From Cyanobacteria bacterium REEB459 (lineage in GTDB: Bacteria > Cyanobacteriota > Cyanobacteriia > Phormidesmidales > Phormidesmidaceae), in NCBI GenBank assembly GCA_018970085.1, contig JAGWXD010000004.1:62001-126000 (forward strand): 64,000 nt of DNA. The letters are read 5' to 3'. The position numbers and the translations under genes are program-made. Positions 1-64,000 of the stretch are shown one piece after another. The notes beneath the pieces were generated by a model that was given only the letters and a program-made list of their open reading frames with translations, was not told the origin of the DNA and made no database searches. Numbering within the stretch: position 1 is the stretch's first letter; each line of letters begins with the position of its first letter.

Positions 1-248
1 AGCCGCTGAGGAGTCAGGTGAACAGTAATTCTATCTCCACAGCGCATGGGCCGGCGATAGTCAATGGCGGCATGGACAATCGGGTAGGCCAGGGTATCAC
101 TGGTAAAAAAGTCGGCCAGATTTACCCCCGCCGCCGCCAGGGAAGCCTCGAAAGCACTGTGGCAAAGGGTCAGGCTGTGGGCAAAATAAACCACTCCAGC
201 GGCGTCGGTTTCGTGGAACCGGACCCAATGGTCAAGGCTAAACCCCAT
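1..248 (-). CDS. Acyl-CoA thioesterase, hotdog fold (DHNA-CoA/4-hydroxybenzoyl-CoA type), partial
   Basis: The N-terminal 82 residues of a hotdog-fold thioesterase; the rest lies beyond the left edge. The protein opens MGFSLDHWVRFHETDAAGVV, and the D-A-A-G-V-V-Y-F-A-H block is the active-site region of 4-hydroxybenzoyl-CoA-type thioesterases, with Asp as the catalytic residue. In cyanobacteria the common member of this size hydrolyses 1,4-dihydroxy-2-naphthoyl-CoA in phylloquinone synthesis, so that is the likely role, but the substrate is inferred. The ATG at 248 follows a purine-rich AAAGGGGGA on the minus strand, and an in-frame stop lies just upstream, so the start is well supported. It is read from the same strand as the M23 peptidase and biotin ligase genes behind it. 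Confidence 0.8.
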   Translation of the reverse strand, partial: MGFSLDHWVRFHETDAAGVVYFAHSLTLCHSAFEASLAAAGVNLADFFTSDTLAYPIVHAAIDYRRPMRCGDRITVHLTPQR

Positions 249-271
249 CAGTCCCCCTTTAGCCCCTCTGA

Positions 272-1645
272 CTAGCTGGCATTGGGCTGAGCAGGGCGGA
301 AGGGCAGTTCAACCGGTTCGGGGGCCGGGGCCGGAGCCGCAGTTGGAGAGGTTTCGCCGGCCAGGGCCAGCATCGGATTATCAATTACCTTGAGGAGATT
401 GGCCAAGCCGTACTGCAAAACCTCCATGGGGTCCATAGCCACCCACCCCTGGTTAGTCAGTTGCCTCATTTCGAAGTGCAGGTGAGGGCCGGTGGAATTA
501 CCCGTACTGCCTACCAGACCAATCACTTCTCCCTGTTCTACCCATTCTCCTGGGTGCACCGCTAGCTGGGATAGGTGGGCATAGCGTGATTCTAGATTGC
601 TGTCGTGACGCAAAATTACCATCAAACCGTAGCCCCCAGCATAGTCGGCAACCGCCACCCGCCCGGCCTTAGTAGCTAGCACTGGGGTACCAATGGGAGC
701 AGCCAGATCGGTACCAGAGTGAAACCGCCAGTCATGCTGAAGCGGATGCATACGCCAACCAAATAGGGAAGAAATAGAGGCTGGAATAGACAGAGGAAAG
801 AAGTAGGATTCCTGACCTCGCCGCAGTAAATTCAAAGGATTGAGGCGGGCATTGAGCTGTTCTCGGCTAATCACCAGGGTATTACCCAGCCTAACCCCCT
901 GCTCACTAATATTGACAGGACCAATTTGCAGGCCATGGGTCTCGGTTGTGGCCGCCTGTAGGGTGGGGCGACTGCGCTGACTCTGGGCGGTGCAGGAGGT
1001 AGGGGCACCGCCCTGGGCAGATAGGGTAATTTGACAAGCCCCGGAGCGGTCTGCAAAAACCACCGCAGGGGTAGCAGCGGGCGGCTGGGTGGCACCAATT
1101 TTGTAGGCCGTGGGGTCAACAAAAACGCTGTTATAAGGCTTGGGAGTGGCTAGCTGAGGGGCAGCCCCATCGGCGGTAGCCGTCACTGGAGCGGCAGGAG
1201 CCTGGTGGAGTAAGCTCTCTGGGGTGGCCATAGTCGGCTTAGGGGCGGGGGCTACAATAGCCGTCGGCGGCGGAAAAACCGGAGGTTGCATTGAAGAATC
1301 CAGAGAAGGGGGCGAAGAGGCAGAGCTGGGCCACAGGCGAGAGGCAGAGAACTGTATAGCCTGGGGCTTAGACATAGAAGGGGCAGGATGGTTCAGACGC
1401 GATCGCAAAGCCGAACTGTAGACCTTGGTCTGAGCCGGCAGCAAAGAGGCGGTCGGGTCTTGAGCCGGGTCCTGGCCAGGGTGAGGGATACTAACCTGGG
1501 CCAGAGCCATGTTATCAGGCGATAAACACAACCCGGTAGTAATGGTTAGCAGTGGTAGCCAGGCCACCGAAAGACCTCGCCCATCCCATGGTTGAGTCCG
1601 TACACCTGGGTGTGGCTCTGTAGAAATATTGTTAGGATTTACCAT
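272..1645 (-). CDS. Secreted M23-family peptidoglycan endopeptidase (LytM/NlpD-like)
   Basis: A 457-residue protein predicted to cut peptide cross-links in peptidoglycan in the periplasm. A hydrophobic stretch at about residues 26-49 ending in A-L-A-Q suggests a signal peptide, though it sits 25 residues in, so the true start could be later. Residues 50-200 are rich in Pro, Ala and Ser and look like a disordered wall-spanning linker. The catalytic domain covers about 297-410 with the M23 zinc ligands visible: H309 and D313 in FHSGTD, H357 in YAHLS, and the HLH pair at 388-390. With all ligands present it is probably active rather than a degenerate activator. It starts 12 bp after the biotin ligase stop, so the two are probably cotranscribed. 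The acidic Pro/Ala tail after residue 430 has no assigned role. Confidence 0.88.
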   Translation of the reverse strand: MVNPNNISTEPHPGVRTQPWDGRGLSVAWLPLLTITTGLCLSPDNMALAQVSIPHPGQDPAQDPTASLLPAQTKVYSSALRSRLNHPAPSMSKPQAIQFSASRLWPSSASSPPSLDSSMQPPVFPPPTAIVAPAPKPTMATPESLLHQAPAAPVTATADGAAPQLATPKPYNSVFVDPTAYKIGATQPPAATPAVVFADRSGACQITLSAQGGAPTSCTAQSQRSRPTLQAATTETHGLQIGPVNISEQGVRLGNTLVISREQLNARLNPLNLLRRGQESYFFPLSIPASISSLFGWRMHPLQHDWRFHSGTDLAAPIGTPVLATKAGRVAVADYAGGYGLMVILRHDSNLESRYAHLSQLAVHPGEWVEQGEVIGLVGSTGNSTGPHLHFEMRQLTNQGWVAMDPMEVLQYGLANLLKVIDNPMLALAGETSPTAAPAPAPEPVELPFRPAQPNAS

Positions 1646-1657
1646 ATTTAATAACAG

Positions 1658-2491
1658 CTACTTAGTGTAGCCCAAAGTAACTTTACCAGGAGAGACTTCT
1701 AAAATAGTCGAATCAGACAGTGAGTTTGGCAAACATTCCCCATCAGGCTCCAGTTGAAGGTTACCCGAAGTGGACACACCAATCACCGTGGCCCTGCGGC
1801 CATTTAATATAACGGTTTGACCTAAATTGGTCATTAAGGATTGGTAGGCCGCTAGAAAAGCCCCATCCCCCTGAGTTTGCCAGAGAAAATAGCCCTGAAT
1901 TAGCCCGTAAAGGACCACTGCGGCTATTCCCTCCAGGGTTTGTAATGACCCTGAGCATGTCTGAGCACCAAGCACCTGTTGGAGAGAAACCCCAGTAACC
2001 GGTACAGGATTAAAACAATTCAGCCCTAACCCAACGATCACCTTTTCCACCAGAGGCCCTGCCAGCCGGGCTTCGGCCAGGACTCCTCCCAGCTTCTTGC
2101 CGCCCACCACAATGTCATTAGGCCATTTTACCCTAGCGGGGACCCCCAGATTAGCCAAACTGGTGGCCACGCCCCAGGCACTGGCCAGGGTGAGGTAAAA
2201 ACTCCGATGGGAGGGAATAGAAAGGCTCAAGCCCAGGGACAAATAAAGCCCCCCGGGCAGAGACTGCCACTGCCGCCCCCATTGACCCCGCCCAGCCCGC
2301 TGAGTGCTGGCAATAACCACCGTCCCCGATGGCGATCCACCGGCCATCATAGCCATCAGGGTTTGGTTGGTGGACTCGGTTTCCCCCACCCAATGGATCT
2401 GAAATTGAGGCCGCAGGGCCCAAAAATCTCGAACCACCCCCAGATACTCGGGGGGTTGCCGCAATTCCTGGTACAGCCTTTGCAAATCCAC
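1658..2491 (-). CDS. birA: Biotin--[acetyl-CoA-carboxylase] ligase
   Basis: Transfers biotin, through biotinyl-AMP, onto the lysine of the biotin carboxyl carrier protein; its target AccB is encoded at 27806-28303 in this window. The family signatures are clear: ESTN at 39-42, the adenylate loop GRGQWGRQW at 67-75, KWPND at 122-126 followed by the GGKKLGG segment. At 277 residues it has the catalytic and small C-terminal domains but no N-terminal helix-turn-helix, so it is the monofunctional type and is not expected to act as a repressor. A perfect TGTTAC-C-GTAACA palindrome lies about 40 bp upstream. The M23 peptidase gene follows on the same strand. Confidence 0.93.
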   Translation of the reverse strand: MDLQRLYQELRQPPEYLGVVRDFWALRPQFQIHWVGETESTNQTLMAMMAGGSPSGTVVIASTQRAGRGQWGRQWQSLPGGLYLSLGLSLSIPSHRSFYLTLASAWGVATSLANLGVPARVKWPNDIVVGGKKLGGVLAEARLAGPLVEKVIVGLGLNCFNPVPVTGVSLQQVLGAQTCSGSLQTLEGIAAVVLYGLIQGYFLWQTQGDGAFLAAYQSLMTNLGQTVILNGRRATVIGVSTSGNLQLEPDGECLPNSLSDSTILEVSPGKVTLGYTK

Positions 2492-2528
2492 GGATGGTTA
2501 CTTCCCTAGCCCAGGTAGAAAGATCCAT

Positions 2529-2541
2529 TGTTACCGTAACA
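2529..2541. promoter_or_regulatory. 13-bp palindrome upstream of birA
   Basis: TGTTACCGTAACA is a perfect inverted repeat with a single central base, lying 38 bp before the birA start codon in the birA/msrA divergent region. Its position fits an operator, but I do not recognise the binding protein and a short palindrome can arise by chance. Confidence 0.3.
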
Positions 2542-2779
2542 TTTCGCCCCACCGGTCCCCAAGCAATAGGCGGCTGGGCAACGTAACTTGATAATTCAGT
2601 CCTGGCTGCTTAATCGGGGCTTTACAGAGCCATCCAGTCGCTTCCCTACCCCCCAGGGAACTGAGAACCCCTGACCTGTCAACCCAGGGGCGGCCAGCTA
2701 TAGTCCCTTCAAATAGCCTAGAATTAAAGCTGGTTGGAGATGACTCGGAGCAATTTACAGCACTGCAACATATAGCACT

Positions 2780-3457
2780 ATGGTTTTCTTTGGCTTAGGC
2801 AAAGGCAAAAGAGCAGTTATGCCCTCTGCGTCGGAAGCTCTACCAGGGCGAGCAGGGGCCATGACGGTTCCTGAACAGCATTATGTCAATGGTAATCCCC
2901 TCAGCCCTCCCTTTCCTGACGGCCTGGAACTGGCCCTGTTTGGCATGGGTTGCTTTTGGGGGGCTGAGCGCAAGTTTTGGCAACAGGCGGGGGTTTATTC
3001 TACCTCGGTGGGCTACGCCGCTGGCCATACCCCCAACCCTACCTACCAGGAGGTTTGTTCTGGCCTGACTGGCCATAACGAAGTGGTGAGGGTGGTTTTT
3101 GATCCGGCTCTGGTTAGGTATGCCCAGCTACTCAAAATCTTTTGGGAAAGTCATGACCCAACCCAGGGTATGCGACAGGGTAATGATGTTGGCACCCAAT
3201 ATCGGTCGGGGGTTTATGTTTACTCCGATGCCCAGCGCCAAGCGGCGATCGCCTCTAGCCAGGCCTACCAGGAAGCGTTAACTCGAGCTGGTTACGGGTC
3301 GATTACCACAGAAATTCTGGAAGCCCCTGAGTTTTATTACGCCGAGGCCTACCACCAGCAATACCTGGCCAAAAACCCAGGGGGATACTGTGGTCTGGGA
3401 GGCACTAAGGTGAGTTGTCCTGTGGATGGACCCGCCCTAGAACTAGACAACCGGTGA
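2780..3457 (+). CDS. msrA: Peptide-methionine (S)-S-oxide reductase MsrA
   Basis: Reduces the S-epimer of methionine sulfoxide in proteins, a cytosolic repair step against oxidative damage. The catalytic motif GCFWG has its nucleophilic Cys at residue 58, and the protein shows the family blocks [23 protein letters not shown] and YRSGVY. C-terminal Cys204 and Cys213 are placed to act as resolving cysteines recycled by thioredoxin. The N-terminus (about 50 residues before the core) resembles the longer cyanobacterial form that begins MVFFGLGK, which supports the first ATG. It stands alone between the birA operon and the TolC-like gene, with 185 bp after it and no clear terminator. Confidence 0.94.
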
Positions 3458-3642
3458 GCCCAAAGAGATTCATCCTGTCGCTGGGTAGGGCTCAGGCGGA
3501 CTCTGACTAGAAAATCAAAGACCATCGTTGCAGTCAGGCCAGATGCCGATATGCTGGATAGTTGGATGGGTAAGGACCACCGGCAGACCCAAGGTGTCTA
3601 GCTGGCTGTTTAACTCTTTTTTGCTAACCACCTACGCTGACT

Positions 3643-5232
3643 ATGGGCAATATTTATCATCGCGCCTTAACTATTCTGGCCATGGGGCTGACAACGGTTT
3701 CCCTCCAGCCGCTGGTTGCTGCCGGGCCCTTACCCCAGCCCAGGTCAACTTCTAGACAACAGGTTCCCCACCATGGGCAGGATAAAACACCTCCAGGGGT
3801 AGCCCCAACGGCGGCACCGGCGACTGGCCCAAAACCCCCCAACCAACCCCTTGCCTCGCCCCCACCCGCCACCGATATCGCCCCTTCGGTGCCACCGGGC
3901 GCTGCCGAGCCAGGCGAACCGGCCAACCCCAGGGACCTGACTGCCGAACCAAACTCCCTGACTCTGCCCAGTAAGCCTGAGCAGGTGACTGTTTCAACCA
4001 CCCAGTCGATTTCCCTAAAAGCTGCCATCGACCTGGCCCTGGGCAATAGCGAAGAGCTGCGTCTAGCGCTGTTGCAACTTGAGAAAGCCAGGGCGGGTCT
4101 GCGGGCTGAACAGGCGACCCTGCTGCCCACGGTTGATTTAAGCGGTAGTTTACAAAATACCAACCAGAATTCCCAGGGATCTGTTACCGGCGCTCAAAGT
4201 TCTACCACCGTTAGTGGCACTGTGCGCACCGACTACGACCTAGGCCTGTCGGGGGAACGGGGAGCCCGGCTGCAGGTGGCTGAGCAGCAGGTGCGTCTGG
4301 CGGAGCTGCAGGTGGAACAAACCCGACAAGAACTGCGATTGAACACCACTAACGACTACTATGCGGTACAGCAGGCCCTCTCGGATATTCGTATTAACCA
4401 GGCCTTTCTAGAAGAAGCCCAGCGCAACCTGCGGGATACCCAGCTGCGGGAACAGGTGGGCATGGGCACCCGTTTTGACGTTCTGCGGGCCGATGTGCAA
4501 GTGGCCAATGCCCGGCAAACCCTGACCCAGGCCACCAGTCAGCGAGAGATCAGCCAGCGTCAGCTGTCCCGTCGTCTTAATGTGCCAGCTACGGTGAGCC
4601 TAACCACCCAGGGGGTGGAGATTGCTGGTAACTGGCCCCTCTCTCTGGAGGAAAGTATTGTGGCAGCCTACCAAAACCGGGTAGAACTGCAACAGCAATT
4701 GGTCCAACGGACCCTCAACGACGCCCAGGGGCAACGGCAGTTGGCTGCTGGGCGACCCAGCCTGGGCCTCTATGGGCTGTATCAAGTCCAGAGCCTGTTG
4801 GGGAGTTCAACTGGTAGCCAGAGTAGTACCCAGGATGGATTTTCCCTGGGGGCCCGCTTGAACTGGCGGTTATTTGATGGCGGAGCCGCCAGTGCCAGGG
4901 CTGAGCAGAGCGATCGCGACCTGGCCATTAGCGAGGTTAACTTCGAAAAAACCCGAAACGATATTCGGCTGCAAGTGGAGGAGGCCTACTACACCCTGCA
5001 GGCCAACCAAGCCAACATTAGTACCGCCAAGGTGTCGGTTCGCCAGGCCAAGGAGGCCCTGGAACTGGCAAACCTGCGGTTCAACGCTGGGGTGGGCACC
5101 CAACTTGATGTGCTCAGCGCCACCCGGGAACTGACCCAGGCCCAGGGGAATCTGGCCAGGGCCACCCTTGACTATAATCGGGCCCTGGCCCGGATGGAAC
5201 GGGCTGTTAGTCAGCCCGCCCGATCAGAGTAA
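3643..5232 (+). CDS. TolC-family outer-membrane efflux protein
   Basis: A 529-residue protein expected to form the trimeric outer-membrane/periplasmic channel of type I secretion or RND-type efflux. An N-terminal signal segment (about residues 8-28, ending in VAAG) is followed by a Pro/Ala-rich linker to about residue 105. Two homologous TolC repeats then follow: the first begins at about 120 with ISLKAAIDLALGNSEELR, the second near 330 with SLEESIVAAYQNRVELQ. Both have long heptad-rich helices (VEEAYYTLQANQANIS, LDVLSATRELTQAQGNLA). No inner-membrane pump or adaptor gene lies nearby, so the partner is unknown. The NIF3-family gene starts 7 bp after the stop, suggesting cotranscription. Confidence 0.88.
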   Translation: MGNIYHRALTILAMGLTTVSLQPLVAAGPLPQPRSTSRQQVPHHGQDKTPPGVAPTAAPATGPKPPNQPLASPPPATDIAPSVPPGAAEPGEPANPRDLTAEPNSLTLPSKPEQVTVSTTQSISLKAAIDLALGNSEELRLALLQLEKARAGLRAEQATLLPTVDLSGSLQNTNQNSQGSVTGAQSSTTVSGTVRTDYDLGLSGERGARLQVAEQQVRLAELQVEQTRQELRLNTTNDYYAVQQALSDIRINQAFLEEAQRNLRDTQLREQVGMGTRFDVLRADVQVANARQTLTQATSQREISQRQLSRRLNVPATVSLTTQGVEIAGNWPLSLEESIVAAYQNRVELQQQLVQRTLNDAQGQRQLAAGRPSLGLYGLYQVQSLLGSSTGSQSSTQDGFSLGARLNWRLFDGGAASARAEQSDRDLAISEVNFEKTRNDIRLQVEEAYYTLQANQANISTAKVSVRQAKEALELANLRFNAGVGTQLDVLSATRELTQAQGNLARATLDYNRALARMERAVSQPARSE

Positions 5233-5238
5233 GACGCT

Positions 5239-6078
5239 ATGGCCCCCACCGTTATCGAGCTGATCAGGGACTTTGAAGCCTGGGCTGATCCATCCTGGCA
5301 GGAACCTTGGGATAACTGTGGCTGGCAGGTAGAACCGGGTATCGGCCAGCAGCCAGCCAACCTGCTGGTGTGTCTGACTCCCACCCCGGCGGTTATGGCA
5401 GAAGCCCTGGCCTGGCGGCAACGGGGAGTAGGGGTGAATTTGATTTTTGCCCACCATCCCCTGATCTTCACCCCCTTGACCTGCGTTAGCAAGCAGGAGG
5501 CCGTTGGGGCCGTTGTGCAATTGGCCATCGCCCATCAAATCGGCATCTACAGTGCCCATACTAACTTTGACCAGGTGGACCGGGGTACGGCAGATATACT
5601 GGCCCAACTGTTGACCTTACAGGAGGTAGAACCGGTAGTTCGGACCCAGCCCGGCATTGGCTATGGGCGAGTTGGCCTTTTGCCCAGCCCCCTGACCGGT
5701 GCCGACCTATTAGATTTGATTTATACCCGCCTGGCCCCCTGCCAGTTGCTGCATTCTCCCCTGCCCCCTGGGCCAATTCAGCGGCTGGCGGTGCTGGGCG
5801 GCTCGGGGGCCAGTTTTTTAGAGGCCGTTGCCGACACCGGGGCCCAGGCCTACCTGACGGCAGATTGTAAGTTCCATCAATTTCAATCGGCCCGCGATCG
5901 CCAGATATTTTTAATTGACGCCGGTCATTTTGCCACCGAACGCCCCGCCTGCGGCGAACTGGTCAGGTTCTTTCAAGCCCAGGGCGCCGCCTGGGCCAGC
6001 CTTAGCCAGCAAGACGAAGACTTTCGCTGCAGTTACCGACCCCGACTGGTTGCCCATGCAGATGAACCAGACGGGTAG
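5239..6078 (+). CDS. NIF3-family dinuclear metal-centre protein (YbgI/YqfO type)
   Basis: A 279-residue member of the NIF3 family, ring-forming hexamers with a di-metal site in each subunit. The metal-binding segments are visible: AHHPLIF (about residue 76), HTNFD (about 115), and the C-terminal DAGHFATE (about 229-236) supplying the last His and Glu. This is the short form without the central insertion found in Gram-positive YqfO. Some family members have been annotated as type 2 GTP cyclohydrolase I, but the physiological substrate is not settled, so I give only the family. It follows the TolC-like gene by 7 bp. A terminator serving the opposite-strand gap2 gene lies just downstream. Confidence 0.87.
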   Translation: MAPTVIELIRDFEAWADPSWQEPWDNCGWQVEPGIGQQPANLLVCLTPTPAVMAEALAWRQRGVGVNLIFAHHPLIFTPLTCVSKQEAVGAVVQLAIAHQIGIYSAHTNFDQVDRGTADILAQLLTLQEVEPVVRTQPGIGYGRVGLLPSPLTGADLLDLIYTRLAPCQLLHSPLPPGPIQRLAVLGGSGASFLEAVADTGAQAYLTADCKFHQFQSARDRQIFLIDAGHFATERPACGELVRFFQAQGAAWASLSQQDEDFRCSYRPRLVAHADEPDG

Positions 6079-6083
6079 CCCTG

Positions 6084-6120
6084 AAAAAAACCTCCCTACT
6101 TGCAAGCAAGTGAGAGGTTT
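6084..6120 (-). terminator. Rho-independent terminator of gap2
   Basis: Read on the minus strand, AAACCTC pairs with GAGGTTT and ACTTG with CAAGT inside it, and the stem is followed by a run of seven T (6084-6090). It sits about 50 bp after the gap2 stop. The plus-strand side lacks a T run, so it is not clearly bidirectional for the NIF3-family gene. Confidence 0.8.
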
Positions 6121-6172
6121 ACTGGATATCTGTAAAATTATCTGTCTGGTCCAGGATCAGCCTGGATGGCTC

Positions 6173-7186
6173 CTACTGCCATTTAGCCGCTACCAGTTCA
6201 GCCAGGTCGACAACCCGCTGGCTATAGCCCCATTCGTTGTCGTACCAGGCCACCACTTTAACCATGTCGCCCCCCATTACCATGGTGAGGCTGGAGTCAA
6301 CGATGGAGGACTCATCGGTTTTGCGGTAGTCAATGGACACCAGCGGCAGATCGCTGTAAGCCAATACCCCCTTCATGGGGCCCTCCGCCGCTGCCTTAAG
6401 GGCGGCGTTGACCTGTTCGGCGATCGCGGGTTTTTCGACTTGAGCCACCAGGTCTACCACCGATACGTTGGGGGTGGGTACCCGCAGGGCAATACCATTG
6501 AGCTTGCCCGCCATTTCAGGAATCACCAGGGCTACCGCCTGGGCGGCTCCAGTGGTGGTGGGGACGATATTCAGAGCCGCCGCCCGGGCCCGGCGCAGGT
6601 CGCGGTGACTGGCATCGAGAAGACGCTGGTCGCCGGTGTAGCTATGGGTTGTGGTCATGGTGCCTTTGATAATGCCAAAGGTTTCATGGAGCACCTTAAC
6701 CACCGGGGCCAGGCAATTAGTGGTACAGCTGGCATTGCTGATGACATCGTAGCCATCGTGGCTGTAGTCGCCATCGTTGACGCCGATGACGTAGGTGCCA
6801 ATGTTACTGCCTTTGCCAGGAGCGGTAATCAGCACCTTCTTAGCACCGGCTTCAATGTGGCGAGAGGCGCCTTCGGCACTGACAAAAACCCCGGTAGATT
6901 CAATGATTAAATCAACCTCCCAGGCTGCCCAGGGCAGGTTATTGGGATTGCGATCGGAGTAACACTTAATGGTTTTGCCATTAACAATCAGGGTGTCTTC
7001 AGTCGCACTAATATCGGCTTCTAATCGACCCAGCATGGAGTCGTATTTTAATAGATGGGAGTTGGTTTTAGGATCTGAAGTATCGTTGATGGCAACGACC
7101 TCAAGCTGGCTGTTCTCCCGTGTCAACCAACACCGTAAGAAATTCCGGCCGATGCGGCCAAATCCATTAATGGCTACTCTAATCAC
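6173..7186 (-). CDS. gap2: Glyceraldehyde-3-phosphate dehydrogenase, Calvin-cycle type (Gap2)
   Basis: Catalyses reversible conversion of 1,3-bisphosphoglycerate to glyceraldehyde-3-phosphate; in cyanobacteria the Gap2 type uses NADPH as well as NADH and serves photosynthetic carbon fixation. The Rossmann motif NGFGRIGR is at 7-14, the catalytic Cys is C154 in SNASCTTNC, and the general-base His is H181 in [10 protein letters not shown]. The sequence follows the Gap2 pattern through [15 protein letters not shown] and ends [17 protein letters not shown]. Its 337 residues match the family, without the C-terminal regulatory extension of plant GapB. It is a single-gene unit, with a sigma70-type promoter at 7233-7260 and a strong terminator at 6084-6120. 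Confidence 0.97.
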
Positions 7187-7232
7187 TGCGTTTAACCCTC
7201 TGCTGACAGTCTAGGTATGTATTCTTAGACAA

Positions 7233-7260
7233 ATCTTATGATATCCCAAAGGATGATCAA
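7233..7260 (-). promoter_or_regulatory. Candidate sigma70-type promoter of gap2
   Basis: On the minus strand TTGATC (7255-7260) and TAAGAT (7233-7238) are separated by 16 bp, placing transcription start about 40 bp before the gap2 ATG. Both hexamers match the housekeeping consensus reasonably well. Confidence 0.5.
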
Positions 7261-7475
7261 CTTTATAGGTCTATTACCCCGAAGGAAATCTATATTCGCG
7301 CCTTGGCGAGAGAGTGGAGTCTATGGCCCATGCCCCGCTACCAGGATCATTTGCCGTAGTCTTGGCCCCCGGCAGAATGGCCTGAATTCAGGCTAATCGG
7401 CCATAAACGCGGTTAATCCGGTGATTCTTGCTATGATTACCCCTGGTTAGGCAACAGCTGAAGTGTGGTGTTTTG

Positions 7476-7491
7476 AAGGAGTATGGCCATG
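7476..7491 (+). promoter_or_regulatory. Ribosome-binding site that decides the murC start
   Basis: AAGGAG (7476-7481) touches the first ATG (7483) but lies 7 bases before the second in-frame ATG (7489), the usual spacing. This favours 7489 as the start of MurC. A TATGAT hexamer at 7432-7437 could be the -10 box, but no good -35 is seen. Confidence 0.5.
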
Positions 7492-8976
7492 GCCAATGTA
7501 GTGGATTTTAGCGGCAGACCTTTCCATTTCATTGGTATTGGCGGAATTGGCATGTCTGCTTTAGCCTATATTTTAACCAAGCAGAAGCTGCCGGTATCAG
7601 GGTCCGATGTGCGCCTGACCCATATTACCCGTCGTCTACAGGAAGCCGGAGTCCAGGTTTTCTGGCAGCAGGAAGCCTCTAACCTGAGTTATTTCCGCCA
7701 GTCCACTCCGGCGGCATCGGCTCCACCTCAGAACACCATTCCTCAAGTGATTTGTTCTACGGCCATTGACCAAGCCAACCCAGAATACCGGGCTGCCCTG
7801 GCCATGGGCTGCCCCCTATTTCATCGGTCTGACGTGCTGGCCAGCTTGATTAATCGCTACAGTAGCATTGCGGTGGCAGGGACCCACGGCAAAACCACCA
7901 CTAGCAGCATGATTGGCCACATGCTTCTGGTGGCTGGGCTGGATCCCACCATTGTGGTGGGGGGTGAGGTAGCGAGTTGGGATGGCAACGCTCGCCTCGG
8001 ACAGGGACCCTACCTGGTAGCTGAAGCCGATGAGTCTGACGGCACTCTGGCTAAGCTATCGGCGGCGATCGGGGTGATCACCAACATAGAGCTCGACCAC
8101 ACCGACCACTACCATACCCTCGAGGATGTGGTGCAAATTTTCCAGACCTTTCAAGGTCAGTGCCAGGTTTTAGTAGCCAGTTGGGACTGCCAGGTATCTC
8201 AGCGTAGTCTCAAAGCCGACCTTACCTATAGTCTCGACAGTCAGTCAGGGGCGACCTACTACGCCAGCGATATTAGCGTCCACGCCCAAGGGACAACCGC
8301 TGTGGTGTGGGAACGGGGGCAGCGGCTGGGCAGCTTAAATTTGCAAGTACTGGGGCAGCACAACCTTAGTAATGCCCTGGCGGCAGTAGCGGTAGGGCGT
8401 TATGTGGGGCTAAGCTTTGCGACCATTGCCGAGGGTCTGGGCCAGTTCTGTGGTGCCCGCCGTCGCTTTGAACTACGGGGTCATTGCGGCGGTATTCAAT
8501 TTGTTGATGACTATGCCCACCATCCCAGTGAGATCAGGGCGACTTTGGCGGCAGCCCAATTACGGGTTGGGTCATTATCACTGCCTGACTGCTCTGTAGA
8601 GGCTTCCCCTGGTCAGGCAAGCCGGGTGGTAGCGGTCTTTCAGCCCCATCGTTTTAGTCGTACGGCGGCCCTGCTAGAGGACTTTGGCCAGGCCTTTGAA
8701 GATGCAGACCAGGTGATTTTGGCAGATATTTACAGTGCCGGCGAAGTAAACACCTACGGCATCTCTGGTCAACAGGTGGCCGAGGTGGTGGCCAGTCAAC
8801 ACTCTGGCGTGGTCTACAGCCCCACCCTGGAGGAGGTTCAAACCACTTTGATCGATAGCCTGCGGCCTGGTGACCTAGTGTTGTTCATGGGGGCAGGCAA
8901 CCTTAACCAGATTATTCCCCAGGTGATGGATTACTATGGCAAAAATGAGTCTAGCTCTTTGCAGCAAGCCTGCTAG
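7489..8976 (+). CDS. murC: UDP-N-acetylmuramate--L-alanine ligase
   Basis: Adds L-alanine to UDP-MurNAc using ATP, the first peptide step of peptidoglycan precursor synthesis in the cytoplasm. The N-terminal Rossmann-type motif HFIGIGGIGMSALA is followed by the Mur-ligase P-loop AGTHGKTTTSSM near residue 130, then EADESDGTL, the NIELDHTDHY metal/substrate segment and the C-terminal FVDDYAHHPSEI and VFQPHRFSRT blocks. About 495 residues is normal for the family. The in-frame ATG six bases upstream (7483) is too close to the Shine-Dalgarno. murB follows by about 45 bp, the usual murC-murB pairing, so the two are likely cotranscribed. Confidence 0.96.
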   Translation: MANVVDFSGRPFHFIGIGGIGMSALAYILTKQKLPVSGSDVRLTHITRRLQEAGVQVFWQQEASNLSYFRQSTPAASAPPQNTIPQVICSTAIDQANPEYRAALAMGCPLFHRSDVLASLINRYSSIAVAGTHGKTTTSSMIGHMLLVAGLDPTIVVGGEVASWDGNARLGQGPYLVAEADESDGTLAKLSAAIGVITNIELDHTDHYHTLEDVVQIFQTFQGQCQVLVASWDCQVSQRSLKADLTYSLDSQSGATYYASDISVHAQGTTAVVWERGQRLGSLNLQVLGQHNLSNALAAVAVGRYVGLSFATIAEGLGQFCGARRRFELRGHCGGIQFVDDYAHHPSEIRATLAAAQLRVGSLSLPDCSVEASPGQASRVVAVFQPHRFSRTAALLEDFGQAFEDADQVILADIYSAGEVNTYGISGQQVAEVVASQHSGVVYSPTLEEVQTTLIDSLRPGDLVLFMGAGNLNQIIPQVMDYYGKNESSSLQQAC

Positions 8977-9021
8977 ATTCGTTTGACTAAATTGGTTTGA
9001 GCTGAGCCAGGGACCTCTTTG

Positions 9022-9957
9022 ATGACTGCAACCACTAACCAATCTCCGGCTTTTTCCCTGATCAGTGCCCAGGCATCTCTGCACAACCTAACCACCTTTC
9101 GGGTGGGGGGCGTGGCAGAGTGGCTGGCTTTACCACGCCATCGTCAAGACGTTGAAGCGTCCCTGGCCTGGGCTAAGGCCGAAGCCGTGGAGGTGACGGT
9201 GCTGGGGGCTGGATCTAACCTGCTGATTAGCGATCGCGGTATTCCTGGCCTGGTGATCTGCACCCGTCACTGGCGGCAGAGCCAATTTGACCCGGCCACC
9301 GGTAGGGTGCGGGCAGCGGCGGGAGAGCCCCTTCCCACCCTGGCCTGGAAGGCGGCTAAGCGGGGCTGGCGAGGTCTGGAATGGGCAGTGGGAATTCCCG
9401 GTACCATTGGCGGGGCCGTAGTTATGAACGCTGGTGCCCATGGTGGCTGTGTAGCTGACTCCCTGGTGGCGGCCACCATTCTCAATCCGCAGCAGCAGCA
9501 GGTAGACCTGGCCCTTGCCGATCTGGCCTTTCAGTACCGCAGTTCCTGCCTGCAGGGCTCCAAGCAAGTGGTCCTAGATGCCACCTTTCAACTACAGCCG
9601 GGCCACGACCCCGCTGTGGTTGTAGCCGATACCCTGGCCGGGCTCAACCAGCGCCGGGCCAGCCAACCCTACGATCGCCCCAGTTGTGGCAGTGTCTTTC
9701 GCAATCCCCAACCCTATACGGCTGGCTGGCTCATCGAACAAACTGGTTTGAAGGGGTACCAGCTGGGTCAGGCCCAGGTGGCTGAACGCCACGCTAATTT
9801 CATTGTTAATTTAGGCGGGGCCACCGCCACCGATATCTATCGGTTGATTCAGCATGTTCAAGATCACGTTGAAGCTCAGTGGTCCCTGAGGTTGCAGCCC
9901 GAGGTTAAGTTTATAGGAGAGTTTTCCGACCATAGCAGAGGGTTGGAGGAGAGCTAG
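9022..9957 (+). CDS. murB: UDP-N-acetylenolpyruvoylglucosamine reductase
   Basis: NADPH- and FAD-dependent reduction of UDP-GlcNAc-enolpyruvate to UDP-MurNAc, the step before MurC. FAD-binding signatures TTFRVGG, LGAGSNLLISDRG and GIPGTIGGAVVMNAGAHG are in order; the proton-donor Ser is in SCGSVFRNP and the catalytic Glu in the C-terminal LQPEVKFIGEF. It lacks the extra C-terminal domain of the E. coli type I enzyme, so it is the shorter type II form. A TTG codon precedes the ATG directly (9019), but ATG at 9022 is the natural start. It is downstream of murC; the GH116 gene starts 20 bp after it and may be read on the same transcript. Confidence 0.95.
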   Translation: MTATTNQSPAFSLISAQASLHNLTTFRVGGVAEWLALPRHRQDVEASLAWAKAEAVEVTVLGAGSNLLISDRGIPGLVICTRHWRQSQFDPATGRVRAAAGEPLPTLAWKAAKRGWRGLEWAVGIPGTIGGAVVMNAGAHGGCVADSLVAATILNPQQQQVDLALADLAFQYRSSCLQGSKQVVLDATFQLQPGHDPAVVVADTLAGLNQRRASQPYDRPSCGSVFRNPQPYTAGWLIEQTGLKGYQLGQAQVAERHANFIVNLGGATATDIYRLIQHVQDHVEAQWSLRLQPEVKFIGEFSDHSRGLEES

Positions 9958-9977
9958 CTCTCCGGTAAAATCGGAAC

Positions 9978-12491
9978 ATGACCTTACCTTCAAATCCCTG
10001 CTCCCCAATTCCCCCCCAGGCTTGGCAGCGTCCCCTGGGAGAACCCTGGCCCCAGCACTACGTGGTGCGCTACGCCAGCAATTTAGATGATGGCCCCTGC
10101 CATGGAGCTCCCCTGGGGGGGTTGGGGGCGGGTTGTTTCGGCCGATCGCCCCGGGGAGACTTTAACCTCTGGCACCTGGACGGCGGTGAGCACACCTATC
10201 TAGAAATTCCCGCCTGCCAGTTTAGTTTGTTTGAACGCTCCGCCACCGGCCAGACCCAGGCCTATGCCCTCAGTACCCAAACCCCTAGGGATGGTAGTCT
10301 GTCGGCCTGGCAGTGGTACCCGGCCACCACCGGCGATCGCCCCACCGGCACCTACCATGCCCTCTACCCCCGTAGTTGGTACCACTACCAGCAGGTATTC
10401 CAGGCCCAGGTCACCTGTAGCCAGTTTTCTCCCATCTGGCCCCACAACTACCAGGAGGCCAGCTACCCGGTGGCGGTGTTTGACTGGAGTTTCCACAACC
10501 CCACCGACCAGCCCCTCACCCTCAGCCTAATGGTGAGCTGGCAAAACCTGGTGGGGTGGTTTACCAACACCCAACCCTCCGCCACCGTGCACCAGCGAGA
10601 CGATGGCAGCCCCTACTATGACTACCACCCGGCCCTGGGCCAGAGCCAGGGCAATTACAACCGGCTAGTCACTGGCGATGACTTGATGGGTTGCGTTATG
10701 GATGGGGCCTGGGATCACCAGGCCGGTCCCCGGGAGGGGCAGGGCCAGTGGTGTGTGGCCACCCGCCCCGCCCCCGATCTGGAAATTTCCTACGACCTGC
10801 GCTGGAACCCCGCCGGGGATGGTCGAGATTTGTGGGATAGCTTCGCCCGTCTGGGTCGGTTGATGAATCTGCTGGATACCAGCCCGGCGGGTTCGGGGGA
10901 ACAGGTGGGCTGTGCCCTGGCTCTACGCTTTACCCTAGCACCGGGGGCCAGTCGCCAGCTACCGGTGATACTGAGTTGGGATCTGCCGGTGACGGAGTTT
11001 GCCGCTGGTACCCAGGCCTACCGACGCTACACCGATTTCTTCGATCGCAACGGCACCAATGCCCAGGCCATCGCCGCCACCGCCCTGGCCCAGTATCCCC
11101 AGTGGCAGCGGGCGATCGCCGACTGGCAGCAGCCCATTCTAGACCGGCCCGACCTACCGGACTGGTTGAAGATGGCGCTGTTCAACGAGCTCTACGACCT
11201 GGCCAGCGGCGGCACCCTCTGGAGCACCGCCAGCCCGGCGGACCCGGTGGGCCAATTTGCCGTGTTGGAATGTCTGGATTACCGCTGGTACGAGAGTCTA
11301 GACGTGCGCCTCTACGGCGGCTTTGCCACCCTGCTGCTGTGGCCCGACCTGGAGAAGGCGGTGATGCGGGCCTTTGCCCGGGCCATTCCCAGCCAGGATG
11401 CTCGGCCCCGGATTATCGGTTATCACCTCCTCCAGGGTCAGGAAAACCCCGTCGCCCCCCGCAAACTCAAGGGCGCCACCCCCCACGACCTGGGGGCCCC
11501 CAACGAACACCCCTGGCAGCAGACCAACTACACCAGCTATCAAGACTGCAACCAGTGGAAGGACCTGGGTAGTGACTTTGTCATCCAGGTGTACCGGGCC
11601 TTCAAATTTACCGGCGAGCAGGACCTGGGCTTTCTGCAGGACTGCTGGCCGGCTGTGGTGGACACCCTGCAGTACCTGAAGCATTTTGATCGGGATGGGG
11701 ATGGCATTCCAGAAAATGCTGGAGCTCCGGATCAAACCTTTGATGACTGGCAACTGGTGGGCATCAGTGCCTACTGTGGTGGCCTCTGGCTCACTGCCCT
11801 GGAGGCCGCCCTGGCCATGGCCGAGGTGCTCACCCAGGCGGGGGTGGCCCCCGGCAACACGCCAATTTTGGTGACCCAGTACCAGCGCTGGTTGGACAAT
11901 GGTCGACGGGCCTACCACCCAAAACTCTGGAATGGTCGCCACTACCGTTTGGATAGTGGCAGTAACTCCCAGATTGTCATGGCGGACCAGCTCTGCGGTC
12001 AGTTCTTCGCCCGCCTGCTGGACCTACCGGACCTGGTGGAGACCGATTGCATTCTCTCCAGTCTGGAGGCTATCTACGACGCCTGTTTTATCCGCTTTAA
12101 CCAGATTGTCCAGGGTGAGGCCGCTCCCCAGGCCCAAAAGTTTGCTGGCTCTGCCCTGGGTAACTTTAGCGCCCCCGCCCTGGGCCAGGAGATCGGGGTG
12201 GCCAATGGTGTCCTTCCCGATGGGAAAGCCGAAGATCCCGATAGTACCCATCCCCTGGAGGTGTGGACCGGCATTAACTTTGGCCTGGCGGCCTTTTTTG
12301 CCCAGATGGGCCAGGTCGATCAGGCCCTGGCCATTACCCAAGCGGTGGTACACCAAACCTACAGCTACGGCCTGCAATTTCGCACCCCTGAGGCGATCAC
12401 CGCCCAGGGCACCTTTCGGGCTTGCCACTACCTGCGACCGATGGCAATCTGGGGGTTACTCCAGTGCCTTGACCACCATCCTGGCAGCTAG
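9978..12491 (+). CDS. GH116-family beta-glucosidase (non-lysosomal glucosylceramidase-like)
   Basis: An 837-residue enzyme of glycoside hydrolase family 116, related to animal GBA2 and archaeal/thermophile beta-glucosidases. An N-terminal beta-sandwich begins with GAPLGGLGAGCFGRSPRGDF and leads into an alpha/alpha-barrel catalytic domain. By analogy to characterised members, Glu431 in VLECLDYRW is the predicted nucleophile and Asp585 in APDQTFDDW the acid/base, both inside strongly conserved blocks (DGDGIPENAG, SAYCGGLWL, EVWTGINFGLAA). No signal peptide is visible, so it may act in the cytoplasm. The substrate is unknown; glucosyl lipids or glucosides are possible. It follows murB by 20 bp, although no role in wall synthesis is implied. 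Codon use looks more GC-rich than that of neighbouring genes. Confidence 0.9.
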   Translation: MTLPSNPCSPIPPQAWQRPLGEPWPQHYVVRYASNLDDGPCHGAPLGGLGAGCFGRSPRGDFNLWHLDGGEHTYLEIPACQFSLFERSATGQTQAYALSTQTPRDGSLSAWQWYPATTGDRPTGTYHALYPRSWYHYQQVFQAQVTCSQFSPIWPHNYQEASYPVAVFDWSFHNPTDQPLTLSLMVSWQNLVGWFTNTQPSATVHQRDDGSPYYDYHPALGQSQGNYNRLVTGDDLMGCVMDGAWDHQAGPREGQGQWCVATRPAPDLEISYDLRWNPAGDGRDLWDSFARLGRLMNLLDTSPAGSGEQVGCALALRFTLAPGASRQLPVILSWDLPVTEFAAGTQAYRRYTDFFDRNGTNAQAIAATALAQYPQWQRAIADWQQPILDRPDLPDWLKMALFNELYDLASGGTLWSTASPADPVGQFAVLECLDYRWYESLDVRLYGGFATLLLWPDLEKAVMRAFARAIPSQDARPRIIGYHLLQGQENPVAPRKLKGATPHDLGAPNEHPWQQTNYTSYQDCNQWKDLGSDFVIQVYRAFKFTGEQDLGFLQDCWPAVVDTLQYLKHFDRDGDGIPENAGAPDQTFDDWQLVGISAYCGGLWLTALEAALAMAEVLTQAGVAPGNTPILVTQYQRWLDNGRRAYHPKLWNGRHYRLDSGSNSQIVMADQLCGQFFARLLDLPDLVETDCILSSLEAIYDACFIRFNQIVQGEAAPQAQKFAGSALGNFSAPALGQEIGVANGVLPDGKAEDPDSTHPLEVWTGINFGLAAFFAQMGQVDQALAITQAVVHQTYSYGLQFRTPEAITAQGTFRACHYLRPMAIWGLLQCLDHHPGS

Positions 12492-12509
12492 GCAGTTCGT
12501 CGCCTTGAT

Positions 12510-13697
12510 CTATTCTGCCGCCGGATTCACCGGCGAACGGGGAGAGGTTTTATCTGGCAGTAACACCACTTCCCGGGCTTCCTCCTGGGTATGGCGAACA
12601 GCTGCTAGAGCCTGTTTAATCACCACCGCCGCCGGCACCGCCACAACCACCCCTAATAGGCCGCCAATGCGGGCTCCTGAGAGAATAGCAATAAACACCC
12701 AGAAAGGATTTAACCCGGTTACGCTGCCCAGGACCCGGGGAGCCAAACCATTTTCGACCACCTGCTGCACAATTACCGAGCTGATCAGCATGGGAATAGC
12801 GATTTTAATGTCTCGCAGAGCCACCAGCAGGGTGGTCAGCACCACTCCCACGGTGCCACCAAAGGGCACCAGGGCCAAGAGCCCAACGGTGAGGCCGAAA
12901 AGAGAACCAAAGGGCACATTTAAAAGGCTATACACCACCGTCAGGGCAGCCCCCAGACAACTGGCCAAAATTAGCTGACCTAAAAAGTAGTTGCGAAAAC
13001 TTTGCTGCAGGGTGCGAGAAAATGGTTTTTGCATTGGTCGAGGCAGCCAGCCCACTACACTTACCCAAACCTCTTCGCCGTGCTGCAATAGGTAAAAGGT
13101 AAGCACCAGGGTGAGCACTACATCGACTAATTTATTGGCGGTAAAAACCGCTACGTTAATGGTTAGGTTCAGGGCTTCGCCAGCAATGGATTGAATTTCT
13201 CGCTTCAGGCGATCGCTGGTTTGAGCAATCAGGCCATCTAAATTAACAGGCCAGCCCCACTCCGTCAGCTTGCTATCTAACATCATCAATTGGGTTTTGC
13301 CAGAGTCGAACCACTCCGGCAGCCTGCCCACCAACTGCTGACCTTGATCAATCACAAAGGGCAGCACGGTAATCGCCAGGGCCGTCACGGCTACCAGGGC
13401 TAGCACCAACACCACGATCGCGGCCTGCCCTCGCTTCAGGCCTGTTTTCTTCAGGCTGGCCATCGGGTAACTGAGCAGAAAGGCCAACAGAGCTGCGATT
13501 ATCACCGTTACCAGAATCGAGCGAAAGTAGCCAAAAATTATCGAAATAGCCCATACATTCAGCACCAGCAGGGGAGTAGCCAGCATCACCACCCCAGATT
13601 GGGCGATCGGGTTAAGGGTGTCCCACCATCGGCTTAACCAGCTTTTGGTCGGGGGTACACTCAGGGTGGTTGGGGTGGAGTCACTAAACTGAACCAT
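12510..13697 (-). CDS. AI-2E family membrane permease (PerM/YdiK-like)
   Basis: A 395-residue integral membrane protein of the AI-2E transporter family (UPF0118). Hydrophobic segments are seen near residues 35-57, 58-80, 95-120, then a soluble loop (about 120-200), then several more near 205-230, 255-290, 295-335 and 345-375, giving about eight spans. The family core is recognisable in VVEGLAPRVLG-like VENGLAPRVLGSVTGLNPFWV, IGGLLGVVVAVPAAVVIK and LALVPFGGTVG. Members are variously proposed to export signalling or small organic molecules or to act as Na+/H+ antiporters, so the substrate is not predicted here. It converges with the GH116 gene, 18 bp apart. Confidence 0.85.
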   Translation of the reverse strand: MVQFSDSTPTTLSVPPTKSWLSRWWDTLNPIAQSGVVMLATPLLVLNVWAISIIFGYFRSILVTVIIAALLAFLLSYPMASLKKTGLKRGQAAIVVLVLALVAVTALAITVLPFVIDQGQQLVGRLPEWFDSGKTQLMMLDSKLTEWGWPVNLDGLIAQTSDRLKREIQSIAGEALNLTINVAVFTANKLVDVVLTLVLTFYLLQHGEEVWVSVVGWLPRPMQKPFSRTLQQSFRNYFLGQLILASCLGAALTVVYSLLNVPFGSLFGLTVGLLALVPFGGTVGVVLTTLLVALRDIKIAIPMLISSVIVQQVVENGLAPRVLGSVTGLNPFWVFIAILSGARIGGLLGVVVAVPAAVVIKQALAAVRHTQEEAREVVLLPDKTSPRSPVNPAAE

Positions 13698-14054
13698 AGT
13701 CGCAACCCGGGGGCCAAAGACAGATAGTATAGCCCTATCCTACCAGAGAGACTTTCACTCCCCCGGTGGGGCATGGGTCCAATCCGGCTGATGGGCTCTT
13801 AAGTCTTTCTGGCGAAAGTTCCTGGAGGCCAGCTGCAATGTTAAGGTTAAGGAACAACTAAGGAAACAGGCGAACAGCCCGATTGGCCCAGCCCCCTTAG
13901 GTCTTGCTACAGTTTTTGCTACTGTCAGCATCGTTAGTCAGGGTGAATCCGCTGGCTAATGGTGTAGTTTATTGCTATCGAAAAAAATAGTCAGATACAA
14001 CCCCCAGGGGATTGTGTCCCCTGTCTTAGTTCTTCGCCTGGATGCCTGAACGCC
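13698..14054. other. Intergenic region between the divergent permease and rel genes
   Basis: No gene is seen in these 357 bases. They must hold the promoters of both divergent genes; I could not pick clear hexamers. Near the rel side, CAGGGGA (14005-14011) and TCCCCTG (14017-14023) form a 7-bp hairpin with a 5-base loop in the probable 5' leader, without a following T run. An imperfect repeat of TTGCTAC-A/T-GT lies near 13905-13925. Confidence 0.4.
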
Positions 14055-16322
14055 ATGACTGCAACGACGGTACCTGCTCCCCTACCCACCGATTGTAGCC
14101 TGCCCGATTGGCTCAAGACCTGCCTGCTGACCCACCAGGGTAAGGCCGAGGCCGAGGGGGAAGCGGGGCAACTGGATCGATCAAACAACCACCTGGTCTG
14201 CCGGGCCTTTGACTTTGCCTATGCCCTTCACCAGGGGCAGTATCGAGCCTCAGGGGAACCCTACATTTGTCACCCGATCGCCGTGGCCGGCTTGCTCAGA
14301 GACCTGGGGGGCGACAGCGCCATGATTGCCTCAGGCTTTCTCCACGACATTGTAGAAGATACAGAAACCAGCTTTGAAGATATCCAGCAGCACTTTGGCG
14401 AAGAGGTGCGGCAACTGGTAGAAGGGGTGACCAAACTCTCTAAGTTTAACTTCGAAAGCAAGACCGAGCGCCAGGCCGAAAACGTTCGCCGCATGTTTCT
14501 GGCCATGGCCAAAGATATTCGGGTAATTGTGGTGAAATTGGCCGATCGCCTCCATAACATGCGCACCCTGGAGCACCTCAGCACCGAAAAACAGCAGCGG
14601 ATTGCCCGGGAAACCATGGAGATCTTTGCACCCCTGGCAAATCGCCTGGGGATTGGCCGGCTTAAGTGGGAACTGGAGGACCTCTCCTTTAAGTACCTGG
14701 ACCCAGACGCCTACCGACGCATGCAGGAGTACGTCACCGATAAGCGCGCCGACCGGGAAGCCCGCCTGGTATTGGTAGGAGAAACCCTGCGCCAGCGCAT
14801 GCACGAGGCAGGTATTCAAGTGGTTGAGGTGAGTAGCCGCCCCAAGCATCTCTACAGTATCTACCACAAGATGGAGCAGCAACAGAAAGATTTCCACGAA
14901 ATCTATGATGTGGCAGCGGTACGCCTGATTGTTGGCACCAATGAGGAATGCTATCGGGCCCTGGCCATTGTGCACGACGCCTTTCGTCCCATTCCAGGTC
15001 GGTTTAAAGATTATATTGGTCTACCCAAGCCTAACCGCTACCAGTCTCTGCATACGGTAGTAATTGGTCATCGGGGTAAGCCCATTGAGGTTCAGATTCG
15101 CACCCTGGAAATGCACCATGTGGCAGAATACGGGATTGCCGCCCACTGGAAATATAAGGAAACTGGAGTTTCCCACAATACCCCCATGACCGCAGACGAT
15201 GAAAAATTCACCTGGCTGCGGCAACTATTAGACTGGCAAAGTGACCTTAAGGATGCCCAGGAATTTCTAGAAAACGTCAAGGGCAATCTATTTGACGAAG
15301 ATGTTTATGTGTTTACCCCCGACGGGGATGTGATTCCCCTCAGTCGGGGGGCCACCCCGGTGGATTTTGCCTACCGCATCCACTCGGAAGTCGGTAACCA
15401 TTGCTCTGGAGCCAGGGTAAATGGCCGTATGGTTACCCTGGATACCCCCCTGGAAAATGGCGACATCATTGAGATTCTCACCCAAAAGAACAGCCACCCC
15501 AGCCTAGACTGGTTAAACTTTGTGGTCACTGCCGGGGCCCGTAATCGAATTCGCCATTGGTATAAGCGATCTAACCGGGATGAAAACCTCGTCCGGGGTC
15601 GGGATATGTTAGAAAAAGAGCTGGGCCGCAATGGTTTTGATGCCCTGCTCAAGTCTACCCAGGCCCAACTGGCGGCGGAGCGGTGCAACTACGGAACGGT
15701 GGAGGATTTACTGGCGGGATTGGGCTACGGCGAAGTCACCCTGAATCTGGTGGTCAATCGCCTGCAAGAGGCGGTCAAGGCCCAACAGCCCCTGGAGTCC
15801 CTATCGTTAGAAAATGCTGATAAATTTTTGGCCGGGGCGGTTACCAACCGGCAACGACCGATTACCTCTAAAGACCCCATTTTAGGCATTGAAGGGCTGG
15901 TCTACCACATTGCTGGGTGCTGTACTCCCCTACCGGGAGAACCCATTTTAGGTAGTGTGTCCCTGGGGAGTCGGGGCATTGCCATCCATCGCCAGGGCTG
16001 TGCTAGTCTGGAGTCCATACCGGGCGATCGCCTGATTCCTGTCAGCTGGAACAGCAACGAACCCGCTAACCTGCGTCAGACCTACCCGGTGGAGGTAAAA
16101 ATCGAGGTCATTGATCGCGTCGGCGTACTTAAGGATATTCTTTCCCATCTGTCGGATTTGCAGATTAACGTCCACAAGGCCCAGGTAAAGACCTTCCCTG
16201 GGCAAACCGCTGAAATCGATCTGGGCTTAGATGTGCGCGATCATCACCATTTAGACCAAACCTTTAGCCAGCTACGGAAGATGACCGATGTTTTAAACTT
16301 GCGTCGTCTGGGCCAGAGTTGA
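14055..16322 (+). CDS. Bifunctional (p)ppGpp synthetase/hydrolase (Rel/SpoT)
   Basis: Makes and degrades the alarmone (p)ppGpp, linking starvation and darkness to growth control. Domains run in order: HD hydrolase (about 50-200) with the metal-binding HDIVED at 97-102 intact; synthetase (about 250-360) with RPKHLYSIYHKM and RFKDYIGLPKPNRYQSLHT; TGS (about 410-475, from DVYVFTPDGDVIPL); a helical region with the zinc-finger/CC segment HIAGCCTPLPG; and a C-terminal ACT domain (VEVKIEVIDRVGVLKDIL). With both catalytic sites conserved it should do both reactions, as expected where a single long Rel is present. 755 residues is the normal size. It appears monocistronic; a small hairpin lies in its leader at 14005-14023. 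Confidence 0.94.
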   Translation: MTATTVPAPLPTDCSLPDWLKTCLLTHQGKAEAEGEAGQLDRSNNHLVCRAFDFAYALHQGQYRASGEPYICHPIAVAGLLRDLGGDSAMIASGFLHDIVEDTETSFEDIQQHFGEEVRQLVEGVTKLSKFNFESKTERQAENVRRMFLAMAKDIRVIVVKLADRLHNMRTLEHLSTEKQQRIARETMEIFAPLANRLGIGRLKWELEDLSFKYLDPDAYRRMQEYVTDKRADREARLVLVGETLRQRMHEAGIQVVEVSSRPKHLYSIYHKMEQQQKDFHEIYDVAAVRLIVGTNEECYRALAIVHDAFRPIPGRFKDYIGLPKPNRYQSLHTVVIGHRGKPIEVQIRTLEMHHVAEYGIAAHWKYKETGVSHNTPMTADDEKFTWLRQLLDWQSDLKDAQEFLENVKGNLFDEDVYVFTPDGDVIPLSRGATPVDFAYRIHSEVGNHCSGARVNGRMVTLDTPLENGDIIEILTQKNSHPSLDWLNFVVTAGARNRIRHWYKRSNRDENLVRGRDMLEKELGRNGFDALLKSTQAQLAAERCNYGTVEDLLAGLGYGEVTLNLVVNRLQEAVKAQQPLESLSLENADKFLAGAVTNRQRPITSKDPILGIEGLVYHIAGCCTPLPGEPILGSVSLGSRGIAIHRQGCASLESIPGDRLIPVSWNSNEPANLRQTYPVEVKIEVIDRVGVLKDILSHLSDLQINVHKAQVKTFPGQTAEIDLGLDVRDHHHLDQTFSQLRKMTDVLNLRRLGQS

Positions 16323-16415
16323 GGGGGCACCGGGTTGAGCCTAATCAATTACCGGTGCAGAGACAGGGGTAGGGCAGTAGAATGGGTGGGTAATTTTTCC
16401 CCTTGCCCTTAAATT

Positions 16416-16817
16416 ATGAGACTGCTCCACACCATGCTTCGGGTCGGCGATCTAGAGCGTTCCCTGGAATTTTACTGTGGTGTTCTGGGTATGCAACTAC
16501 TACGGCGTAAGGATTATCCTGGTGGCGAGTTTACCCTGGCCTTTGTTGGCTACGGTGAGGAAAGCGACCATACGGTGCTGGAATTGACCCATAACTGGGG
16601 GGTAGATCACTATGAGTTGGGCAATGGCTACGGCCACATTGCCCTAGGGGTGGAGGATATCTACGCCACCTGTGAACAAATTAAAGCCCTGGGGGCTCCA
16701 ATTGTGCGGGCACCAGGACCGATGAAGCACGGCTCGACGGTGATTGCCTTTGTCGAGGATCCAGACGGATACAAGGTGGAGTTAATTCAACTGGGAACTT
16801 CGGCTGGTCATCGATGA
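16416..16817 (+). CDS. gloA: Lactoylglutathione lyase (glyoxalase I)
   Basis: Isomerises the methylglyoxal-glutathione hemithioacetal to S-lactoylglutathione, a cytosolic detoxification step. The four metal ligands are visible: His5 (LLHTMLRV), Glu in VLELTHNW, His in GYGHIALGV, and Glu in GYKVELIQL. The length (133 residues) is that of the bacterial nickel-type enzyme. A glyoxalase II, the next enzyme of the route, is encoded in part at the right edge of the window, about 47 kb away. It stands between rel and rpmG with no clear operon link. Confidence 0.95.
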
Positions 16818-16898
16818 GATTCTGGATATTTCGGAAAAACCATGAAATAATAAAAGACTGTGTTTTAAACTCGCTTGTTGTAATCCAGGTAATTTGTC

Positions 16899-17087
16899 AT
16901 GGCTAAAGGCGTCCGCCTCGTCATTACCCTTGAGTGTACTGAGTGCCGCACTAATCCGGCCAAACGTTCGAATGGGGTATCGCGCTACACCACTCAAAAA
17001 AATCGACGTAATACCACCAATCGAATTGAACTGAAGAAGTTCTGTACCCACTGCAACAAGCATACCGTTCATAAAGAGATTAAGTAG
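16899..17087 (+). CDS. rpmG: 50S ribosomal protein L33
   Basis: A 62-residue bL33 protein of the large ribosomal subunit. It carries both CxxC pairs (CTEC near the N-terminus and CTHC near the C-terminus), so it is the zinc-binding C+ form. The sequence is typical in the stretch [20 protein letters not shown]. rpsR starts 10 bp after its stop, the usual cyanobacterial rpmG-rpsR pair, and the two are almost certainly cotranscribed. Confidence 0.97.
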
Positions 17088-17096
17088 TTAGTAGCC

Positions 17097-17312
17097 ATGG
17101 CCTATTTTCGTCGTCGCGTATCTCCCATTAAGCCGGAAGAGAAGATCGACTATAAGGATGTCGATTTGCTTAAGAAGTTTGTCACTGAGCGAGGTAAGAT
17201 TTTGCCCCGCCGGATTACGGGTTTAACCGCCCAGCAGCAGCGAGACCTGACTACAGCGATTAAGCGAGCCCGGATTCTGGCCTTATTGGCCTATGTGAAT
17301 GATGAAGGCTAG
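17097..17312 (+). CDS. rpsR: 30S ribosomal protein S18
   Basis: A 71-residue bS18 protein of the small subunit platform. The start [20 protein letters not shown] and the signature [30 protein letters not shown] are those of the family. It follows rpmG by 10 bp and ends 49 bp before the convergent lptC gene. The 49-bp gap has no clear hairpin terminator. Confidence 0.97.
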
Positions 17313-17361
17313 GGTGGAGTGAGTTATTCCAGGGGGTGGTGAAGAGGACTGCTGACCCTGC

Positions 17362-18513
17362 CTAGGGGGGCTGAATTTCGGTTACCACCGGCCCACCATC
17401 TACGGTAAAGGTTTTATCCTGTAAACGGCCCAGCCCCCGGTTGCCGGTCAAGTTCAGCCTAGGATTAACCTGCTGATAGTGGACCTGTCCCTCGGCAAGC
17501 AAGTCTTGGGTTTTCACCGTCCAGGTGAGGCGATCGCTACTCAGGCGAGACTGGTTACGCTCCCCCACGGCCACCACCTGTTGACTTAAGACCACCGCCT
17601 GAGCCTTCAGGTCCATGGTGCCTCGCTGGGCCGTAATCCTCACCTTTTCTCGGGGATGAATAACGGTAAGGGCCTGGTTGACCTGCACCTGCTGATCGGC
17701 GACACGCCATTCCAGAGCCGTACTGATTAACTGCAACGGTAGTTCGAGCAGGTCCATGGTGACGGCCTCCTGCAGGTTTACCACCTGCTTAGCCAGATCC
17801 ATCCCCCCCCGCCGACCTGTAACCACATTGGTGAGGGTTTGATTCTTAAATTGTTCGACTCGAATTGGTTGGTCGGTGTCGATATGTTCTTGGTCCCAGC
17901 GCCAGACCAGTTTCTCGGCTTTCAACTTGAGCCAGGGTTGGGTTTTGGGGTCTTTAACCACGGTATTAGCAACCACTTGCCCCTTTAATTCCATCCGATT
18001 CTGGCGGTTGTAGACCTTGGCTTCCTCGGCGCTAGCCCGCATTTGGGGGTGGGTGCCGGTAATCTGCCGCCGCACAATCAACACATCTTCCTTGGGGTGC
18101 CACTCCAGTTCCTGGCCCCGCAACACCGACCCATTTTTAATGCCGGTGGCGACGATATGACCGCGCAGAAAAATCACACTACCGTTGTTTTGAATTTCTC
18201 CCTGATCGGCGGTGACCCGGTAGATGACGTTGCCATCTTGAAACAATTCACTATCAGGCCCGGTCACCAGGGCTACCTGTTGGTTCGATCGATAAACTAC
18301 CTCCCGAGCCTTTACCCGCCATAGCAGCACTCCATTTTTATCAGGCTGTTCCAGGGTAACGTTGTGCAGGTTAAGTCCGGGTTCGTTATCCACTCCTATT
18401 TCTGTCAAGGTCTCAGAACGAGGCCCAAAACCAGGCCCCAACCATTGATACAGCCCTGCCGTCGCCGCCAGGGCGATCGCGCCTAGGGCCATCAGCCGCC
18501 AGCTTTTTACCAT
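17362..18513 (-). CDS. lptC: LPS export ABC transporter periplasmic protein LptC
   Basis: Cyanobacterial-type LptC of 383 residues, twice the size of the E. coli protein. It is anchored by a single N-terminal segment (about residues 6-26) and continues as a periplasmic beta-jellyroll repeat region in which segments such as VIYRVTADQGEIQNNGSVIF and LKAEKLVWRWD recur with the OstA/LptA pattern; it therefore appears to combine LptC and LptA-like folds. The role is to carry lipopolysaccharide from the inner-membrane LptBFG complex across the periplasm. An AGGAGGT Shine-Dalgarno lies 8 bases before the ATG. It is the last gene of a metG-labA-lptC cluster on this strand. Confidence 0.83.
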   Translation of the reverse strand: MVKSWRLMALGAIALAATAGLYQWLGPGFGPRSETLTEIGVDNEPGLNLHNVTLEQPDKNGVLLWRVKAREVVYRSNQQVALVTGPDSELFQDGNVIYRVTADQGEIQNNGSVIFLRGHIVATGIKNGSVLRGQELEWHPKEDVLIVRRQITGTHPQMRASAEEAKVYNRQNRMELKGQVVANTVVKDPKTQPWLKLKAEKLVWRWDQEHIDTDQPIRVEQFKNQTLTNVVTGRRGGMDLAKQVVNLQEAVTMDLLELPLQLISTALEWRVADQQVQVNQALTVIHPREKVRITAQRGTMDLKAQAVVLSQQVVAVGERNQSRLSSDRLTWTVKTQDLLAEGQVHYQQVNPRLNLTGNRGLGRLQDKTFTVDGGPVVTEIQPP

Positions 18514-18551
18514 GGGTACCTACCTCCTGATGCTAGAGCCAACCTGGTGCC

Positions 18552-19178
18552 TTAGTGCTCTACCGATACCTGGTCAGGCGGCCCCAGATCCACCAGGGGG
18601 CGGTAGCCATAGCCCTGTTGGGGGCTGCGAGGTAACTTTTTAATCTCTTCTTTAACCATTTCCAGGTCGATATAGCGATCGGCCACATTGATCAAGCTAT
18701 CACTGGTCATCGATCTCAGGCTAACGACCTCAATGCGAGCGCCTCGATAGCTAGCAGCATCAGCTGCGTAGGCTAAGTCTCCGTCGCCACTAACAATGAC
18801 GGCAGTATCGTAGTAGTCCACCAGGGCCACCAGGTCTACGGCAATTTCCACATCCAGGTTAGCTTTCTTTGACCCATCGGGTAGCTGAATCAAATCCTTA
18901 GCAATTACCCGGTAACCATTGCGGCGCATCCATAGCAAAAAGCCCTGTTGCTTTTCGTTCGTACGATCAACACCGGTGTAGAAAAACGACCGAAACAAGC
19001 GAGAACCAGCGGTCAACTTACAGAGAAGCTTGGTGTAGTCAATTTCGATGCCCAGTTGGAGGGCTGCGTAGAACAGGTTGGAGCCATCAATAAAAATAGC
19101 TACCCGACCCCGGTTATCTAAAACCTGTTCGGGGGTAAAAATGGCATCTTCACTAATCAAGGAATGGGTGTCTAGCAT
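18552..19178 (-). CDS. LabA-family NYN-domain protein
   Basis: A 208-residue protein with a NYN (PIN-like nuclease) domain across about residues 25-175. The acidic active-site residues are present: D in AIFIDGSNLF, D in KKANLDVEIAVDLV, and the GDGD of VIVSGDGDLAYA. LabA of Synechococcus elongatus modulates circadian output downstream of KaiC, and cyanobacteria usually carry more than one paralogue; which one this is cannot be told from sequence alone, so I leave the symbol empty. An RNase activity is suggested by the fold but is not shown. It lies between metG and lptC, about 80 and 38 bp away. Confidence 0.85.
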   Translation of the reverse strand: MLDTHSLISEDAIFTPEQVLDNRGRVAIFIDGSNLFYAALQLGIEIDYTKLLCKLTAGSRLFRSFFYTGVDRTNEKQQGFLLWMRRNGYRVIAKDLIQLPDGSKKANLDVEIAVDLVALVDYYDTAVIVSGDGDLAYAADAASYRGARIEVVSLRSMTSDSLINVADRYIDLEMVKEEIKKLPRSPQQGYGYRPLVDLGPPDQVSVEH

Positions 19179-19258
19179 GGGAACTCAGGTAGGAACTAAA
19201 GGGAGTGTTATCAGGAGGGTAGGGAAAAATCCCTGAGCCGGGGTTGAACCAACGACCA

Positions 19259-20860
19259 CTAAAGGGAGACTACGGGGAGTTCGATGCGCTGGAACACTGG
19301 CTGCGCTTCTGCTAAACCCTGCCCTGGCGGCAAGCCGCCCCAGGCGGCGTGATCTCTGTAGGGGAGGGTTTGGCCAATGGTTTTCTGGCTTAGATCACAG
19401 TCAAATCCCAACTGCCGGTAGATCAGGGCACTGGTTTGGGGAATAACAGGCGATAGCAGGTAGGCGGCCAGGCGTACCGATTCCAGCACGGCATAGAGAA
19501 CCCTCTCGGTTTCCTGCTGTTTACCCTGCTTGTAGAGGCTCCAGGGGGCCTCCCCATCTAAAAATTTATTACTTGCCTGGGCCAATCCCAGAATCGCTTC
19601 ACAGGCCTGGCTAAACTGGAGGTTACTATAAAACTCGGCCACGGCGATCGCCAGGGTTTGGCCGAGACACTTAAGTTTGTGGTCAGGCCCAATACTGGCC
19701 CCATCAATGGCGGGCACCTTACCCCCGCAATAGCGTTGCGCCATCGTCAGGGTGCGGTTCAGCAGGTTGCCCAAATCGTTAGCCAGGTCGGCGTTAAGAA
19801 CCGTAATAAAGCGGGTTTCGTTAAAGTCGCCGTCTTTGCCAAATTCAATTTCCTTGAGGAAATAATAGCGTACCGCATCGGCTCCGTATTTTTCTACCAG
19901 CTTTACCGGATCCAGGGTATTACCCAGACTCTTGCCCATTTTGTGGCCATCCTTGGTTAAAAAGCCATGGCCAAACACCTGACCAGGAACCGGCAAGCCT
20001 GCCGACATCAGCATAGCCGGCCAATAGACCGCATGGAAGCGGAGGATATCCTTACCGATTAGGTGCAAATTAATCGGCCACCATCGGGCCAGGGCCGCCT
20101 CTAAACTGGGGGACTCGCCGGGTTCAAGGAGGGCGGTGACGTAACCCAGCAAGGCGTCGAACCAAACGTAGAGGGTGTGGTGGGGATCCGTGGGCACGGC
20201 AAAACCCCACTCCAGGTTAACCCGAGAAATGGAGAAATCCTGTAGGCCCCTGGCAACGAAGCTGAGGACTTCATTGCGGCGGGCTTCGGGCTGGATAAAC
20301 TGGGGTCGCTCAGCGTAGAGCTGTTCCAGTTGGCCCTGGTATCGAGACAGACGAAAGAAGTAGTTTTGCTCATCGCGCCACTCCACTGATTTATTGGTAT
20401 GGATTGGGCAGCGGTGATCCGCCAGTAAATCACGCTCCTCCTTAAATTCTTCACAGGAGACGCAGTACCATCCCTGCTGCTGCCCCAGGTAAATATCTCC
20501 CTGTTGCCACACTCGCTGAAAGAACTGGTTGACAATCACCTGGTGGTGCGGATGGGTGGTGCGACTGAAGCGATCGCAAGTAATATTAAGGTGTTGCCAG
20601 AGACGCTCAAACCCCGCCGCAATCTGATCACAGTGTTCTTGAGGATGAACCCCCCGATCCTGAGCCGTTCGCAAAATTTTCTGGCCATGTTCGTCGGTGC
20701 CCGTAATCAGCAGCACCGGCCGCCCGGTGAGCCGGTAGAAACGAGCCACCGCATCGGCTGCCATGGTGGTGTAGGCACTACCAATATGGGGCAGATCATT
20801 GACATAGTAAAGCGGCGTAGTCAGGGCAAAGGGCTTGGTATCGGCAGCATCAAAAGTCAT
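19259..20860 (-). CDS. metG: Methionyl-tRNA synthetase
   Basis: Charges tRNA-Met with methionine. A class I synthetase with the HIGH-type motif PHIGSAYTT at about residues 24-32 and the KMSKS-type loop KMGKSLGN at about 308-315. The zinc-knuckle Cys residues appear in CVSCEEF and the following DHRCPI. At 533 residues it has catalytic and anticodon-binding domains but lacks the C-terminal tRNA-binding dimerisation domain found in longer enzymes. It heads a three-gene minus-strand cluster with labA-type and lptC genes. Confidence 0.96.
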   Translation of the reverse strand: MTFDAADTKPFALTTPLYYVNDLPHIGSAYTTMAADAVARFYRLTGRPVLLITGTDEHGQKILRTAQDRGVHPQEHCDQIAAGFERLWQHLNITCDRFSRTTHPHHQVIVNQFFQRVWQQGDIYLGQQQGWYCVSCEEFKEERDLLADHRCPIHTNKSVEWRDEQNYFFRLSRYQGQLEQLYAERPQFIQPEARRNEVLSFVARGLQDFSISRVNLEWGFAVPTDPHHTLYVWFDALLGYVTALLEPGESPSLEAALARWWPINLHLIGKDILRFHAVYWPAMLMSAGLPVPGQVFGHGFLTKDGHKMGKSLGNTLDPVKLVEKYGADAVRYYFLKEIEFGKDGDFNETRFITVLNADLANDLGNLLNRTLTMAQRYCGGKVPAIDGASIGPDHKLKCLGQTLAIAVAEFYSNLQFSQACEAILGLAQASNKFLDGEAPWSLYKQGKQQETERVLYAVLESVRLAAYLLSPVIPQTSALIYRQLGFDCDLSQKTIGQTLPYRDHAAWGGLPPGQGLAEAQPVFQRIELPVVSL

Positions 20861-21089
20861 AATATCCTGACGGAGATAGGGCTGATGACAGGCGGGTCAC
20901 CAGAGAACTGGACTACCCCTCTCCTGGCATCCCCAGAAAAAATCTATGGTAGCAATTTAGACCCACAGGGGGCTAAATCCATTTGGGTCAAGCCTAACCC
21001 ATGGCTCCTTAACCAGAACAAACAGTCCAGAAGTTTTAACCATTTTGGGAGTAGCCCCAGCCCTTAAAACTAAACTGGCACACCCACTC

Positions 21090-21117
21090 TGTTACAATGC
21101 TTTATATTTTGTTACAA
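21090..21117 (+). repeat. Paired TGTTACAA direct repeat upstream of a DUF2993 gene
   Basis: TGTTACAA occurs at 21090-21097 and again at 21110-21117, exactly 20 bp apart, or about two helical turns. The pair sits 35-60 bp before the start codon, with an A+T-rich TTTATATTT between the copies. The layout suggests a protein-binding site or overlap with the promoter; this is inference. Confidence 0.35.
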
Positions 21118-21150
21118 CAATAAAGGTATCGGGTTGGGATTGGTCATTCT

Positions 21151-21945
21151 ATGTTGAGTAGCTTTACAGGCGTGAGATCCAACACGACAAATGATTTTGG
21201 TGAGCGGATGATCAATTCCGTTGCCGCCCAGTCCCTGCGCCATCTGTTTAGTCGCAGTGAGTCAGTGGAGGTGACGGTGCGCTGTTCTCCGGCTAGCAAG
21301 TTACTTCAGGGAATGATCGATAGCTTTCGCATGGAAGGGCGAGGCTTGGTCATTCGCAATCAGTTCGAAGCCGCTGACATGATGTTTGAGACCGATGCGG
21401 TAGCCATTGACGTTGGTGCGGCCATTGGCGGCAAAATTCGGCTGCGCCAACCTACCCAGGCGATCGCCCAGGTGACCCTGACCGAATCAGCCATTAATCA
21501 GGCCTTTAAAGCTGACCTGGTGCGCCAGCATCTGGAAGGGCTGACTGACGAGTTTCTCACCAATCTTTCTGGCGGTGAACCAGTTAGTTTTCGCGCCATT
21601 CACATGACCCTACTGCCCGAGCAGCAGGTCAACATCAGCGCCCGCATCGACCTGCCCAATCGTCAGGATGTGCCGATTCAATTAACCGCAAAGGTGACAG
21701 TGGAAAAGCGACGTCGAATTATTTTTGCTGACCCCCAGTTTATCGCCGAGGGTATTGCTGAAGATGTCAAGGGTCTTTCTGCCAACCTGACCCGGTCCTT
21801 TGCCGTGGTTCTCAACCGCATGGTAGACCTGGAACGCTTTAACCTGGACGGGGTACTGCTGCGGGTCAATCGGCTGGAAACCAAGGGTAATCATCTGGTG
21901 TTTAGTGGTTATGCCCAGATTGATCACTTTCCCGGCATTGTTTAG
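21151..21945 (+). CDS. DUF2993 (LmeA-like phospholipid-binding) family protein
   Basis: A 264-residue protein of the DUF2993 family, which includes mycobacterial LmeA. The pattern is a beta-rich domain with CSPASKLLQGMIDSF, then TQAIAQVTLTESAINQAF and a C-terminal ALLRVNRLETKGNHLVFSG-like ending. Family members bind lipids, and the exact role in cyanobacteria is unknown. There is no clear signal peptide, so a cytosolic or membrane-associated place is likely. A later in-frame ATG (codon 20, opening MINSVAAQ) is another possible start. A second family member is encoded at 37135-37893. The gene converges with the EF-G-like gene, 58 bp away. Confidence 0.78.
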   Translation: MLSSFTGVRSNTTNDFGERMINSVAAQSLRHLFSRSESVEVTVRCSPASKLLQGMIDSFRMEGRGLVIRNQFEAADMMFETDAVAIDVGAAIGGKIRLRQPTQAIAQVTLTESAINQAFKADLVRQHLEGLTDEFLTNLSGGEPVSFRAIHMTLLPEQQVNISARIDLPNRQDVPIQLTAKVTVEKRRRIIFADPQFIAEGIAEDVKGLSANLTRSFAVVLNRMVDLERFNLDGVLLRVNRLETKGNHLVFSGYAQIDHFPGIV

Positions 21946-22003
21946 GTCCATGCTGCCGGCAGCCAAAAAACCTATAACAAAAACCCTATAAAATTAGCCG
22001 TCC

Positions 22004-24028
22004 CTAGGGTCGGCCAGGGTCATTAGTTAGAATGTTTTTCTGTAGCTTTTCCGGTACGGCATCCAGGTGGTCGTGAGTCCAATGGAAAAACCCTACCCCC
22101 ATGGTTAGGGATCGCAGATCCACAACCATGGTTTGCATCTCCGCCTGGGGCACATAGGCAGAAACCAGGTCCCACCCTGGCCAATCGGCCTTGGCCTGGT
22201 AATTGAGAATCTGTCCCCGACGGCCGCTCATAAGCTTTAGAACGTTTGCGGTATAGCGATTCGGCACGGACATATACACCTGGGCGATGGGTTCTAAGAG
22301 GATGGGCTGGCTGGCTACCATGCCCTCTTGCATGGCTAACCGGGCCGCCTGCTTAAAGGCCATATCGGAGCTATCGACACTGTGGTAAGAGCCGTCGATC
22401 AGGGTCACCGCCACATCCACCACCGGAAAACCCAAAGGACCCCGGTTAAGGTAGTCGCGCACGCCGGTCTCAACGCTGGGGATATACTGCCGGGGCACTA
22501 CCCCACCGGCAATGGTGGCATTAAAGCTGAACCCCTGTCCCCGAGATCGGGGTTTAAGGGCCAGATAGACCTCTCCAAACTGGCCATGGCCACCGCTTTG
22601 GTGCTTGTAGCGACCGTGGGCCGATGGCGTAGCCTGGCCAATGGTTTCACGATAGGCCACCTGGGGCAAATGGCTGGTTACGGCCAGGTTGTATTTACGG
22701 CTGAGGCGATCCATCGCCAGCGCCAGGTGCCCGTCTCCCTGCCCCCACAGAATCATGTCATGGGTATCTCCATGGTATTCCCAGGCCAGGGAAGGGTCTT
22801 CTTCCAGGAGTTTAGCCATGGCTCCGCTGAGTTTAACGTCGTCACCGCGGTTGACAGGGGTCAGAGCCAAGGCGTAGACCGGGTCCAGCCGGGCGATGGT
22901 AGGCAGGGGATCGGGGGCAGAATTGGCCGGGCTGAGGGTGTCGCCGGTTTGGGCCTGTTCCAGGCGGGCGATCGCCACAATCTGGCCAGCGCTGGCCTGA
23001 GTCAAACTGACGGACTGGCTGCCAAACAGGTCATAAATGCCCCCCAGGCGATCGCCCTTAAGACTATCCCCATCCTTAATATCCCCTCGCCATACCCGCA
23101 CCAGAGACATTTTGCCAGCCTGGGGACTGTAGAAGGTTTTGAGCACCTGGGCCAGGGGCTCTCCACTGGCCGCAATACCGCGATGTTGTGCGGTCACCTG
23201 AGGTGAGGGTGCCTGCCTGACCAGGGCCTCCAGCAAGGGTTTAACGCCGTAGTCAGCCTGGGCCACCCCCAGCAAAACAGGCACAATCAGGTCGGCCCCT
23301 AAGTCCAGGCGTAGATCCGTGAGAATCTCCTGTGGGGATGGAGCCCGGTCCTCCAGCAACTCCTCTAGCAGGAGATCGTCATAGTCAGCCAGGGTTTCTA
23401 GCATATCGGCTCGAGCCGCCTGTTCTTCTGCCCCCAGGTCAGGGGGCCAGGCAGCAGCGGCAGCCTGGCAGGGGTAGGGACAGGCCTGCTCTGTGACTAA
23501 ATCAATGAAGCCAACCAACTGCTGATTTTGCCAGAGGGGCAACTGTTGGGGCACAATCGGGCGAGACGACACCTGTTTGAGGGCTGTTAGCAGCTCAGCA
23601 TAGCTACCGTTACGGCGGTCTAGTTTATTAATCCAGATGAAATGCGGAATTTTCCAGCGATCTAGAAACTGCAACAGGGGAGAAAGGGTCAAGACTCGAT
23701 CGGGATCGGCTTCGCAGACCACGATCGCCCCATCGACGCCAAGCAGGGCATGGTGGCCTTCCTGCTGTAGTTCTACCGAACCAGGGCAGTCAATAAAGGT
23801 AAAGGTAATACCGCCATAGGCTGTGGTGGCGACGGTTAATTCAACGGTCATCCGCCGGCTACGAGCTTCTGGGGAGCTATCTCCCACGGTGTTTCCCTGC
23901 TCCACTCTGCCCTTACGACTAAGGCTACCGGTGACCGACAAAAGACTCTCCAACAGAGTAGTTTTGCCACTGGCATAGGTACCCACCAGGGCAATGTTGC
24001 GCCGGTCTGAAAAGACAGTTTGGCTCAT
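22004..24028 (-). CDS. EF-G-like translational GTPase with Ser at the catalytic His position
   Basis: A 674-residue paralogue of elongation factor G, separate from the canonical fusA at 41812. Domains follow the EF-G order: GTPase (to about 270), domain II, then III-V including YKHQSGGHGQFGEVYLAL and the C-terminal SGRRGQILNYQAK block. In the G domain G1 reads GTYASGKTTL, G4 is NKLD (134-137), and G3 reads DCPGSVEL (80-87), so Ser84 replaces the His that positions the hydrolytic water in canonical EF-G/EF-Tu. The start at 24028 is chosen because AGGAG lies six bases before it; a longer frame reaches 24118. Such paralogues have been linked to ribosome functions other than elongation; the role here is unknown. 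Confidence 0.85.
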   Translation of the reverse strand: MSQTVFSDRRNIALVGTYASGKTTLLESLLSVTGSLSRKGRVEQGNTVGDSSPEARSRRMTVELTVATTAYGGITFTFIDCPGSVELQQEGHHALLGVDGAIVVCEADPDRVLTLSPLLQFLDRWKIPHFIWINKLDRRNGSYAELLTALKQVSSRPIVPQQLPLWQNQQLVGFIDLVTEQACPYPCQAAAAAWPPDLGAEEQAARADMLETLADYDDLLLEELLEDRAPSPQEILTDLRLDLGADLIVPVLLGVAQADYGVKPLLEALVRQAPSPQVTAQHRGIAASGEPLAQVLKTFYSPQAGKMSLVRVWRGDIKDGDSLKGDRLGGIYDLFGSQSVSLTQASAGQIVAIARLEQAQTGDTLSPANSAPDPLPTIARLDPVYALALTPVNRGDDVKLSGAMAKLLEEDPSLAWEYHGDTHDMILWGQGDGHLALAMDRLSRKYNLAVTSHLPQVAYRETIGQATPSAHGRYKHQSGGHGQFGEVYLALKPRSRGQGFSFNATIAGGVVPRQYIPSVETGVRDYLNRGPLGFPVVDVAVTLIDGSYHSVDSSDMAFKQAARLAMQEGMVASQPILLEPIAQVYMSVPNRYTANVLKLMSGRRGQILNYQAKADWPGWDLVSAYVPQAEMQTMVVDLRSLTMGVGFFHWTHDHLDAVPEKLQKNILTNDPGRP

Positions 24029-24142
24029 GGCAACTCCTGATGAACCGCCTCTAAGAGGTCTTATTTCTAGAGTAGCCCGCCCATCACGCCCTGCCCCATG
24101 TGGTTCTAGAAAATTCACCCACTGAGGATGTGTAGGGCGTTT

Positions 24143-24835
24143 TTACTCCCCAGCCAGGGCCTGGGGCTGACTGCCGACCAGGTCAATCTGCTGCAGTCGT
24201 TCAAAGGCTCGATCCAGGGTGAGCTGCCCCCGCAGAAACCCCAGGTTGGCCGCTGGGCAAATATAGGCTAACTCTGATTCTCGAAAGCGCTGCTGCAGCG
24301 CCCTGACCTGGGCCAGTTGCCGGGGCCAATGGAAGGTTTTAGCCAGGCGCAGGGGCTGAATTTCTCCCTGGGGATTGGGGAGCAGGTGCCGACCGGTAAA
24401 CAACACCCCGCCGTAGTCACGGTGGTAGAGGCAGGCCGAACCAGGGGAATGGCCAGGGGTCCAGAGGGCCTGGCTGTAGGCATTAAAGTCAAAACTCCAG
24501 TGAAAGGTGGTGGTGGCTGTATCCGGTAAGAGATAGGCTTCCTGCTCCTGAATCACCAGTTGGCAGGTCAAGGCCTTTTGAATTCTAGCTGCCTGGCCCA
24601 AGCCCCCCCGATGGGTAATCAACCACCAGCGTACCCCTCCCCTGGCCGCTAAAAACTCCTGGGTGGCCTGGGTCCAGGGGGGGGCATCAATCAGCAGATT
24701 TCCCTGGGTCTGGAGGGGGGAATTGTCTACAATAAGATAGGCGGTGCCACCCTGGGTATCCCGGTTGGGAGGAAAGGCATAGATGGTGTCAAAGACTGGC
24801 CGGGGTGACTTTGGCGGTGGGAGTTGAGGACTCAT
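24143..24835 (-). CDS. MBL-fold protein with degenerate metal site
   Basis: A 230-residue protein with the metallo-beta-lactamase fold: GGTAYLIVDNSPLQ, NLLIDAPPW, LITHRGGLGQ, WTPGHSPGSACLY, VLFTGRHLLP and YICPAANLGFL follow the strand order of the family. The zinc motif HxHxDH is replaced by THRGGLG, the Asp of the usual G-D strand is Arg-His, and the last His region reads CPAAN, so most metal ligands are missing while H in TPGHSPG remains. It may have lost hydrolase activity or bind a ligand differently. I cannot assign a substrate. It starts 221 bp from the divergent M50 gene and lies 25 bp upstream of the frame that holds the EF-G-like gene. Confidence 0.75.
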   Translation of the reverse strand: MSPQLPPPKSPRPVFDTIYAFPPNRDTQGGTAYLIVDNSPLQTQGNLLIDAPPWTQATQEFLAARGGVRWWLITHRGGLGQAARIQKALTCQLVIQEQEAYLLPDTATTTFHWSFDFNAYSQALWTPGHSPGSACLYHRDYGGVLFTGRHLLPNPQGEIQPLRLAKTFHWPRQLAQVRALQQRFRESELAYICPAANLGFLRGQLTLDRAFERLQQIDLVGSQPQALAGE

Positions 24836-25056
24836 GATGCAAAACCAGGGTAGGGAGGTGCCAGGCCAATTGTAATGGCTAGAGCCGCCACCAGGCAGGA
24901 GGCGGGGCGATCGCCGGCCACGGGCCCGCAGCTAAGACACCTAAACCAGGATTAGATAACTTTTCTAAAGGTTTTTCCATGATAGTTGAGCTAAGCCGGG
25001 GTATGCTTTTCAAATTCCAACCGTTTGCCGTCCTGGTGCGTGGGTATTTTTCGTAA

Positions 25057-26535
25057 ATGGTATTTCTCTGGCTATTTCTGCTTTTGCTGGGTCTGTGGAC
25101 CTATGCCATGATCAAGCGCAACGCCGGATCGATCACCCGTACCCCGGTATGGTTGCTGTGGCTGGTGATGATGTTACCCGCCCTAGTGGTGGCCACCTGG
25201 ATTATCGGCAGTGGTAGCCAGTCGGTACCGCCTTTGGGTTTGTTGCTGGCCTTATTTGTCCTCTGTCCGGTGGTTTACTGGTTGCTGGTGCTATGGGGCC
25301 GACCGGCTGGCCTACCCCCGGCTGGCAGCCCGGGGGCCTCCCTGGCCTTAGAACAGCCTGGTAAACTGCCTAAACCGCCGCTACGACCGATTGATAAAGA
25401 CGAAGAGTCGGTCTTAAAAACCTGTTTTCCCTGGTCAGTCTACTATTTACAAAATATCGAGTATCGCCCCCAGGCCATGATCTGTCGTGGTCAGCTCAGA
25501 ACGGCCCCCAATCTGGCCTACGAAACGGTACGAGACAATGTGCAGAAACATTTTGGCGATCGCTTTTTAGTTATTTTTCAGGAGGGGCTTCAGGGCAAGC
25601 CAATTTTTACCCTGGTCCCCAATCCCCAGCAGCACCCCCCGGCCAACCGATCTGCCACCGCCCTCAGCCGCCCCGGCCTAGCCCTGGGTTTATTGTTGGC
25701 CACCCTGCTGACTACCACCGGAGTCGGCAGCTATCTGGCTGGCCTAGCAGGAGCCCAGATCCAGAGCCAGCCAATGGTGTTCTGGCAGGGATTGCCCTAT
25801 AGTTTGGCCTTACTGTTGATTTTGGGCTGCCACGAAATGGGCCATTACCTGGCTGCCCGCTACTACCGCATGGGCACAACCCTGCCCTACTTTATCCCGG
25901 TACCCTTCTTTCTGGGTACCTTTGGGGCCTTTATTCAAATGAGATCGCCGGTGCCCCACCGCCGCGCCCTATTTGATGTTGGTATTGCCGGTCCCCTGGC
26001 CGGCTTGGTAGTGACCCTACCTCTACTGTGGTGGGGATTGGGCCATTCCACCCTGGTCCCCATGCCAGAGAAAGGCGCCGGGCTGCTCAACTTTCAGGCC
26101 CTTAATCCAAGGGACTCCATCTTCTTGAGCCTGATCGCCAAACTGGTGTTTGCCGACAGTCTGGGGGTAGACCAGGCGATCCATCTGCATTTAGTTGGTA
26201 TTGCCGGTTGCCTGGGGTTACTGGTGACCGCCCTCAACCTGATGCCGGTGGGGCAGCTAGATGGCGGCCATATTGTTCATGCCATGTATGGTCAACGGAT
26301 GGCCACCGTGGTGGGGCAAATTTCTCGCCTGCTGTTACTGGTGCTGGTGCTGGTGCATGGTGAGTTTCTGATCTGGGCCATCTTACTTTTTTTTATGCCC
26401 GCCGTAGATGAACCAGCCCTGAACGATATTAGTGAACTGGATAATCGCCGTAATGGCCTGGGCTTACTCGCCCTAAGTCTGCTGGTGATGATCATTTTGC
26501 CCCTACCCTCGGTCTTGATTCCCCTGCTGTTTTAA
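25057..26535 (+). CDS. Site-2 protease family (M50) membrane metalloprotease
   Basis: A 492-residue multi-spanning protease that cuts substrates inside the membrane. The zinc motif HEMGH is at residues 259-263 and the third ligand Asp402 is in LNLMPVGQLDGGH, both within hydrophobic segments. The N-terminal 90 residues hold two or three membrane spans (2-17, 33-52, 60-80), followed by a soluble domain (about 120-195) before the catalytic core. This arrangement resembles the long cyanobacterial/plant EGY-type members rather than RseP, as there is no PDZ domain. A substrate is not apparent. A short coiled-coil gene follows by 52 bp. Confidence 0.87.
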   Translation: MVFLWLFLLLLGLWTYAMIKRNAGSITRTPVWLLWLVMMLPALVVATWIIGSGSQSVPPLGLLLALFVLCPVVYWLLVLWGRPAGLPPAGSPGASLALEQPGKLPKPPLRPIDKDEESVLKTCFPWSVYYLQNIEYRPQAMICRGQLRTAPNLAYETVRDNVQKHFGDRFLVIFQEGLQGKPIFTLVPNPQQHPPANRSATALSRPGLALGLLLATLLTTTGVGSYLAGLAGAQIQSQPMVFWQGLPYSLALLLILGCHEMGHYLAARYYRMGTTLPYFIPVPFFLGTFGAFIQMRSPVPHRRALFDVGIAGPLAGLVVTLPLLWWGLGHSTLVPMPEKGAGLLNFQALNPRDSIFLSLIAKLVFADSLGVDQAIHLHLVGIAGCLGLLVTALNLMPVGQLDGGHIVHAMYGQRMATVVGQISRLLLLVLVLVHGEFLIWAILLFFMPAVDEPALNDISELDNRRNGLGLLALSLLVMIILPLPSVLIPLLF

Positions 26536-26587
26536 GTGTGGCAGCCGGGGGCTGTTCTAGATACTGTCGTCTATCCTTCCCTATGCC

Positions 26588-26983
26588 ATGTCTAAGGATT
26601 TATCCGAATGGATTGCGACCATAGAGACCCTGCGAAACCAGCTGGCAGAGGCTTGCCAGCAACGGGATCAAGCCTATAAAAGTGCGGCCAATTGGCAACG
26701 CCTCTACGAGACCGAGGCCAGCCAGCGACGGCAAGCAGCGGAGCAGTGGCAAAGCCGCCTTGAACACCTGCAAGCCCAGCTCAACAGCCTCCCCCCATCG
26801 CAGCAGACTGGCGACCCGACCTCCCTGGCCCAGCAGGTAAGTCAGCTGCAGGCTCGCTGTCAGCGGCTGAGTCAAGACCTTCAGGCCGAACAAAATGCCC
26901 ACGCCCAAACCCGCCAAAGTCTGACAGCCGCCCTGGGTGAAACCCTAGAACAGCTGAGGGGCGATCGCCTCCGGCAACCCTAA
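26588..26983 (+). CDS. Small coiled-coil protein of unknown function
   Basis: A 131-residue protein I do not recognise. It is rich in Gln, Ala, Arg and Glu with heptad-like spacing from about residue 10 to 125 (for example IATIETLRNQLAEACQQRD and LAQQVSQLQARCQRLSQDL), so a long coiled coil is likely; there is no signal peptide or membrane segment. It lies 52 bp after the M50 protease gene and about 115 bp before efp, and may belong to the protease transcript. Codon use is like the neighbours, which supports a real gene. It could be a scaffold or an assembly partner, but nothing in the sequence says so. Confidence 0.65.
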   Translation: MSKDLSEWIATIETLRNQLAEACQQRDQAYKSAANWQRLYETEASQRRQAAEQWQSRLEHLQAQLNSLPPSQQTGDPTSLAQQVSQLQARCQRLSQDLQAEQNAHAQTRQSLTAALGETLEQLRGDRLRQP

Positions 26984-27099
26984 CCCCCACCAAATACCCA
27001 GCAGTTTCTCTGGCTAAAACTCTTCAAGCAAATGCCCTTGGGAGGGTAAAATGAGATGCCGAAGATATACCGGCTCATCCGTCTACTAAAGCCAGCGCT

Positions 27100-27693
27100 A
27101 TGATTTCCAGCAACGATTTCCGTCCCGGCGTTACCATTGTTCTCGATGGCTCTGTCTGGCGCGTAGTCGAGTTTTTGCACGTCAAACCCGGTAAGGGTTC
27201 CGCCTTTGTGCGGACGAAGCTGAAAAATCTTGACACCGGTAACAGTGTTGAAAAAACCTTTCGCGCCGGCGAGACCGTTCCCCAGGCCGTGATTGAAAAG
27301 CGCGACATGCAGCATACCTACCGGGAAGGTCAAGACCTGGTGTTTATGGATATGGAGAGCTACGAAGAACTCCGCCTCAGCGCCAAAGACATTGGTGATC
27401 GGGTGAAGTACTTAAAAGAAGGCATGGTCGTCAGCGTGCTGAGTTGGACAGATACAACTCAAGAAAACAAGGGTAAGGCGGCGGTAGAGAAAATTTTAGA
27501 TGTAGAGCTACCCAATTCTATTGTGCTCGAAGTCACTCAAACTGATCCAGGGGTGAAGGGAGATACGGCTACAGGGGGAACCAAACCAGCTACCCTGGAA
27601 ACCGGTGCCGAGGTAATGGTGCCCCTGTTTATTACCATTGGTGACAAAATCAAGGTTGATACCCGCACCGATACCTACCTGGGACGTGAATAG
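27100..27693 (+). CDS. efp: Translation elongation factor P, with a loop insertion
   Basis: Relieves ribosome stalling at polyproline by stimulating peptide bond formation. The three EF-P domains are clear: KOW-like N-terminal with the exposed lysine K32 in KPGKGSAF, the middle OB domain, and the C-terminal [17 protein letters not shown] signature. Length is 197 residues against about 185-187 usual, because an extra segment of roughly 11-12 residues (about 117-130, [14 protein letters not shown]) lies between VLSW and ILDVELPN in the loop between domains II strands. The reading frame is continuous and conserved on both sides, so this is a real insertion and not a frameshift. accB follows, the typical cyanobacterial efp-accB pair. 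Confidence 0.95.
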
Positions 27694-27752
27694 GTGAGCG
27701 AGGTTAAAATCATGGCGGCAAGCCTGGCCCTCTGCCAGGTCGCCAGGCGGGG

Positions 27753-27780
27753 CCCAAATGTTAATGCCCAAATGTTAATG
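27753..27780 (+). repeat. Two perfect tandem copies of a 14-bp unit before accB
   Basis: CCCAAATGTTAATG is repeated twice without a gap (27753-27766 and 27767-27780), 26 bp before the GTG start of accB. A GCCTGGC/GCCAGGC hairpin lies just before it (27722-27748). It may be a chance slippage duplication. Confidence 0.6.
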
Positions 27781-27805
27781 ATGATGGTGGAGTGAGGGTT
27801 GGTTA

Positions 27806-28303
27806 GTGGAATTAACAGCAAGCGAGCTTAAGGATCTAGTCCTTGCCCTGAGTCAGAGCAGTCTGGCGGAGCTTACCTTAAAGAGCTCAACCTTTGAACT
27901 GACCCTGCGTAAGCAAACAGTAGCATCGGTGTTATCTCCTCTGTCGCCAGCAGTTGAGGTGGCCGTTGACCCAGCGGTAGTTGCCCCGGCCCCTCCCCCC
28001 CTGGAGGTTATCCCCCTCACCCCAGCCAGCCCCCCGGTAGCCCCCCCGGGCAAGGGACCCGAGTTGACGCCGATTACCTCCCCTATGGTAGGTACCTTCT
28101 ATCGATCGCCCGCCCCTGACGAGCCGCCCTTTGTAGAAACCGGCGATCGTATCCGCTCAGGCCAAACAGTCTGCATCATTGAGGCGATGAAACTCATGAA
28201 TGAACTAGAAGCCGAGGTGGCTGGGGAAATCGTTGAAATTCTAGTCAACAACGGCGAACCCATTGAATTTGGCCAGACCCTAATGCTGGTGCGCCCCAGC
28301 TAA
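27806..28303 (+). CDS. accB: Acetyl-CoA carboxylase biotin carboxyl carrier protein
   Basis: Carries the biotin group that shuttles CO2 between biotin carboxylase and carboxyltransferase in fatty-acid synthesis. The biotinyl domain is at about 85-165; the attachment site is K129 in EAMKLMNE. The N-terminal region ([19 protein letters not shown]) matches the dimerising part of AccB, joined by a Pro/Ala linker (about 45-85). The start codon is GTG at 27806. The gene follows efp, and pyrF starts 8 bp after its stop. The partner that attaches biotin is BirA at 1658-2491. Confidence 0.95.
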
Positions 28304-28311
28304 GCACCCTG

Positions 28312-29034
28312 ATGTCGGTAAACCATCGCCTGATTGTTCCCCTGGATGTGGCCTCCCCCGCCGCCGCCCTCGCCCTGGTGGACCAGCTGGCCCAGGTGAG
28401 TTTTTGGAAGGTCGGCCTGGAACTATTTATTCGGTCAGGGCCGCTGGTTATCCAGGAATTAAAGGCCCGCCAAAAGCGCATCTTTCTCGACCTAAAACTG
28501 CACGATATTCCCAACACCATGGCGGGAGCCTGTGCCGCAGCCACCAGCTACGGTGTGGATTTGATTACCCTCCATGCTACCGCCGGGACGGCGGCCCTGG
28601 AGGCAGCCCGATGGGCCGCCCAGGCTAAAGCTGAGCAAGCCCACCTACCCCTACCCGTATTGCTGGGGGTGACCCTGCTTACCAGTATGGCCGCTTCCGA
28701 TCTAGCTGGAGAACTGCAGGTGCCCCTATCCGTGGAGGCATACACCCTGCACCTGACCCACCTGGCCCAGGCCGCGGGTCTGGGGGGAGTGGTTTGTTCT
28801 CCCCAGGAAGTGACGCTGCTGCGCCAGGCCATGCCCCCTAAATTTGTACTGGTTTGTCCGGGGGTACGGCCAGCCTGGGCCCAGGCTAACGACCAGCGCC
28901 GTACCCTAACGCCCCTGGAAGCATTACGGGCGGGAGCCACCTACCTGGTCATAGGTCGGCCCATTCTAACCAGCCCCGATCCCGTCGGTGCCTTTGATCG
29001 CATCTGCGAAGAATGTGCTGAACTTTCTGACTGA
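28312..29034 (+). CDS. pyrF: Orotidine 5'-phosphate decarboxylase
   Basis: Converts OMP to UMP, the last step of de novo pyrimidine synthesis, with no cofactor. A 240-residue TIM-barrel enzyme with LIVPLDVASPAAALAL at the N-terminus, the catalytic Lys-Asp-rich motif FLDLKLHDIPNT, and a phosphate-binding C-terminus ending ATYLVIGRPILTSPDP. It starts 8 bp after accB and ends 12 bp before a secreted-protein gene, so efp/accB/pyrF and the following gene may share one transcript. Confidence 0.95.
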   Translation: MSVNHRLIVPLDVASPAAALALVDQLAQVSFWKVGLELFIRSGPLVIQELKARQKRIFLDLKLHDIPNTMAGACAAATSYGVDLITLHATAGTAALEAARWAAQAKAEQAHLPLPVLLGVTLLTSMAASDLAGELQVPLSVEAYTLHLTHLAQAAGLGGVVCSPQEVTLLRQAMPPKFVLVCPGVRPAWAQANDQRRTLTPLEALRAGATYLVIGRPILTSPDPVGAFDRICEECAELSD

Positions 29035-29046
29035 GGCCCCACCCCT

Positions 29047-29661
29047 ATGACCAGGTTAGTGATTAGCCTTATGTTTAGTCTGGCCTGGCTGGGGTGGGGC
29101 CAGCTGAGCCAGGGGGCAGCCCCACCGCAACCCTTGCCCAGAACCACGCCAACCAGTCAGTGGACAGGTTCTACCCAGGGCTGTCCAGGGGATCTCCAGC
29201 CGTTGACCATGGCCCTTCTACGGGACCTGCCTGGCTATGCCAATCGAGTGGCTAGTCGTAGTTTAGGGGCCCTGGCCAGGGAGGCGGGCCCTGCCGGCAC
29301 GGTGCTGATTGCCGGTAATCCTGAATTCGAGCCCCTGGATCTGGCCCCTCAGTCCCTCAGCCCCGGGTTGGAGCCAGACCCTGATATTCGTCAGGTGTTT
29401 TTTACGACCCTAGAGCATCAGTACCAAAAAGGCCGGGTAGTAGCTTTACAGCAGTACCACTGGTTATTTCTGGTGCAGACATCAGAGGGGTGGCAACTGG
29501 CCCTGCTCTATTCCAGCCTGGGTACCTACTCAGGTAACCCGCTGCCCTCCTCCCCGGCCCGGGAAAGTAGCGATGGGGTGATTGGTCAGGCGATTAAACT
29601 GTGGTTGCGGGATTGTCGGGCCGGGGCGGTGTCTGGGGCCAGTCCCTCCACCAGGGAGTAA
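29047..29661 (+). CDS. Secreted protein of unknown function
   Basis: A 204-residue protein I do not recognise. Residues 1-24 ([15 protein letters not shown]) form a likely signal peptide with cleavage near QGAAP, so it is probably periplasmic. It is cyanobacterial in character: Cys50 lies in the GCPGDLQPL stretch near the mature N-terminus, a second Cys is in the LRDCRAG stretch near the C-terminus, and the pair could form a disulphide. The C-terminal half ([20 protein letters not shown]-like) looks like a small beta-rich fold. It starts 12 bp after pyrF. Its 3' end overlaps the 3' end of cofH on the opposite strand by 76 bp. Confidence 0.68.
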
Positions 29662-30782
29662 AGGGTATGGCGCTGGCGGGCGGGCCGCCCCAGGCTGGCG
29701 ATCGCCTGCGCCAACTCAGCCACCGTCATCGAAGTACCGCCCTGGGCGCCAGCCATGGTAGTAATGTGCTCCTCCATCAGGGTACCGCCCAGGTCATTGC
29801 AGCCCCAGCGCAGGGCTTCTGTGGCTCCCGCCAATCCCAACTTCACCCAACTGGGTTGGTGGTTAACAATCCAATTACCCAGGTAGAGGCGAGCAACGGC
29901 CGTCAGCCGCAGGGCATCGGACAAAACCGGTTGGTCGCGATCGACGCGCCGCCGCAAAGCCAGAGGGGCCTCCTGACCCACAAAGGGCAGGAGAATGAAC
30001 TCACTAACCCCAGCCGGGTAACCGGCCTGGCTGGCGGTTTGCTGTAGGCAACGGAGCTGATCCAAATGGTGAATTTGCTGCTCTGGGGTTTCGATGTGGC
30101 CCGACAGCAGCGTCGTTGTAGTGGCTAAACCCAGGGCATGGGCCAGCCCCACAATCTCCAGCCAGGTGGCGCTGTCAATTTTTTCGGGGCAGAGAATTCG
30201 CCGCAGTCGGTCATCTAGGACCTCGGCTGCCGTACCAGGCAGGGAATCAACCCCTCCATCCCGTAAAGCCAGCAAAACCTGGCGATAGCTCAGCCCATCC
30301 TGACGGGCAATAAATTGCACCTCCTGGGGAGAAAAGGCATGGATATGGAGGTCGGGAAATTGCTGTTTAATGGTCTCCACCAGAGCCAGATAGTAGCGCA
30401 GCGAACTACCGTCGATCTGGGCGGCAGGGTTTAGGCCTCCCTGCATACAGATTTCCGTAGCACCCAGGGCCACCGCCCCAGCCGCTTTTTCTAAAATAGC
30501 CTCAAAATTAAGCCAGTAAGCCCCCGGGGTATCAGCATCCCGGCGAAAGGCGCAAAAGTTGCAATGTTGTTCGCAAATATTGGTGTAGTTAATGTTGCGG
30601 TTAATAACGTAGGTAACGGTCTCCCCCACCTGCCGACGGCGGAGTTCATCGGCGGTGCTACGCAGAGCCTCAAGGGCGGCTGGATGGGAGGACTGGGTGA
30701 GGAGCACCACCCCTTCTTGAGGGGTTAGATCAACTCCCGCCAGGGCCCGGTCTAGAATAGAGTGCAAGGTTGGGTTTACCAT
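29586..30782 (-). CDS. cofH: FO synthase subunit 2, radical SAM (CofH)
   Basis: One of the two radical-SAM subunits making 7,8-didemethyl-8-hydroxy-5-deazariboflavin, which in cyanobacteria serves as antenna of DNA photolyase. The radical SAM Cys motif CxxxCxxC reads CEQHCNFC, followed by [24 protein letters not shown] and [15 protein letters not shown], all family features. The frame can be extended to an ATG at 30818, adding 12 residues ([12 protein letters not shown]); I prefer the ATG at 30782, as homologues begin about ten residues before LHSILDRAL. Its 3' end overlaps a convergent gene for 76 bp. cofG is not in this window. Confidence 0.9.
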
Positions 30783-30818
30783 GGTGATTTCACAATAGGG
30801 GCATAGCCTGGGTTGCAT

Positions 30819-31304
30819 TGCAGCGACTGCACCAGAATCGCCTGGTCGCCGATTGCCAAGCCGTTTTGAGGGTTGGTGCTTGAGGCTTTGTCAAGGTCAG
30901 AAAACCATGCCTTTCCAGTTTGGGAAGATAGGCTGTACCATGGGTGCAAGGTAATGTCTACCCTGATTGTATAATTTTCCTCCTAGAAAGCTATCTGCTC
31001 CATGGCAGATTCTGGTTAGCCACTGATTGAATGGTTGTCAAGTTTGGTTTTAGTTGCCACCGCTTCCTACCAGCTCCAGGCTATTGGCCCTGGAGTAAGT
31101 TGGTGATGGCAAGAAGACCTGACCGGCTAGCCCTTCAGCCTTGCCCTGGCGAGGGATTGAGGGCTTTTAGCCAGAGCCCGAATCTTTCTATGTGTCCTTG
31201 TGGCACTGCCTCTGACTACGGCTGGCCCGACCTTCAGCCCTGCCTGTTAAACCCGGCCCGCTTACCCAGGCCGCGCTGCCTCTCCCTTCCCCTCGCTTAC
31301 AATT
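30819..31304. other. Intergenic region upstream of cofH and the RecB-like nuclease gene
   Basis: 486 bases without a convincing gene. A perfect TATAAT (30970-30975) could be a -10 box for the nuclease gene, but no good -35 sits at the usual distance and the leader would be long (over 300 bases). A weak plus-strand frame (31031-31315) has odd composition. The A/T-rich part is limited to 30960-31060; the rest is C-rich. Confidence 0.4.
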
Positions 31305-31412
31305 TTGTTAGTTAACCCCCCTCTACCGCCCCTTAGCCATGGAGAGAGGTGCCCGGAACTCTCCCGGGAAGGTTTGGCCGACCCTGGGCCCTTGACTGGC
31401 TCATCACCAGTG

Positions 31413-32903
31413 GTGTGGTTAACCGATGATTTGCTGTTTCAGTATCAGCGCTGTCGCCGTCGGGCTTTTTTAGATGTCTACGGCGATCGCACTCATCAGG
31501 ATTCCCCCTCTGACTATCTGCTGAAACTACGTCAGGATAGTGTTCACCATCGTCAACGGGTGCTAACCGCCTTCCAACCCTGCCATCAGCCCCAGTTTTC
31601 TGCCGGGGACTGGGCTGCCGGGGCCAGGGCTACCCTGGATCTCATGGCCCAGGGGGTCGAGGTGATTTATCAGGGGGTTTTGGCGGTGGCCTCTGGTCCT
31701 AACCAGGTGCGGCTGATAAGCCAACCCGACCTGTTAATCAAGCAGCCTGGTTGGTCGTGCTGGGGTGACTGGAGCTACGCCCCGATCACTATCAAACTGG
31801 GTAAAAAGCCCAAGCTCGACTACCAGGTGATGGTGGCCTACCCCGCCTACCTGTTATCTCAGTTACAGGGAGTCTGGCCTGCACAAAGCTATCTGGCCCT
31901 GCGCGATGGCAACCTCTACCCAGTTTCAGTAGAGCGATTTACGCTCAAGCTACAGGAGGTTATGGCGCAGTGTTTGCAAGACCTGAAGTCCAAAACCGCT
32001 CCCGAATTATTTATTTCCCATAGTCGTTGCGATCTATGTCATTGGTTTAGCTCCTGCTATCAAGAGGCCCAGGCTAGCAGCCACCTTTCCCTACTGCCAG
32101 GGGTTACCCCAGCCCGCTACGAATTACTTCAGCAACGACAGCTGATTACCTTACCGGCCCTGGCCCTGGCCCAACCCGCCGATTTGGCGATTTTGCCAGG
32201 GTTCGGTGAGTTAGTGGCAGATAAGCTGATTCACCAGGCCCAGTCCTTCCTCCATAATCAGGCTATCCCTCGATCCGATCCGCGATCGCCCCACGGGTTT
32301 CCCCTATGGCCCGAGGATCTACCCACTGGAGAGGTAGAACTCTTCTTTGATATTGAAGCGGCCCCCGATCAGAACCTGATCTATCTGCATGGCGTATTGG
32401 TGGTCAATCGACGTAACGGGTCAGAAAGCTTCCACGCCTTCCTGGCGGAAGATCATCTTCAACAACGCCAGGTTTGGCATGATTTTCTGGACCTGGTGCA
32501 GGCTTACCCCCATGCGCCGATTTACCATTTTTGCCCCTATGAAGCCCAGACCGTTGCCAGGTTAGGTAAGTTGTATAACACTCCGAATCGCCTGATCGAT
32601 AGCCTGTTAGGGCGCTTCTTTGATATCCACCGCTGTGTTACCGATGGGGTTACCCTTCCCATTGAAAGCTACGCCCTCAAGCACATTGCCCGATGGGTTG
32701 GCTTTGACTGGCGAGACGAGGGGGCTAACGGAGCCCAGTCAATCTGCTGGTACAATGCCTGGCGGGAGACCGGCGATCGCGCCTACCTGGAGGCGATTCT
32801 GCGCTACAACGAAGACGACTGCCGGGCTACCTACCAGGTCAAAGATTGGCTAACCAGGTTTGCTGAGCCCTACTGGGATCGGTTCTACCAGGCTATGGGC
32901 TGA
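31413..32903 (+). CDS. TM0106-family nuclease: four-Cys RecB/Cas4-like domain, HhH and RNase H-fold domain
   Basis: A putative DNA/RNA nuclease of about 496 residues; the track frame begins at 31305 (TTG) but homologues begin near MWLTDDLLFQYQRCRRRAF, so the GTG at 31413 is preferred. From that start: N-terminal PD-(D/E)XK-like domain (about 1-225), helix-hairpin-helix-like segment (about 245-285, LAILPGFGELVADKLI), and a C-terminal RNase H-fold exonuclease domain (about 305-495) with FFDIE near its start and NEDDCRATY near its end. Cys14 plus Cys206, Cys209 and Cys215 (RCDLCHWFSSCY) match the spacing of the 4Fe-4S cluster of AddB and Cas4. The (D/E)xK position appears as T-I-K, so the metal site may be altered. 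No recD/recB/cas genes lie nearby. Confidence 0.8.
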   Translation: MWLTDDLLFQYQRCRRRAFLDVYGDRTHQDSPSDYLLKLRQDSVHHRQRVLTAFQPCHQPQFSAGDWAAGARATLDLMAQGVEVIYQGVLAVASGPNQVRLISQPDLLIKQPGWSCWGDWSYAPITIKLGKKPKLDYQVMVAYPAYLLSQLQGVWPAQSYLALRDGNLYPVSVERFTLKLQEVMAQCLQDLKSKTAPELFISHSRCDLCHWFSSCYQEAQASSHLSLLPGVTPARYELLQQRQLITLPALALAQPADLAILPGFGELVADKLIHQAQSFLHNQAIPRSDPRSPHGFPLWPEDLPTGEVELFFDIEAAPDQNLIYLHGVLVVNRRNGSESFHAFLAEDHLQQRQVWHDFLDLVQAYPHAPIYHFCPYEAQTVARLGKLYNTPNRLIDSLLGRFFDIHRCVTDGVTLPIESYALKHIARWVGFDWRDEGANGAQSICWYNAWRETGDRAYLEAILRYNEDDCRATYQVKDWLTRFAEPYWDRFYQAMG

Positions 32904-32907
32904 GGAT

Positions 32908-33372
32908 TTAACCACCGGTGCCCACATGGTCACCCAGAATTTTCGCTAGCCCCGGTACTGCGGCTTCAACGTCATGCTTCACCGATTGGCGCAGCCGACT
33001 GTAGGAAGTTTTCACCAGGGTGTTACGGCTGCCTGCGATTCTGCCATCGGTGACACTCAAGAGTCTATCAGCGGTTTGCCCCCGATTCTCGGTTAGATAA
33101 TCGACGGGATTACCGGTCTGCAATCCTTCTATCCAGAGGGGATCGAGGGCTGCCATCATTTCTGGCAGCAGGCGTTCGATCGCCCCCGATAGATAGGTTG
33201 GACCAATACCCTTGACCACCCCGTAGGTCGTCTTCAAGGCCAGGCCCGATAGCCCCCCTTTAGCTGCTACCTGTTGATCAATCAGGTGTAGACAGTTAAG
33301 CACCAGACTAGCCTGAATACTTTGATCCTCAAGGGCATGGGTCAAAGCCATAGGTGTACTCCCCCCGTACAA
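32908..33372 (-). CDS. Small conserved protein of unknown function
   Basis: A 154-residue, mainly helical protein I cannot assign; the stretch GLSGLALKTTYGVVKGIGP followed by TYLSGAIERLLPEMM is well preserved in appearance and probably marks a conserved family. No signal peptide or membrane span is seen. The start is the ATG at 33372 or, more likely, the one at codon 8 (MALTHALEDQSIQ). It converges with the RecB-like nuclease gene, 4 bp apart, and has the GGDEF-EAL gene upstream on the same strand, about 260 bp away. Confidence 0.6.
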   Translation of the reverse strand: MYGGSTPMALTHALEDQSIQASLVLNCLHLIDQQVAAKGGLSGLALKTTYGVVKGIGPTYLSGAIERLLPEMMAALDPLWIEGLQTGNPVDYLTENRGQTADRLLSVTDGRIAGSRNTLVKTSYSRLRQSVKHDVEAAVPGLAKILGDHVGTGG

Positions 33373-33585
33373 AACATATTAGTATCTATTATTTCCCGAT
33401 TGGGCCGTAGACCTTACACCTCAGCCTGGCCTTTGAAAGGTCTTTATCAAAACATATAGCTTTGGCCAGAAGGCTGGGGCTAAGGTGCATCAATCACAGT
33501 AAAGCCTGGGTCCCTGCTCTGGCTGGCCATAAGGGAGGTACCAGCTTGAGCACAAGCCCTGGAATTGAATAGACTGTCGGAAATA

Positions 33586-33638
33586 CCCTTTCGCCCGTTT
33601 ACCTATGGCTAGGGCGATGGGTAAACGGGTCAAAAGGG
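33586..33638 (-). terminator. Long hairpin at the 3' end of the GGDEF-EAL gene
   Basis: CCCGTTTACC (33594-33603) pairs perfectly with GGTAAACGGG (33620-33629), and the outer CCCTTT/AAAGGG (33586-33591 / 33633-33638) extends the stem across a small internal loop. The loop is 16 bases. It overlaps the last codons of the gene, and on the minus strand it is not followed by a T run, so it is a probable transcript-end structure without the classic tail. Confidence 0.5.
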
Positions 33639-35633
33639 CTTTAACTGCTTCGCCGCAGTCAGCAGTCTTTGTATTTTCTCAGCGGTCCGGTGACCCAAGT
33701 TTTTTTCGGCCTGGGCTTGCTTGGTCATATCACCCAGTAACCCTGGTAAATCAACCTCGGGCTGGGGCCGGGCAAACAGATAGCCCTGCCCCCGACAGCA
33801 GCCTAAATCCATTAGAATTTGCCGCTGTTCCTCCGTTTCTACCCCTTCTGCCGTGACCACCAGTTGGCAGGTCCTGGCCATATCAATCATGGCCCTGCAG
33901 TAAGCTCTGGCATCTCGGCTTTGACCCAGGTTGTTGACAAAGGTGCGGTCTATCTTGATGTTGTGGAAGGGCAGCGATCGCAATAAGGCCAGAGAGGCGT
34001 AGCCTGTACCAAAGTCATCCAGGGCCAGTCGAAAACCTTCTGCTAGCAGTTCGTTGATCACATCTTTGCAAGGACCAGAGGGATCGAGCCACTGGCTTTC
34101 GGTAATTTCTAGACAGATGCGCGACGGAGAAATTTGGTACTCTGCCATTAACATCATCACAGTGGCAAAGAAGTTAGGTCGCATTAACTGCTGTACCGAA
34201 AGATTCACGTTCACCACCAAGTCACTGGTCGCCACCATGGGTTCGCTCAACAGGGTACAAGCTGCCCTTAACATGCGTTTACCGATGTTATCAATTAGGC
34301 CAGTCTCCTCCGCGATAGTAATGCAGGTTTGGGGGCTGACACCGGTCAAAACCCCGGTACTGGGCCGAAACAGCATTTCTACCCCAACTGGCTTACCAGT
34401 CTTCAGGTCTACGATGGGTTGACCATGGGGGTTAATCAGATCTTGACCAACCGCCTTTTCCATTTGCTGGCATAGCTGTATGCGGGTATAGGCCTGGTTC
34501 AGATGGCTGTTATCGACGACGATGGTCCGATTACGACCCAGGCTTTTGGCCAGACCACTGGCCCGATCGGCCTGAATAATTGCTTCCTCCAGATTCCAGT
34601 CCACCGTAGCGCAGTCCACTAAGCCCGCAGAAAAGGTAAGGCGAGCCCTAGCCTGATCGATTTCAATCAGTTCATTTGCGAAGTTTACGGAGAAGCCTTC
34701 TAGCCGTTGCTCCACTTCCTCTAGGGGAGCAGCAATCAGGGCAACGAATTCGTCACCCCCAAAGCGCACCAATAACTCAAAGGGAGCTAACCCTGCTTCC
34801 AGACTGCGACTCACCCGCTGCAGCAACTTATCCCCCAAATTATGACCATAGCTATCGTTAAAGGCTTTGAAATAATCCAGGTCTAAAAAAACCAACATCA
34901 ACGGACTTTGATTATCCCGATGTTGGGTCAACTCTCGCCCGGCCCATTCTTGTAGCTGACGACGATTACCCAGCTTGGTCAGGGCATCTTCCCGGGCCTG
35001 CCGGTGCTGCTCCTCGGTTTGCCGTCGTCGTTCTTCATCGCGGCAATGGCGTTCTGCCGCTAGGGTAGCCAGGTAAGTCAGGTGATCCACCAGTTCCAGG
35101 TCAAGGGTAGTGGGTACTCGCTGGGTACTGTAATACATGCCAAAGACCCCCAATAAATTACCGTCGGTAGGGGAGATTAGGGGCGTAGACCAGGCAGAGT
35201 GTATATTGAAGCTACGGCACAACGGGTGAAAATCTTCCCAGAGGGGATCGGTAAAAACATTCTCGGTGATCACTTGTTGTTTGCGGTAAGCGCAGGTGCC
35301 ACAGCTACCGTGCTTGGGTCCAGGCACCAAGCCATCTACCAGATCCTGAAAGGTTTCGGGTAAACGACCGTAGCCTCCCTGGACTAGACACTGACGATAG
35401 GGATCATAGTATAGAATCGAGGCAAACATATCTGGAACACAGGCCTCGGCAAACTCGGCAATGTGGCGCAGAGTATGCCTGAGGGGTTGACCGGTGGCTA
35501 CCATTTCTAGAATTTTCTGCTGTCCTTCCAAAAGCTGCTCTGGAGACAGGGCTACTGGGGATAGCATACCCTGACCCACTGCTTGCTCGTAACGAATGTC
35601 GGTGCAGGATATTTCCATAGAGATATACTTCAC
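33630..35633 (-). CDS. GAF-GGDEF-EAL cyclic-di-GMP signalling protein
   Basis: A 667-residue protein with an N-terminal GAF domain (about 35-195), a diguanylate cyclase GGDEF domain (about 215-375, motif GGDEF at 292-296) and an EAL phosphodiesterase domain (about 385-640). GGDEF is intact, but the inhibitory-site position five residues upstream reads APFE instead of RxxD, so product feedback is unlikely. In the EAL domain the motif residues after the Glu are EML at 419-421, with ITES, LALDDFGTGYAS, IKIDR and AEGVE all present, so the phosphodiesterase site looks complete. A cofactor-binding Cys of phytochrome type is not obvious in the GAF (HGSCGTCAYR is the common GAF signature). Both enzyme activities are possible. 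Confidence 0.88.
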   Translation of the reverse strand: MKYISMEISCTDIRYEQAVGQGMLSPVALSPEQLLEGQQKILEMVATGQPLRHTLRHIAEFAEACVPDMFASILYYDPYRQCLVQGGYGRLPETFQDLVDGLVPGPKHGSCGTCAYRKQQVITENVFTDPLWEDFHPLCRSFNIHSAWSTPLISPTDGNLLGVFGMYYSTQRVPTTLDLELVDHLTYLATLAAERHCRDEERRRQTEEQHRQAREDALTKLGNRRQLQEWAGRELTQHRDNQSPLMLVFLDLDYFKAFNDSYGHNLGDKLLQRVSRSLEAGLAPFELLVRFGGDEFVALIAAPLEEVEQRLEGFSVNFANELIEIDQARARLTFSAGLVDCATVDWNLEEAIIQADRASGLAKSLGRNRTIVVDNSHLNQAYTRIQLCQQMEKAVGQDLINPHGQPIVDLKTGKPVGVEMLFRPSTGVLTGVSPQTCITIAEETGLIDNIGKRMLRAACTLLSEPMVATSDLVVNVNLSVQQLMRPNFFATVMMLMAEYQISPSRICLEITESQWLDPSGPCKDVINELLAEGFRLALDDFGTGYASLALLRSLPFHNIKIDRTFVNNLGQSRDARAYCRAMIDMARTCQLVVTAEGVETEEQRQILMDLGCCRGQGYLFARPQPEVDLPGLLGDMTKQAQAEKNLGHRTAEKIQRLLTAAKQLKPF

Positions 35634-35839
35634 TTAACGTAGACTTAGGTCAATAATGTCAAAGCAACATCGGCTTGTAAAGCTGGGGAAATTACTGTTT
35701 TTTTTAAGGTATTCTATACGTCATTTGTATTGACATAGGTCACGTAAAGCTATGCCGGTAGATGGCGAGGCGGAGCTAGGGCAGACCTGTCAGCCAGCCT
35801 TCCCTTTCATTCCCAGCTCTGTCCCCAGCGTTTCGGTAG

Positions 35840-37111
35840 CTATCCCTGACCCCGGATCCAATCAATAAACTGGCGTGCGGTTCGCCCCGATCTGCCGTTA
35901 TGGCGTGTGGCCCACTGGAGTGCCTGAGCCGTTAGCTGGTCCCTATCCAGAGTGATGGCAGCTGACTGGGCCAGGTGGTTAACAATGGTGAGATAGGTCT
36001 GCTGGTCTGCTGGTTCAAAGGTGAGGGTAAGGCCAAAGCGATCGCTAAAGGACAGCTTCTCCTGAACGGCATCCCAGGCCTGTACCTCTTCCTGGTCCCT
36101 GGGCTGGGGGCGATCGCCAAAGTATTCTGGCACCAGGTGACGCCGATTAGAGGTGGCGTAGACCACCACATTGTCAGGACGGGCGGTTAGCCCCCCTTCC
36201 AGCACCACCTTTAGGGCCTTAAAGGCGGCATCGTCGGTTTCAAAGGCAAGGTCATCGACAAAAATGATGAACTTCTGGGGCAAGGGCCGGAGGTGGTCCA
36301 TAATCTCAGGCAAGTCCTCCAGTCCGGCTCGGGGCACCTCGATCAGCCGTAGTCCCTGGCGGTAGTACTCATTCACCAAGGCCTTGACCAGGGAGGATTT
36401 ACCCGAGCCGCGGCTACCGTAGAGCAATACATTTAAGGCAGGGTAGCCCCGCAGCAAGGCCAGGGTATTTTGGATTAGATCTTGCCGGGGGCGATCGTAG
36501 GCAGTTAACTGGGCCAGACGAATTGGATCGGGATGGGGAATACCCTCCAGGGCCTGGGCCTGCCACCGCAGAGCCCGATACTGGCCAAAAACCCCCACCC
36601 CCTGCTGACGGTAGTGGTGAGCTAGGCTAGATAAACCGTCTACCCAAGCTAAATCGGGGGCAAATTCAAAGGGCAGAGGAGTGGGACTAGCTCCCACCCA
36701 GGCAACGGGAGGGGCTGGCAAGTCGGCTATCTCCTGCACCCAGGTGCTTACCTCCCCACCATCGAGGTCATGGAGATACTGCAAATTCACCAGATCGGAG
36801 CATACCGCCTGCACTAGGGCCGGTGGCAACTGTTCTAGGGATCGGGTTTGGACCTGGCGCGTAAAGGGATTATCTGCATAGATCAAGCGTCGAACCACAT
36901 GGCTAGACCAGGTTTCCTCGGCCCAGGCTAGGGCCTGAAACCAGTGGCCGTAGGCTTGCAGGCAGGTAGTTGCCCTGGCCTGGAGAAGAGCCTCCAGTAG
37001 GGCTCGGAACCCTTCTCCCACCGGGTCGCCAAACATATTCCCGTAGATCAGCAGGGCATCAAGGGCCTGCCGATAGGATTGGATTTTAGTCAGGGCGGGA
37101 GACAGAGACAT
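35840..37111 (-). CDS. DUF815-family AAA+ ATPase
   Basis: A protein of about 423 residues whose C-terminal part is the DUF815 P-loop ATPase domain: Walker A YGSRGSGKSSLVKAL, Walker B-like FIIFVDDLAFE, and sensor segment VVYATSNRRHLVPEYF, ending with GRSGRTARQFIDW. The N-terminal half (about 170 residues) is helical and has no recognised domain. The ATG at 37111 is chosen over a TTG 18 bp upstream in the same frame. The function of DUF815 proteins is not known; they may act as chaperones or remodellers. It follows a DUF2993 gene closely (stop about 24 bp before this start), so the two form a likely operon. Confidence 0.82.
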   Translation of the reverse strand: MSLSPALTKIQSYRQALDALLIYGNMFGDPVGEGFRALLEALLQARATTCLQAYGHWFQALAWAEETWSSHVVRRLIYADNPFTRQVQTRSLEQLPPALVQAVCSDLVNLQYLHDLDGGEVSTWVQEIADLPAPPVAWVGASPTPLPFEFAPDLAWVDGLSSLAHHYRQQGVGVFGQYRALRWQAQALEGIPHPDPIRLAQLTAYDRPRQDLIQNTLALLRGYPALNVLLYGSRGSGKSSLVKALVNEYYRQGLRLIEVPRAGLEDLPEIMDHLRPLPQKFIIFVDDLAFETDDAAFKALKVVLEGGLTARPDNVVVYATSNRRHLVPEYFGDRPQPRDQEEVQAWDAVQEKLSFSDRFGLTLTFEPADQQTYLTIVNHLAQSAAITLDRDQLTAQALQWATRHNGRSGRTARQFIDWIRGQG

Positions 37112-37134
37112 AGACAGACGAAATCGCAAACGCC

Positions 37135-37893
37135 TTAGGGATCGGCTGGAATTACCCTGACGGTACCCTTGATTTGAATATGGTCTGGAGTAATTACAAA
37201 GTCATCAATCTCCGTTTCCGACCCCAAATCAAAGGCAACTGTCTCCATGGCGATCGGGTCAGACCAGGCCCCATCAGCATAGCGGCTGACCAGGGGCTGG
37301 TGCAAATATAACCAGCGTTGATCTTGAAGCACCATAGCAGTTTCTAACCGCAGGCGATCTGCCCTCAGATCCGGCTCGCCCCAGGTTAGGGCCAGCCAGT
37401 TGTGACCGAGCTCAATGCCGGTTACTGTCGAAAGGCAGGGTAAGACGACCAGAGTCTGCGGGTCTAGCGGCTCTAATCGGGCCACCAGGTCCCCTAGCCC
37501 CTGAAGCAGCAGCGGTGCCCCTAGGGAGGCTTGCAGGTCTTCACGACTAAGCCACACCTGGCCCTCAACCGGGAAGGGCTGTAACAATCGCAGCGCCTTG
37601 CCGCGCAACACCTGACCCAGGTTTAGACAAATATCTCTGGCGATCAGCCGGGCATGGCTCACCCGCAGCCCCTGATAGGCAGCCCGATTAGCAGCCAGAG
37701 TCACCTGGGGTAAATTGCCTGAGAGCAACTGGCGGTCCTGGCCGTCAATGCCAAACTCTAATCCTTCCAGGTGATCAAGCTGGCTGTGCAACCAGAGTCG
37801 AATAGCGGCAGGTAAAAACCGGGCGATTAGCCGACTCCCTCGCACCCCAGAGGTTTGCTCAGCCGCCATAGAGGACTCAGAGTTATGATTCAT
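37135..37893 (-). CDS. DUF2993 (LmeA-like phospholipid-binding) family protein
   Basis: A 252-residue protein of the DUF2993 family, the second in this window (the other at 21151-21945). It is beta-rich after an N-terminal amphipathic helix (FLPAAIRLWLHSQLDHLEGL) and has the family pattern SARLIAR-DICLNLGQVLRG and EGQVWLSREDLQASL. No clear signal peptide, so the location is uncertain. It lies a few bases upstream of the DUF815 gene and is probably cotranscribed with it. Lipid binding is inferred from the family only. Its upstream region, shared with the divergent DUF4912 gene, contains an unusual nested inverted repeat. Confidence 0.77.
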   Translation of the reverse strand: MNHNSESSMAAEQTSGVRGSRLIARFLPAAIRLWLHSQLDHLEGLEFGIDGQDRQLLSGNLPQVTLAANRAAYQGLRVSHARLIARDICLNLGQVLRGKALRLLQPFPVEGQVWLSREDLQASLGAPLLLQGLGDLVARLEPLDPQTLVVLPCLSTVTGIELGHNWLALTWGEPDLRADRLRLETAMVLQDQRWLYLHQPLVSRYADGAWSDPIAMETVAFDLGSETEIDDFVITPDHIQIKGTVRVIPADP

Positions 37894-38092
37894 AGCCTTC
37901 TACACCATAGGTAAACCCCGAGGGCCCGGCCCCAGAGACTAGAACTAGACAGCTTGGGCCAGCATGAGGTGATCTGAGGCATCTGTCTGGCCAACCAATC
38001 CCCTACCTGTGGATGCCAGTCTACCAGAGTTGGAGTTTAGTTGTCCCCACCACCCCGCCATGTAGCTCTAGCAGAGAAACCCCAGACCGCCA

Positions 38093-38230
38093 GGGGATCA
38101 AATATGATGCTTTTGTGACGTATTTATACTTATTGGGATCAAAATGTCAGGATATTCTGACATTTTGATCCCAAAACCCCTGATGCCTCGCATTCAAAGC
38201 TAGAAAAGCCTTTCCTGTGGCTTGATCCCA
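38093..38230. repeat. Nested inverted-repeat array built on GGGATCAAA
   Basis: Four copies of the GGGATCAAA-type motif are arranged head to tail then reversed: 38094-38102 (forward), 38135-38143 (forward), 38164-38172 (reverse) and 38222-38229 (reverse, TTGATCCC). The inner pair forms an 18-bp perfect hairpin, described separately. The even outer pair spaced about 130 bp apart suggests a composite site, such as an operator array, or the remains of a small palindromic element. Which it is cannot be decided from this copy. Confidence 0.6.
38133..38174. repeat. 18-bp perfect inverted repeat with 6-base loop
   Basis: TTGGGATCAAAATGTCAG (38133-38150) is the exact reverse complement of 38157-38174, with GATATT between. 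No T run follows on either strand, so it is not an ordinary terminator. It lies 212 bp before the DUF4912 start codon. Confidence 0.85.
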
Positions 38231-38385
38231 GCCTTTATCTTTGTCATACTACCGATGCAAAGGTGATCTTAAATACCGGTCATCTCCCCCGCTGTTTTTT
38301 TTAGTGCTACTGGCGGAAGGTTTTCTGGCAGTGGCTGCTGATCAGCCAGGTCGTCTACGTTCAATCATGAGGAGGAAATTGGCCC

Positions 38386-39624
38386 ATGTCTCAGCAGTAT
38401 GGTCCCCTGGAAGATTTGACCCTGCGTCAGTTGCGCAAGTTAGCGAGTGATTACGACATATCCCGTTACAGCCGCATGCGTAAAACTGAGTTGATTGACG
38501 CCATTCGTGATATTGATGCCCAGCGGGGACAGGTTCCGGCACCATCGGTACTCACTTCTACCATGGCCGCCCAAACTCAGGTGGCTGCCTCTAAGTACAT
38601 GGCCCCCAATATTCCTCCCCTGGAGGCCCTAGTCTCGGTGGATGAGGGGTTGGCCGACTTACCCGAAGGCTACGGGGAAAGCCGCATTATATTGATGCCC
38701 AGGGATCCTCAGTGGGCCTATGCTTACTGGGATGTGCCCGTCGAGCATAAACAAGATTTGCGCCGCCAGGGGGGAGCCCGGTTGGCCCTGCGCTTCTACG
38801 ATGTAACCGATATTGACTTGAACTATCAGGCTCCCCATAGTTTGCAGCAGTACGAGTGCGACGAGATGGCTCGAGACTGGTATCTGCCGATTCCTGTTAG
38901 CGATCGCGATTACGTGGCAGAAATTGGGTATCTCTGCAACGATGGCCGTTGGTTAGTGCTGGCCCGCTCCCTTCCGGTCCACATTCCCCCGGTTTATCCC
39001 TCTGACTGGGTTGAGGATCACTTTATAACCGTCGATTGGGAGTCCAGCCTGCGTGGTAAGACGCTCATGACCCTGAAGCATCCGAGCCAGAAAGTCACCG
39101 ATAACGGCAACCCCATTTACGACAATATTTTTGCCCTAACCCAATCCGCCGAAGCCCAACGGGTGGCTGGTTCTTTGTTTGGCTCTATGCACCATGTACC
39201 TGGTTCCATGGCACCGGAGCAAGCGATTAGTTCCTACGTCTTCCCCTCAGGAGCAGGGCTTTGGGCTGTACCTGGCATGGTTGCCAATGTATCTGGTTTA
39301 ACCATGTCCGGGGTTGGGTTTTCAGCCTCTGCTCCCCCTATCCGGTCTCGCAAGTTTTGGCTGATTGCCGATGCTGAGCTAATTGTTTACGGTGCTACCG
39401 AACCCGATGCCACGGTTACCATCGGCGGTAAACCCATTAAATTGAATCCAGACGGCACCTTTCGATTTCAAATGTCCTTCCAGGACGGCAATATTGACTA
39501 CCCAATCATGGCGGTAGCAGCTGATGGACAACAGAGCCGATCTATTCATATGACGTTTGATCGGGCTACCCCCTCTCGCCATACCAATACCAAAGAAGAA
39601 GCCGTGCTGGAATGGTTGTCTTAG
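38386..39624 (+). CDS. Rho-N/SAP-like plus DUF4912 protein
   Basis: A 412-residue protein. Residues about 8-50 form a Rho N-terminal/SAP-like helical module (DLTLRQLRKLASDYDISRY then RKTELIDAIRDID), which can bind nucleic acid. Residues about 95-210 are the DUF4912 domain, with the family's DPQWAYAYWDVP and ALRFYDVTDIDLN blocks. The C-terminal region ends in a beta-rich segment (TEPDATVTIGGKPIKLNPDG-like) resembling a small carbohydrate- or Ig-like module. The function is unknown. A good Shine-Dalgarno (GAGGAGG, 38369-38375) precedes the ATG, supporting the start. A terminator follows. It stands alone behind the inverted-repeat region. Confidence 0.83.
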   Translation: MSQQYGPLEDLTLRQLRKLASDYDISRYSRMRKTELIDAIRDIDAQRGQVPAPSVLTSTMAAQTQVAASKYMAPNIPPLEALVSVDEGLADLPEGYGESRIILMPRDPQWAYAYWDVPVEHKQDLRRQGGARLALRFYDVTDIDLNYQAPHSLQQYECDEMARDWYLPIPVSDRDYVAEIGYLCNDGRWLVLARSLPVHIPPVYPSDWVEDHFITVDWESSLRGKTLMTLKHPSQKVTDNGNPIYDNIFALTQSAEAQRVAGSLFGSMHHVPGSMAPEQAISSYVFPSGAGLWAVPGMVANVSGLTMSGVGFSASAPPIRSRKFWLIADAELIVYGATEPDATVTIGGKPIKLNPDGTFRFQMSFQDGNIDYPIMAVAADGQQSRSIHMTFDRATPSRHTNTKEEAVLEWLS

Positions 39625-39653
39625 CTTAAATTGCCTGGTTCTAGAGGATATAT

Positions 39654-39689
39654 CAGGAGCGTCATCCGGCGCTCCTGTTCTGCTTTTTT
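39654..39689 (+). terminator. Intrinsic terminator of the DUF4912 gene
   Basis: CAGGAGCG (39654-39661) pairs with CGCTCCTG (39670-39677) around an 8-base loop, and TTTTTT follows at 39684-39689 after six bases. The gap before the T run is longer than ideal, so termination may be partial. Confidence 0.6.
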
Positions 39690-39777
39690 ATGTCGATTAA
39701 AAAAGCCTAAATTGAGCCATTGCCAGCCTAAAATTAAACTTTGTCTTTTGCTACCCTTACCCCTGAGATCCTAAACC

Positions 39778-40509
39778 GTGAAGTTATTTCTCTACCATAT
39801 TCCCGAAGAAGTACCCGACGATACAACTCCAGACTGTGCCATTGCCATTGATGTGCTAAGAGCTACCTCAACTATGGCGGCGGCTCTTAACGCGGGGGTG
39901 GAGGCGATTCAAGTATTCAGCGATATTGATGAATTAATCCAGGTCAGCGAAACCTGGCCCAATGACAAGCGGCTGCGGGCCGGAGAACGGGGAGGAGCAA
40001 AGGTAGAGGGCTGCGAGTTGGGCAACTCTCCCCTCGATCATAGCCCCGAGCGGTCAGGGGGTAAGCGCCTATTTATGTCTACCACCAATGGCACCCGCTG
40101 CTTAAAACGGATCGAACATGTACCTATGGTAATTACCGCCGCCCTCATTACTCGTCGGGCAGTGGTGGAGTTTTTGATTAAACACAACCCGGCCATTGTC
40201 TGGGTGGTGGGCTCTGGCTGGGAAGGCACCTACTCTCTTGAAGATACAGTCTGTGCCGGTGCCATTATTGACGGTATTCTCAAGGCTACGGGGCAAAGTC
40301 TGCCAGAGCTGGCGGGCAACGATGCCGCGATCGCTGCCGTCAGCCTGTATCTCCAATGGCAACACCAGCTACTAACCCTGATTCACTATGCCAGCCACGG
40401 TCAACGCCTACTGCGGCTAAATAACGAAATCGACCTGCAGTACTGCGCCCAGTTAGACGTGCTGGACATCGTGCCCATTCAGCAGTCTGCCGGGCTGCTG
40501 GCCCTTTAG
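39778..40509 (+). CDS. comB: 2-phosphosulfolactate phosphatase family protein (ComB)
   Basis: A 243-residue member of the ComB family, Mg-dependent phosphatases acting on 2-phosphosulfolactate. The family blocks [41 protein letters not shown] and [20 protein letters not shown] are in order, covering the phosphate- and metal-binding residues. In methanogens the enzyme belongs to coenzyme M synthesis; cyanobacteria keep a homologue whose purpose, perhaps sulfolactate metabolism, is unclear. The start is GTG at 39778. It precedes the str operon but has about 230 bp and a separate promoter between them. Confidence 0.88.
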
Positions 40510-40645
40510 TGCCAGCCTCGTCGCTATCTCCCCCTGGAGCTACCCTCGACTCCTCAAGAATACGACCTGCCGGCCCATCCCAGGGTGCGCCCTGCCACCG
40601 GGAACGGGGTAGCCAGGTGTTAGCCTAAGGCTGGAGAAATTAGGT

Positions 40646-40675
40646 TTGACTGGGGTATTTTTAGCGTGATATAAT
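40646..40675 (+). promoter_or_regulatory. Promoter of the str (rpsL) operon
   Basis: TTGACT (40646-40651) and a perfect TATAAT (40670-40675) are 18 bp apart, giving a leader of about 55-60 bases before the rpsL ATG at 40739. This is the strongest sigma70-type match in the window. Confidence 0.8.
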
Positions 40676-40738
40676 CGAACCTTGTGAAAAGTTTAAGTTA
40701 TCGGCTGTTTAAGTTGCCTCTAAAGTCGCTATAAAAGT

Positions 40739-41113
40739 ATGCCCACGATTCAACAACTCATTCGGAGTGAGCGCGAGAAAACCGAGAAAAAGACCAAGTC
40801 GCCAGCTTTAAAGAGCTGTCCTCAGCGCCGTGGCGTATGTACTCGGGTTTATACCACTACCCCTAAGAAGCCCAACTCCGCTCTGCGCAAGGTGGCTCGG
40901 GTACGTTTAACCTCTGGCTTTGAGGTTACCGCTTACATTCCAGGGATTGGGCATAACCTGCAAGAACACTCCGTAGTGATGATTCGGGGCGGTCGGGTTA
41001 AGGATCTGCCCGGGGTGCGCTATCACATCATTCGTGGCACCCTGGATACCTCAGGAGTTAAGGACCGCCGCCAGGGTCGCTCCAAATATGGGGCTAAGCG
41101 GCCTAAGCAGTAA
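40739..41113 (+). CDS. rpsL: 30S ribosomal protein S12
   Basis: A 124-residue uS12 protein at the decoding centre of the 30S subunit. It opens [14 protein letters not shown] and carries the conserved [20 protein letters not shown] block, with Lys at the common streptomycin-resistance position (KKPNSALRK), so the wild-type sensitive residue is retained. It heads the rpsL-rpsG-fusA-tufA-rpsJ cluster from a strong promoter at 40646-40675. Confidence 0.97.
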
Positions 41114-41217
41114 GCCCTAGCCAATCATAATCGCACCCCAGTGATGCCAGCCTTCACCGCTGGCGCTTTAGCCCCAAGGCTTAGATCTTAACCTTAGTAA
41201 TTTGTGGAAGCTTGCTT

Positions 41218-41688
41218 ATGTCTCGTCGCACCGTTATTCAAAAGCGCCCGATTCCGGCTGACTCGGTTTACAACAGCCGATTGATTACCATGATGAGTCG
41301 TCGCCTGATGACCAGCGGCAAGAGATCGCTAGCCAATCGCATTATTTACGACGCCTTTTCTGTCATCAAAGAGCGCGGCGGGGCCGACCCCTTAGAGGTT
41401 TTTGAGCGAGCAGTGCGCAATACTACCCCTCTGGTGGAGGTTAAGGCTCGCCGGGTGGGGGGGGCCACCTATCAGGTACCGATGGAAGTCAGGTCTGATC
41501 GGGGTGTTGCCCTGGCTTTGCGTTGGTTGACCCAGTTTTCCCGGCAACGGGCTGGCAAATCTATGGCAATCAAGCTAGCTAACGAACTCATGGATGCGGC
41601 TAACGAGACTGGCGGTGCTGTGCGTAAACGGGAAGAAACCCATCGTATGGCTGAAGCCAATAAAGCCTTTGCCCATTATCGCTATTAA
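41218..41688 (+). CDS. rpsG: 30S ribosomal protein S7
   Basis: A 156-residue uS7 protein that organises the 3' major domain of 16S r[23 protein letters not shown] at the start and the typical [12 protein letters not shown] and [15 protein letters not shown] blocks identify it. The frame continues upstream to a TTG at 41212, but the ATG at 41218 with a GTGGAAG stretch before it gives the normal family length. It is the second gene of the str operon, about 100 bp after rpsL and 123 bp before fusA. Confidence 0.97.
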
Positions 41689-41811
41689 TCGCCCGGGGAT
41701 GGCACTGCCCATTGCAGTGGGTCTGGCTTTCAGTAGGCAAGCATTCGTTGAGGGTTTGAAAAGCATACTCTAAGCAGGGTCGACTGGTTAGAGGGTCATC
41801 AGGAGGTCGCC

Positions 41812-43887
41812 ATGGTTAGGACGATTCCACTGGAGAGAGTCAGAAATATTGGTATTGCGGCCCATATTGACGCGGGCAAAACTACTACAACCGAACGCAT
41901 CCTCTACTACTCTGGCCTGGTTCATAAACTTGGTGAAGTTCATGAGGGCACAGCCGTAACCGACTGGATGGAGCAAGAGCGAGAACGGGGCATTACCATC
42001 ACCGCCGCCGCCATCAGCACCAGCTGGCGTGATCATCAAATCAATATTATTGATACCCCGGGCCACGTTGACTTCACCATTGAAGTGGAGCGATCCATGC
42101 GGGTGCTAGACGGGGTAATTGCCGTATTTTGCTCTGTCGGTGGCGTTCAACCCCAATCCGAAACCGTATGGCGGCAAGCCAACCGCTATAGCGTTCCTCG
42201 CATTGCCTTTGTCAACAAGATGGATCGCACTGGGGCGAATTTTTTCAGGGTTTATCAGCAATTGCGCGATCGCCTGGGGGCCAACGCCGTTGCTATCCAG
42301 GTGCCCATCGGCGCAGAGGCAGATTTTCAAGGAGTGGTGGATTTGGTCACCCTGCGAGCCCGCCTCTACCACGATGACTTGGGGGAAAAAATTGAGGATG
42401 CCGAAATCCCTGCCGCCATGTCCGCAGTCGTGGAGGAGTATCGGACTAAACTGCTCGAGGCGATCGCTGAAACCGACGACACCCTGATGGAAAAATATCT
42501 TGAGGGAGAGTCAATTGCCACCGCCGAAATTATCGCCGCCCTGCGCCGGGGAACCATCACTGGCACCCTGGTTCCGGTACTCTGCGGTTCTGCCTTTAAA
42601 AATCGGGGTATTCAACTCCTGCTCGACGCCGTAGTCGATTACCTCCCCGCCCCCATCGATGTTCCCCCCATTCAGGGTCATTTGCCAGCGGGAGAGGTGG
42701 CAGAACGCCAGGCCAGGGATGAGGCTCCCCTGGCCGCCCTGGCCTTTAAGATCATGGCCGATCCCTACGGTCGTCTCACCTTTGTGCGGGTTTATTCTGG
42801 CGTGCTTAATAAAGGCACCTACATTTATAACGCCACTAAGGATAAAAAGGAGCGGATTTCTCGCCTGATTATCTTAAAAGCCGATGATCGCATCGAGGTT
42901 GACGAATTGCGAGCCGGAGATCTAGGAGCCGTGATTGGCCTGCGGGACACCTTTACCGGCGATACCATCTGTGATCCCCAGCACCCTATTGTCCTAGAAT
43001 CGCTGTTTGTTCCCGAACCGGTGATTTCGGTAGCAGTAGAGCCAAAAACCAAACAGGATATGGACAAGCTGGGTAAGGCTCTACAGTCCCTATCGGAGGA
43101 AGACCCCACCTTTAAAGTCAGCACCAACCCCGAAACTAACCAGACCGTGATCGCGGGCATGGGAGAACTCCACCTGGATATTCTGGTAGACCGCATGCTG
43201 CGGGAATTTAAAGTAGAGGCTAACATTGGTGCACCCCAGGTGGCCTACCGGGAAACCATTCGCCAAACCACCACCGCTGAAGGCCGATTTATTCGTCAGA
43301 GTGGCGGTAAAGGCCAGTACGGCCATGTGGTAGTAGAGGTAGAGCCAGCCCCTGAAGGCACAGGCTTTGAGTTTGCATCTAAAATTGTAGGAGGTACAAT
43401 TCCCAAAGAATATATTCCTTCTGCCCAACAGGGCATGAAAGAAGCCTGCGAATCTGGTATTCTAGCTGGGTACCCTGTGATTGATTTAAAGGTTACCCTG
43501 ACCGACGGCTCTTACCATGAGGTAGATTCTTCGGAAATGGCCTTTAAAATTGCCGGGTCCTTGGCGATGAAAGAAGCCGTCTTGAAGGCATCTCCCGTCC
43601 TTCTTGAGCCCATTATGAAGGTCGAGGTTGAAGTTCCGGAAGACTTTCTGGGTGATGTCATGGGAGACTTAAACTCCCGACGTGGTCAGATCGAGGGCAT
43701 GGGAACAGAGGCAACTATTGCAAAGATTACTGCCGATGTTCCTTTAGCTGAGATGTTTGGTTATGCTACCGACATCCGCTCTAAAACGCAGGGTCGGGGC
43801 ATTTTTTCGATGGAATTCAGTCACTATGGCGAGGTTCCTCGCCATGTAGCTGAGGCCATTATCTCTAAAAACAGTGGGAACGCTTAG
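41812..43887 (+). CDS. fusA: Elongation factor G
   Basis: Drives tRNA-mRNA translocation and, with RRF, ribosome recycling. This is the canonical paralogue: G1 [15 protein letters not shown], effector GITITAAA, G3 DTPGHVDF with the catalytic His present, and G4 NKMDRTGA. All five domains are in order across 691 residues, in contrast to the divergent paralogue at 22004-24028. The Shine-Dalgarno AGGAGGT is near consensus. It is the third gene of the str operon, with tufA starting 24 bp later. Confidence 0.98.
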
Positions 43888-43911
43888 AAAAGGAAAGGAC
43901 ACGTAACGTAA

Positions 43912-45198
43912 ATGGCACGCAGCAAGTTTGAACGGACTAAACCACACGTTAACATTGGCACCATCGGTCACGTTGACCATGGTAAGACTACCCTCACGGC
44001 GGCGATCACCATGACCTTGGCGGCATCAGCAGAGGGTTCGGCTGAAGCCAAGAAATACGAGGATATCGATGCCGCCCCTGAGGAAAAGGCTCGCGGTATT
44101 ACCATCAATACGGCCCACGTTGAGTACGAAACCAAGACCCGTCACTATGCCCACGTGGACTGCCCTGGTCACGCGGACTACGTGAAAAATATGATTACTG
44201 GTGCGGCCCAGATGGATGGAGCCATTTTGGTCTGTTCTGCAGCCGATGGTCCTATGCCTCAGACCCGGGAGCATATCTTGTTGGCCCGCCAGGTAGGAGT
44301 ACCCAGTCTGGTAGTCTTCCTTAATAAGCAGGATATGGTAGACGATGAGGAATTACTGGAACTGGTGGAACTGGAAGTACGAGAATTGCTCAGTTCCTAC
44401 GACTTTCCCGGCGATGATATTCCCATCACCCCTGGTTCTGCCCTGCAAGCGGTGGAAGCCTTGACCAAAAATCCCAAAATTACGCGGGGCGAAGACCCGT
44501 GGGTAGATAAGATTCACGCTCTGATGGATACCGTTGACGAGTACATTCCTACCCCTGAGCGGGCGGTGGACAAAGACTTCCTGATGGCGGTGGAGGATGT
44601 GTTCTCTATCACTGGTCGGGGTACGGTAGCCACCGGTCGGATCGAGCGGGGTAAGGTGAAAGTAGGTGATACTGTTGAACTGGTGGGCATTAAAGATACC
44701 CGCACCCTGACTGTCACCGGTATTGAAATGTTTAAGAAGAGCCTGGATGAAGGGATGGCAGGTGACAACGCCGGCTTACTTTTGCGGGGTATTCAAAAAG
44801 AGGAAATTGAACGGGGAATGGTGCTGGCCAGGCCCGGTAGTATTACTCCCCACACCAAGTTTGAAGGCGAGGTTTACATTTTGACTGAGAAGGAAGGTGG
44901 TCGTAAAACCCCCTTCTTTGCCGGCTATAAGCCTCAGTTCTTTGTTCGGACTACCGATGTCACCGGCAGCATCGAGGCCTTTACTTCCGATGAGGGCGAC
45001 GCAGCCGAGATGGTGATGCCCGGAGATCGCATCAATATGACCGTAGAGTTAATTAACCCCATCGCCATTGAGCAGGGCATGCGCTTTGCGATTCGCGAGG
45101 GTGGTCGTACCGTGGGGGCGGGCGTTGTGGCTAAAATCCTGGATGCCCCTGCTGCCGGTGGTGCTAAGAAGGGCGATGCCAAAAAAGGTAAGAAGTAA
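43912..45198 (+). CDS. tufA: Elongation factor Tu with a lysine-rich C-terminal tail
   Basis: Delivers aminoacyl-tRNA to the ribosome. G1 [16 protein letters not shown]3 [12 protein letters not shown] and G4 NKQDMVDD are intact, and the body includes the roughly ten-residue insertion seen in cyanobacterial EF-Tu (around [12 protein letters not shown]). The normal end is near [11 protein letters not shown]; here about 18 more residues follow (411-428, [18 protein letters not shown]), giving 428 residues. The extension is in frame, and its codons (GCT AAG AAG GGC) are normal for the genome, so it is probably translated. It follows fusA by 24 bp, and an intrinsic terminator lies between it and rpsJ. 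Confidence 0.97.
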
Positions 45199-45216
45199 GC
45201 CCTAATCAGGGTTAAT

Positions 45217-45249
45217 CGGGGTAACCAAATCTGGTTGCCCCGTCTTTTT
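45217..45249 (+). terminator. Intrinsic terminator between tufA and rpsJ
   Basis: CGGGG-T-AACCA (45217-45227) pairs with TGGTT-G-CCCCG (45232-45242), with one T-G wobble and an AATC loop, followed by TCTTTTT. A second T-rich stretch (GGTTTTTT) lies just after. As rpsJ begins only 44 bases later, the site probably lets part of the transcription through. Confidence 0.85.
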
Positions 45250-45292
45250 CTCTGGTTTTTTCGAACCTTGACAATCTAATCAGGTACTTGTT

Positions 45293-45610
45293 ATGGCCAC
45301 TATTCAGCAACAGAAAATTCGGATTCGCTTGAAAGCTTTTGATCGCCGTTTACTGGATACCTCTTGCGAAAAGATTGTAGATACCGCTAATCGCACCAAT
45401 GCCACTGCCATTGGCCCGATTCCCCTACCCACCAAGCGGCGGATTTATTGCGTGTTACGATCGCCCCACGTCGATAAGGACTCCCGGGAGCATTTTGAAA
45501 GCCGCACCCATCGCCGCATTATTGATATTTATCAACCCTCTTCTAAAACCATTGATGCGCTGATGAAGCTCGATTTGCCCGCTGGGGTTGATATCGAAGT
45601 GAAATTGTAG
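45293..45610 (+). CDS. rpsJ: 30S ribosomal protein S10
   Basis: A 105-residue uS10 protein, also the NusE partner of NusB in transcription antitermination. It shows the family pattern [50 protein letters not shown] and [21 protein letters not shown]. It is the last gene of the str cluster in cyanobacterial order and lies just past the tufA terminator. A very stable hairpin follows at 45637-45677. Confidence 0.97.
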
Positions 45611-45636
45611 GCTCAGGGTCTACTGCCCTTAACTGA

Positions 45637-45677
45637 CCAGGGCTACTACCGAGTCGCCGACTTGGTAGTAGCCCTGG
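45637..45677. repeat. 19-bp hairpin after rpsJ
   Basis: CCAGGGCTACTACCGAGTC (45637-45655) pairs with GACTTGGTAGTAGCCCTGG (45659-45677) with a single G-T wobble and a three-base loop. No T run follows on either strand. It is one of the longest stems in the window and may be a transcript-end or processing structure for the str operon. Confidence 0.75.
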
Positions 45678-45856
45678 CAGCTTGACCACTGAGGCAAGGT
45701 AGGGACTGGCGATATCTCTTGGTTTTTCTACACGATCCAGGGCCAGGGATGCTAAGGCCCCACCGGGGTTGATAGTTAGGTTACAATGATTAAGTGTTAA
45801 AAAATGTTGCAATTGTAGTTGATGGCCTGGTTCTATCTGGCTTTCTATAGGTAACC

Positions 45857-46498
45857 ATGACATTCTCTGACCCTGTATATGTAAGGGAACTGCCTATTTT
45901 CCCCTTGCCTGAACTGGTTTTGTTTCCGGGGCGACACCTACCTCTTCACATTTTTGAGTTTCGCTACCGGATCATGATGAATACCATTCTCCAGGGCGAC
46001 AAGCGGTTTGGCGTGCTGATGGTCGATCCCTCGACGGGTAAACCAGTACACATCGGCTGTTGTGCCGAGATTTTACATCACCAGCGGCTACCGGACGATC
46101 GCTTAAAAATTCTCACCCTGGGTCAACAGCGCTTTCGAGTGCTCAGCTACGTGCGGGAAAAGCCTTATCGCGTAGGCCTAGTGGAATGGCTAGAAGATAA
46201 ACCCTGCGATCGCGACCTAGCCCCGCTGGCCGCCGATGTAGATCGCTTATTGCGGGATGTCGTGCGACTATCGGCCAAACTCACCAGTCAGGACATTGAA
46301 ATTCCCGAAAACATTCCTGAAGTCCCTATCGAGTTGTCCTACTGGGTGGCTAGCAACCTCTACGGCGTCGCCGAGGAACAGCAGTCCTTACTAGAAATGG
46401 ATGACACCAGCGCCCGTTTAGAACGGGAGGTGGAAATTCTTACCTCCACCCGTAATCATCTGGCCGCACGCACCGCCCTTAAGGATGTTTTAGAGTAA
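45857..46498 (+). CDS. LON-substrate-binding-domain protein
   Basis: A 213-residue protein that consists of the LON N-terminal substrate-recognition domain only; the ATPase and protease domains are absent. The start LPIFPLPELVLFPGRHLPLHI and FEFRYRIMM are typical of the family, as is the C-terminal helical part ending SARLEREVEILTS. The role of these stand-alone domains is unclear; adaptor or chaperone-like functions are possible. It follows rpsJ by about 250 bp, the common cyanobacterial position, but with its own leader. Its 3' end overlaps that of pheA by 9 bp. Confidence 0.85.
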   Translation: MTFSDPVYVRELPIFPLPELVLFPGRHLPLHIFEFRYRIMMNTILQGDKRFGVLMVDPSTGKPVHIGCCAEILHHQRLPDDRLKILTLGQQRFRVLSYVREKPYRVGLVEWLEDKPCDRDLAPLAADVDRLLRDVVRLSAKLTSQDIEIPENIPEVPIELSYWVASNLYGVAEEQQSLLEMDDTSARLEREVEILTSTRNHLAARTALKDVLE

Positions 46499-47410
46499 GG
46501 GATTAGGCTGGAGTTGGGCGTATCGAGTCCGGGCGATCGCCAAATTTTGATCGAGAGAGATGATCCCATAGCTGCCAAAATTAATCAGGCTCTCGGTACA
46601 GCTGGCCAAAGCTTGAACCGCCGTTTGAGCCCGAGTTTCCTCCATACTTGCCTCCAGGTCTACAAAAAATACATATTCCCCCAACGCCCGTTTAGCAGGA
46701 CGGGACTCAATTCGACTGAGATTAATACCGTGTTCAGCAAATACCTGGAGGGGTTTGAGCAGAGCCCCCGGAGCGTTAACTGGCAAACTAAAGGCCAGCG
46801 AGGTGTGACTTCCCAGACTGGCAGGGTAGGGGGTAGGCTGACTACCGTCGCGACTCAAAATCCAGAACTTAGTGCAGTTGTCCCGATGATCATTAATCTT
46901 TTCAGCCAAAACTGGCAGGCCATACAACTCGGCGGCCCAGGTCGAAGAGACAGCGGCAATCGTCGGGCTATCGGACAACTGTTGCAGCGGTTCAGCGGTA
47001 GAATTGGTAGGCACCAGGGTGGCCCAGGGGAGTTTTTGCTCTAGCCAGAGCTGACACTGAGATAGAGCCTGGGGGTGGGAATACACCAGCTTGATCGCCT
47101 CTAGATCAGGGGCATAGGACAACAAACTATGATCAATAGGCATCACCATCGCCTGGTGGATCCTCAGTTGCTTCAACTGCCAGAGGGTGTCCAGGGTAGG
47201 GGTGACTCCCCCCTCAATGGAATTTTCTACCGGCACCAGGGTTAGGGTTGTGTCGCCCTGGGCAGTTGCCTGTAGCGATCGGGCAATGCTGGGAAAGGAT
47301 TTTAAGCTGGCAACGATGCCTACCCCCTTCTCCAACTCAATACTATAGGCCAGGGCCGCAAGCTGAGAATAGGTACCCTCGGGCCCCAAATAGGCAATGG
47401 TGGTGATCAT
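46490..47410 (-). CDS. pheA: Prephenate dehydratase
   Basis: Converts prephenate to phenylpyruvate in phenylalanine synthesis. The catalytic part (about 1-185) opens ITTIAYLGPEGTYSQ and has SIEGGVTPTLD and NCTKFWIL, the TxF catalytic motif. A C-terminal ACT domain (from TSLAFSLPVNAPGALL; IESRPAKRALGEYVFFVD) provides phenylalanine feedback binding. The long frame begins at 47488, but homologues start at MITTIAYL, so 47410 is used. It converges with the LON-domain gene (9-bp overlap) and is divergent from the deacetylase fusion gene. Confidence 0.93.
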   Translation of the reverse strand: MITTIAYLGPEGTYSQLAALAYSIELEKGVGIVASLKSFPSIARSLQATAQGDTTLTLVPVENSIEGGVTPTLDTLWQLKQLRIHQAMVMPIDHSLLSYAPDLEAIKLVYSHPQALSQCQLWLEQKLPWATLVPTNSTAEPLQQLSDSPTIAAVSSTWAAELYGLPVLAEKINDHRDNCTKFWILSRDGSQPTPYPASLGSHTSLAFSLPVNAPGALLKPLQVFAEHGINLSRIESRPAKRALGEYVFFVDLEASMEETRAQTAVQALASCTESLINFGSYGIISLDQNLAIARTRYAQLQPNPLL

Positions 47411-47600
47411 GCAGGTATGGCTGGCAGTAGCTATTGCTTCCATGGTATGCCCATCCAGGGTCAGCCATACTAAAACACTCAGAATCATTGAGCTTAATTC
47501 AACCTTAACCTGGTTTGGAGATAGTTTTGGCTTTTATGGGGTCTGCTTCCGACTAAAATATATTGGGCTCGACCAGGGGGCCAGCAACGCCTGGTCAACT

Positions 47601-49514
47601 ATGCAGGAATTACCAGGAATGACACCGATGGGCAGGGAACCAGGTTTAAAGCGATTTCGCCTGAAACGGCTAAACACTCTTCTAGTGTTTGGCCTGGTTT
47701 CTTTCCTGGTAGGCCTGACCATGCCTCTCCTAGCCAGTTTTGGAGCCAGAATAGATCAGCCACCACTGCGCTTTAGCCCCAACCTGCAAGTCTTTAACGT
47801 TGCGGCTGGTTTAGATGCCTTCCCCATGAATACCAGCAGCGACAGGCTATGTCAGGCGGGGGCGTCCCTAGCAGAGCAGGCCGATCAGCTAAGCCTGTCA
47901 CTTTTTCATGGGGGCTCCCTGGGGCAAAGCGCATCGATCCTGAGTCAGGCTGGGGTCACCCAGCTAGCCGTTGCCCCCTGGCCCACCATCCACCCCCAGG
48001 CGGTTCAGGCCAGGGTGCCGGTGTTGATGTACCACGATGTGTTAGAAACACCCCAGGTTTCCTTTGACCTGCTACCCGCCCAGTTTGAACGTCAACTTCA
48101 AGAGCTGGCCACCCATGGTTTCACTATAATTAGCGTAGATAGACTGATACACCACCTACGCAGCGGTGCAGCCCTACCAGATAAACCCGTAGTCTTGACC
48201 CTGGATGATGGTTACCTGGGACACTTTCAGTATGTCTATCCACTGCTACAAAAATATCGGGTACCGGCTCTGTTGTCGGTCTTTCCCGATAAGGTAGACG
48301 GCAAAATTGTAGGCCGTTCAACCCTATCCTGGGAGCAGCTCAAAATTATGGCTGCCGACCCTCTCATTACCATTGCATCCCATAGCCTCACCCATCCGGC
48401 CGATCTGCGCAAGTTAGACGATCAGCAGTTGACCCTTGAGGTGAAAGAGTCCAAACGACGCCTGGAGGAAAAGTTGGGTATTCCCATTCATTATTTTACC
48501 TATCCAGCTGGCCACTACGACGATCGCATTGCCCAGGCCGTTGCCAATCAAGGATACATCGCAGCCTTTACCATGCGGGACAACGGTGAGCAATTTGCCG
48601 GGGCGTCCCAGTCTCTCTTGGCCATCGAGCGGTTCGGCCAATCTAATCTGGAACGTTTACTCACCCAAGCCTGGGGAGGGGCACAGCCATCTGGTGAAGC
48701 CAGTCCGACCATCCCTGCTGTTTCCCAACCTCCAGTCAAATCCACTGGTTTTGATTTCCATCACCCCATTACAGTAGAAAAACATCGCCTGGATAACCAG
48801 GCTCTAACCTTGATCACCGGAGGGCGGCCCGTTACTATTCATGCCCACACCAGGGCTCAGTTACCTGAGATCCTCAGCGGTACTAACGCCGCTGCCGCTG
48901 TTGATGGGGGTTTCTTTTCCCTCAAATACCTTAATTCAAATGTGATGGTTGGTCCGATTTTGAGTCAGAGTACACGGCAGTTCACCCCTGGCAATCCGGT
49001 TGAGATTGCTCGTCTGAACAATCGTCCTCTGGTGCTAATTACGCCTAACCAGGTAAAGTTTGTACCCTTTGACAGTAATCGCCACAATAGCCTGGCAGGA
49101 TTTTACCAGACCCTACCAGGAGTTACCGATGGCTTTGTGGCCGCAGCCTGGCTGGTTAAGGATGGTCAGGCTCAGCCCGCCAGTACCTTTGGTACCCTAT
49201 TTGATTTTGACGCCCGTCGTCATCGTGCATTTTGGGGGATTAACCAGGCGGGGCAACCGGTCATTGGGGTTAGCCATACGATGATAGATTCTATTCAACT
49301 AGGTCAACTACTCCAGCAATCTGGTTTACAGAACGCCGTGATGCTAGATTCTGGTGCCAGTACGTCCCTGACCTATCAGGGTAATTCCCTGGTCGGCTAT
49401 CAACCCCGCCCGGTGCCCCATGTGGTTGCCCTGCTGCCTCCAGAAGCCAGTAAGGGTATCTGTCCTCTAGTCATGGCAAAGCCGCCAGAGAGCCCATCTA
49501 CTGGCAACCCCTAA
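47601..49514 (+). CDS. Polysaccharide deacetylase fused to a phosphodiester glycosidase (NAGPA-like) domain
   Basis: A 637-residue membrane-anchored protein. An N-terminal segment (LLVFGLVSFLVGLTMPLLA, about residues 23-41) is a signal anchor. A carbohydrate esterase family 4 domain follows (about 130-365), with VPVLMYHDV, the Asp pair of TLDDGY at 202-203, SHSLTHP for zinc and YFTYPAGHYDD. The C-terminal domain (about 410-625) is a phosphodiester glycosidase, with DGGFFS at 435-440 and LDSGAST at 583-589. Together they suggest extracytoplasmic remodelling of a cell-wall or exopolysaccharide, but the substrate is unknown. The open frame runs back into pheA; ATG 47601 is chosen, with 47628 an alternative. 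Confidence 0.85.
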   Translation: MQELPGMTPMGREPGLKRFRLKRLNTLLVFGLVSFLVGLTMPLLASFGARIDQPPLRFSPNLQVFNVAAGLDAFPMNTSSDRLCQAGASLAEQADQLSLSLFHGGSLGQSASILSQAGVTQLAVAPWPTIHPQAVQARVPVLMYHDVLETPQVSFDLLPAQFERQLQELATHGFTIISVDRLIHHLRSGAALPDKPVVLTLDDGYLGHFQYVYPLLQKYRVPALLSVFPDKVDGKIVGRSTLSWEQLKIMAADPLITIASHSLTHPADLRKLDDQQLTLEVKESKRRLEEKLGIPIHYFTYPAGHYDDRIAQAVANQGYIAAFTMRDNGEQFAGASQSLLAIERFGQSNLERLLTQAWGGAQPSGEASPTIPAVSQPPVKSTGFDFHHPITVEKHRLDNQALTLITGGRPVTIHAHTRAQLPEILSGTNAAAAVDGGFFSLKYLNSNVMVGPILSQSTRQFTPGNPVEIARLNNRPLVLITPNQVKFVPFDSNRHNSLAGFYQTLPGVTDGFVAAAWLVKDGQAQPASTFGTLFDFDARRHRAFWGINQAGQPVIGVSHTMIDSIQLGQLLQQSGLQNAVMLDSGASTSLTYQGNSLVGYQPRPVPHVVALLPPEASKGICPLVMAKPPESPSTGNP

Positions 49515-50085
49515 AGGTGCGACGGTGCTGGGGAGAGGGGCCCAGTCGCTTTAAAGCCTGACGGTGGGCCTTACTGCCGTAACCCTTATTGCCAGCTAGA
49601 TCGTAACCAGGGTAGCGACCATCCAGTCGGGTTATTAAGCGATCGCGCCACACCTTTGCAAGAATACTGGCGGCAGCAATTTCAAGATACTGGCGATCGC
49701 CCTGCACCACCGTTTGCTGAGCTATGTCGAGGTGGGGAATGGTTTGGTTACCATCCACCAGACACAGATCGGGCCTGACCCCTAAGCGGTCCACCGCGCG
49801 TTTCATCGCCAGTAGGGTGGCCTGCAAAATATTCAGCCTTTGAATTTCTTGAACCGAGGCCAGACCCAGGGCATAGCTGGTAGCCAGCTGATGAATAGGC
49901 CCGACTAAATGTTGGCGACGACCGGGGCTGAGGGTTTTGCTGTCGGCCACCCCCAGCCTTTGTAACCGATCTGCAGCCGCAGGCGAAAGTACTACGGCAG
50001 CAGCGACCACCGGACCAAATAGAGCCCCACGCCCAACCTCGTCAATGCCAGCGATCGTCCCCTTTGGTTCCCAGATCACCCCCAT
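49498..50085 (-). CDS. rnhB: Ribonuclease HII
   Basis: Cleaves RNA in RNA-DNA hybrids and single ribonucleotides in DNA. The catalytic acidic residues are visible: D and E in AGIDEVGRGALFGPV, D in GVADSKTLSPG and D in LCLVDGNQTI, followed by ASILAKVWRD and NKGYGSKAHRQAL. 195 residues is standard. It starts about 3 bp after the rne stop on the same strand, the conserved cyanobacterial rne-rnhB pair. Its 3' end overlaps the deacetylase fusion gene by about 17 bp on the opposite strand. Confidence 0.95.
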   Translation of the reverse strand: MGVIWEPKGTIAGIDEVGRGALFGPVVAAAVVLSPAAADRLQRLGVADSKTLSPGRRQHLVGPIHQLATSYALGLASVQEIQRLNILQATLLAMKRAVDRLGVRPDLCLVDGNQTIPHLDIAQQTVVQGDRQYLEIAAASILAKVWRDRLITRLDGRYPGYDLAGNKGYGSKAHRQALKRLGPSPQHRRTFRGCQ

Positions 50086-50088
50086 CTC

Positions 50089-52119
50089 CTAGGTCTCTGC
50101 ATCACTCGCCGATGAGCGACGACGACGGCGACGACGAACCTGGGTTTCGCTACCGGGCTCCTCAGATCCCTCTGCTACAGCCCCCTCCCCTAGCACTTCC
50201 GCCGGCTCAGGGGACATAACCGCCCAGGGCTCCCCGGGGGGCTGTAAAATCGCCAGGGTGTCGTCAGCAGATTGGACCGGCAGTTCCAACGGCTCATCCT
50301 CAACCACCTCCTGGGCCCAGGACCCAGGAGGTTCCGCTGCCTGGCCCGGCTCTACCACCCGAATCACCACATTACGAGGATCGGCAATGTCTTGAGAAGA
50401 TGCTAACACCAGGGGAGAAACCCCCATAACAGCATAGATACGCTGTTCATCCGGGGTCATTTCCACCGTAATTGCCTGGGGTAAAACCGCCGCTTTCTTA
50501 TCAGCATGGCTGGTTGATCGACCTCTGGCAGACCGGGCCGGAGGTCTTTCCTCTTCCCGGGAGGGGTCTGGCAGCGGTTCCTCTCCTGGGGGCAGAAAGG
50601 CTTGCCTGATCAGGCCTGAGGTCGGCAAACTATCGCGGGGTACTGGTGCTTCCTTGCCGGTGGTACGCCCAGGGGGAACTTCCCGGCGCCGCCGCCGTCG
50701 ACTGCCCTTGCCCGATCGATCCTGGTAACTGGGATGGTTCATTAAATCCAATTCCTGCAGATCCGGCTGCAGTTCCAATCCCTCTAGGGGGGCATCCCGT
50801 AGGGCAGGAGTCAGATAGGCAGGTTCAGGCATAGAGGCCGCCCCAACCAGCCCCCGAGCCACAGGACTGGCTACTTCTCCGGCGTCGGTTGGCAAGTGTA
50901 CCAGATGACCTAGTCCGCCGCAGGTAGGACAGGGACGACCAAACAACTCATAAATGTTCTGGCCCTGGCGTTTGCGGGTCAACTCCACCAGCCCCAGTTC
51001 TGAAAGTTGGGAAATTTGGGGGCGGGCTTTATCAGCCCGCAGAGCCTTACTAAAGTGTTCTAACACCTGGAGCTTGTCTCGCCGGGAATCCATATCAATG
51101 AAGTCAACAATGATCACCCCAGCGATATTGCGCAGACGTAGTTGACGAGCAATTTCTGTAGCGGCTTCGCAGTTGGTCCAGAGGACCGTTTCTCGAGCGG
51201 TGGCAGAACGGGTAAAGGAACCAGAGTTGACGTCAATTACCGTTAGGGCCTCTGTCCGCTCGATAATAATATACCCCCCGGAAGGCAAATCTACCCGGGG
51301 TTTGAGAGCTTCTCGAATGGCCGCATTAACACGGAAGTATTCCAAAATAGAGACGCGATCGCGGTGCTGATCGATCAGCACTCCCCCTGGCACCTGTCCC
51401 CCACTCCAGTTTGCCAGGTGCTGCTTAACCCGCTTTAAACCCGTACTTGAGTCAGTAACAATCCGATTAACATCCGCACTATAGACATCCCGCAGTACCC
51501 GCTGGATAAAATCATCATCCCGGTTGAGCAAGGCGGGCGGACGGGTGGACAGGGCTTGCTGCTGAATACTTTCCCATTGCCTTTGCAGAGTTTCTAAGTC
51601 TTCAATAATGGCATTTTCACTAATGCCTTCCGCCTCAGTGCGCACTAACAACCCCATACCAGCGGGCTTAATTAAAATTGCCAGGGCTCGTAAACGGTTA
51701 CGCTCGTTTTCACTGCGAATGCGACGAGATAGATTAACCCCTCGTCCGTAGGGCATTAGCACCAGGTAGCGACCGGGTAGAGTAATGTTGCCCGTTAGAC
51801 GTGGCCCCTTATTACCTGTTGGTTCCTTCATGATTTGAACCAACACCTTTTGCTGAGGAGCTACCAACTCCGTAATGGAGCCAGCCATCCGTTTCAGCCG
51901 CAGGGGACCCAGGTCAGAAACATGCATAAATCCATTACGTTCGCTATCACCAATATTGATAAAAGCGGCATCAATACCAGGCAAAACATTTTCCACTGTT
52001 CCCAGGTAAATATCACTTACCTGATGACTACCGGTAGCTACAATTAACTCTTCAATCTGATCTTCCGAAAAAACCGCAGCAATCCGATGCTGCTCAGCAA
52101 TAACAATCTGCTTCGGCAT
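50089..52119 (-). CDS. rne: Ribonuclease E/G
   Basis: The main single-strand endoribonuclease of mRNA decay and rRNA/tRNA processing. The N-terminal catalytic half contains an S1 RNA-binding domain (about 35-120), the DNase I-like subdomain with VIDVNSGSFT and DFIDMDSRRDK for Mg, and the zinc-link CPTCGGLGH. The remainder (from about 420) is disordered with arginine clusters (GSRRRRRREVPPG; VRRRRRRRSSA at the end), the noncatalytic arm that in cyanobacteria can bind polynucleotide phosphorylase. 676 residues is a normal cyanobacterial length. It has a long 5' leader (52120-52900) and precedes rnhB. Confidence 0.95.
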   Translation of the reverse strand: MPKQIVIAEQHRIAAVFSEDQIEELIVATGSHQVSDIYLGTVENVLPGIDAAFINIGDSERNGFMHVSDLGPLRLKRMAGSITELVAPQQKVLVQIMKEPTGNKGPRLTGNITLPGRYLVLMPYGRGVNLSRRIRSENERNRLRALAILIKPAGMGLLVRTEAEGISENAIIEDLETLQRQWESIQQQALSTRPPALLNRDDDFIQRVLRDVYSADVNRIVTDSSTGLKRVKQHLANWSGGQVPGGVLIDQHRDRVSILEYFRVNAAIREALKPRVDLPSGGYIIIERTEALTVIDVNSGSFTRSATARETVLWTNCEAATEIARQLRLRNIAGVIIVDFIDMDSRRDKLQVLEHFSKALRADKARPQISQLSELGLVELTRKRQGQNIYELFGRPCPTCGGLGHLVHLPTDAGEVASPVARGLVGAASMPEPAYLTPALRDAPLEGLELQPDLQELDLMNHPSYQDRSGKGSRRRRRREVPPGRTTGKEAPVPRDSLPTSGLIRQAFLPPGEEPLPDPSREEERPPARSARGRSTSHADKKAAVLPQAITVEMTPDEQRIYAVMGVSPLVLASSQDIADPRNVVIRVVEPGQAAEPPGSWAQEVVEDEPLELPVQSADDTLAILQPPGEPWAVMSPEPAEVLGEGAVAEGSEEPGSETQVRRRRRRRSSASDAET

Positions 52120-52910
52120 TCACAATCCTCATACAGTAATAACCAGAGACCGGAGAGATAGATATCCTCGGTTCGCCAGAATAGGCTTGAACAGACAGGG
52201 GGCAATTTACTTGCCTGTGCAGTAGCGAAGGAACAACCCTCATCTCAGGTATCGTCCCTAGAATGGCAGCCTCAAAGGCCCATTTCCCAACTATTTCAGG
52301 CATACTCAGCCAGTTCATCTAACAACCCATCAGTTCTTGAGGTCCTACCCTGACCAACCCCGGCCTAAACCCAACCGCCGGTTTTGAATAGGAACAACAA
52401 AGGATATCGCTTTAAGGATGCGTAGCAACTTAAAACACCATTAGATAGGCTAGCAATTATGGGAGAAAGACAAGAGAAATCAATGATTATAAAATCAACT
52501 TGCCGGCGGTGATTTACACGCTAAGACTCCTATCTACAGCGATGGAGCCTACCCACCCATTAAAACCCTATGCCTGCAGCTTTCAAGAGCAGTCCAGTCA
52601 ACTATTCGTTCAGTTTTTGGCTACACCAATCAAGGTAAATCAGCTCAATAACTTAAACACAAATCAGCTCAAATGGATAACTCTAAAAGTGTTGTAACCA
52701 ACCACCCATCTGGAACCTAGTCTAGACCAGTCAGGCTAGATTGCTTCACCAGCCTCAAAACAGACAGAAACTCAGACAAAATAATTGTTCAACTTCGGTC
52801 AAAAACTGCCTGAAACTTTGACTTAGCTAAGAAAACTAAACCCGATAGGCTGGAAACTGACAGCCCAGGGAAACATCCCCAAGCATCCTATTCCAGATGG
52901 ATGCATTATA
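52120..52910 (-). promoter_or_regulatory. Long, U-rich rne leader region with candidate promoter
   Basis: No gene is visible between rne and rnj. On the minus strand a perfect TATAAT at 52905-52910 would give a leader of about 780 bases; the -35 region is weak. The transcript would be U-rich (the plus strand is A-rich at 52730-52860), and AAATCAGCTCAA is repeated at 52637 and 52661. Feedback control of rne by its 5' leader is known in enterobacteria, so the same is possible here. Confidence 0.5.
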
Positions 52911-52995
52911 GCGTTAACCCACGCTCATAGCATATAATCGCTCAAATTTGTAGCACAAGTATAAATCTAAGGAGCAGTCAAACCAGGCTATCAGC

Positions 52996-53031
52996 GATGA
53001 CCTCCAGACTCTGGCTGGCTTGGAGGTCATC
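52996..53031 (-). terminator. Hairpin after rnj
   Basis: GATGACCTCCA (52996-53006) is the exact reverse complement of 53021-53031, loop 14 bases, ending 18 bp from the rnj stop. On the minus strand no T run follows, so the terminator is of the non-classical kind. Confidence 0.55.
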
Positions 53032-53049
53032 TATGCCAGGCAACTACCC

Positions 53050-54816
53050 CTAGGACAGGGCTGCTGCCGATAAACTGATCTTGGCTGGCTGACTTTTCAA
53101 GGAGGGCAGGTCCACCCCCTGTAGGAGTAAAACCACCACCGGGTCCCGTCGATCTAACTCCCGGCGGACCAGACGTCGCAGGTCTTTTTCCATCAGATTT
53201 CTGAGCCCATCCCAGTCGGCTGCCGAGTGGGAGCCGGCGCCACTGACAATCAGCTCTGAGGCGTGGGCATTCAGCACCTCTAGAACAACTTGTTTGACCG
53301 CCTTCTGAAAACGGTCAATGTTAAGAGCCTGGACTACGCCCCGCAACTGCAGAAGGGGTTCGGCAATCAGCTGCCCCCCGGAACCCAGGGTGACAACTAT
53401 GGTAACAACCCCGTCTTCTGCCAGTTGCTGGCGTTCTTTCAGCACCTCTCCACCAACAATGCCGGTGCGAGAGGAATCCACCAGCTCAACGCCAGCCTTC
53501 ACCTGACCAGCAATGCGAATGCCATCTGCCCCCACCTCAACCATGTCGCCATTTTGCACAATCACCATGTGGTTAGCTGGAATACCCATGCTTTGGGCTG
53601 TCTCAGCATGACGCATCAGCATGCGGTGTTCTCCATGCACAGGCAAGAAATATTTAGGGCGAGTAAGGGCCAGCATCAGCTTTTGATCTTCTTGAGCGCC
53701 GTGCCCGGAGACATGAATGCCCTTTTCTTTGCCATAGACCACTCGGGCTCCCCGCATCATCAATTTATCGATAGTATTAACAACAGCGATGGTGTTACCA
53801 GGAATCGGGTTGGCAGAAAATACCACGGTGTCGCCGGTCTTAATTCTGATTTGCCGATGACCATCCTCTGCAATTCGGGTCAGAGCAGCCATCGGCTCGC
53901 CCTGGGAACCCGTAGTTAAGATCAACACATTTTCATTGGCGGTGTGGGCCAGACTACCTAGGGGCAGAAATAGGCTTTCGGGACACTTGATATAGCCTAA
54001 GTCCCTGGCATGGGCTATCACATTCAGCATTGAGCGACCCACTACAAATACCTTGCGGTTATGTTTTTGGGCCAGTTCCAAGATCATGTTGACCCGATGT
54101 ACCGATGAGGAAAAGGTTGTCACAATTAAGCGCCCTTTTGCCTGGGCAAATTCCCGATCCAGGTTGGGAAATACCGATCGCTCAGAGGGCGTATGACCGG
54201 GCACCTCGGCGTTGGTGGAGTCACTAATTAAACACAGTACGCCGCGTTCCCCTGCCTCGGCCAGTCTCTGGACGTCAAAGGTTTCGCCATCAACGGGGGT
54301 AAAATCAAATTTAAAGTCACCGGTATGGATAACTATTCCCACAGGGGTGTGGATAATCACTGAACAACTGTCTGCAATCGAGTGGGTATTGCGAACGTAT
54401 TCCACCAGGAAGGAGTTTCCTACCCGTACCGTTTCTCGGGGACGAACCCGCCGCAGTTCAGTGCGATCTGCCACCCCAGCTTCTTCTAGCTTATCTTCTA
54501 GCAAAGCCATGGCCAGCCGGGGGCCGTAAATCACTGGAATGTCAAACTGCTTTAGGTGAAAGGCAATACCGCCAATATGGTCTTCATGGCCATGGGTAAC
54601 CACCATACCCTTAATTTTTTCCCGGTTTTCCCGTAGATAGGTAATGTCGGGCAGCACGATATTAACCCCGTGCATGCCGTCGGTGGGAAAGGCCAAACCG
54701 GCATCTAGCAGCATGATTTCGTTATTGATTTCAAACACACAGGTGTTCTTGCCAATTTCATGCAGCCCACCCAGGGGAATAATCTTGAGGCTCTGCTGAG
54801 AAGAATGACTAGTCAT
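53050..54816 (-). CDS. rnj: Ribonuclease J
   Basis: A 5'-to-3' exo- and endoribonuclease of the beta-CASP metallo-beta-lactamase family. The zinc motif THGHEDH is near residue 73, NTHSIADS, HTGDFKFD and the beta-CASP segment (HVSGHGAQEDQKLML) are in order, and HGE of the third ligand is in PVHGEHRML. The C-terminal domain (about 450-588) mediates dimerisation. 588 residues is normal. It is encoded on the minus strand with dapA and asd, the conserved cyanobacterial asd-dapA-rnj group, but a promoter of its own lies at 55053-55080. Confidence 0.95.
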   Translation of the reverse strand: MTSHSSQQSLKIIPLGGLHEIGKNTCVFEINNEIMLLDAGLAFPTDGMHGVNIVLPDITYLRENREKIKGMVVTHGHEDHIGGIAFHLKQFDIPVIYGPRLAMALLEDKLEEAGVADRTELRRVRPRETVRVGNSFLVEYVRNTHSIADSCSVIIHTPVGIVIHTGDFKFDFTPVDGETFDVQRLAEAGERGVLCLISDSTNAEVPGHTPSERSVFPNLDREFAQAKGRLIVTTFSSSVHRVNMILELAQKHNRKVFVVGRSMLNVIAHARDLGYIKCPESLFLPLGSLAHTANENVLILTTGSQGEPMAALTRIAEDGHRQIRIKTGDTVVFSANPIPGNTIAVVNTIDKLMMRGARVVYGKEKGIHVSGHGAQEDQKLMLALTRPKYFLPVHGEHRMLMRHAETAQSMGIPANHMVIVQNGDMVEVGADGIRIAGQVKAGVELVDSSRTGIVGGEVLKERQQLAEDGVVTIVVTLGSGGQLIAEPLLQLRGVVQALNIDRFQKAVKQVVLEVLNAHASELIVSGAGSHSAADWDGLRNLMEKDLRRLVRRELDRRDPVVVLLLQGVDLPSLKSQPAKISLSAAALS

Positions 54817-54989
54817 AAAAGAATGGTGTTTTGGTAAAAGATGTAATGGCTCATGGGGAATGTACCCCCAGTATCTTGGGTCGTATCGATCAGGAGTCTG
54901 GTTAATACCCGGCAGCCCTGACGTATTGTTTAAGGGGTTCTAAACCGGGTTAGTCTGCTGAAAACCTGATTTCAGAGCTCTTTGAGGCA

Positions 54990-55015
54990 GCAGACTTAAT
55001 TCGCAGACTTAATTC
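54990..55015 (-). repeat. Two tandem copies of a 13-bp unit
   Basis: GCAGACTTAATTC occurs twice in tandem (54990-55002 and 55003-55015) in the probable rnj leader. The sequence is unlike the accB-leader repeat, so they are separate duplications. Confidence 0.65.
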
Positions 55016-55052
55016 AGGGAAAGGGCATAGGCAAGGATTACAGCAATAGCAG

Positions 55053-55080
55053 AACATAGGTTTAGGGGTGTCAGGGTCAA
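55053..55080 (-). promoter_or_regulatory. Candidate promoter of rnj
   Basis: On the minus strand TTGACC (55075-55080) and TATGTT (55053-55058) are 16 bp apart. Transcription from here would give a leader of about 230 bases that includes the tandem repeat. Confidence 0.5.
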
Positions 55081-55189
55081 CAAATCACAACAGATTTGTG
55101 ATTCAGTGCGGATCAAAACAGATATTTAGTTGTGTAGAAAAGTGAATGCAACACCCTCAGTAACATTCGCCCTGCTCAGGTGTAGGGAA

Positions 55190-56083
55190 TCACAGAGTGG
55201 TCAGCAGACCGGTCTGTTCTAAAACCCGCTGAATGGTCTCTCGGGTAGAATCCTGGGGGTAGCATAGGGGTAAACGCACTGAGCCGACTCGCCAGCCCTG
55301 AAGAGCCAGAGCAATCTTAACGGGTATGGGATTGGTGGTAATAAACAGAACCTTAAATAGAGACAATAGGCTCAAATGAATCTGGCTGGCCACCTGGGGC
55401 TGACCAGCTCCATAGGCCTGAATCATAGCTTGAATCTGGTCCCCAACCAGATGGCTGGCTACACTCACCACACCACAGCCTCCCACCGCCAGGACCGGTA
55501 GGGTAAGGGAGTCATCACCGGAGTAGATGGCAAACTCTGCAGCGGTTTGGTGACGTATCTGACTCACCTGATCTAAGCTACCGCTGGCTTCTTTAATAGC
55601 CATAATGTTGTCAACTTCGGCTAGTCGGGTAATGGTCTCAACCGCCAGATTGCAGCCCGTCCGACCGGGAATGTTGTAAAGCATCAACGGTAAGTCGGGA
55701 ACGGCCTGGGCAATTTGACTAAAATGCTGGAACAATCCCTCTTGAGGAGGCCGGTTGTAATAAGGCACGACTTGCAGGGTACCGTCTAGACCCAGGTGAA
55801 GGGCTTTACGAGTAGCCTCGATCGCCTCCTGGGTAGAGTTAGAACCGGTACCGGCAATTACCTTAGCCCGACCAGCCACCGCCTGCTTAACTGACTTGAA
55901 GAGTTGATACTCCTCATCCCAGGAGAGGGTGGGAGATTCTCCTGTAGTGCCACAGACCACCAGACCATCACTGCCGTGGTTAACCAGATAGTCTGCCAAC
56001 TGTTCTACCACTCCATAATCCACCAAACCCTCTGGAGAAAAGGGAGTAATCATGGCAGTTAGCACTTTGCCAAAATATACCAC
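55190..56083 (-). CDS. dapA: 4-hydroxy-tetrahydrodipicolinate synthase
   Basis: Condenses pyruvate with aspartate semialdehyde, the first committed step of lysine and diaminopimelate synthesis, using a Schiff-base lysine. The (beta/alpha)8 enzyme shows [48 protein letters not shown] and the catalytic K in [10 protein letters not shown]. The start codon is GTG at 56083 (homologues begin MVxFG). It follows asd, which makes its substrate, with 165 bp between them. Confidence 0.95.
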
Positions 56084-56248
56084 GCGATCGCGATGTCCTT
56101 AGAAATAACTGATTCTAAAAAGTTTCCAGCCTGAGGCAGGTGATACTTCTGAGATTATAACAACACTGACAGACAGGATCATAAAAAGTCGAGAAGTAGG
56201 CCTCCATCTACCCCTGAGTGCCTCTGACCCGAGCCAGTCCCAGGCGAG

Positions 56249-57283
56249 TTATCGGGTTAAAGGAGCTTCTACCCCAGGCTTAGTGGCCAGCAACTCAGCA
56301 ATTTGCACCGCGTTAAGAGCCGCACCCTTACGAATTTGATCTCCACTCAACCACAGTTCTAACCCGTTAGGGTTAGAAATATCCTGGCGAATGCGGCCTA
56401 CCAGGACATCATCCTGACCGCTAGCGTCAATGGGCATGGGGAAGTAGTTACGATGCCAGTCCTCCACCAGCCTAACCCCTGGGGCCTGAGCCAGAATCTC
56501 CCTGGCCCTGGCTACGGCAAAGGGCTGAGTAAATTCTATATTGATGGCTTCAGAATGGGCACGCAGTACGGGAACCCGTACACAGGTGGCAGTAATCCGT
56601 AATCTGGGTGCAGAAAAAATCTTACGGGTTTCCTCCACCATTTTCATTTCTTCTTGACAATAGCCCAAATCATTTAATGGAGAATTATGGGGAAATAGGT
56701 TAAATGCCAGAGGATAGGGAAAGGCTTCCACTGCCGGGGGGTCACCAGCCAGAATGGCCTGGGTCTGCTGTTTTACCTCTTCCATCGCCCGGGCCCCTGC
56801 CCCACTGGCAGACTGGTAGGTGGCAATCACCAGGCGCTCAACGGGCTGAACCTGGTGCAAAGGCCAAACTGCTAAGGCCATTAAAATGGTGGTGCAGTTG
56901 GGGTTAGCAATGATTCCCTGATGTTGGTGGACTGTTTGGGAGTTAATTTCAGGGACAATCAGGGGGACGGATGGATCCATGCGAAAGGCACTGGAGTTGT
57001 CAATGGCGATCGCGCCGGCGGCAACAGCCCTGGGCAGCCACTGCAACGAAATCGAACCTCCAGCTGAGGCCAGCACCAGGTCAACTCCCTTAAAAGCAGC
57101 TTCCTCCAGGCTTTCAACCGGCAATGATTCCCCTTTGAAGCTCAGACGAGTGCCGGCTGAACGGGGGGAAGCTATTAACTTCAGGCTGCTCAAAGGAAAG
57201 GCCCGCTGTTCCAGGAGACTAAGAATTTCGCCCCCCACGGCCCCGGTAGCCCCTAAAATAGCAACGTTTAGCCCATTTGCCAC
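56249..57283 (-). CDS. asd: Aspartate-semialdehyde dehydrogenase
   Basis: Reduces aspartyl phosphate to aspartate semialdehyde with NADPH. The N-terminal motif VAILGATGAVGGEIL binds NADP, the active-site Cys is in IIANPNCTTIL, and LRITATCVRVPVLRAH is the conserved catalytic His region. The frame continues to a TTG at 57364, but the in-frame GTG at 57283 gives a normal 344-residue protein and starts near the conserved N-terminus. A 9-bp hairpin lies in the leader at 57350-57371. dapA follows, so the pair supplies wall and lysine precursors. Confidence 0.9.
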   Translation of the reverse strand: MANGLNVAILGATGAVGGEILSLLEQRAFPLSSLKLIASPRSAGTRLSFKGESLPVESLEEAAFKGVDLVLASAGGSISLQWLPRAVAAGAIAIDNSSAFRMDPSVPLIVPEINSQTVHQHQGIIANPNCTTILMALAVWPLHQVQPVERLVIATYQSASGAGARAMEEVKQQTQAILAGDPPAVEAFPYPLAFNLFPHNSPLNDLGYCQEEMKMVEETRKIFSAPRLRITATCVRVPVLRAHSEAINIEFTQPFAVARAREILAQAPGVRLVEDWHRNYFPMPIDASGQDDVLVGRIRQDISNPNGLELWLSGDQIRKGAALNAVQIAELLATKPGVEAPLTR

Positions 57284-57349
57284 AGCTGTGTCCCCATCCT
57301 CAGAAATAAAATATTTATCGATACTAGCAAGGAAGTGGATGGGGCGATC

Positions 57350-57371
57350 GGGCTGGTTCTGCAACCAGCCC
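57350..57371 (-). repeat. 9-bp inverted repeat in the asd/tig divergent region
   Basis: GGGCTGGTT (57350-57358) pairs with AACCAGCCC (57363-57371) across a 4-base loop. On the minus strand it would form a hairpin in the asd leader, 70-90 bases before the GTG start. Confidence 0.5.
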
Positions 57372-57452
57372 CGTTCCGCGGACTGATTTAGGTTATGCTG
57401 GTTAACCGGGTCAAAATTGATTAGTCAAGATCGATATCGTTCTTCAAGTTGA

Positions 57453-58886
57453 ATGAGTAGAACCTCCATGAAAGTAACCCAGGAAGTACTGCCCGATAGT
57501 CAGGTAGGACTAGAAATTGAGATTCCGCCTGAGCTTTCTCAAAAAACCTATGATCGGGTTCTGAGCAAGCTCATGAACACCACTACTATTCCAGGGTTTC
57601 GCAAGGGTAAAGTACCCAAACCCGTCTTTTTACAGCGTATTGGGGCCACTCAGTTTAAGGCAGCCGTACTTGAAGAATTATTGCAAACCGCTATTGATCA
57701 GGCTATTCAACAAGAAGCGATCGAGGCCCTCGGCAACTACCAGTTAACCTCTTCCTTTGAAGAATTGGTGAGCCAATATCAGCCCAACCAATCTCTTATT
57801 GTTAAAGCCACAGTCGATGTCCCCCCCCGGGTTACCCTGAAGCAGTACAAAGGGCTAACCATTGAAGCTGAAGAGGTTCTGCCGGATCTCGATCAAGTAG
57901 AACAGACCCTGACTAACTATCAAAATAAACGGGCTACCCTGGTACCCGTCGAAGAGCGCCCTGCCCAAATGGGGGATGTGGTGGTGGTTGACTTTGTTGG
58001 CAAGCTTAAAAAAGCCGCTGGCGAACTGGAAGAGTTCGAAGGCGGCTCCGGCAGCGACTACACCATCGAACTAGAGACTGGCCGTTTTATTCCAGGTTTT
58101 GTTGAAGGCATAGTGGGGATGGCCTTAGCAGAACGCAAGGATTTAGACATCGCCTTTCCAGAGGATTACGGTCAGCCCAATCTGGCAGGGCAGTCAGTGG
58201 TCTTCTCCATCACCATGAAGGAAATTAAAGAAAAGGAACTGCCCGATCTCGATGATGACTTTGCCCAGGATGTTAGTGAGTTCGAAACCCTTGAAGACCT
58301 GCGACAATCCTTAGTTGACCGGTACACCCAACAAGCAGAGAATGCCACCCGAAGCAATCAAGAAGCCGCCCTTCTCAAGGTCTTAGTCGATCACCTAGAA
58401 GCAGAAATTCCTGAGACCTTGATCCAGCAGGAGGTGGATTTCATCCTGCGTCAAACCCTGATGCAGCTCAGTCAGCAAGGACTTGACCTGAAGAAAATGA
58501 TGACTCAAGATCTGGTCAACTCCATGCGTCAACAGGCACGGCCCGATGCCTTAGCCCGTCTACGCAGTACGCTAGCCCTGGGAGAGGTGGCTAAGCAAGA
58601 AAATCTGACGGTACTTGAAGCCGATCTTCAAGCGCGGTTTGATCAGGCTATGGCCGAAGAGGATAGTGACGATACCATCGACCCAGAGCGCCTGAAGCAA
58701 TTTCTAGAGGAGGAATTACTTCAACAAACTATTTTTGACTGGCTATTTGAGGCAAACAGAATGGAGCTAGTGCCGGCGGGGACCCTGGCCAGTAGCCAGG
58801 CAGAAACCTCCAGCCCCGGTCTAGAGGCAATTACCCTGGATGCCGACGTGACCACCTTAGCCCCTAGCTCAGCGGAAGAGGAATAA
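57453..58886 (+). CDS. tig: Trigger factor
   Basis: The ribosome-associated chaperone and peptidyl-prolyl isomerase that meets nascent chains first. It has the N-terminal ribosome-binding domain with the GFRKGKVPK signature at about 45-53, a PPIase FKBP-like domain (about 160-250) with DFVGKL, and a C-terminal chaperone domain. 477 residues is slightly long, with an acidic tail (DADVTTLAPSSAEEE). Homologues begin at the MKVTQE of codon 6 (57468), which may be the real start. It is followed by clpP and clpX, in the usual order, after a 350-bp gap. Confidence 0.95.
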   Translation: MSRTSMKVTQEVLPDSQVGLEIEIPPELSQKTYDRVLSKLMNTTTIPGFRKGKVPKPVFLQRIGATQFKAAVLEELLQTAIDQAIQQEAIEALGNYQLTSSFEELVSQYQPNQSLIVKATVDVPPRVTLKQYKGLTIEAEEVLPDLDQVEQTLTNYQNKRATLVPVEERPAQMGDVVVVDFVGKLKKAAGELEEFEGGSGSDYTIELETGRFIPGFVEGIVGMALAERKDLDIAFPEDYGQPNLAGQSVVFSITMKEIKEKELPDLDDDFAQDVSEFETLEDLRQSLVDRYTQQAENATRSNQEAALLKVLVDHLEAEIPETLIQQEVDFILRQTLMQLSQQGLDLKKMMTQDLVNSMRQQARPDALARLRSTLALGEVAKQENLTVLEADLQARFDQAMAEEDSDDTIDPERLKQFLEEELLQQTIFDWLFEANRMELVPAGTLASSQAETSSPGLEAITLDADVTTLAPSSAEEE

Positions 58887-59278
58887 AATAGGAAGACCGG
58901 ATCTCGGGTTCGGTATCTGGGTCCTTGGTTCCTATCAAGCAACCCCATGCCCATACCCCGGGGCCTAAAATTAGCAACTCACCTGAGCCAGGGCAGGGGT
59001 CAGACGCCTACGGCTAAGGCCTCACTCTTGGCTCCATAACCTAGAATGCTCTCCGCCATCTCGCCTCAGATGGCCTGGGAATTTAGGGCATAATGGGGTA
59101 AGCTTCTTTGCTGATTTGTCCTGAGTTGCTTAAATCTTGTGTTAACTTTAACGACCTAAGCTTTTGGTGGCGTAGATCTATAGCAGGCAAAGGTCATCCC
59201 AGCGACAGTTAACTGCCCCAAGTCTTTTACGTTTCGTTGAAATTACTCGAAACCCTTGAAATATTGGCCAAACCTACT
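58887..59278. other. Intergenic region between tig and clpP
   Basis: About 390 bases. I see no gene or tRNA in it. A perfect 10-bp palindrome CAGTTAACTG lies near 59203, and a TAACGA with TTGCTT 17 bp before it (around 59130-59160) is a weak promoter candidate for clpP-clpX. No clear terminator for tig. Confidence 0.4.
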
Positions 59279-59965
59279 ATGATTGCATCGAACCCCATAC
59301 ACAGGTCAATTGTTAGCTTGAGTTCCTCCGCCAGCCAGCTCAACAGCCATAATGTGCTTCCCGTCGTCATAGAGCAGTCAGGTCGGGGAGAGCGAGCCTT
59401 TGATATCTACTCTCGCCTGCTGCGGGAGCGAATCATTTTTCTTGGCACCGCTATTGATGGCCAAGTAGCTGATTCCATAGTGGCTCAGCTACTGTACCTG
59501 GATGCTGAAGATCCAGAGAAGGATGTGCAAATTTACATCAACTCCCCTGGGGGCTCGGTGACTGCGGGGATGGCTATTTATGACACGATTCAGCAGATTC
59601 GTCCTGATGTCGTCACCATCTGTTTTGGGTTAGCGGCTAGTATGGGGGCTTTTTTGCTGTGTGCGGGGACCAAGGGTAAGCGGCTTTCCCTACCCAGTTC
59701 TCGGATTATGATTCACCAACCCCTAGGAGGAGCCCAGGGGCAGGCTGTTGACATTGCTATTCAGGCCAAGGAGATTTTATATCACAAAAATCGCCTGAAC
59801 CAATTGATTGCCCTCCACACTGGCCAGCCCATAGAGCGAGTAGAAGCTGACACCGAGCGAGATTTCTATATGTCTGCCGAGGAGGCCAGGGATTATGGCC
59901 TTATTGATGATGTCATCGAGCAACATTCCCTTTCGGTCAATCCTGCCCTGACTGCACTTAATTAA
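59279..59965 (+). CDS. clpP: ATP-dependent Clp protease proteolytic subunit
   Basis: A serine protease that forms the 14-subunit chamber used with ClpX. The active-site Ser is in GLAASMGAF, His in [10 protein letters not shown] and the Asp follows in the [10 protein letters not shown] region. It has the [18 protein letters not shown] motif. The frame begins with a TTG at 59237; the first ATG at 59279 gives 228 residues, a normal length with a short cyanobacterial N-terminal extension. No Shine-Dalgarno is clear. clpX starts 10 bp after it. Cyanobacteria have several ClpP paralogues; this clpX-linked copy is usually called clpP2, but the number is not used here. Confidence 0.94.
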
Positions 59966-59974
59966 GGTCACGTT

Positions 59975-61318
59975 ATGTCAAAGTACGACTCCCATCTAAA
60001 GTGTTCCTTTTGTGGCAAGTCCCAGGAGCAGGTACGAAAACTCATTGCTGGCCCTGGTGTCTACATCTGCGACGAGTGTGTCGACCTGTGTAACGAAATC
60101 TTAGATGAGGAGTTATTCGATACAGGTACGGCGGTAGCTCAACCGGTGCCGCGCCGGGAGACTGCGTCTCCGGAGCGATCGCGCTCCACCACCGTGCCTA
60201 TTTCCATGAGCCAGCTACCCAAGCCCAAGGAAATCAAAGATTACCTGGATGATCATGTGATTGGCCAGGACGAAGCCAAAAAAGTACTTTCTGTAGCAGT
60301 CTATAATCACTACAAGCGCCTTAGCTACCTGCAGAACCAGCAGGAGGGTGCCACTGAAGACTCGATTGAACTGCAAAAATCCAATATCCTTTTAATTGGT
60401 CCCACCGGCTGCGGTAAAACACTGCTGGCCCAAACCCTGGCTCGCATCCTGGAGGTTCCCTTTGCCGTAGCCGATGCCACCACCCTGACCGAGGCCGGCT
60501 ATGTGGGAGAAGATGTAGAAAACATTCTACTGCGCCTGTTACAAGTGGCTGACCTAGACGTGGAAGAAGCCCAACGGGGCATTATCTACATTGATGAAAT
60601 TGATAAAATTGCCCGCAAGAGTGAAAATCCCTCCATCACCCGAGATGTTTCTGGAGAGGGGGTACAGCAAGCCCTATTAAAAATGCTGGAGGGCACCGTT
60701 GCTAATGTTCCTCCCCAGGGTGGTCGTAAGCATCCCTATCAAGACTGCATTCAGATTGATACCAGCAACATTTTATTCATCTGTGGCGGAGCCTTTGTCG
60801 GGCTTGAAAAAATTGTTGAGCAACGCATTGGCAAAAAATCCATCGGTTTTGTCCAACCTGGTGAAAACCAGATGTCTCGAGAAAAACGAGCCGCCGATAT
60901 TCTTCGCCATTTAGAACCCGATGACCTGGTTAAGTTTGGCTTGATTCCAGAATTCATTGGTCGTATTCCTGCCACTTCGGTCGTAGAACCTCTGGACGAA
61001 GATTCTCTAATGGCCATTCTTACCGAGCCTAAAAATGCCCTGGTAAAACAGTTTCAAAAGCTGATGCGGATGGATAATGTCCAGCTCGACTTTAAGCCCG
61101 ATGCCCTACGCGCCATTGCTCGCGAAGCCTATCGGCGTAAAACTGGGGCTCGAGCTTTGCGAGGAATTATCGAAGAATTAATGCTGGATGTTATGTATGA
61201 GCTCCCCTCTCGCAAAGATCTAAAACGCTGCACCATCACCCGAGAAATGGTTGAGCAACGGTCTACCGCTGATTTGTTGCTGCACCCCTCATCGATGCCC
61301 AAACCTGAGTCTGCCTAA
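59975..61318 (+). CDS. clpX: ATP-dependent Clp protease ATP-binding subunit ClpX
   Basis: An AAA+ unfoldase that feeds tagged proteins into ClpP. The N-terminal zinc finger reads [10 protein letters not shown] and CDECVDLC, Walker [13 protein letters not shown], Walker [12 protein letters not shown], the IGF-type ClpP-binding loop appears as [10 protein letters not shown], and the sensor [14 protein letters not shown] is intact. 447 residues is standard. It lies 10 bp after clpP; the alpha/beta hydrolase gene starts 2 bp after its stop, so it may be on the same transcript. Confidence 0.97.
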
Positions 61319-61320
61319 CT

Positions 61321-62190
61321 ATGCCTTACCTTCGGGTTAATCAGGTCGATCACTACTATGAGTGGATTGGCACAGAAACTCCCCGTTCTCCCCAATCGCA
61401 TCGGCCGGTATTAGTATTTATTCATGGCTGGGCCGGGTCTGCTCGCTACTGGATCAGCACAGCCCGGGTCCTGGCCAGTCACTACGACTGCTTGCTCTAC
61501 GATATGCGCGGCTTTGGTCGGTCTCAAATTACCGCTGCCCAGCGTAACCTGGTGGCAGAACGAGGCTACGACTTGAGTACTTTTGCCGAGGACTTGGCCC
61601 AGTTACTGGCTGCCTTAGAGATTTCTAGAGTGACTCTAAATGCCCACTCCATGGGCGCTTCAATCGCAGTTTTTTTTATCAACCAGTACCCTCACCTGGT
61701 AGATCGGGCCATTCTCACTTGTAATGGCATTTTTGAATACGATCAGGCGGCCTTTGAGGCCTTTTATCGCTTTGGTGGCTTAGTAGTGCGGTTTCGCCCG
61801 GCCTGGTTAGGGCGCATTCCTCTGATGCCCAGGTTTTTCATGGCTCGATTTTTACATCAACCGATTCCAGCCGCAGAGAAGATAGCCTTTCTGGAGGATT
61901 TTCTCAACGCCGACTATCAGACGGCTCTGGGTACCATTTTTACCTCTGTCAGCAAAACCGCCACGGAAATCATGCCCCTTGAATTTGCCCGCCTTACCGT
62001 ACCTACTCTGCTGATCTCAGGGGAGTATGACCAGATTACTCCAGCCCAGTTGGGGCGCCAGGCAGCCGACCTGAACCCTCTAATCAGCTATGGCCTGGTT
62101 AAGGCAACGGGTCATTTTCCTATGCTAGAAGACCCAGCTACCTACTTGAACTATGTATGGGATTTTCTAGGGTATACATCCGATCCTTAA
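61321..62190 (+). CDS. Alpha/beta hydrolase of unknown substrate
   Basis: A 289-residue alpha/beta-hydrolase. The oxyanion region FIHGWAGSARYW is followed by YDMRGFGRSQ, the nucleophile Ser in LNAHSMGAS (the AHSMG version of G-x-S-x-G), the Asp in ISGEYDQITP and the His in ATGHFPMLEDP, so the catalytic triad is complete. No signal peptide. It follows clpX by 2 bp, but the substrate is unknown, as is common for this fold. Its last 53 bases overlap the 3' end of the convergent TPR gene. Confidence 0.85.
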   Translation: MPYLRVNQVDHYYEWIGTETPRSPQSHRPVLVFIHGWAGSARYWISTARVLASHYDCLLYDMRGFGRSQITAAQRNLVAERGYDLSTFAEDLAQLLAALEISRVTLNAHSMGASIAVFFINQYPHLVDRAILTCNGIFEYDQAAFEAFYRFGGLVVRFRPAWLGRIPLMPRFFMARFLHQPIPAAEKIAFLEDFLNADYQTALGTIFTSVSKTATEIMPLEFARLTVPTLLISGEYDQITPAQLGRQAADLNPLISYGLVKATGHFPMLEDPATYLNYVWDFLGYTSDP

Positions 62191-63175
62191 TAGGCAGGGT
62201 CTCTGCCGGTAGACTGGCCTCTATGGGCAGCAGGGGAGAGCGGAAGCCCCGAGCCTGGTTGAGGGCGGCATAGCACTGGTGTAGGGTGTCTACTAACTTA
62301 GCGGCGCAGCGGTTATCCCCCAGGGCACAGGCAATGGTGAGGTGGTGTTGAAGATGAACAATGGCTCGATTGTAATCGTGGACCGCCAGGGTTAGGGTCG
62401 TCAGGTGGTTAAGAATACGCCGCACGGTGTGATTGTCAATCGCCCCTGCCCCCCGGTCAGAATTTTGAGTCTGTGCTTGCTGGAGTTTAAGAAAGCTTTC
62501 GTAACATCGAATCGCCTGGCTGTAGTGTTGCAGGCTTCTGTAGGTGTTGCCCAGATTTTGTAAAATATGGAGCTGCACGGTGAGCTGTTCTGTCTCCTGA
62601 GCGATGACCAGACTAGCCTGGTAAAGTTGAGCGGCCTGATGGTTTTCTCCCCTGGCACGATAAATCATCGCCAGGTTATTCAACGCTCGCATGGTGGCCG
62701 GTTGGTCCTTGATTTGATAGGCCAGATCAAGACTTTGTTGCATATAGTCGAGGGCCTGAGATAGATCCCCCAGGTGGCGATAGCTATTGCCCAGATGGTC
62801 TAAAACCTCTTGGAGAAGGACTGGATCTTGTAAACCCTGGGCCACCCGCAGGCACTGACGACCATAGTCTACTGCCCAGAGATAGTCGGCCAAGCGATAG
62901 TAGAGCGCTGACAGGGCTAGCAAAACCCTGGCCACCAGGGGTTGGTTACTAAGTCGCTGGTAGGCTAGCAGTGATTGCTGAATTAAGGCGAGCGCTGGGG
63001 GAAAACGACCCTGACGAAAATAGTCGATACCCTGATGTAGCCATTGCTGGGCTTCATCATTTAGGTATTGTTGATCACGAAGGGAGCAAGCTGAAGCTTC
63101 TCCAGCCTCAGAAATGGTGGATTGTTGCGCCAGAATTAAGGTGGAACGTAGGGCCGGAGAAAGGTAAGGTTCCAT
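62138..63175 (-). CDS. Tetratricopeptide-repeat protein
   Basis: A 345-residue protein with about six TPR units from about residue 40 to 270 (for example ALALIQQSLLAYQRLSNQP, VLDHLGNSYRHLGDLSQALD, LNNLAMIYRARGENHQAAQL, LQNLGNTYRSLQHYSQAIRC). No signal peptide, membrane span or enzyme domain is seen. It should bind proteins. The gene converges with the alpha/beta hydrolase gene with a 53-bp overlap and has a 237-bp upstream region separating it from the gloB-type gene, which reads in the same direction. Confidence 0.85.
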   Translation of the reverse strand: MEPYLSPALRSTLILAQQSTISEAGEASACSLRDQQYLNDEAQQWLHQGIDYFRQGRFPPALALIQQSLLAYQRLSNQPLVARVLLALSALYYRLADYLWAVDYGRQCLRVAQGLQDPVLLQEVLDHLGNSYRHLGDLSQALDYMQQSLDLAYQIKDQPATMRALNNLAMIYRARGENHQAAQLYQASLVIAQETEQLTVQLHILQNLGNTYRSLQHYSQAIRCYESFLKLQQAQTQNSDRGAGAIDNHTVRRILNHLTTLTLAVHDYNRAIVHLQHHLTIACALGDNRCAAKLVDTLHQCYAALNQARGFRSPLLPIEASLPAETLPIKDRMYTLENPIHSSSR

Positions 63176-63412
63176 CGGTCTACTCAGCCTTGCTACAGGG
63201 ATACTCAGGTAGCCTGTCTGGGTTGATTCATCCTGGTTAGCTAGGGACTAGCCTAGGGTGTTTACCCCAGCCTGGCTATGGACCTATCCTAACCAGACCG
63301 ATGGCGCTCACAGCTATTTAGAATAAAATCGGCATACAGGGACCCATTTCTAATCCTAGCTTTACAGTTCTATAAACAGGCTCCGTAAAAGTACATATTT
63401 ATAGCCTCTGAT

Positions 63413-64000
63413 TTAGAACCGGTCCTTCTGTTGTCGCAGGTGGGCAAAGGTTTGCTCGGAGGTTTGACCGTGTACGGCAGCCTGGAGAGCTGGCTGGTCC
63501 CAGCGCAGAAAGGGGTTAGTTAGTTTTTCCAGGCCTAGGGGGGTGGGGATAGTGGGTTGGTGCTGGGCCCGAAGAGCTTGCACTGTTACTAATCGCTGCT
63601 GCAAGGCGGCATTGGCGGTATCAACGCTGAGGGCAAACTCCAGATTTTTTAGGGTATACTCGTGGGCGCACCAAACCCAGGTGTGATCGGGAAGTTGCCT
63701 GAGTTTATTTAAGGAGTTAACCATCTGGCTGGGAGTGCCTTCGAAGAGCCGACCACATCCCCCCGCAAACAGGGTGTCTCCACAGAATAGCTCCCCCCAG
63801 GGCTCGGGGGCTTCTAGATCGGCAGGAGGAAAGTAATAGGCGATGTGGCCACGGGTATGGCCTGGCACAAAGAGTACCTGGCCTGATCGTTCCCCCAGGC
63901 TGACCCGGTCTCCCTCCTGCAAGAATACCTGTTGTTCTGGAATTCGACCCCGGTCCTGGGAGCCGCCGTAGACCACCGCCTCGGGAAAGTGTTTTAGCAG
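63413..64000 (-). CDS. gloB: Hydroxyacylglutathione hydrolase (glyoxalase II), partial
   Basis: The C-terminal 196 residues of a metallo-beta-lactamase-fold enzyme that splits S-lactoylglutathione into D-lactate and glutathione. Visible metal ligands are the His of [14 protein letters not shown], the Asp of [17 protein letters not shown] and the His of [15 protein letters not shown]; the HxHxDH part lies beyond the right edge. The frame continues to 64000 without a stop. The C-terminal glutathione-binding end ([13 protein letters not shown]) is typical. It partners with GloA encoded at 16416-16817. Confidence 0.93.

Follow-up and report, generated by a model that had tools for sequence, protein, structure and literature searches.

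The CIRCE element, TTAGCACTC-N9-GAGTGCTAA, stands before chaperone genes and is bound by HrcA, and NrdR boxes are paired palindromes located before ribonucleotide reductase genes. The control region that we describe here resembles CIRCE in being a long perfect inverted repeat that is widespread, has few targets and looks like a hairpin, yet would be read as DNA; it differs from CIRCE in sequence and in target. With the NrdR boxes it shares two palindromic boxes, a whole-turn spacing between them and a narrow target set, but again both the sequence and the kind of target gene are different.

Among sites described in cyanobacteria, the CRP/SyCRP1 site is TGTGA-N6-TCACA (PMC2633013), the LexA box is RGTACNNNDGTWCB (PMC3091678), and the NtcA site is GTA-N8-TAC (PMC3898017); PMC2920276 is cited alongside the first two of these papers. 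The present dyad shares with a CRP site the TGT...ACA form, a similar size and, putatively, a dimeric regulator. It is not a CRP site, however: its half-sites are TGTCA-N8-TGACA, with C at position 4 in 107 of 133 cases and eight bases between the half-sites. The LexA box is likewise a palindromic operator, but of a different sequence, and the base counts of the dyad do not agree with it. The NtcA site was rejected as well, the core here having GTC..GAC.

The window, by which we mean the whole 64-kb stretch of DNA analysed, contains the following features of this region.

38094..38099, minus strand: GATCCC box, the first copy of the GGGATC word (exact match; motif enriched in the upstream regions of 133 relatives)
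38101..38122, no strand assigned: O1, the upstream dyad AATATGATGCTTTTGTGACGTA, weak here (7.2 bits), 42 bp before O2
38133..38174, no strand assigned: perfect 18-bp inverted repeat with a 6-nt centre, comprising O2 and mirrored GATCCC boxes on both sides; kept in the genus
38135..38140, minus strand: GATCCC box, mirrored, on O2's left side (41 of 132 unique sites have the left GGATC arm)
38143..38164, no strand assigned: O2, the main dyad AATGTCAGGATATTCTGACATT, the sole exact TGTCA-N8-TGACA of the genome, conserved class-wide
38167..38172, plus strand: GATCCC box to the right of O2, included in the search pattern
38222..38229, plus strand: TTGATCCC box, a possible -35 element at a preferred distance from O2
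38245..38250, plus strand: CATACT, a candidate -10 element 17 bp after TTGATC (CATnCT conserved in the genus)
38386..39624, plus strand: target gene, 412 aa, with Rho_N and DUF4912 domains (ORF list, Pfam)

We regard it as likely that these elements make up a composite DNA operator, which would control transcription of the downstream Rho_N/DUF4912 gene.

Results

The inverted repeat and its repeated words

The arms 38133-38150 and 38157-38174 are perfectly complementary over 18 bp each around GATATT, exactly as the first-pass annotation had described the inner pair, and this repeat tops the list of five compact inverted repeats obtained for the whole window. The same annotation had counted four copies of one word, two in each orientation. 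Three exact copies of GGGATCAAA are indeed present, at 38094-38102 (+), 38135-38143 (+) and 38164-38172 (-), against 0.61 expected and with three reached in 4 of 100 shuffles; the fourth, on the reverse strand at 38221-38229, is GGGATCAAG, which matches at 8 of 9 positions. Within this word GGGATC proved to be a real second motif, but the widest conservation lies in the inner TGTCA-N8-TGACA dyad, which had not been singled out earlier. Across the window GATCCC occurs 11 times and GGGATC 19 times, relative to a mean of 19.4 in letter permutations; neither is enriched elsewhere in the 64 kb, and the sole cluster of three such words within 250 bp is the hairpin region. We also agree that the array contains no gene (no ORF of at least 80 aa is listed inside 38093-38230) and no terminator, the one terminator-like match near the hairpin being a weak one at 38080-38095 of the minus strand (shuffling predicts 0.5 such matches). 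A further compact inverted repeat of the window, at 45637-45677, has 20-nt arms that are 95% complementary, with 1 nt between them.

Copy number and position in relatives

The genome-wide search that had been proposed showed the region to be single-copy in its own genome (3.24 Mb, 102 contigs). In the comparison with related strains, a DNA search of 57 genomes found it before the same gene in 25 of 26 genomes of the same genus (counting the window's own). Of the 31 others one matched, and there only over part of the palindrome. G021, the same-genus genome that this search did not match, also carries a site ahead of that gene, with 2 mismatches. The genus is placed with Nodosilinea, for example Nodosilinea nodulosa PCC 7104 (L155). 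In the class-wide pattern search described below, the 93 matched genomes have one match each among the matches listed, except for one genome with two adjacent matches.

The exact arms and intergenic location had raised the prospect of a small mobile palindromic element, of the REPIN or MITE type, or else of a chance palindrome in a spacer. Since the region is present once and keeps its position in relatives, it does not behave as mobile, and several dispersed copies were not found; since it is conserved ahead of the same gene, it is also more than a chance repeat. With about one match in each of the 93 genomes as well, we regard either origin as exceedingly improbable.

An alignment of 25 upstream regions from the genus revealed a conserved block from about 38093 to 38262, which consists, in order, of a degenerate dyad, the hairpin, a stretch ending CTCGCT, GAAAAGCCTTG..GGCTTGATCCC, and TTTTTG.CAT..TAC. 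The flanks of this block are poorly conserved, as judged by eye among the sequence listed.

Conservation across the cyanobacteria

The core of the control region is a 22-bp dyad, AATGTCATGAnnTCATGACATT. The palindrome pattern GGATCR-N3-TGTCA-N8-TGACA-N3-YGATCC, with up to 3 mismatches, was found in 93 of 388 genomes, and its reversed control in 10. At 44 of 49 loci with this pattern a DUF4912 gene lies 201-425 bp downstream in the same orientation; the 5 loci that lack one all have 3 mismatches. The core plus right arm, again with up to 3 mismatches, occurs in 133 of 147 upstream regions and its reversed control in 0 of 147, the 147 regions being partly motif-chosen and left after identical ones were dropped from 178.

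A second set was chosen by protein. It comprises 102 regions, after removal from 109 of seven duplicates (same contig under two locus numbers). L054, in which the match stops short of the gene start, was left out of this set, and the regions L056-L080 and L084-L132, which had been picked up through similarity of the DNA or through the motif, are absent from it. In these regions TGTCA-N8-TGACA with at most 1 mismatch is found in 98 of 102 (shuffled, 1 of 102), and the core plus right arm with up to 3 mismatches in 89 (shuffled, 1 of 102). Of nine further stretches, those from single genomes of families f3, f6, f9, f23 and f24 showed dyads before the gene; no convincing dyad before the gene was found in f2, f5 or f13 (one genome each). 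The control region is very old, preceding the same gene in most of the cyanobacteria examined. It stands before DUF4912/Rho_N genes in many cyanobacterial families, and the hairpin is its fully symmetric version, specific to this lineage.

In the Nostocales (among L175-L227, and also in L092, L094 and L095), a second strongly conserved stretch, approximately ACTGGGCAAAACCAGGAGTCAGGAATAAGAAATTCATCTGG, occupies the interval between operator and gene, in the presumed leader. No Rfam match at gathering score was obtained for this stretch in L201, L184 or L213.

The target gene, and a search for further targets

Pfam identifies Rho_N (E 5.5e-11) and DUF4912 (E 1.4e-43) in the target protein, and in a PDB sequence search the N-terminus of the family weakly matches solved Rho proteins (best E 8.5e-4); no NCBIfam family was found for it. 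The AlphaFold model of the target is of too low quality to be usable (mean pLDDT 53.9), and the apparent fibronectin-III-like structural matches come from that model. Rho_N is above the Pfam cut-off in the f5 and f13 proteins and below it in the f2 protein (20.4 vs 24.9 bits). A divergent LmeA gene is found close by at only 32 of 80 loci, and at 13 of 61 when the window's group is set aside; the DUF4912 gene, which served as query for this neighbour count, is present in 80 of 80.

No wider dyad regulon was seen, either in the window's own genome or in a class-wide scan for strong dyads. Core matches with at most 1 mismatch are not enriched in the own genome (43, vs 53 for the reversed control). 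Strong dyads, which differ from the long consensus WWTGTCATGANNTCATGACAWW by at most 1 mismatch, were found in 36 of 291 genomes, the control giving 4 hits in 3 genomes; 24 of 30 such loci examined are with the DUF4912 gene. The other 6 include one site seen in two genomes, and there may be a few further targets. Upstream of the DUF4912 paralogue in the window's own genome no convincing dyad was found. This paralogue (L289, G000:C101:1-3800) is a long protein, with no dyad upstream of the match, and we read its start as resembling a secreted phosphate-binding-type protein.

Arrays of three GATCCC words were found in 66 of 145 genomes, but these hits include repeats inside coding sequence and others from one family whose genomes are rich in the word. 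HIP is a word repeated genome-wide, and the abundance of GATCCC in f5 looks like a repeat of that kind: triplet matches number 52 and 52 in G037 and 61 and 47 in G061, the reversed control giving none.

Two dyads in helical phase

In 97 of 133 regions a second dyad of more than 6 bits (shuffled, 1 of 133) is present no further than 120 bp upstream, and 75 of the 102 protein-chosen regions have at least two dyads of at least 10 bits. The matrix for this scoring was built from 133 sites, and its training regions overlap the scored ones; shuffled regions gave 1 of 133, 0 of 109 and 1 of 102. The spacing between the dyads has a period near 10.4-10.5 bp (R = 0.79, n = 73 after near-duplicates were removed). 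When only distinct spacing values are used, R is 0.58 with p about 7e-4, a Rayleigh value that ignores relatedness. A repeated dyad at whole-turn spacing, the pattern of a tandem operator, is seen in 72 of 74 cases: these spacings, all up to 130 bp (140 and 189 being excluded for that reason), fall within a quarter turn of whole helical turns, with 45 and 46 as the exceptions. Distinct combinations of genus and spacing are in phase in 55 of 57 cases, genus labels having been assigned by hand and loci without a label counted singly, except those of the window's genus. Other out-of-phase spacings are 34, 55 and 56, in the broader set that gave R = 0.79, and 67 in L295. We think that the matching sites probably accommodate a pair of protein dimers, both on the same side of the DNA helix.

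The GATCCC motif and a candidate promoter

Counting both orientations, the 133 regions contain 499 copies of GATCCC, where shuffled sequence gives 22.7; the number is 375 when the box fixed by the search is left out. Its preferred offsets are +22 (124 occurrences), +79 to +81 (70), +119 to +122 (68) and +130 to +133 (29), and in reversed form -10 (41); the +22 box was built into the search pattern and the -10 box partly so, through the way in which L084-L132 were found, while the other offsets were not. TTGATC at +77 to +79 from the start of TGTCA accounts for 85 occurrences among the 133 regions. About 17 bp beyond the box near +80, TTGATCCC, the window's genus has CATnCT and the Nostocales have TTAATA-like words, which suggests a promoter; in the window we would place it at TTGATC/CATACT. 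A generic scan of 37890-38400 gave no sigma-70 promoter.

DNA operator or RNA hairpin

An RNA structure was another of the original suggestions, and the predicted fold of the 38093-38230 stretch is stable (-58.3 kcal/mol, z = -7.0). Such a hairpin, whether part of the DUF4912 mRNA leader or of a small RNA, would act post-transcriptionally. Every long palindrome folds well, however, so fold energy cannot separate the RNA and DNA readings. Pairing in RNA should favour G-U over A-C combinations on the sense strand. Half-changed sites of the TGTTA..TGACA and TGTCA..TAACA types number 15 and 15, and over five core positions (11-15) there are 26 G-U and 27 A-C combinations. This equal split, together with the helical phasing of the two dyads, for which there is no RNA reason, leads us to prefer a DNA-binding protein.

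The outer arms gave a more mixed picture. The left GGATC arm accompanies the right one in 41 of 132 unique sites and is missing in the other 91, which speaks against a paired stem. In the full-arm sites, G-U slightly exceeds A-C at positions 7-15 (16 vs 11), and the spacer triplets, of several different kinds, are complementary in 31 of 41, vs 10 of 91 sites without the left arm. These paired changes, found in some lineages, are the best remaining hint of pairing. We think that in many cases the left arm duplicates the right one in mirror image, and for the concerted spacer changes we favour copying between arms via the short palindrome, that is, template switching. L125 and L129, which have the same gene downstream, carry palindromes of which each is exactly the reverse complement of the other; it looks like an inversion of the centre, and these loci fit template switching. 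Rfam searches of 37800-38500 (E up to 1) gave two hits, both far under the gathering score, and five loci gave none at gathering score. The candidate promoter, if correctly placed, would also lie downstream of the hairpin. Taken together, these observations make an RNA hairpin improbable as the main function of the region.

Discussion

Among the earlier suggestions, the operator array has fared best: conservation tracks the DUF4912 gene, the tandem dyads are helically phased, and the sense strand is free of pairing bias. In the composite operator that we propose, a putative dimeric regulator would bind the 22-bp dyad O2, and a second dimer would occupy O1 upstream. As both would sit on one side of the helix, contact between them could be direct or could come about by DNA bending or looping. 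The GATCCC boxes around O2 and the candidate promoter would probably be read by another protein, or by another part of the same complex; mirroring of the box across O2 in the window's genus then yields the perfect hairpin. Conservation, the motif, phasing and the tie to the gene were observed by computation, as were the lack of visible further targets and of sense-strand pairing bias; protein binding, cooperation between O1 and O2 and the position of the promoter are what we infer. In this genome O2 is upstream of the candidate promoter, an arrangement that suits an upstream activator no less than it suits a repressor.

Several observations count against an operator. O1 scores only 7.2 bits in this genome, a generic sigma-70 promoter was not called, the single f2, f5 and f13 genomes are without a convincing dyad, and a few spacings are out of phase. 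The 31 of 41 complementary spacer triplets are a feature not needed in a simple model of two half-sites.

A special case of the operator model is autoregulation, in which the Rho_N/DUF4912 protein would itself bind the dyads. Rho_N in Rho is a nucleic-acid-binding domain, and the target and the dyad co-occur with no other target seen, but the domain is known mainly for RNA, and the f5 and f13 genes keep Rho_N (the f2 gene being below cut-off) without a convincing dyad. We consider autoregulation unlikely.

For the operator in general, we found no description in the literature searched, some queries having been too broad to count as negatives. A full-text search for DUF4912 with cyanobacteria returned no paper, DUF4912 alone returned one paper, on cotton, and the five papers matching TGTCATGA with cyanobacteri were unrelated by title.

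An operator is found in 98 of 102 protein-chosen regions, yet we found no literature on DUF4912 in cyanobacteria. The target bears Rho's N-terminal domain, in a phylum from which Rho is said to be missing (a 2026 paper, PMC13289151, is cited in this connection). A conserved and apparently tightly controlled Rho_N protein is a concrete candidate for study, and the dyad can serve as bait for its regulator. Our most speculative suggestion, offered as a long shot, is of a single-gene circuit across much of the cyanobacteria, in which the level of the Rho_N/DUF4912 protein would be set by itself or by a dedicated regulator through phased operators, with a GATCCC-reading protein at the promoter. In this reading the Rho_N/DUF4912 protein might be a stand-in for the termination factor Rho, which the phylum lacks.
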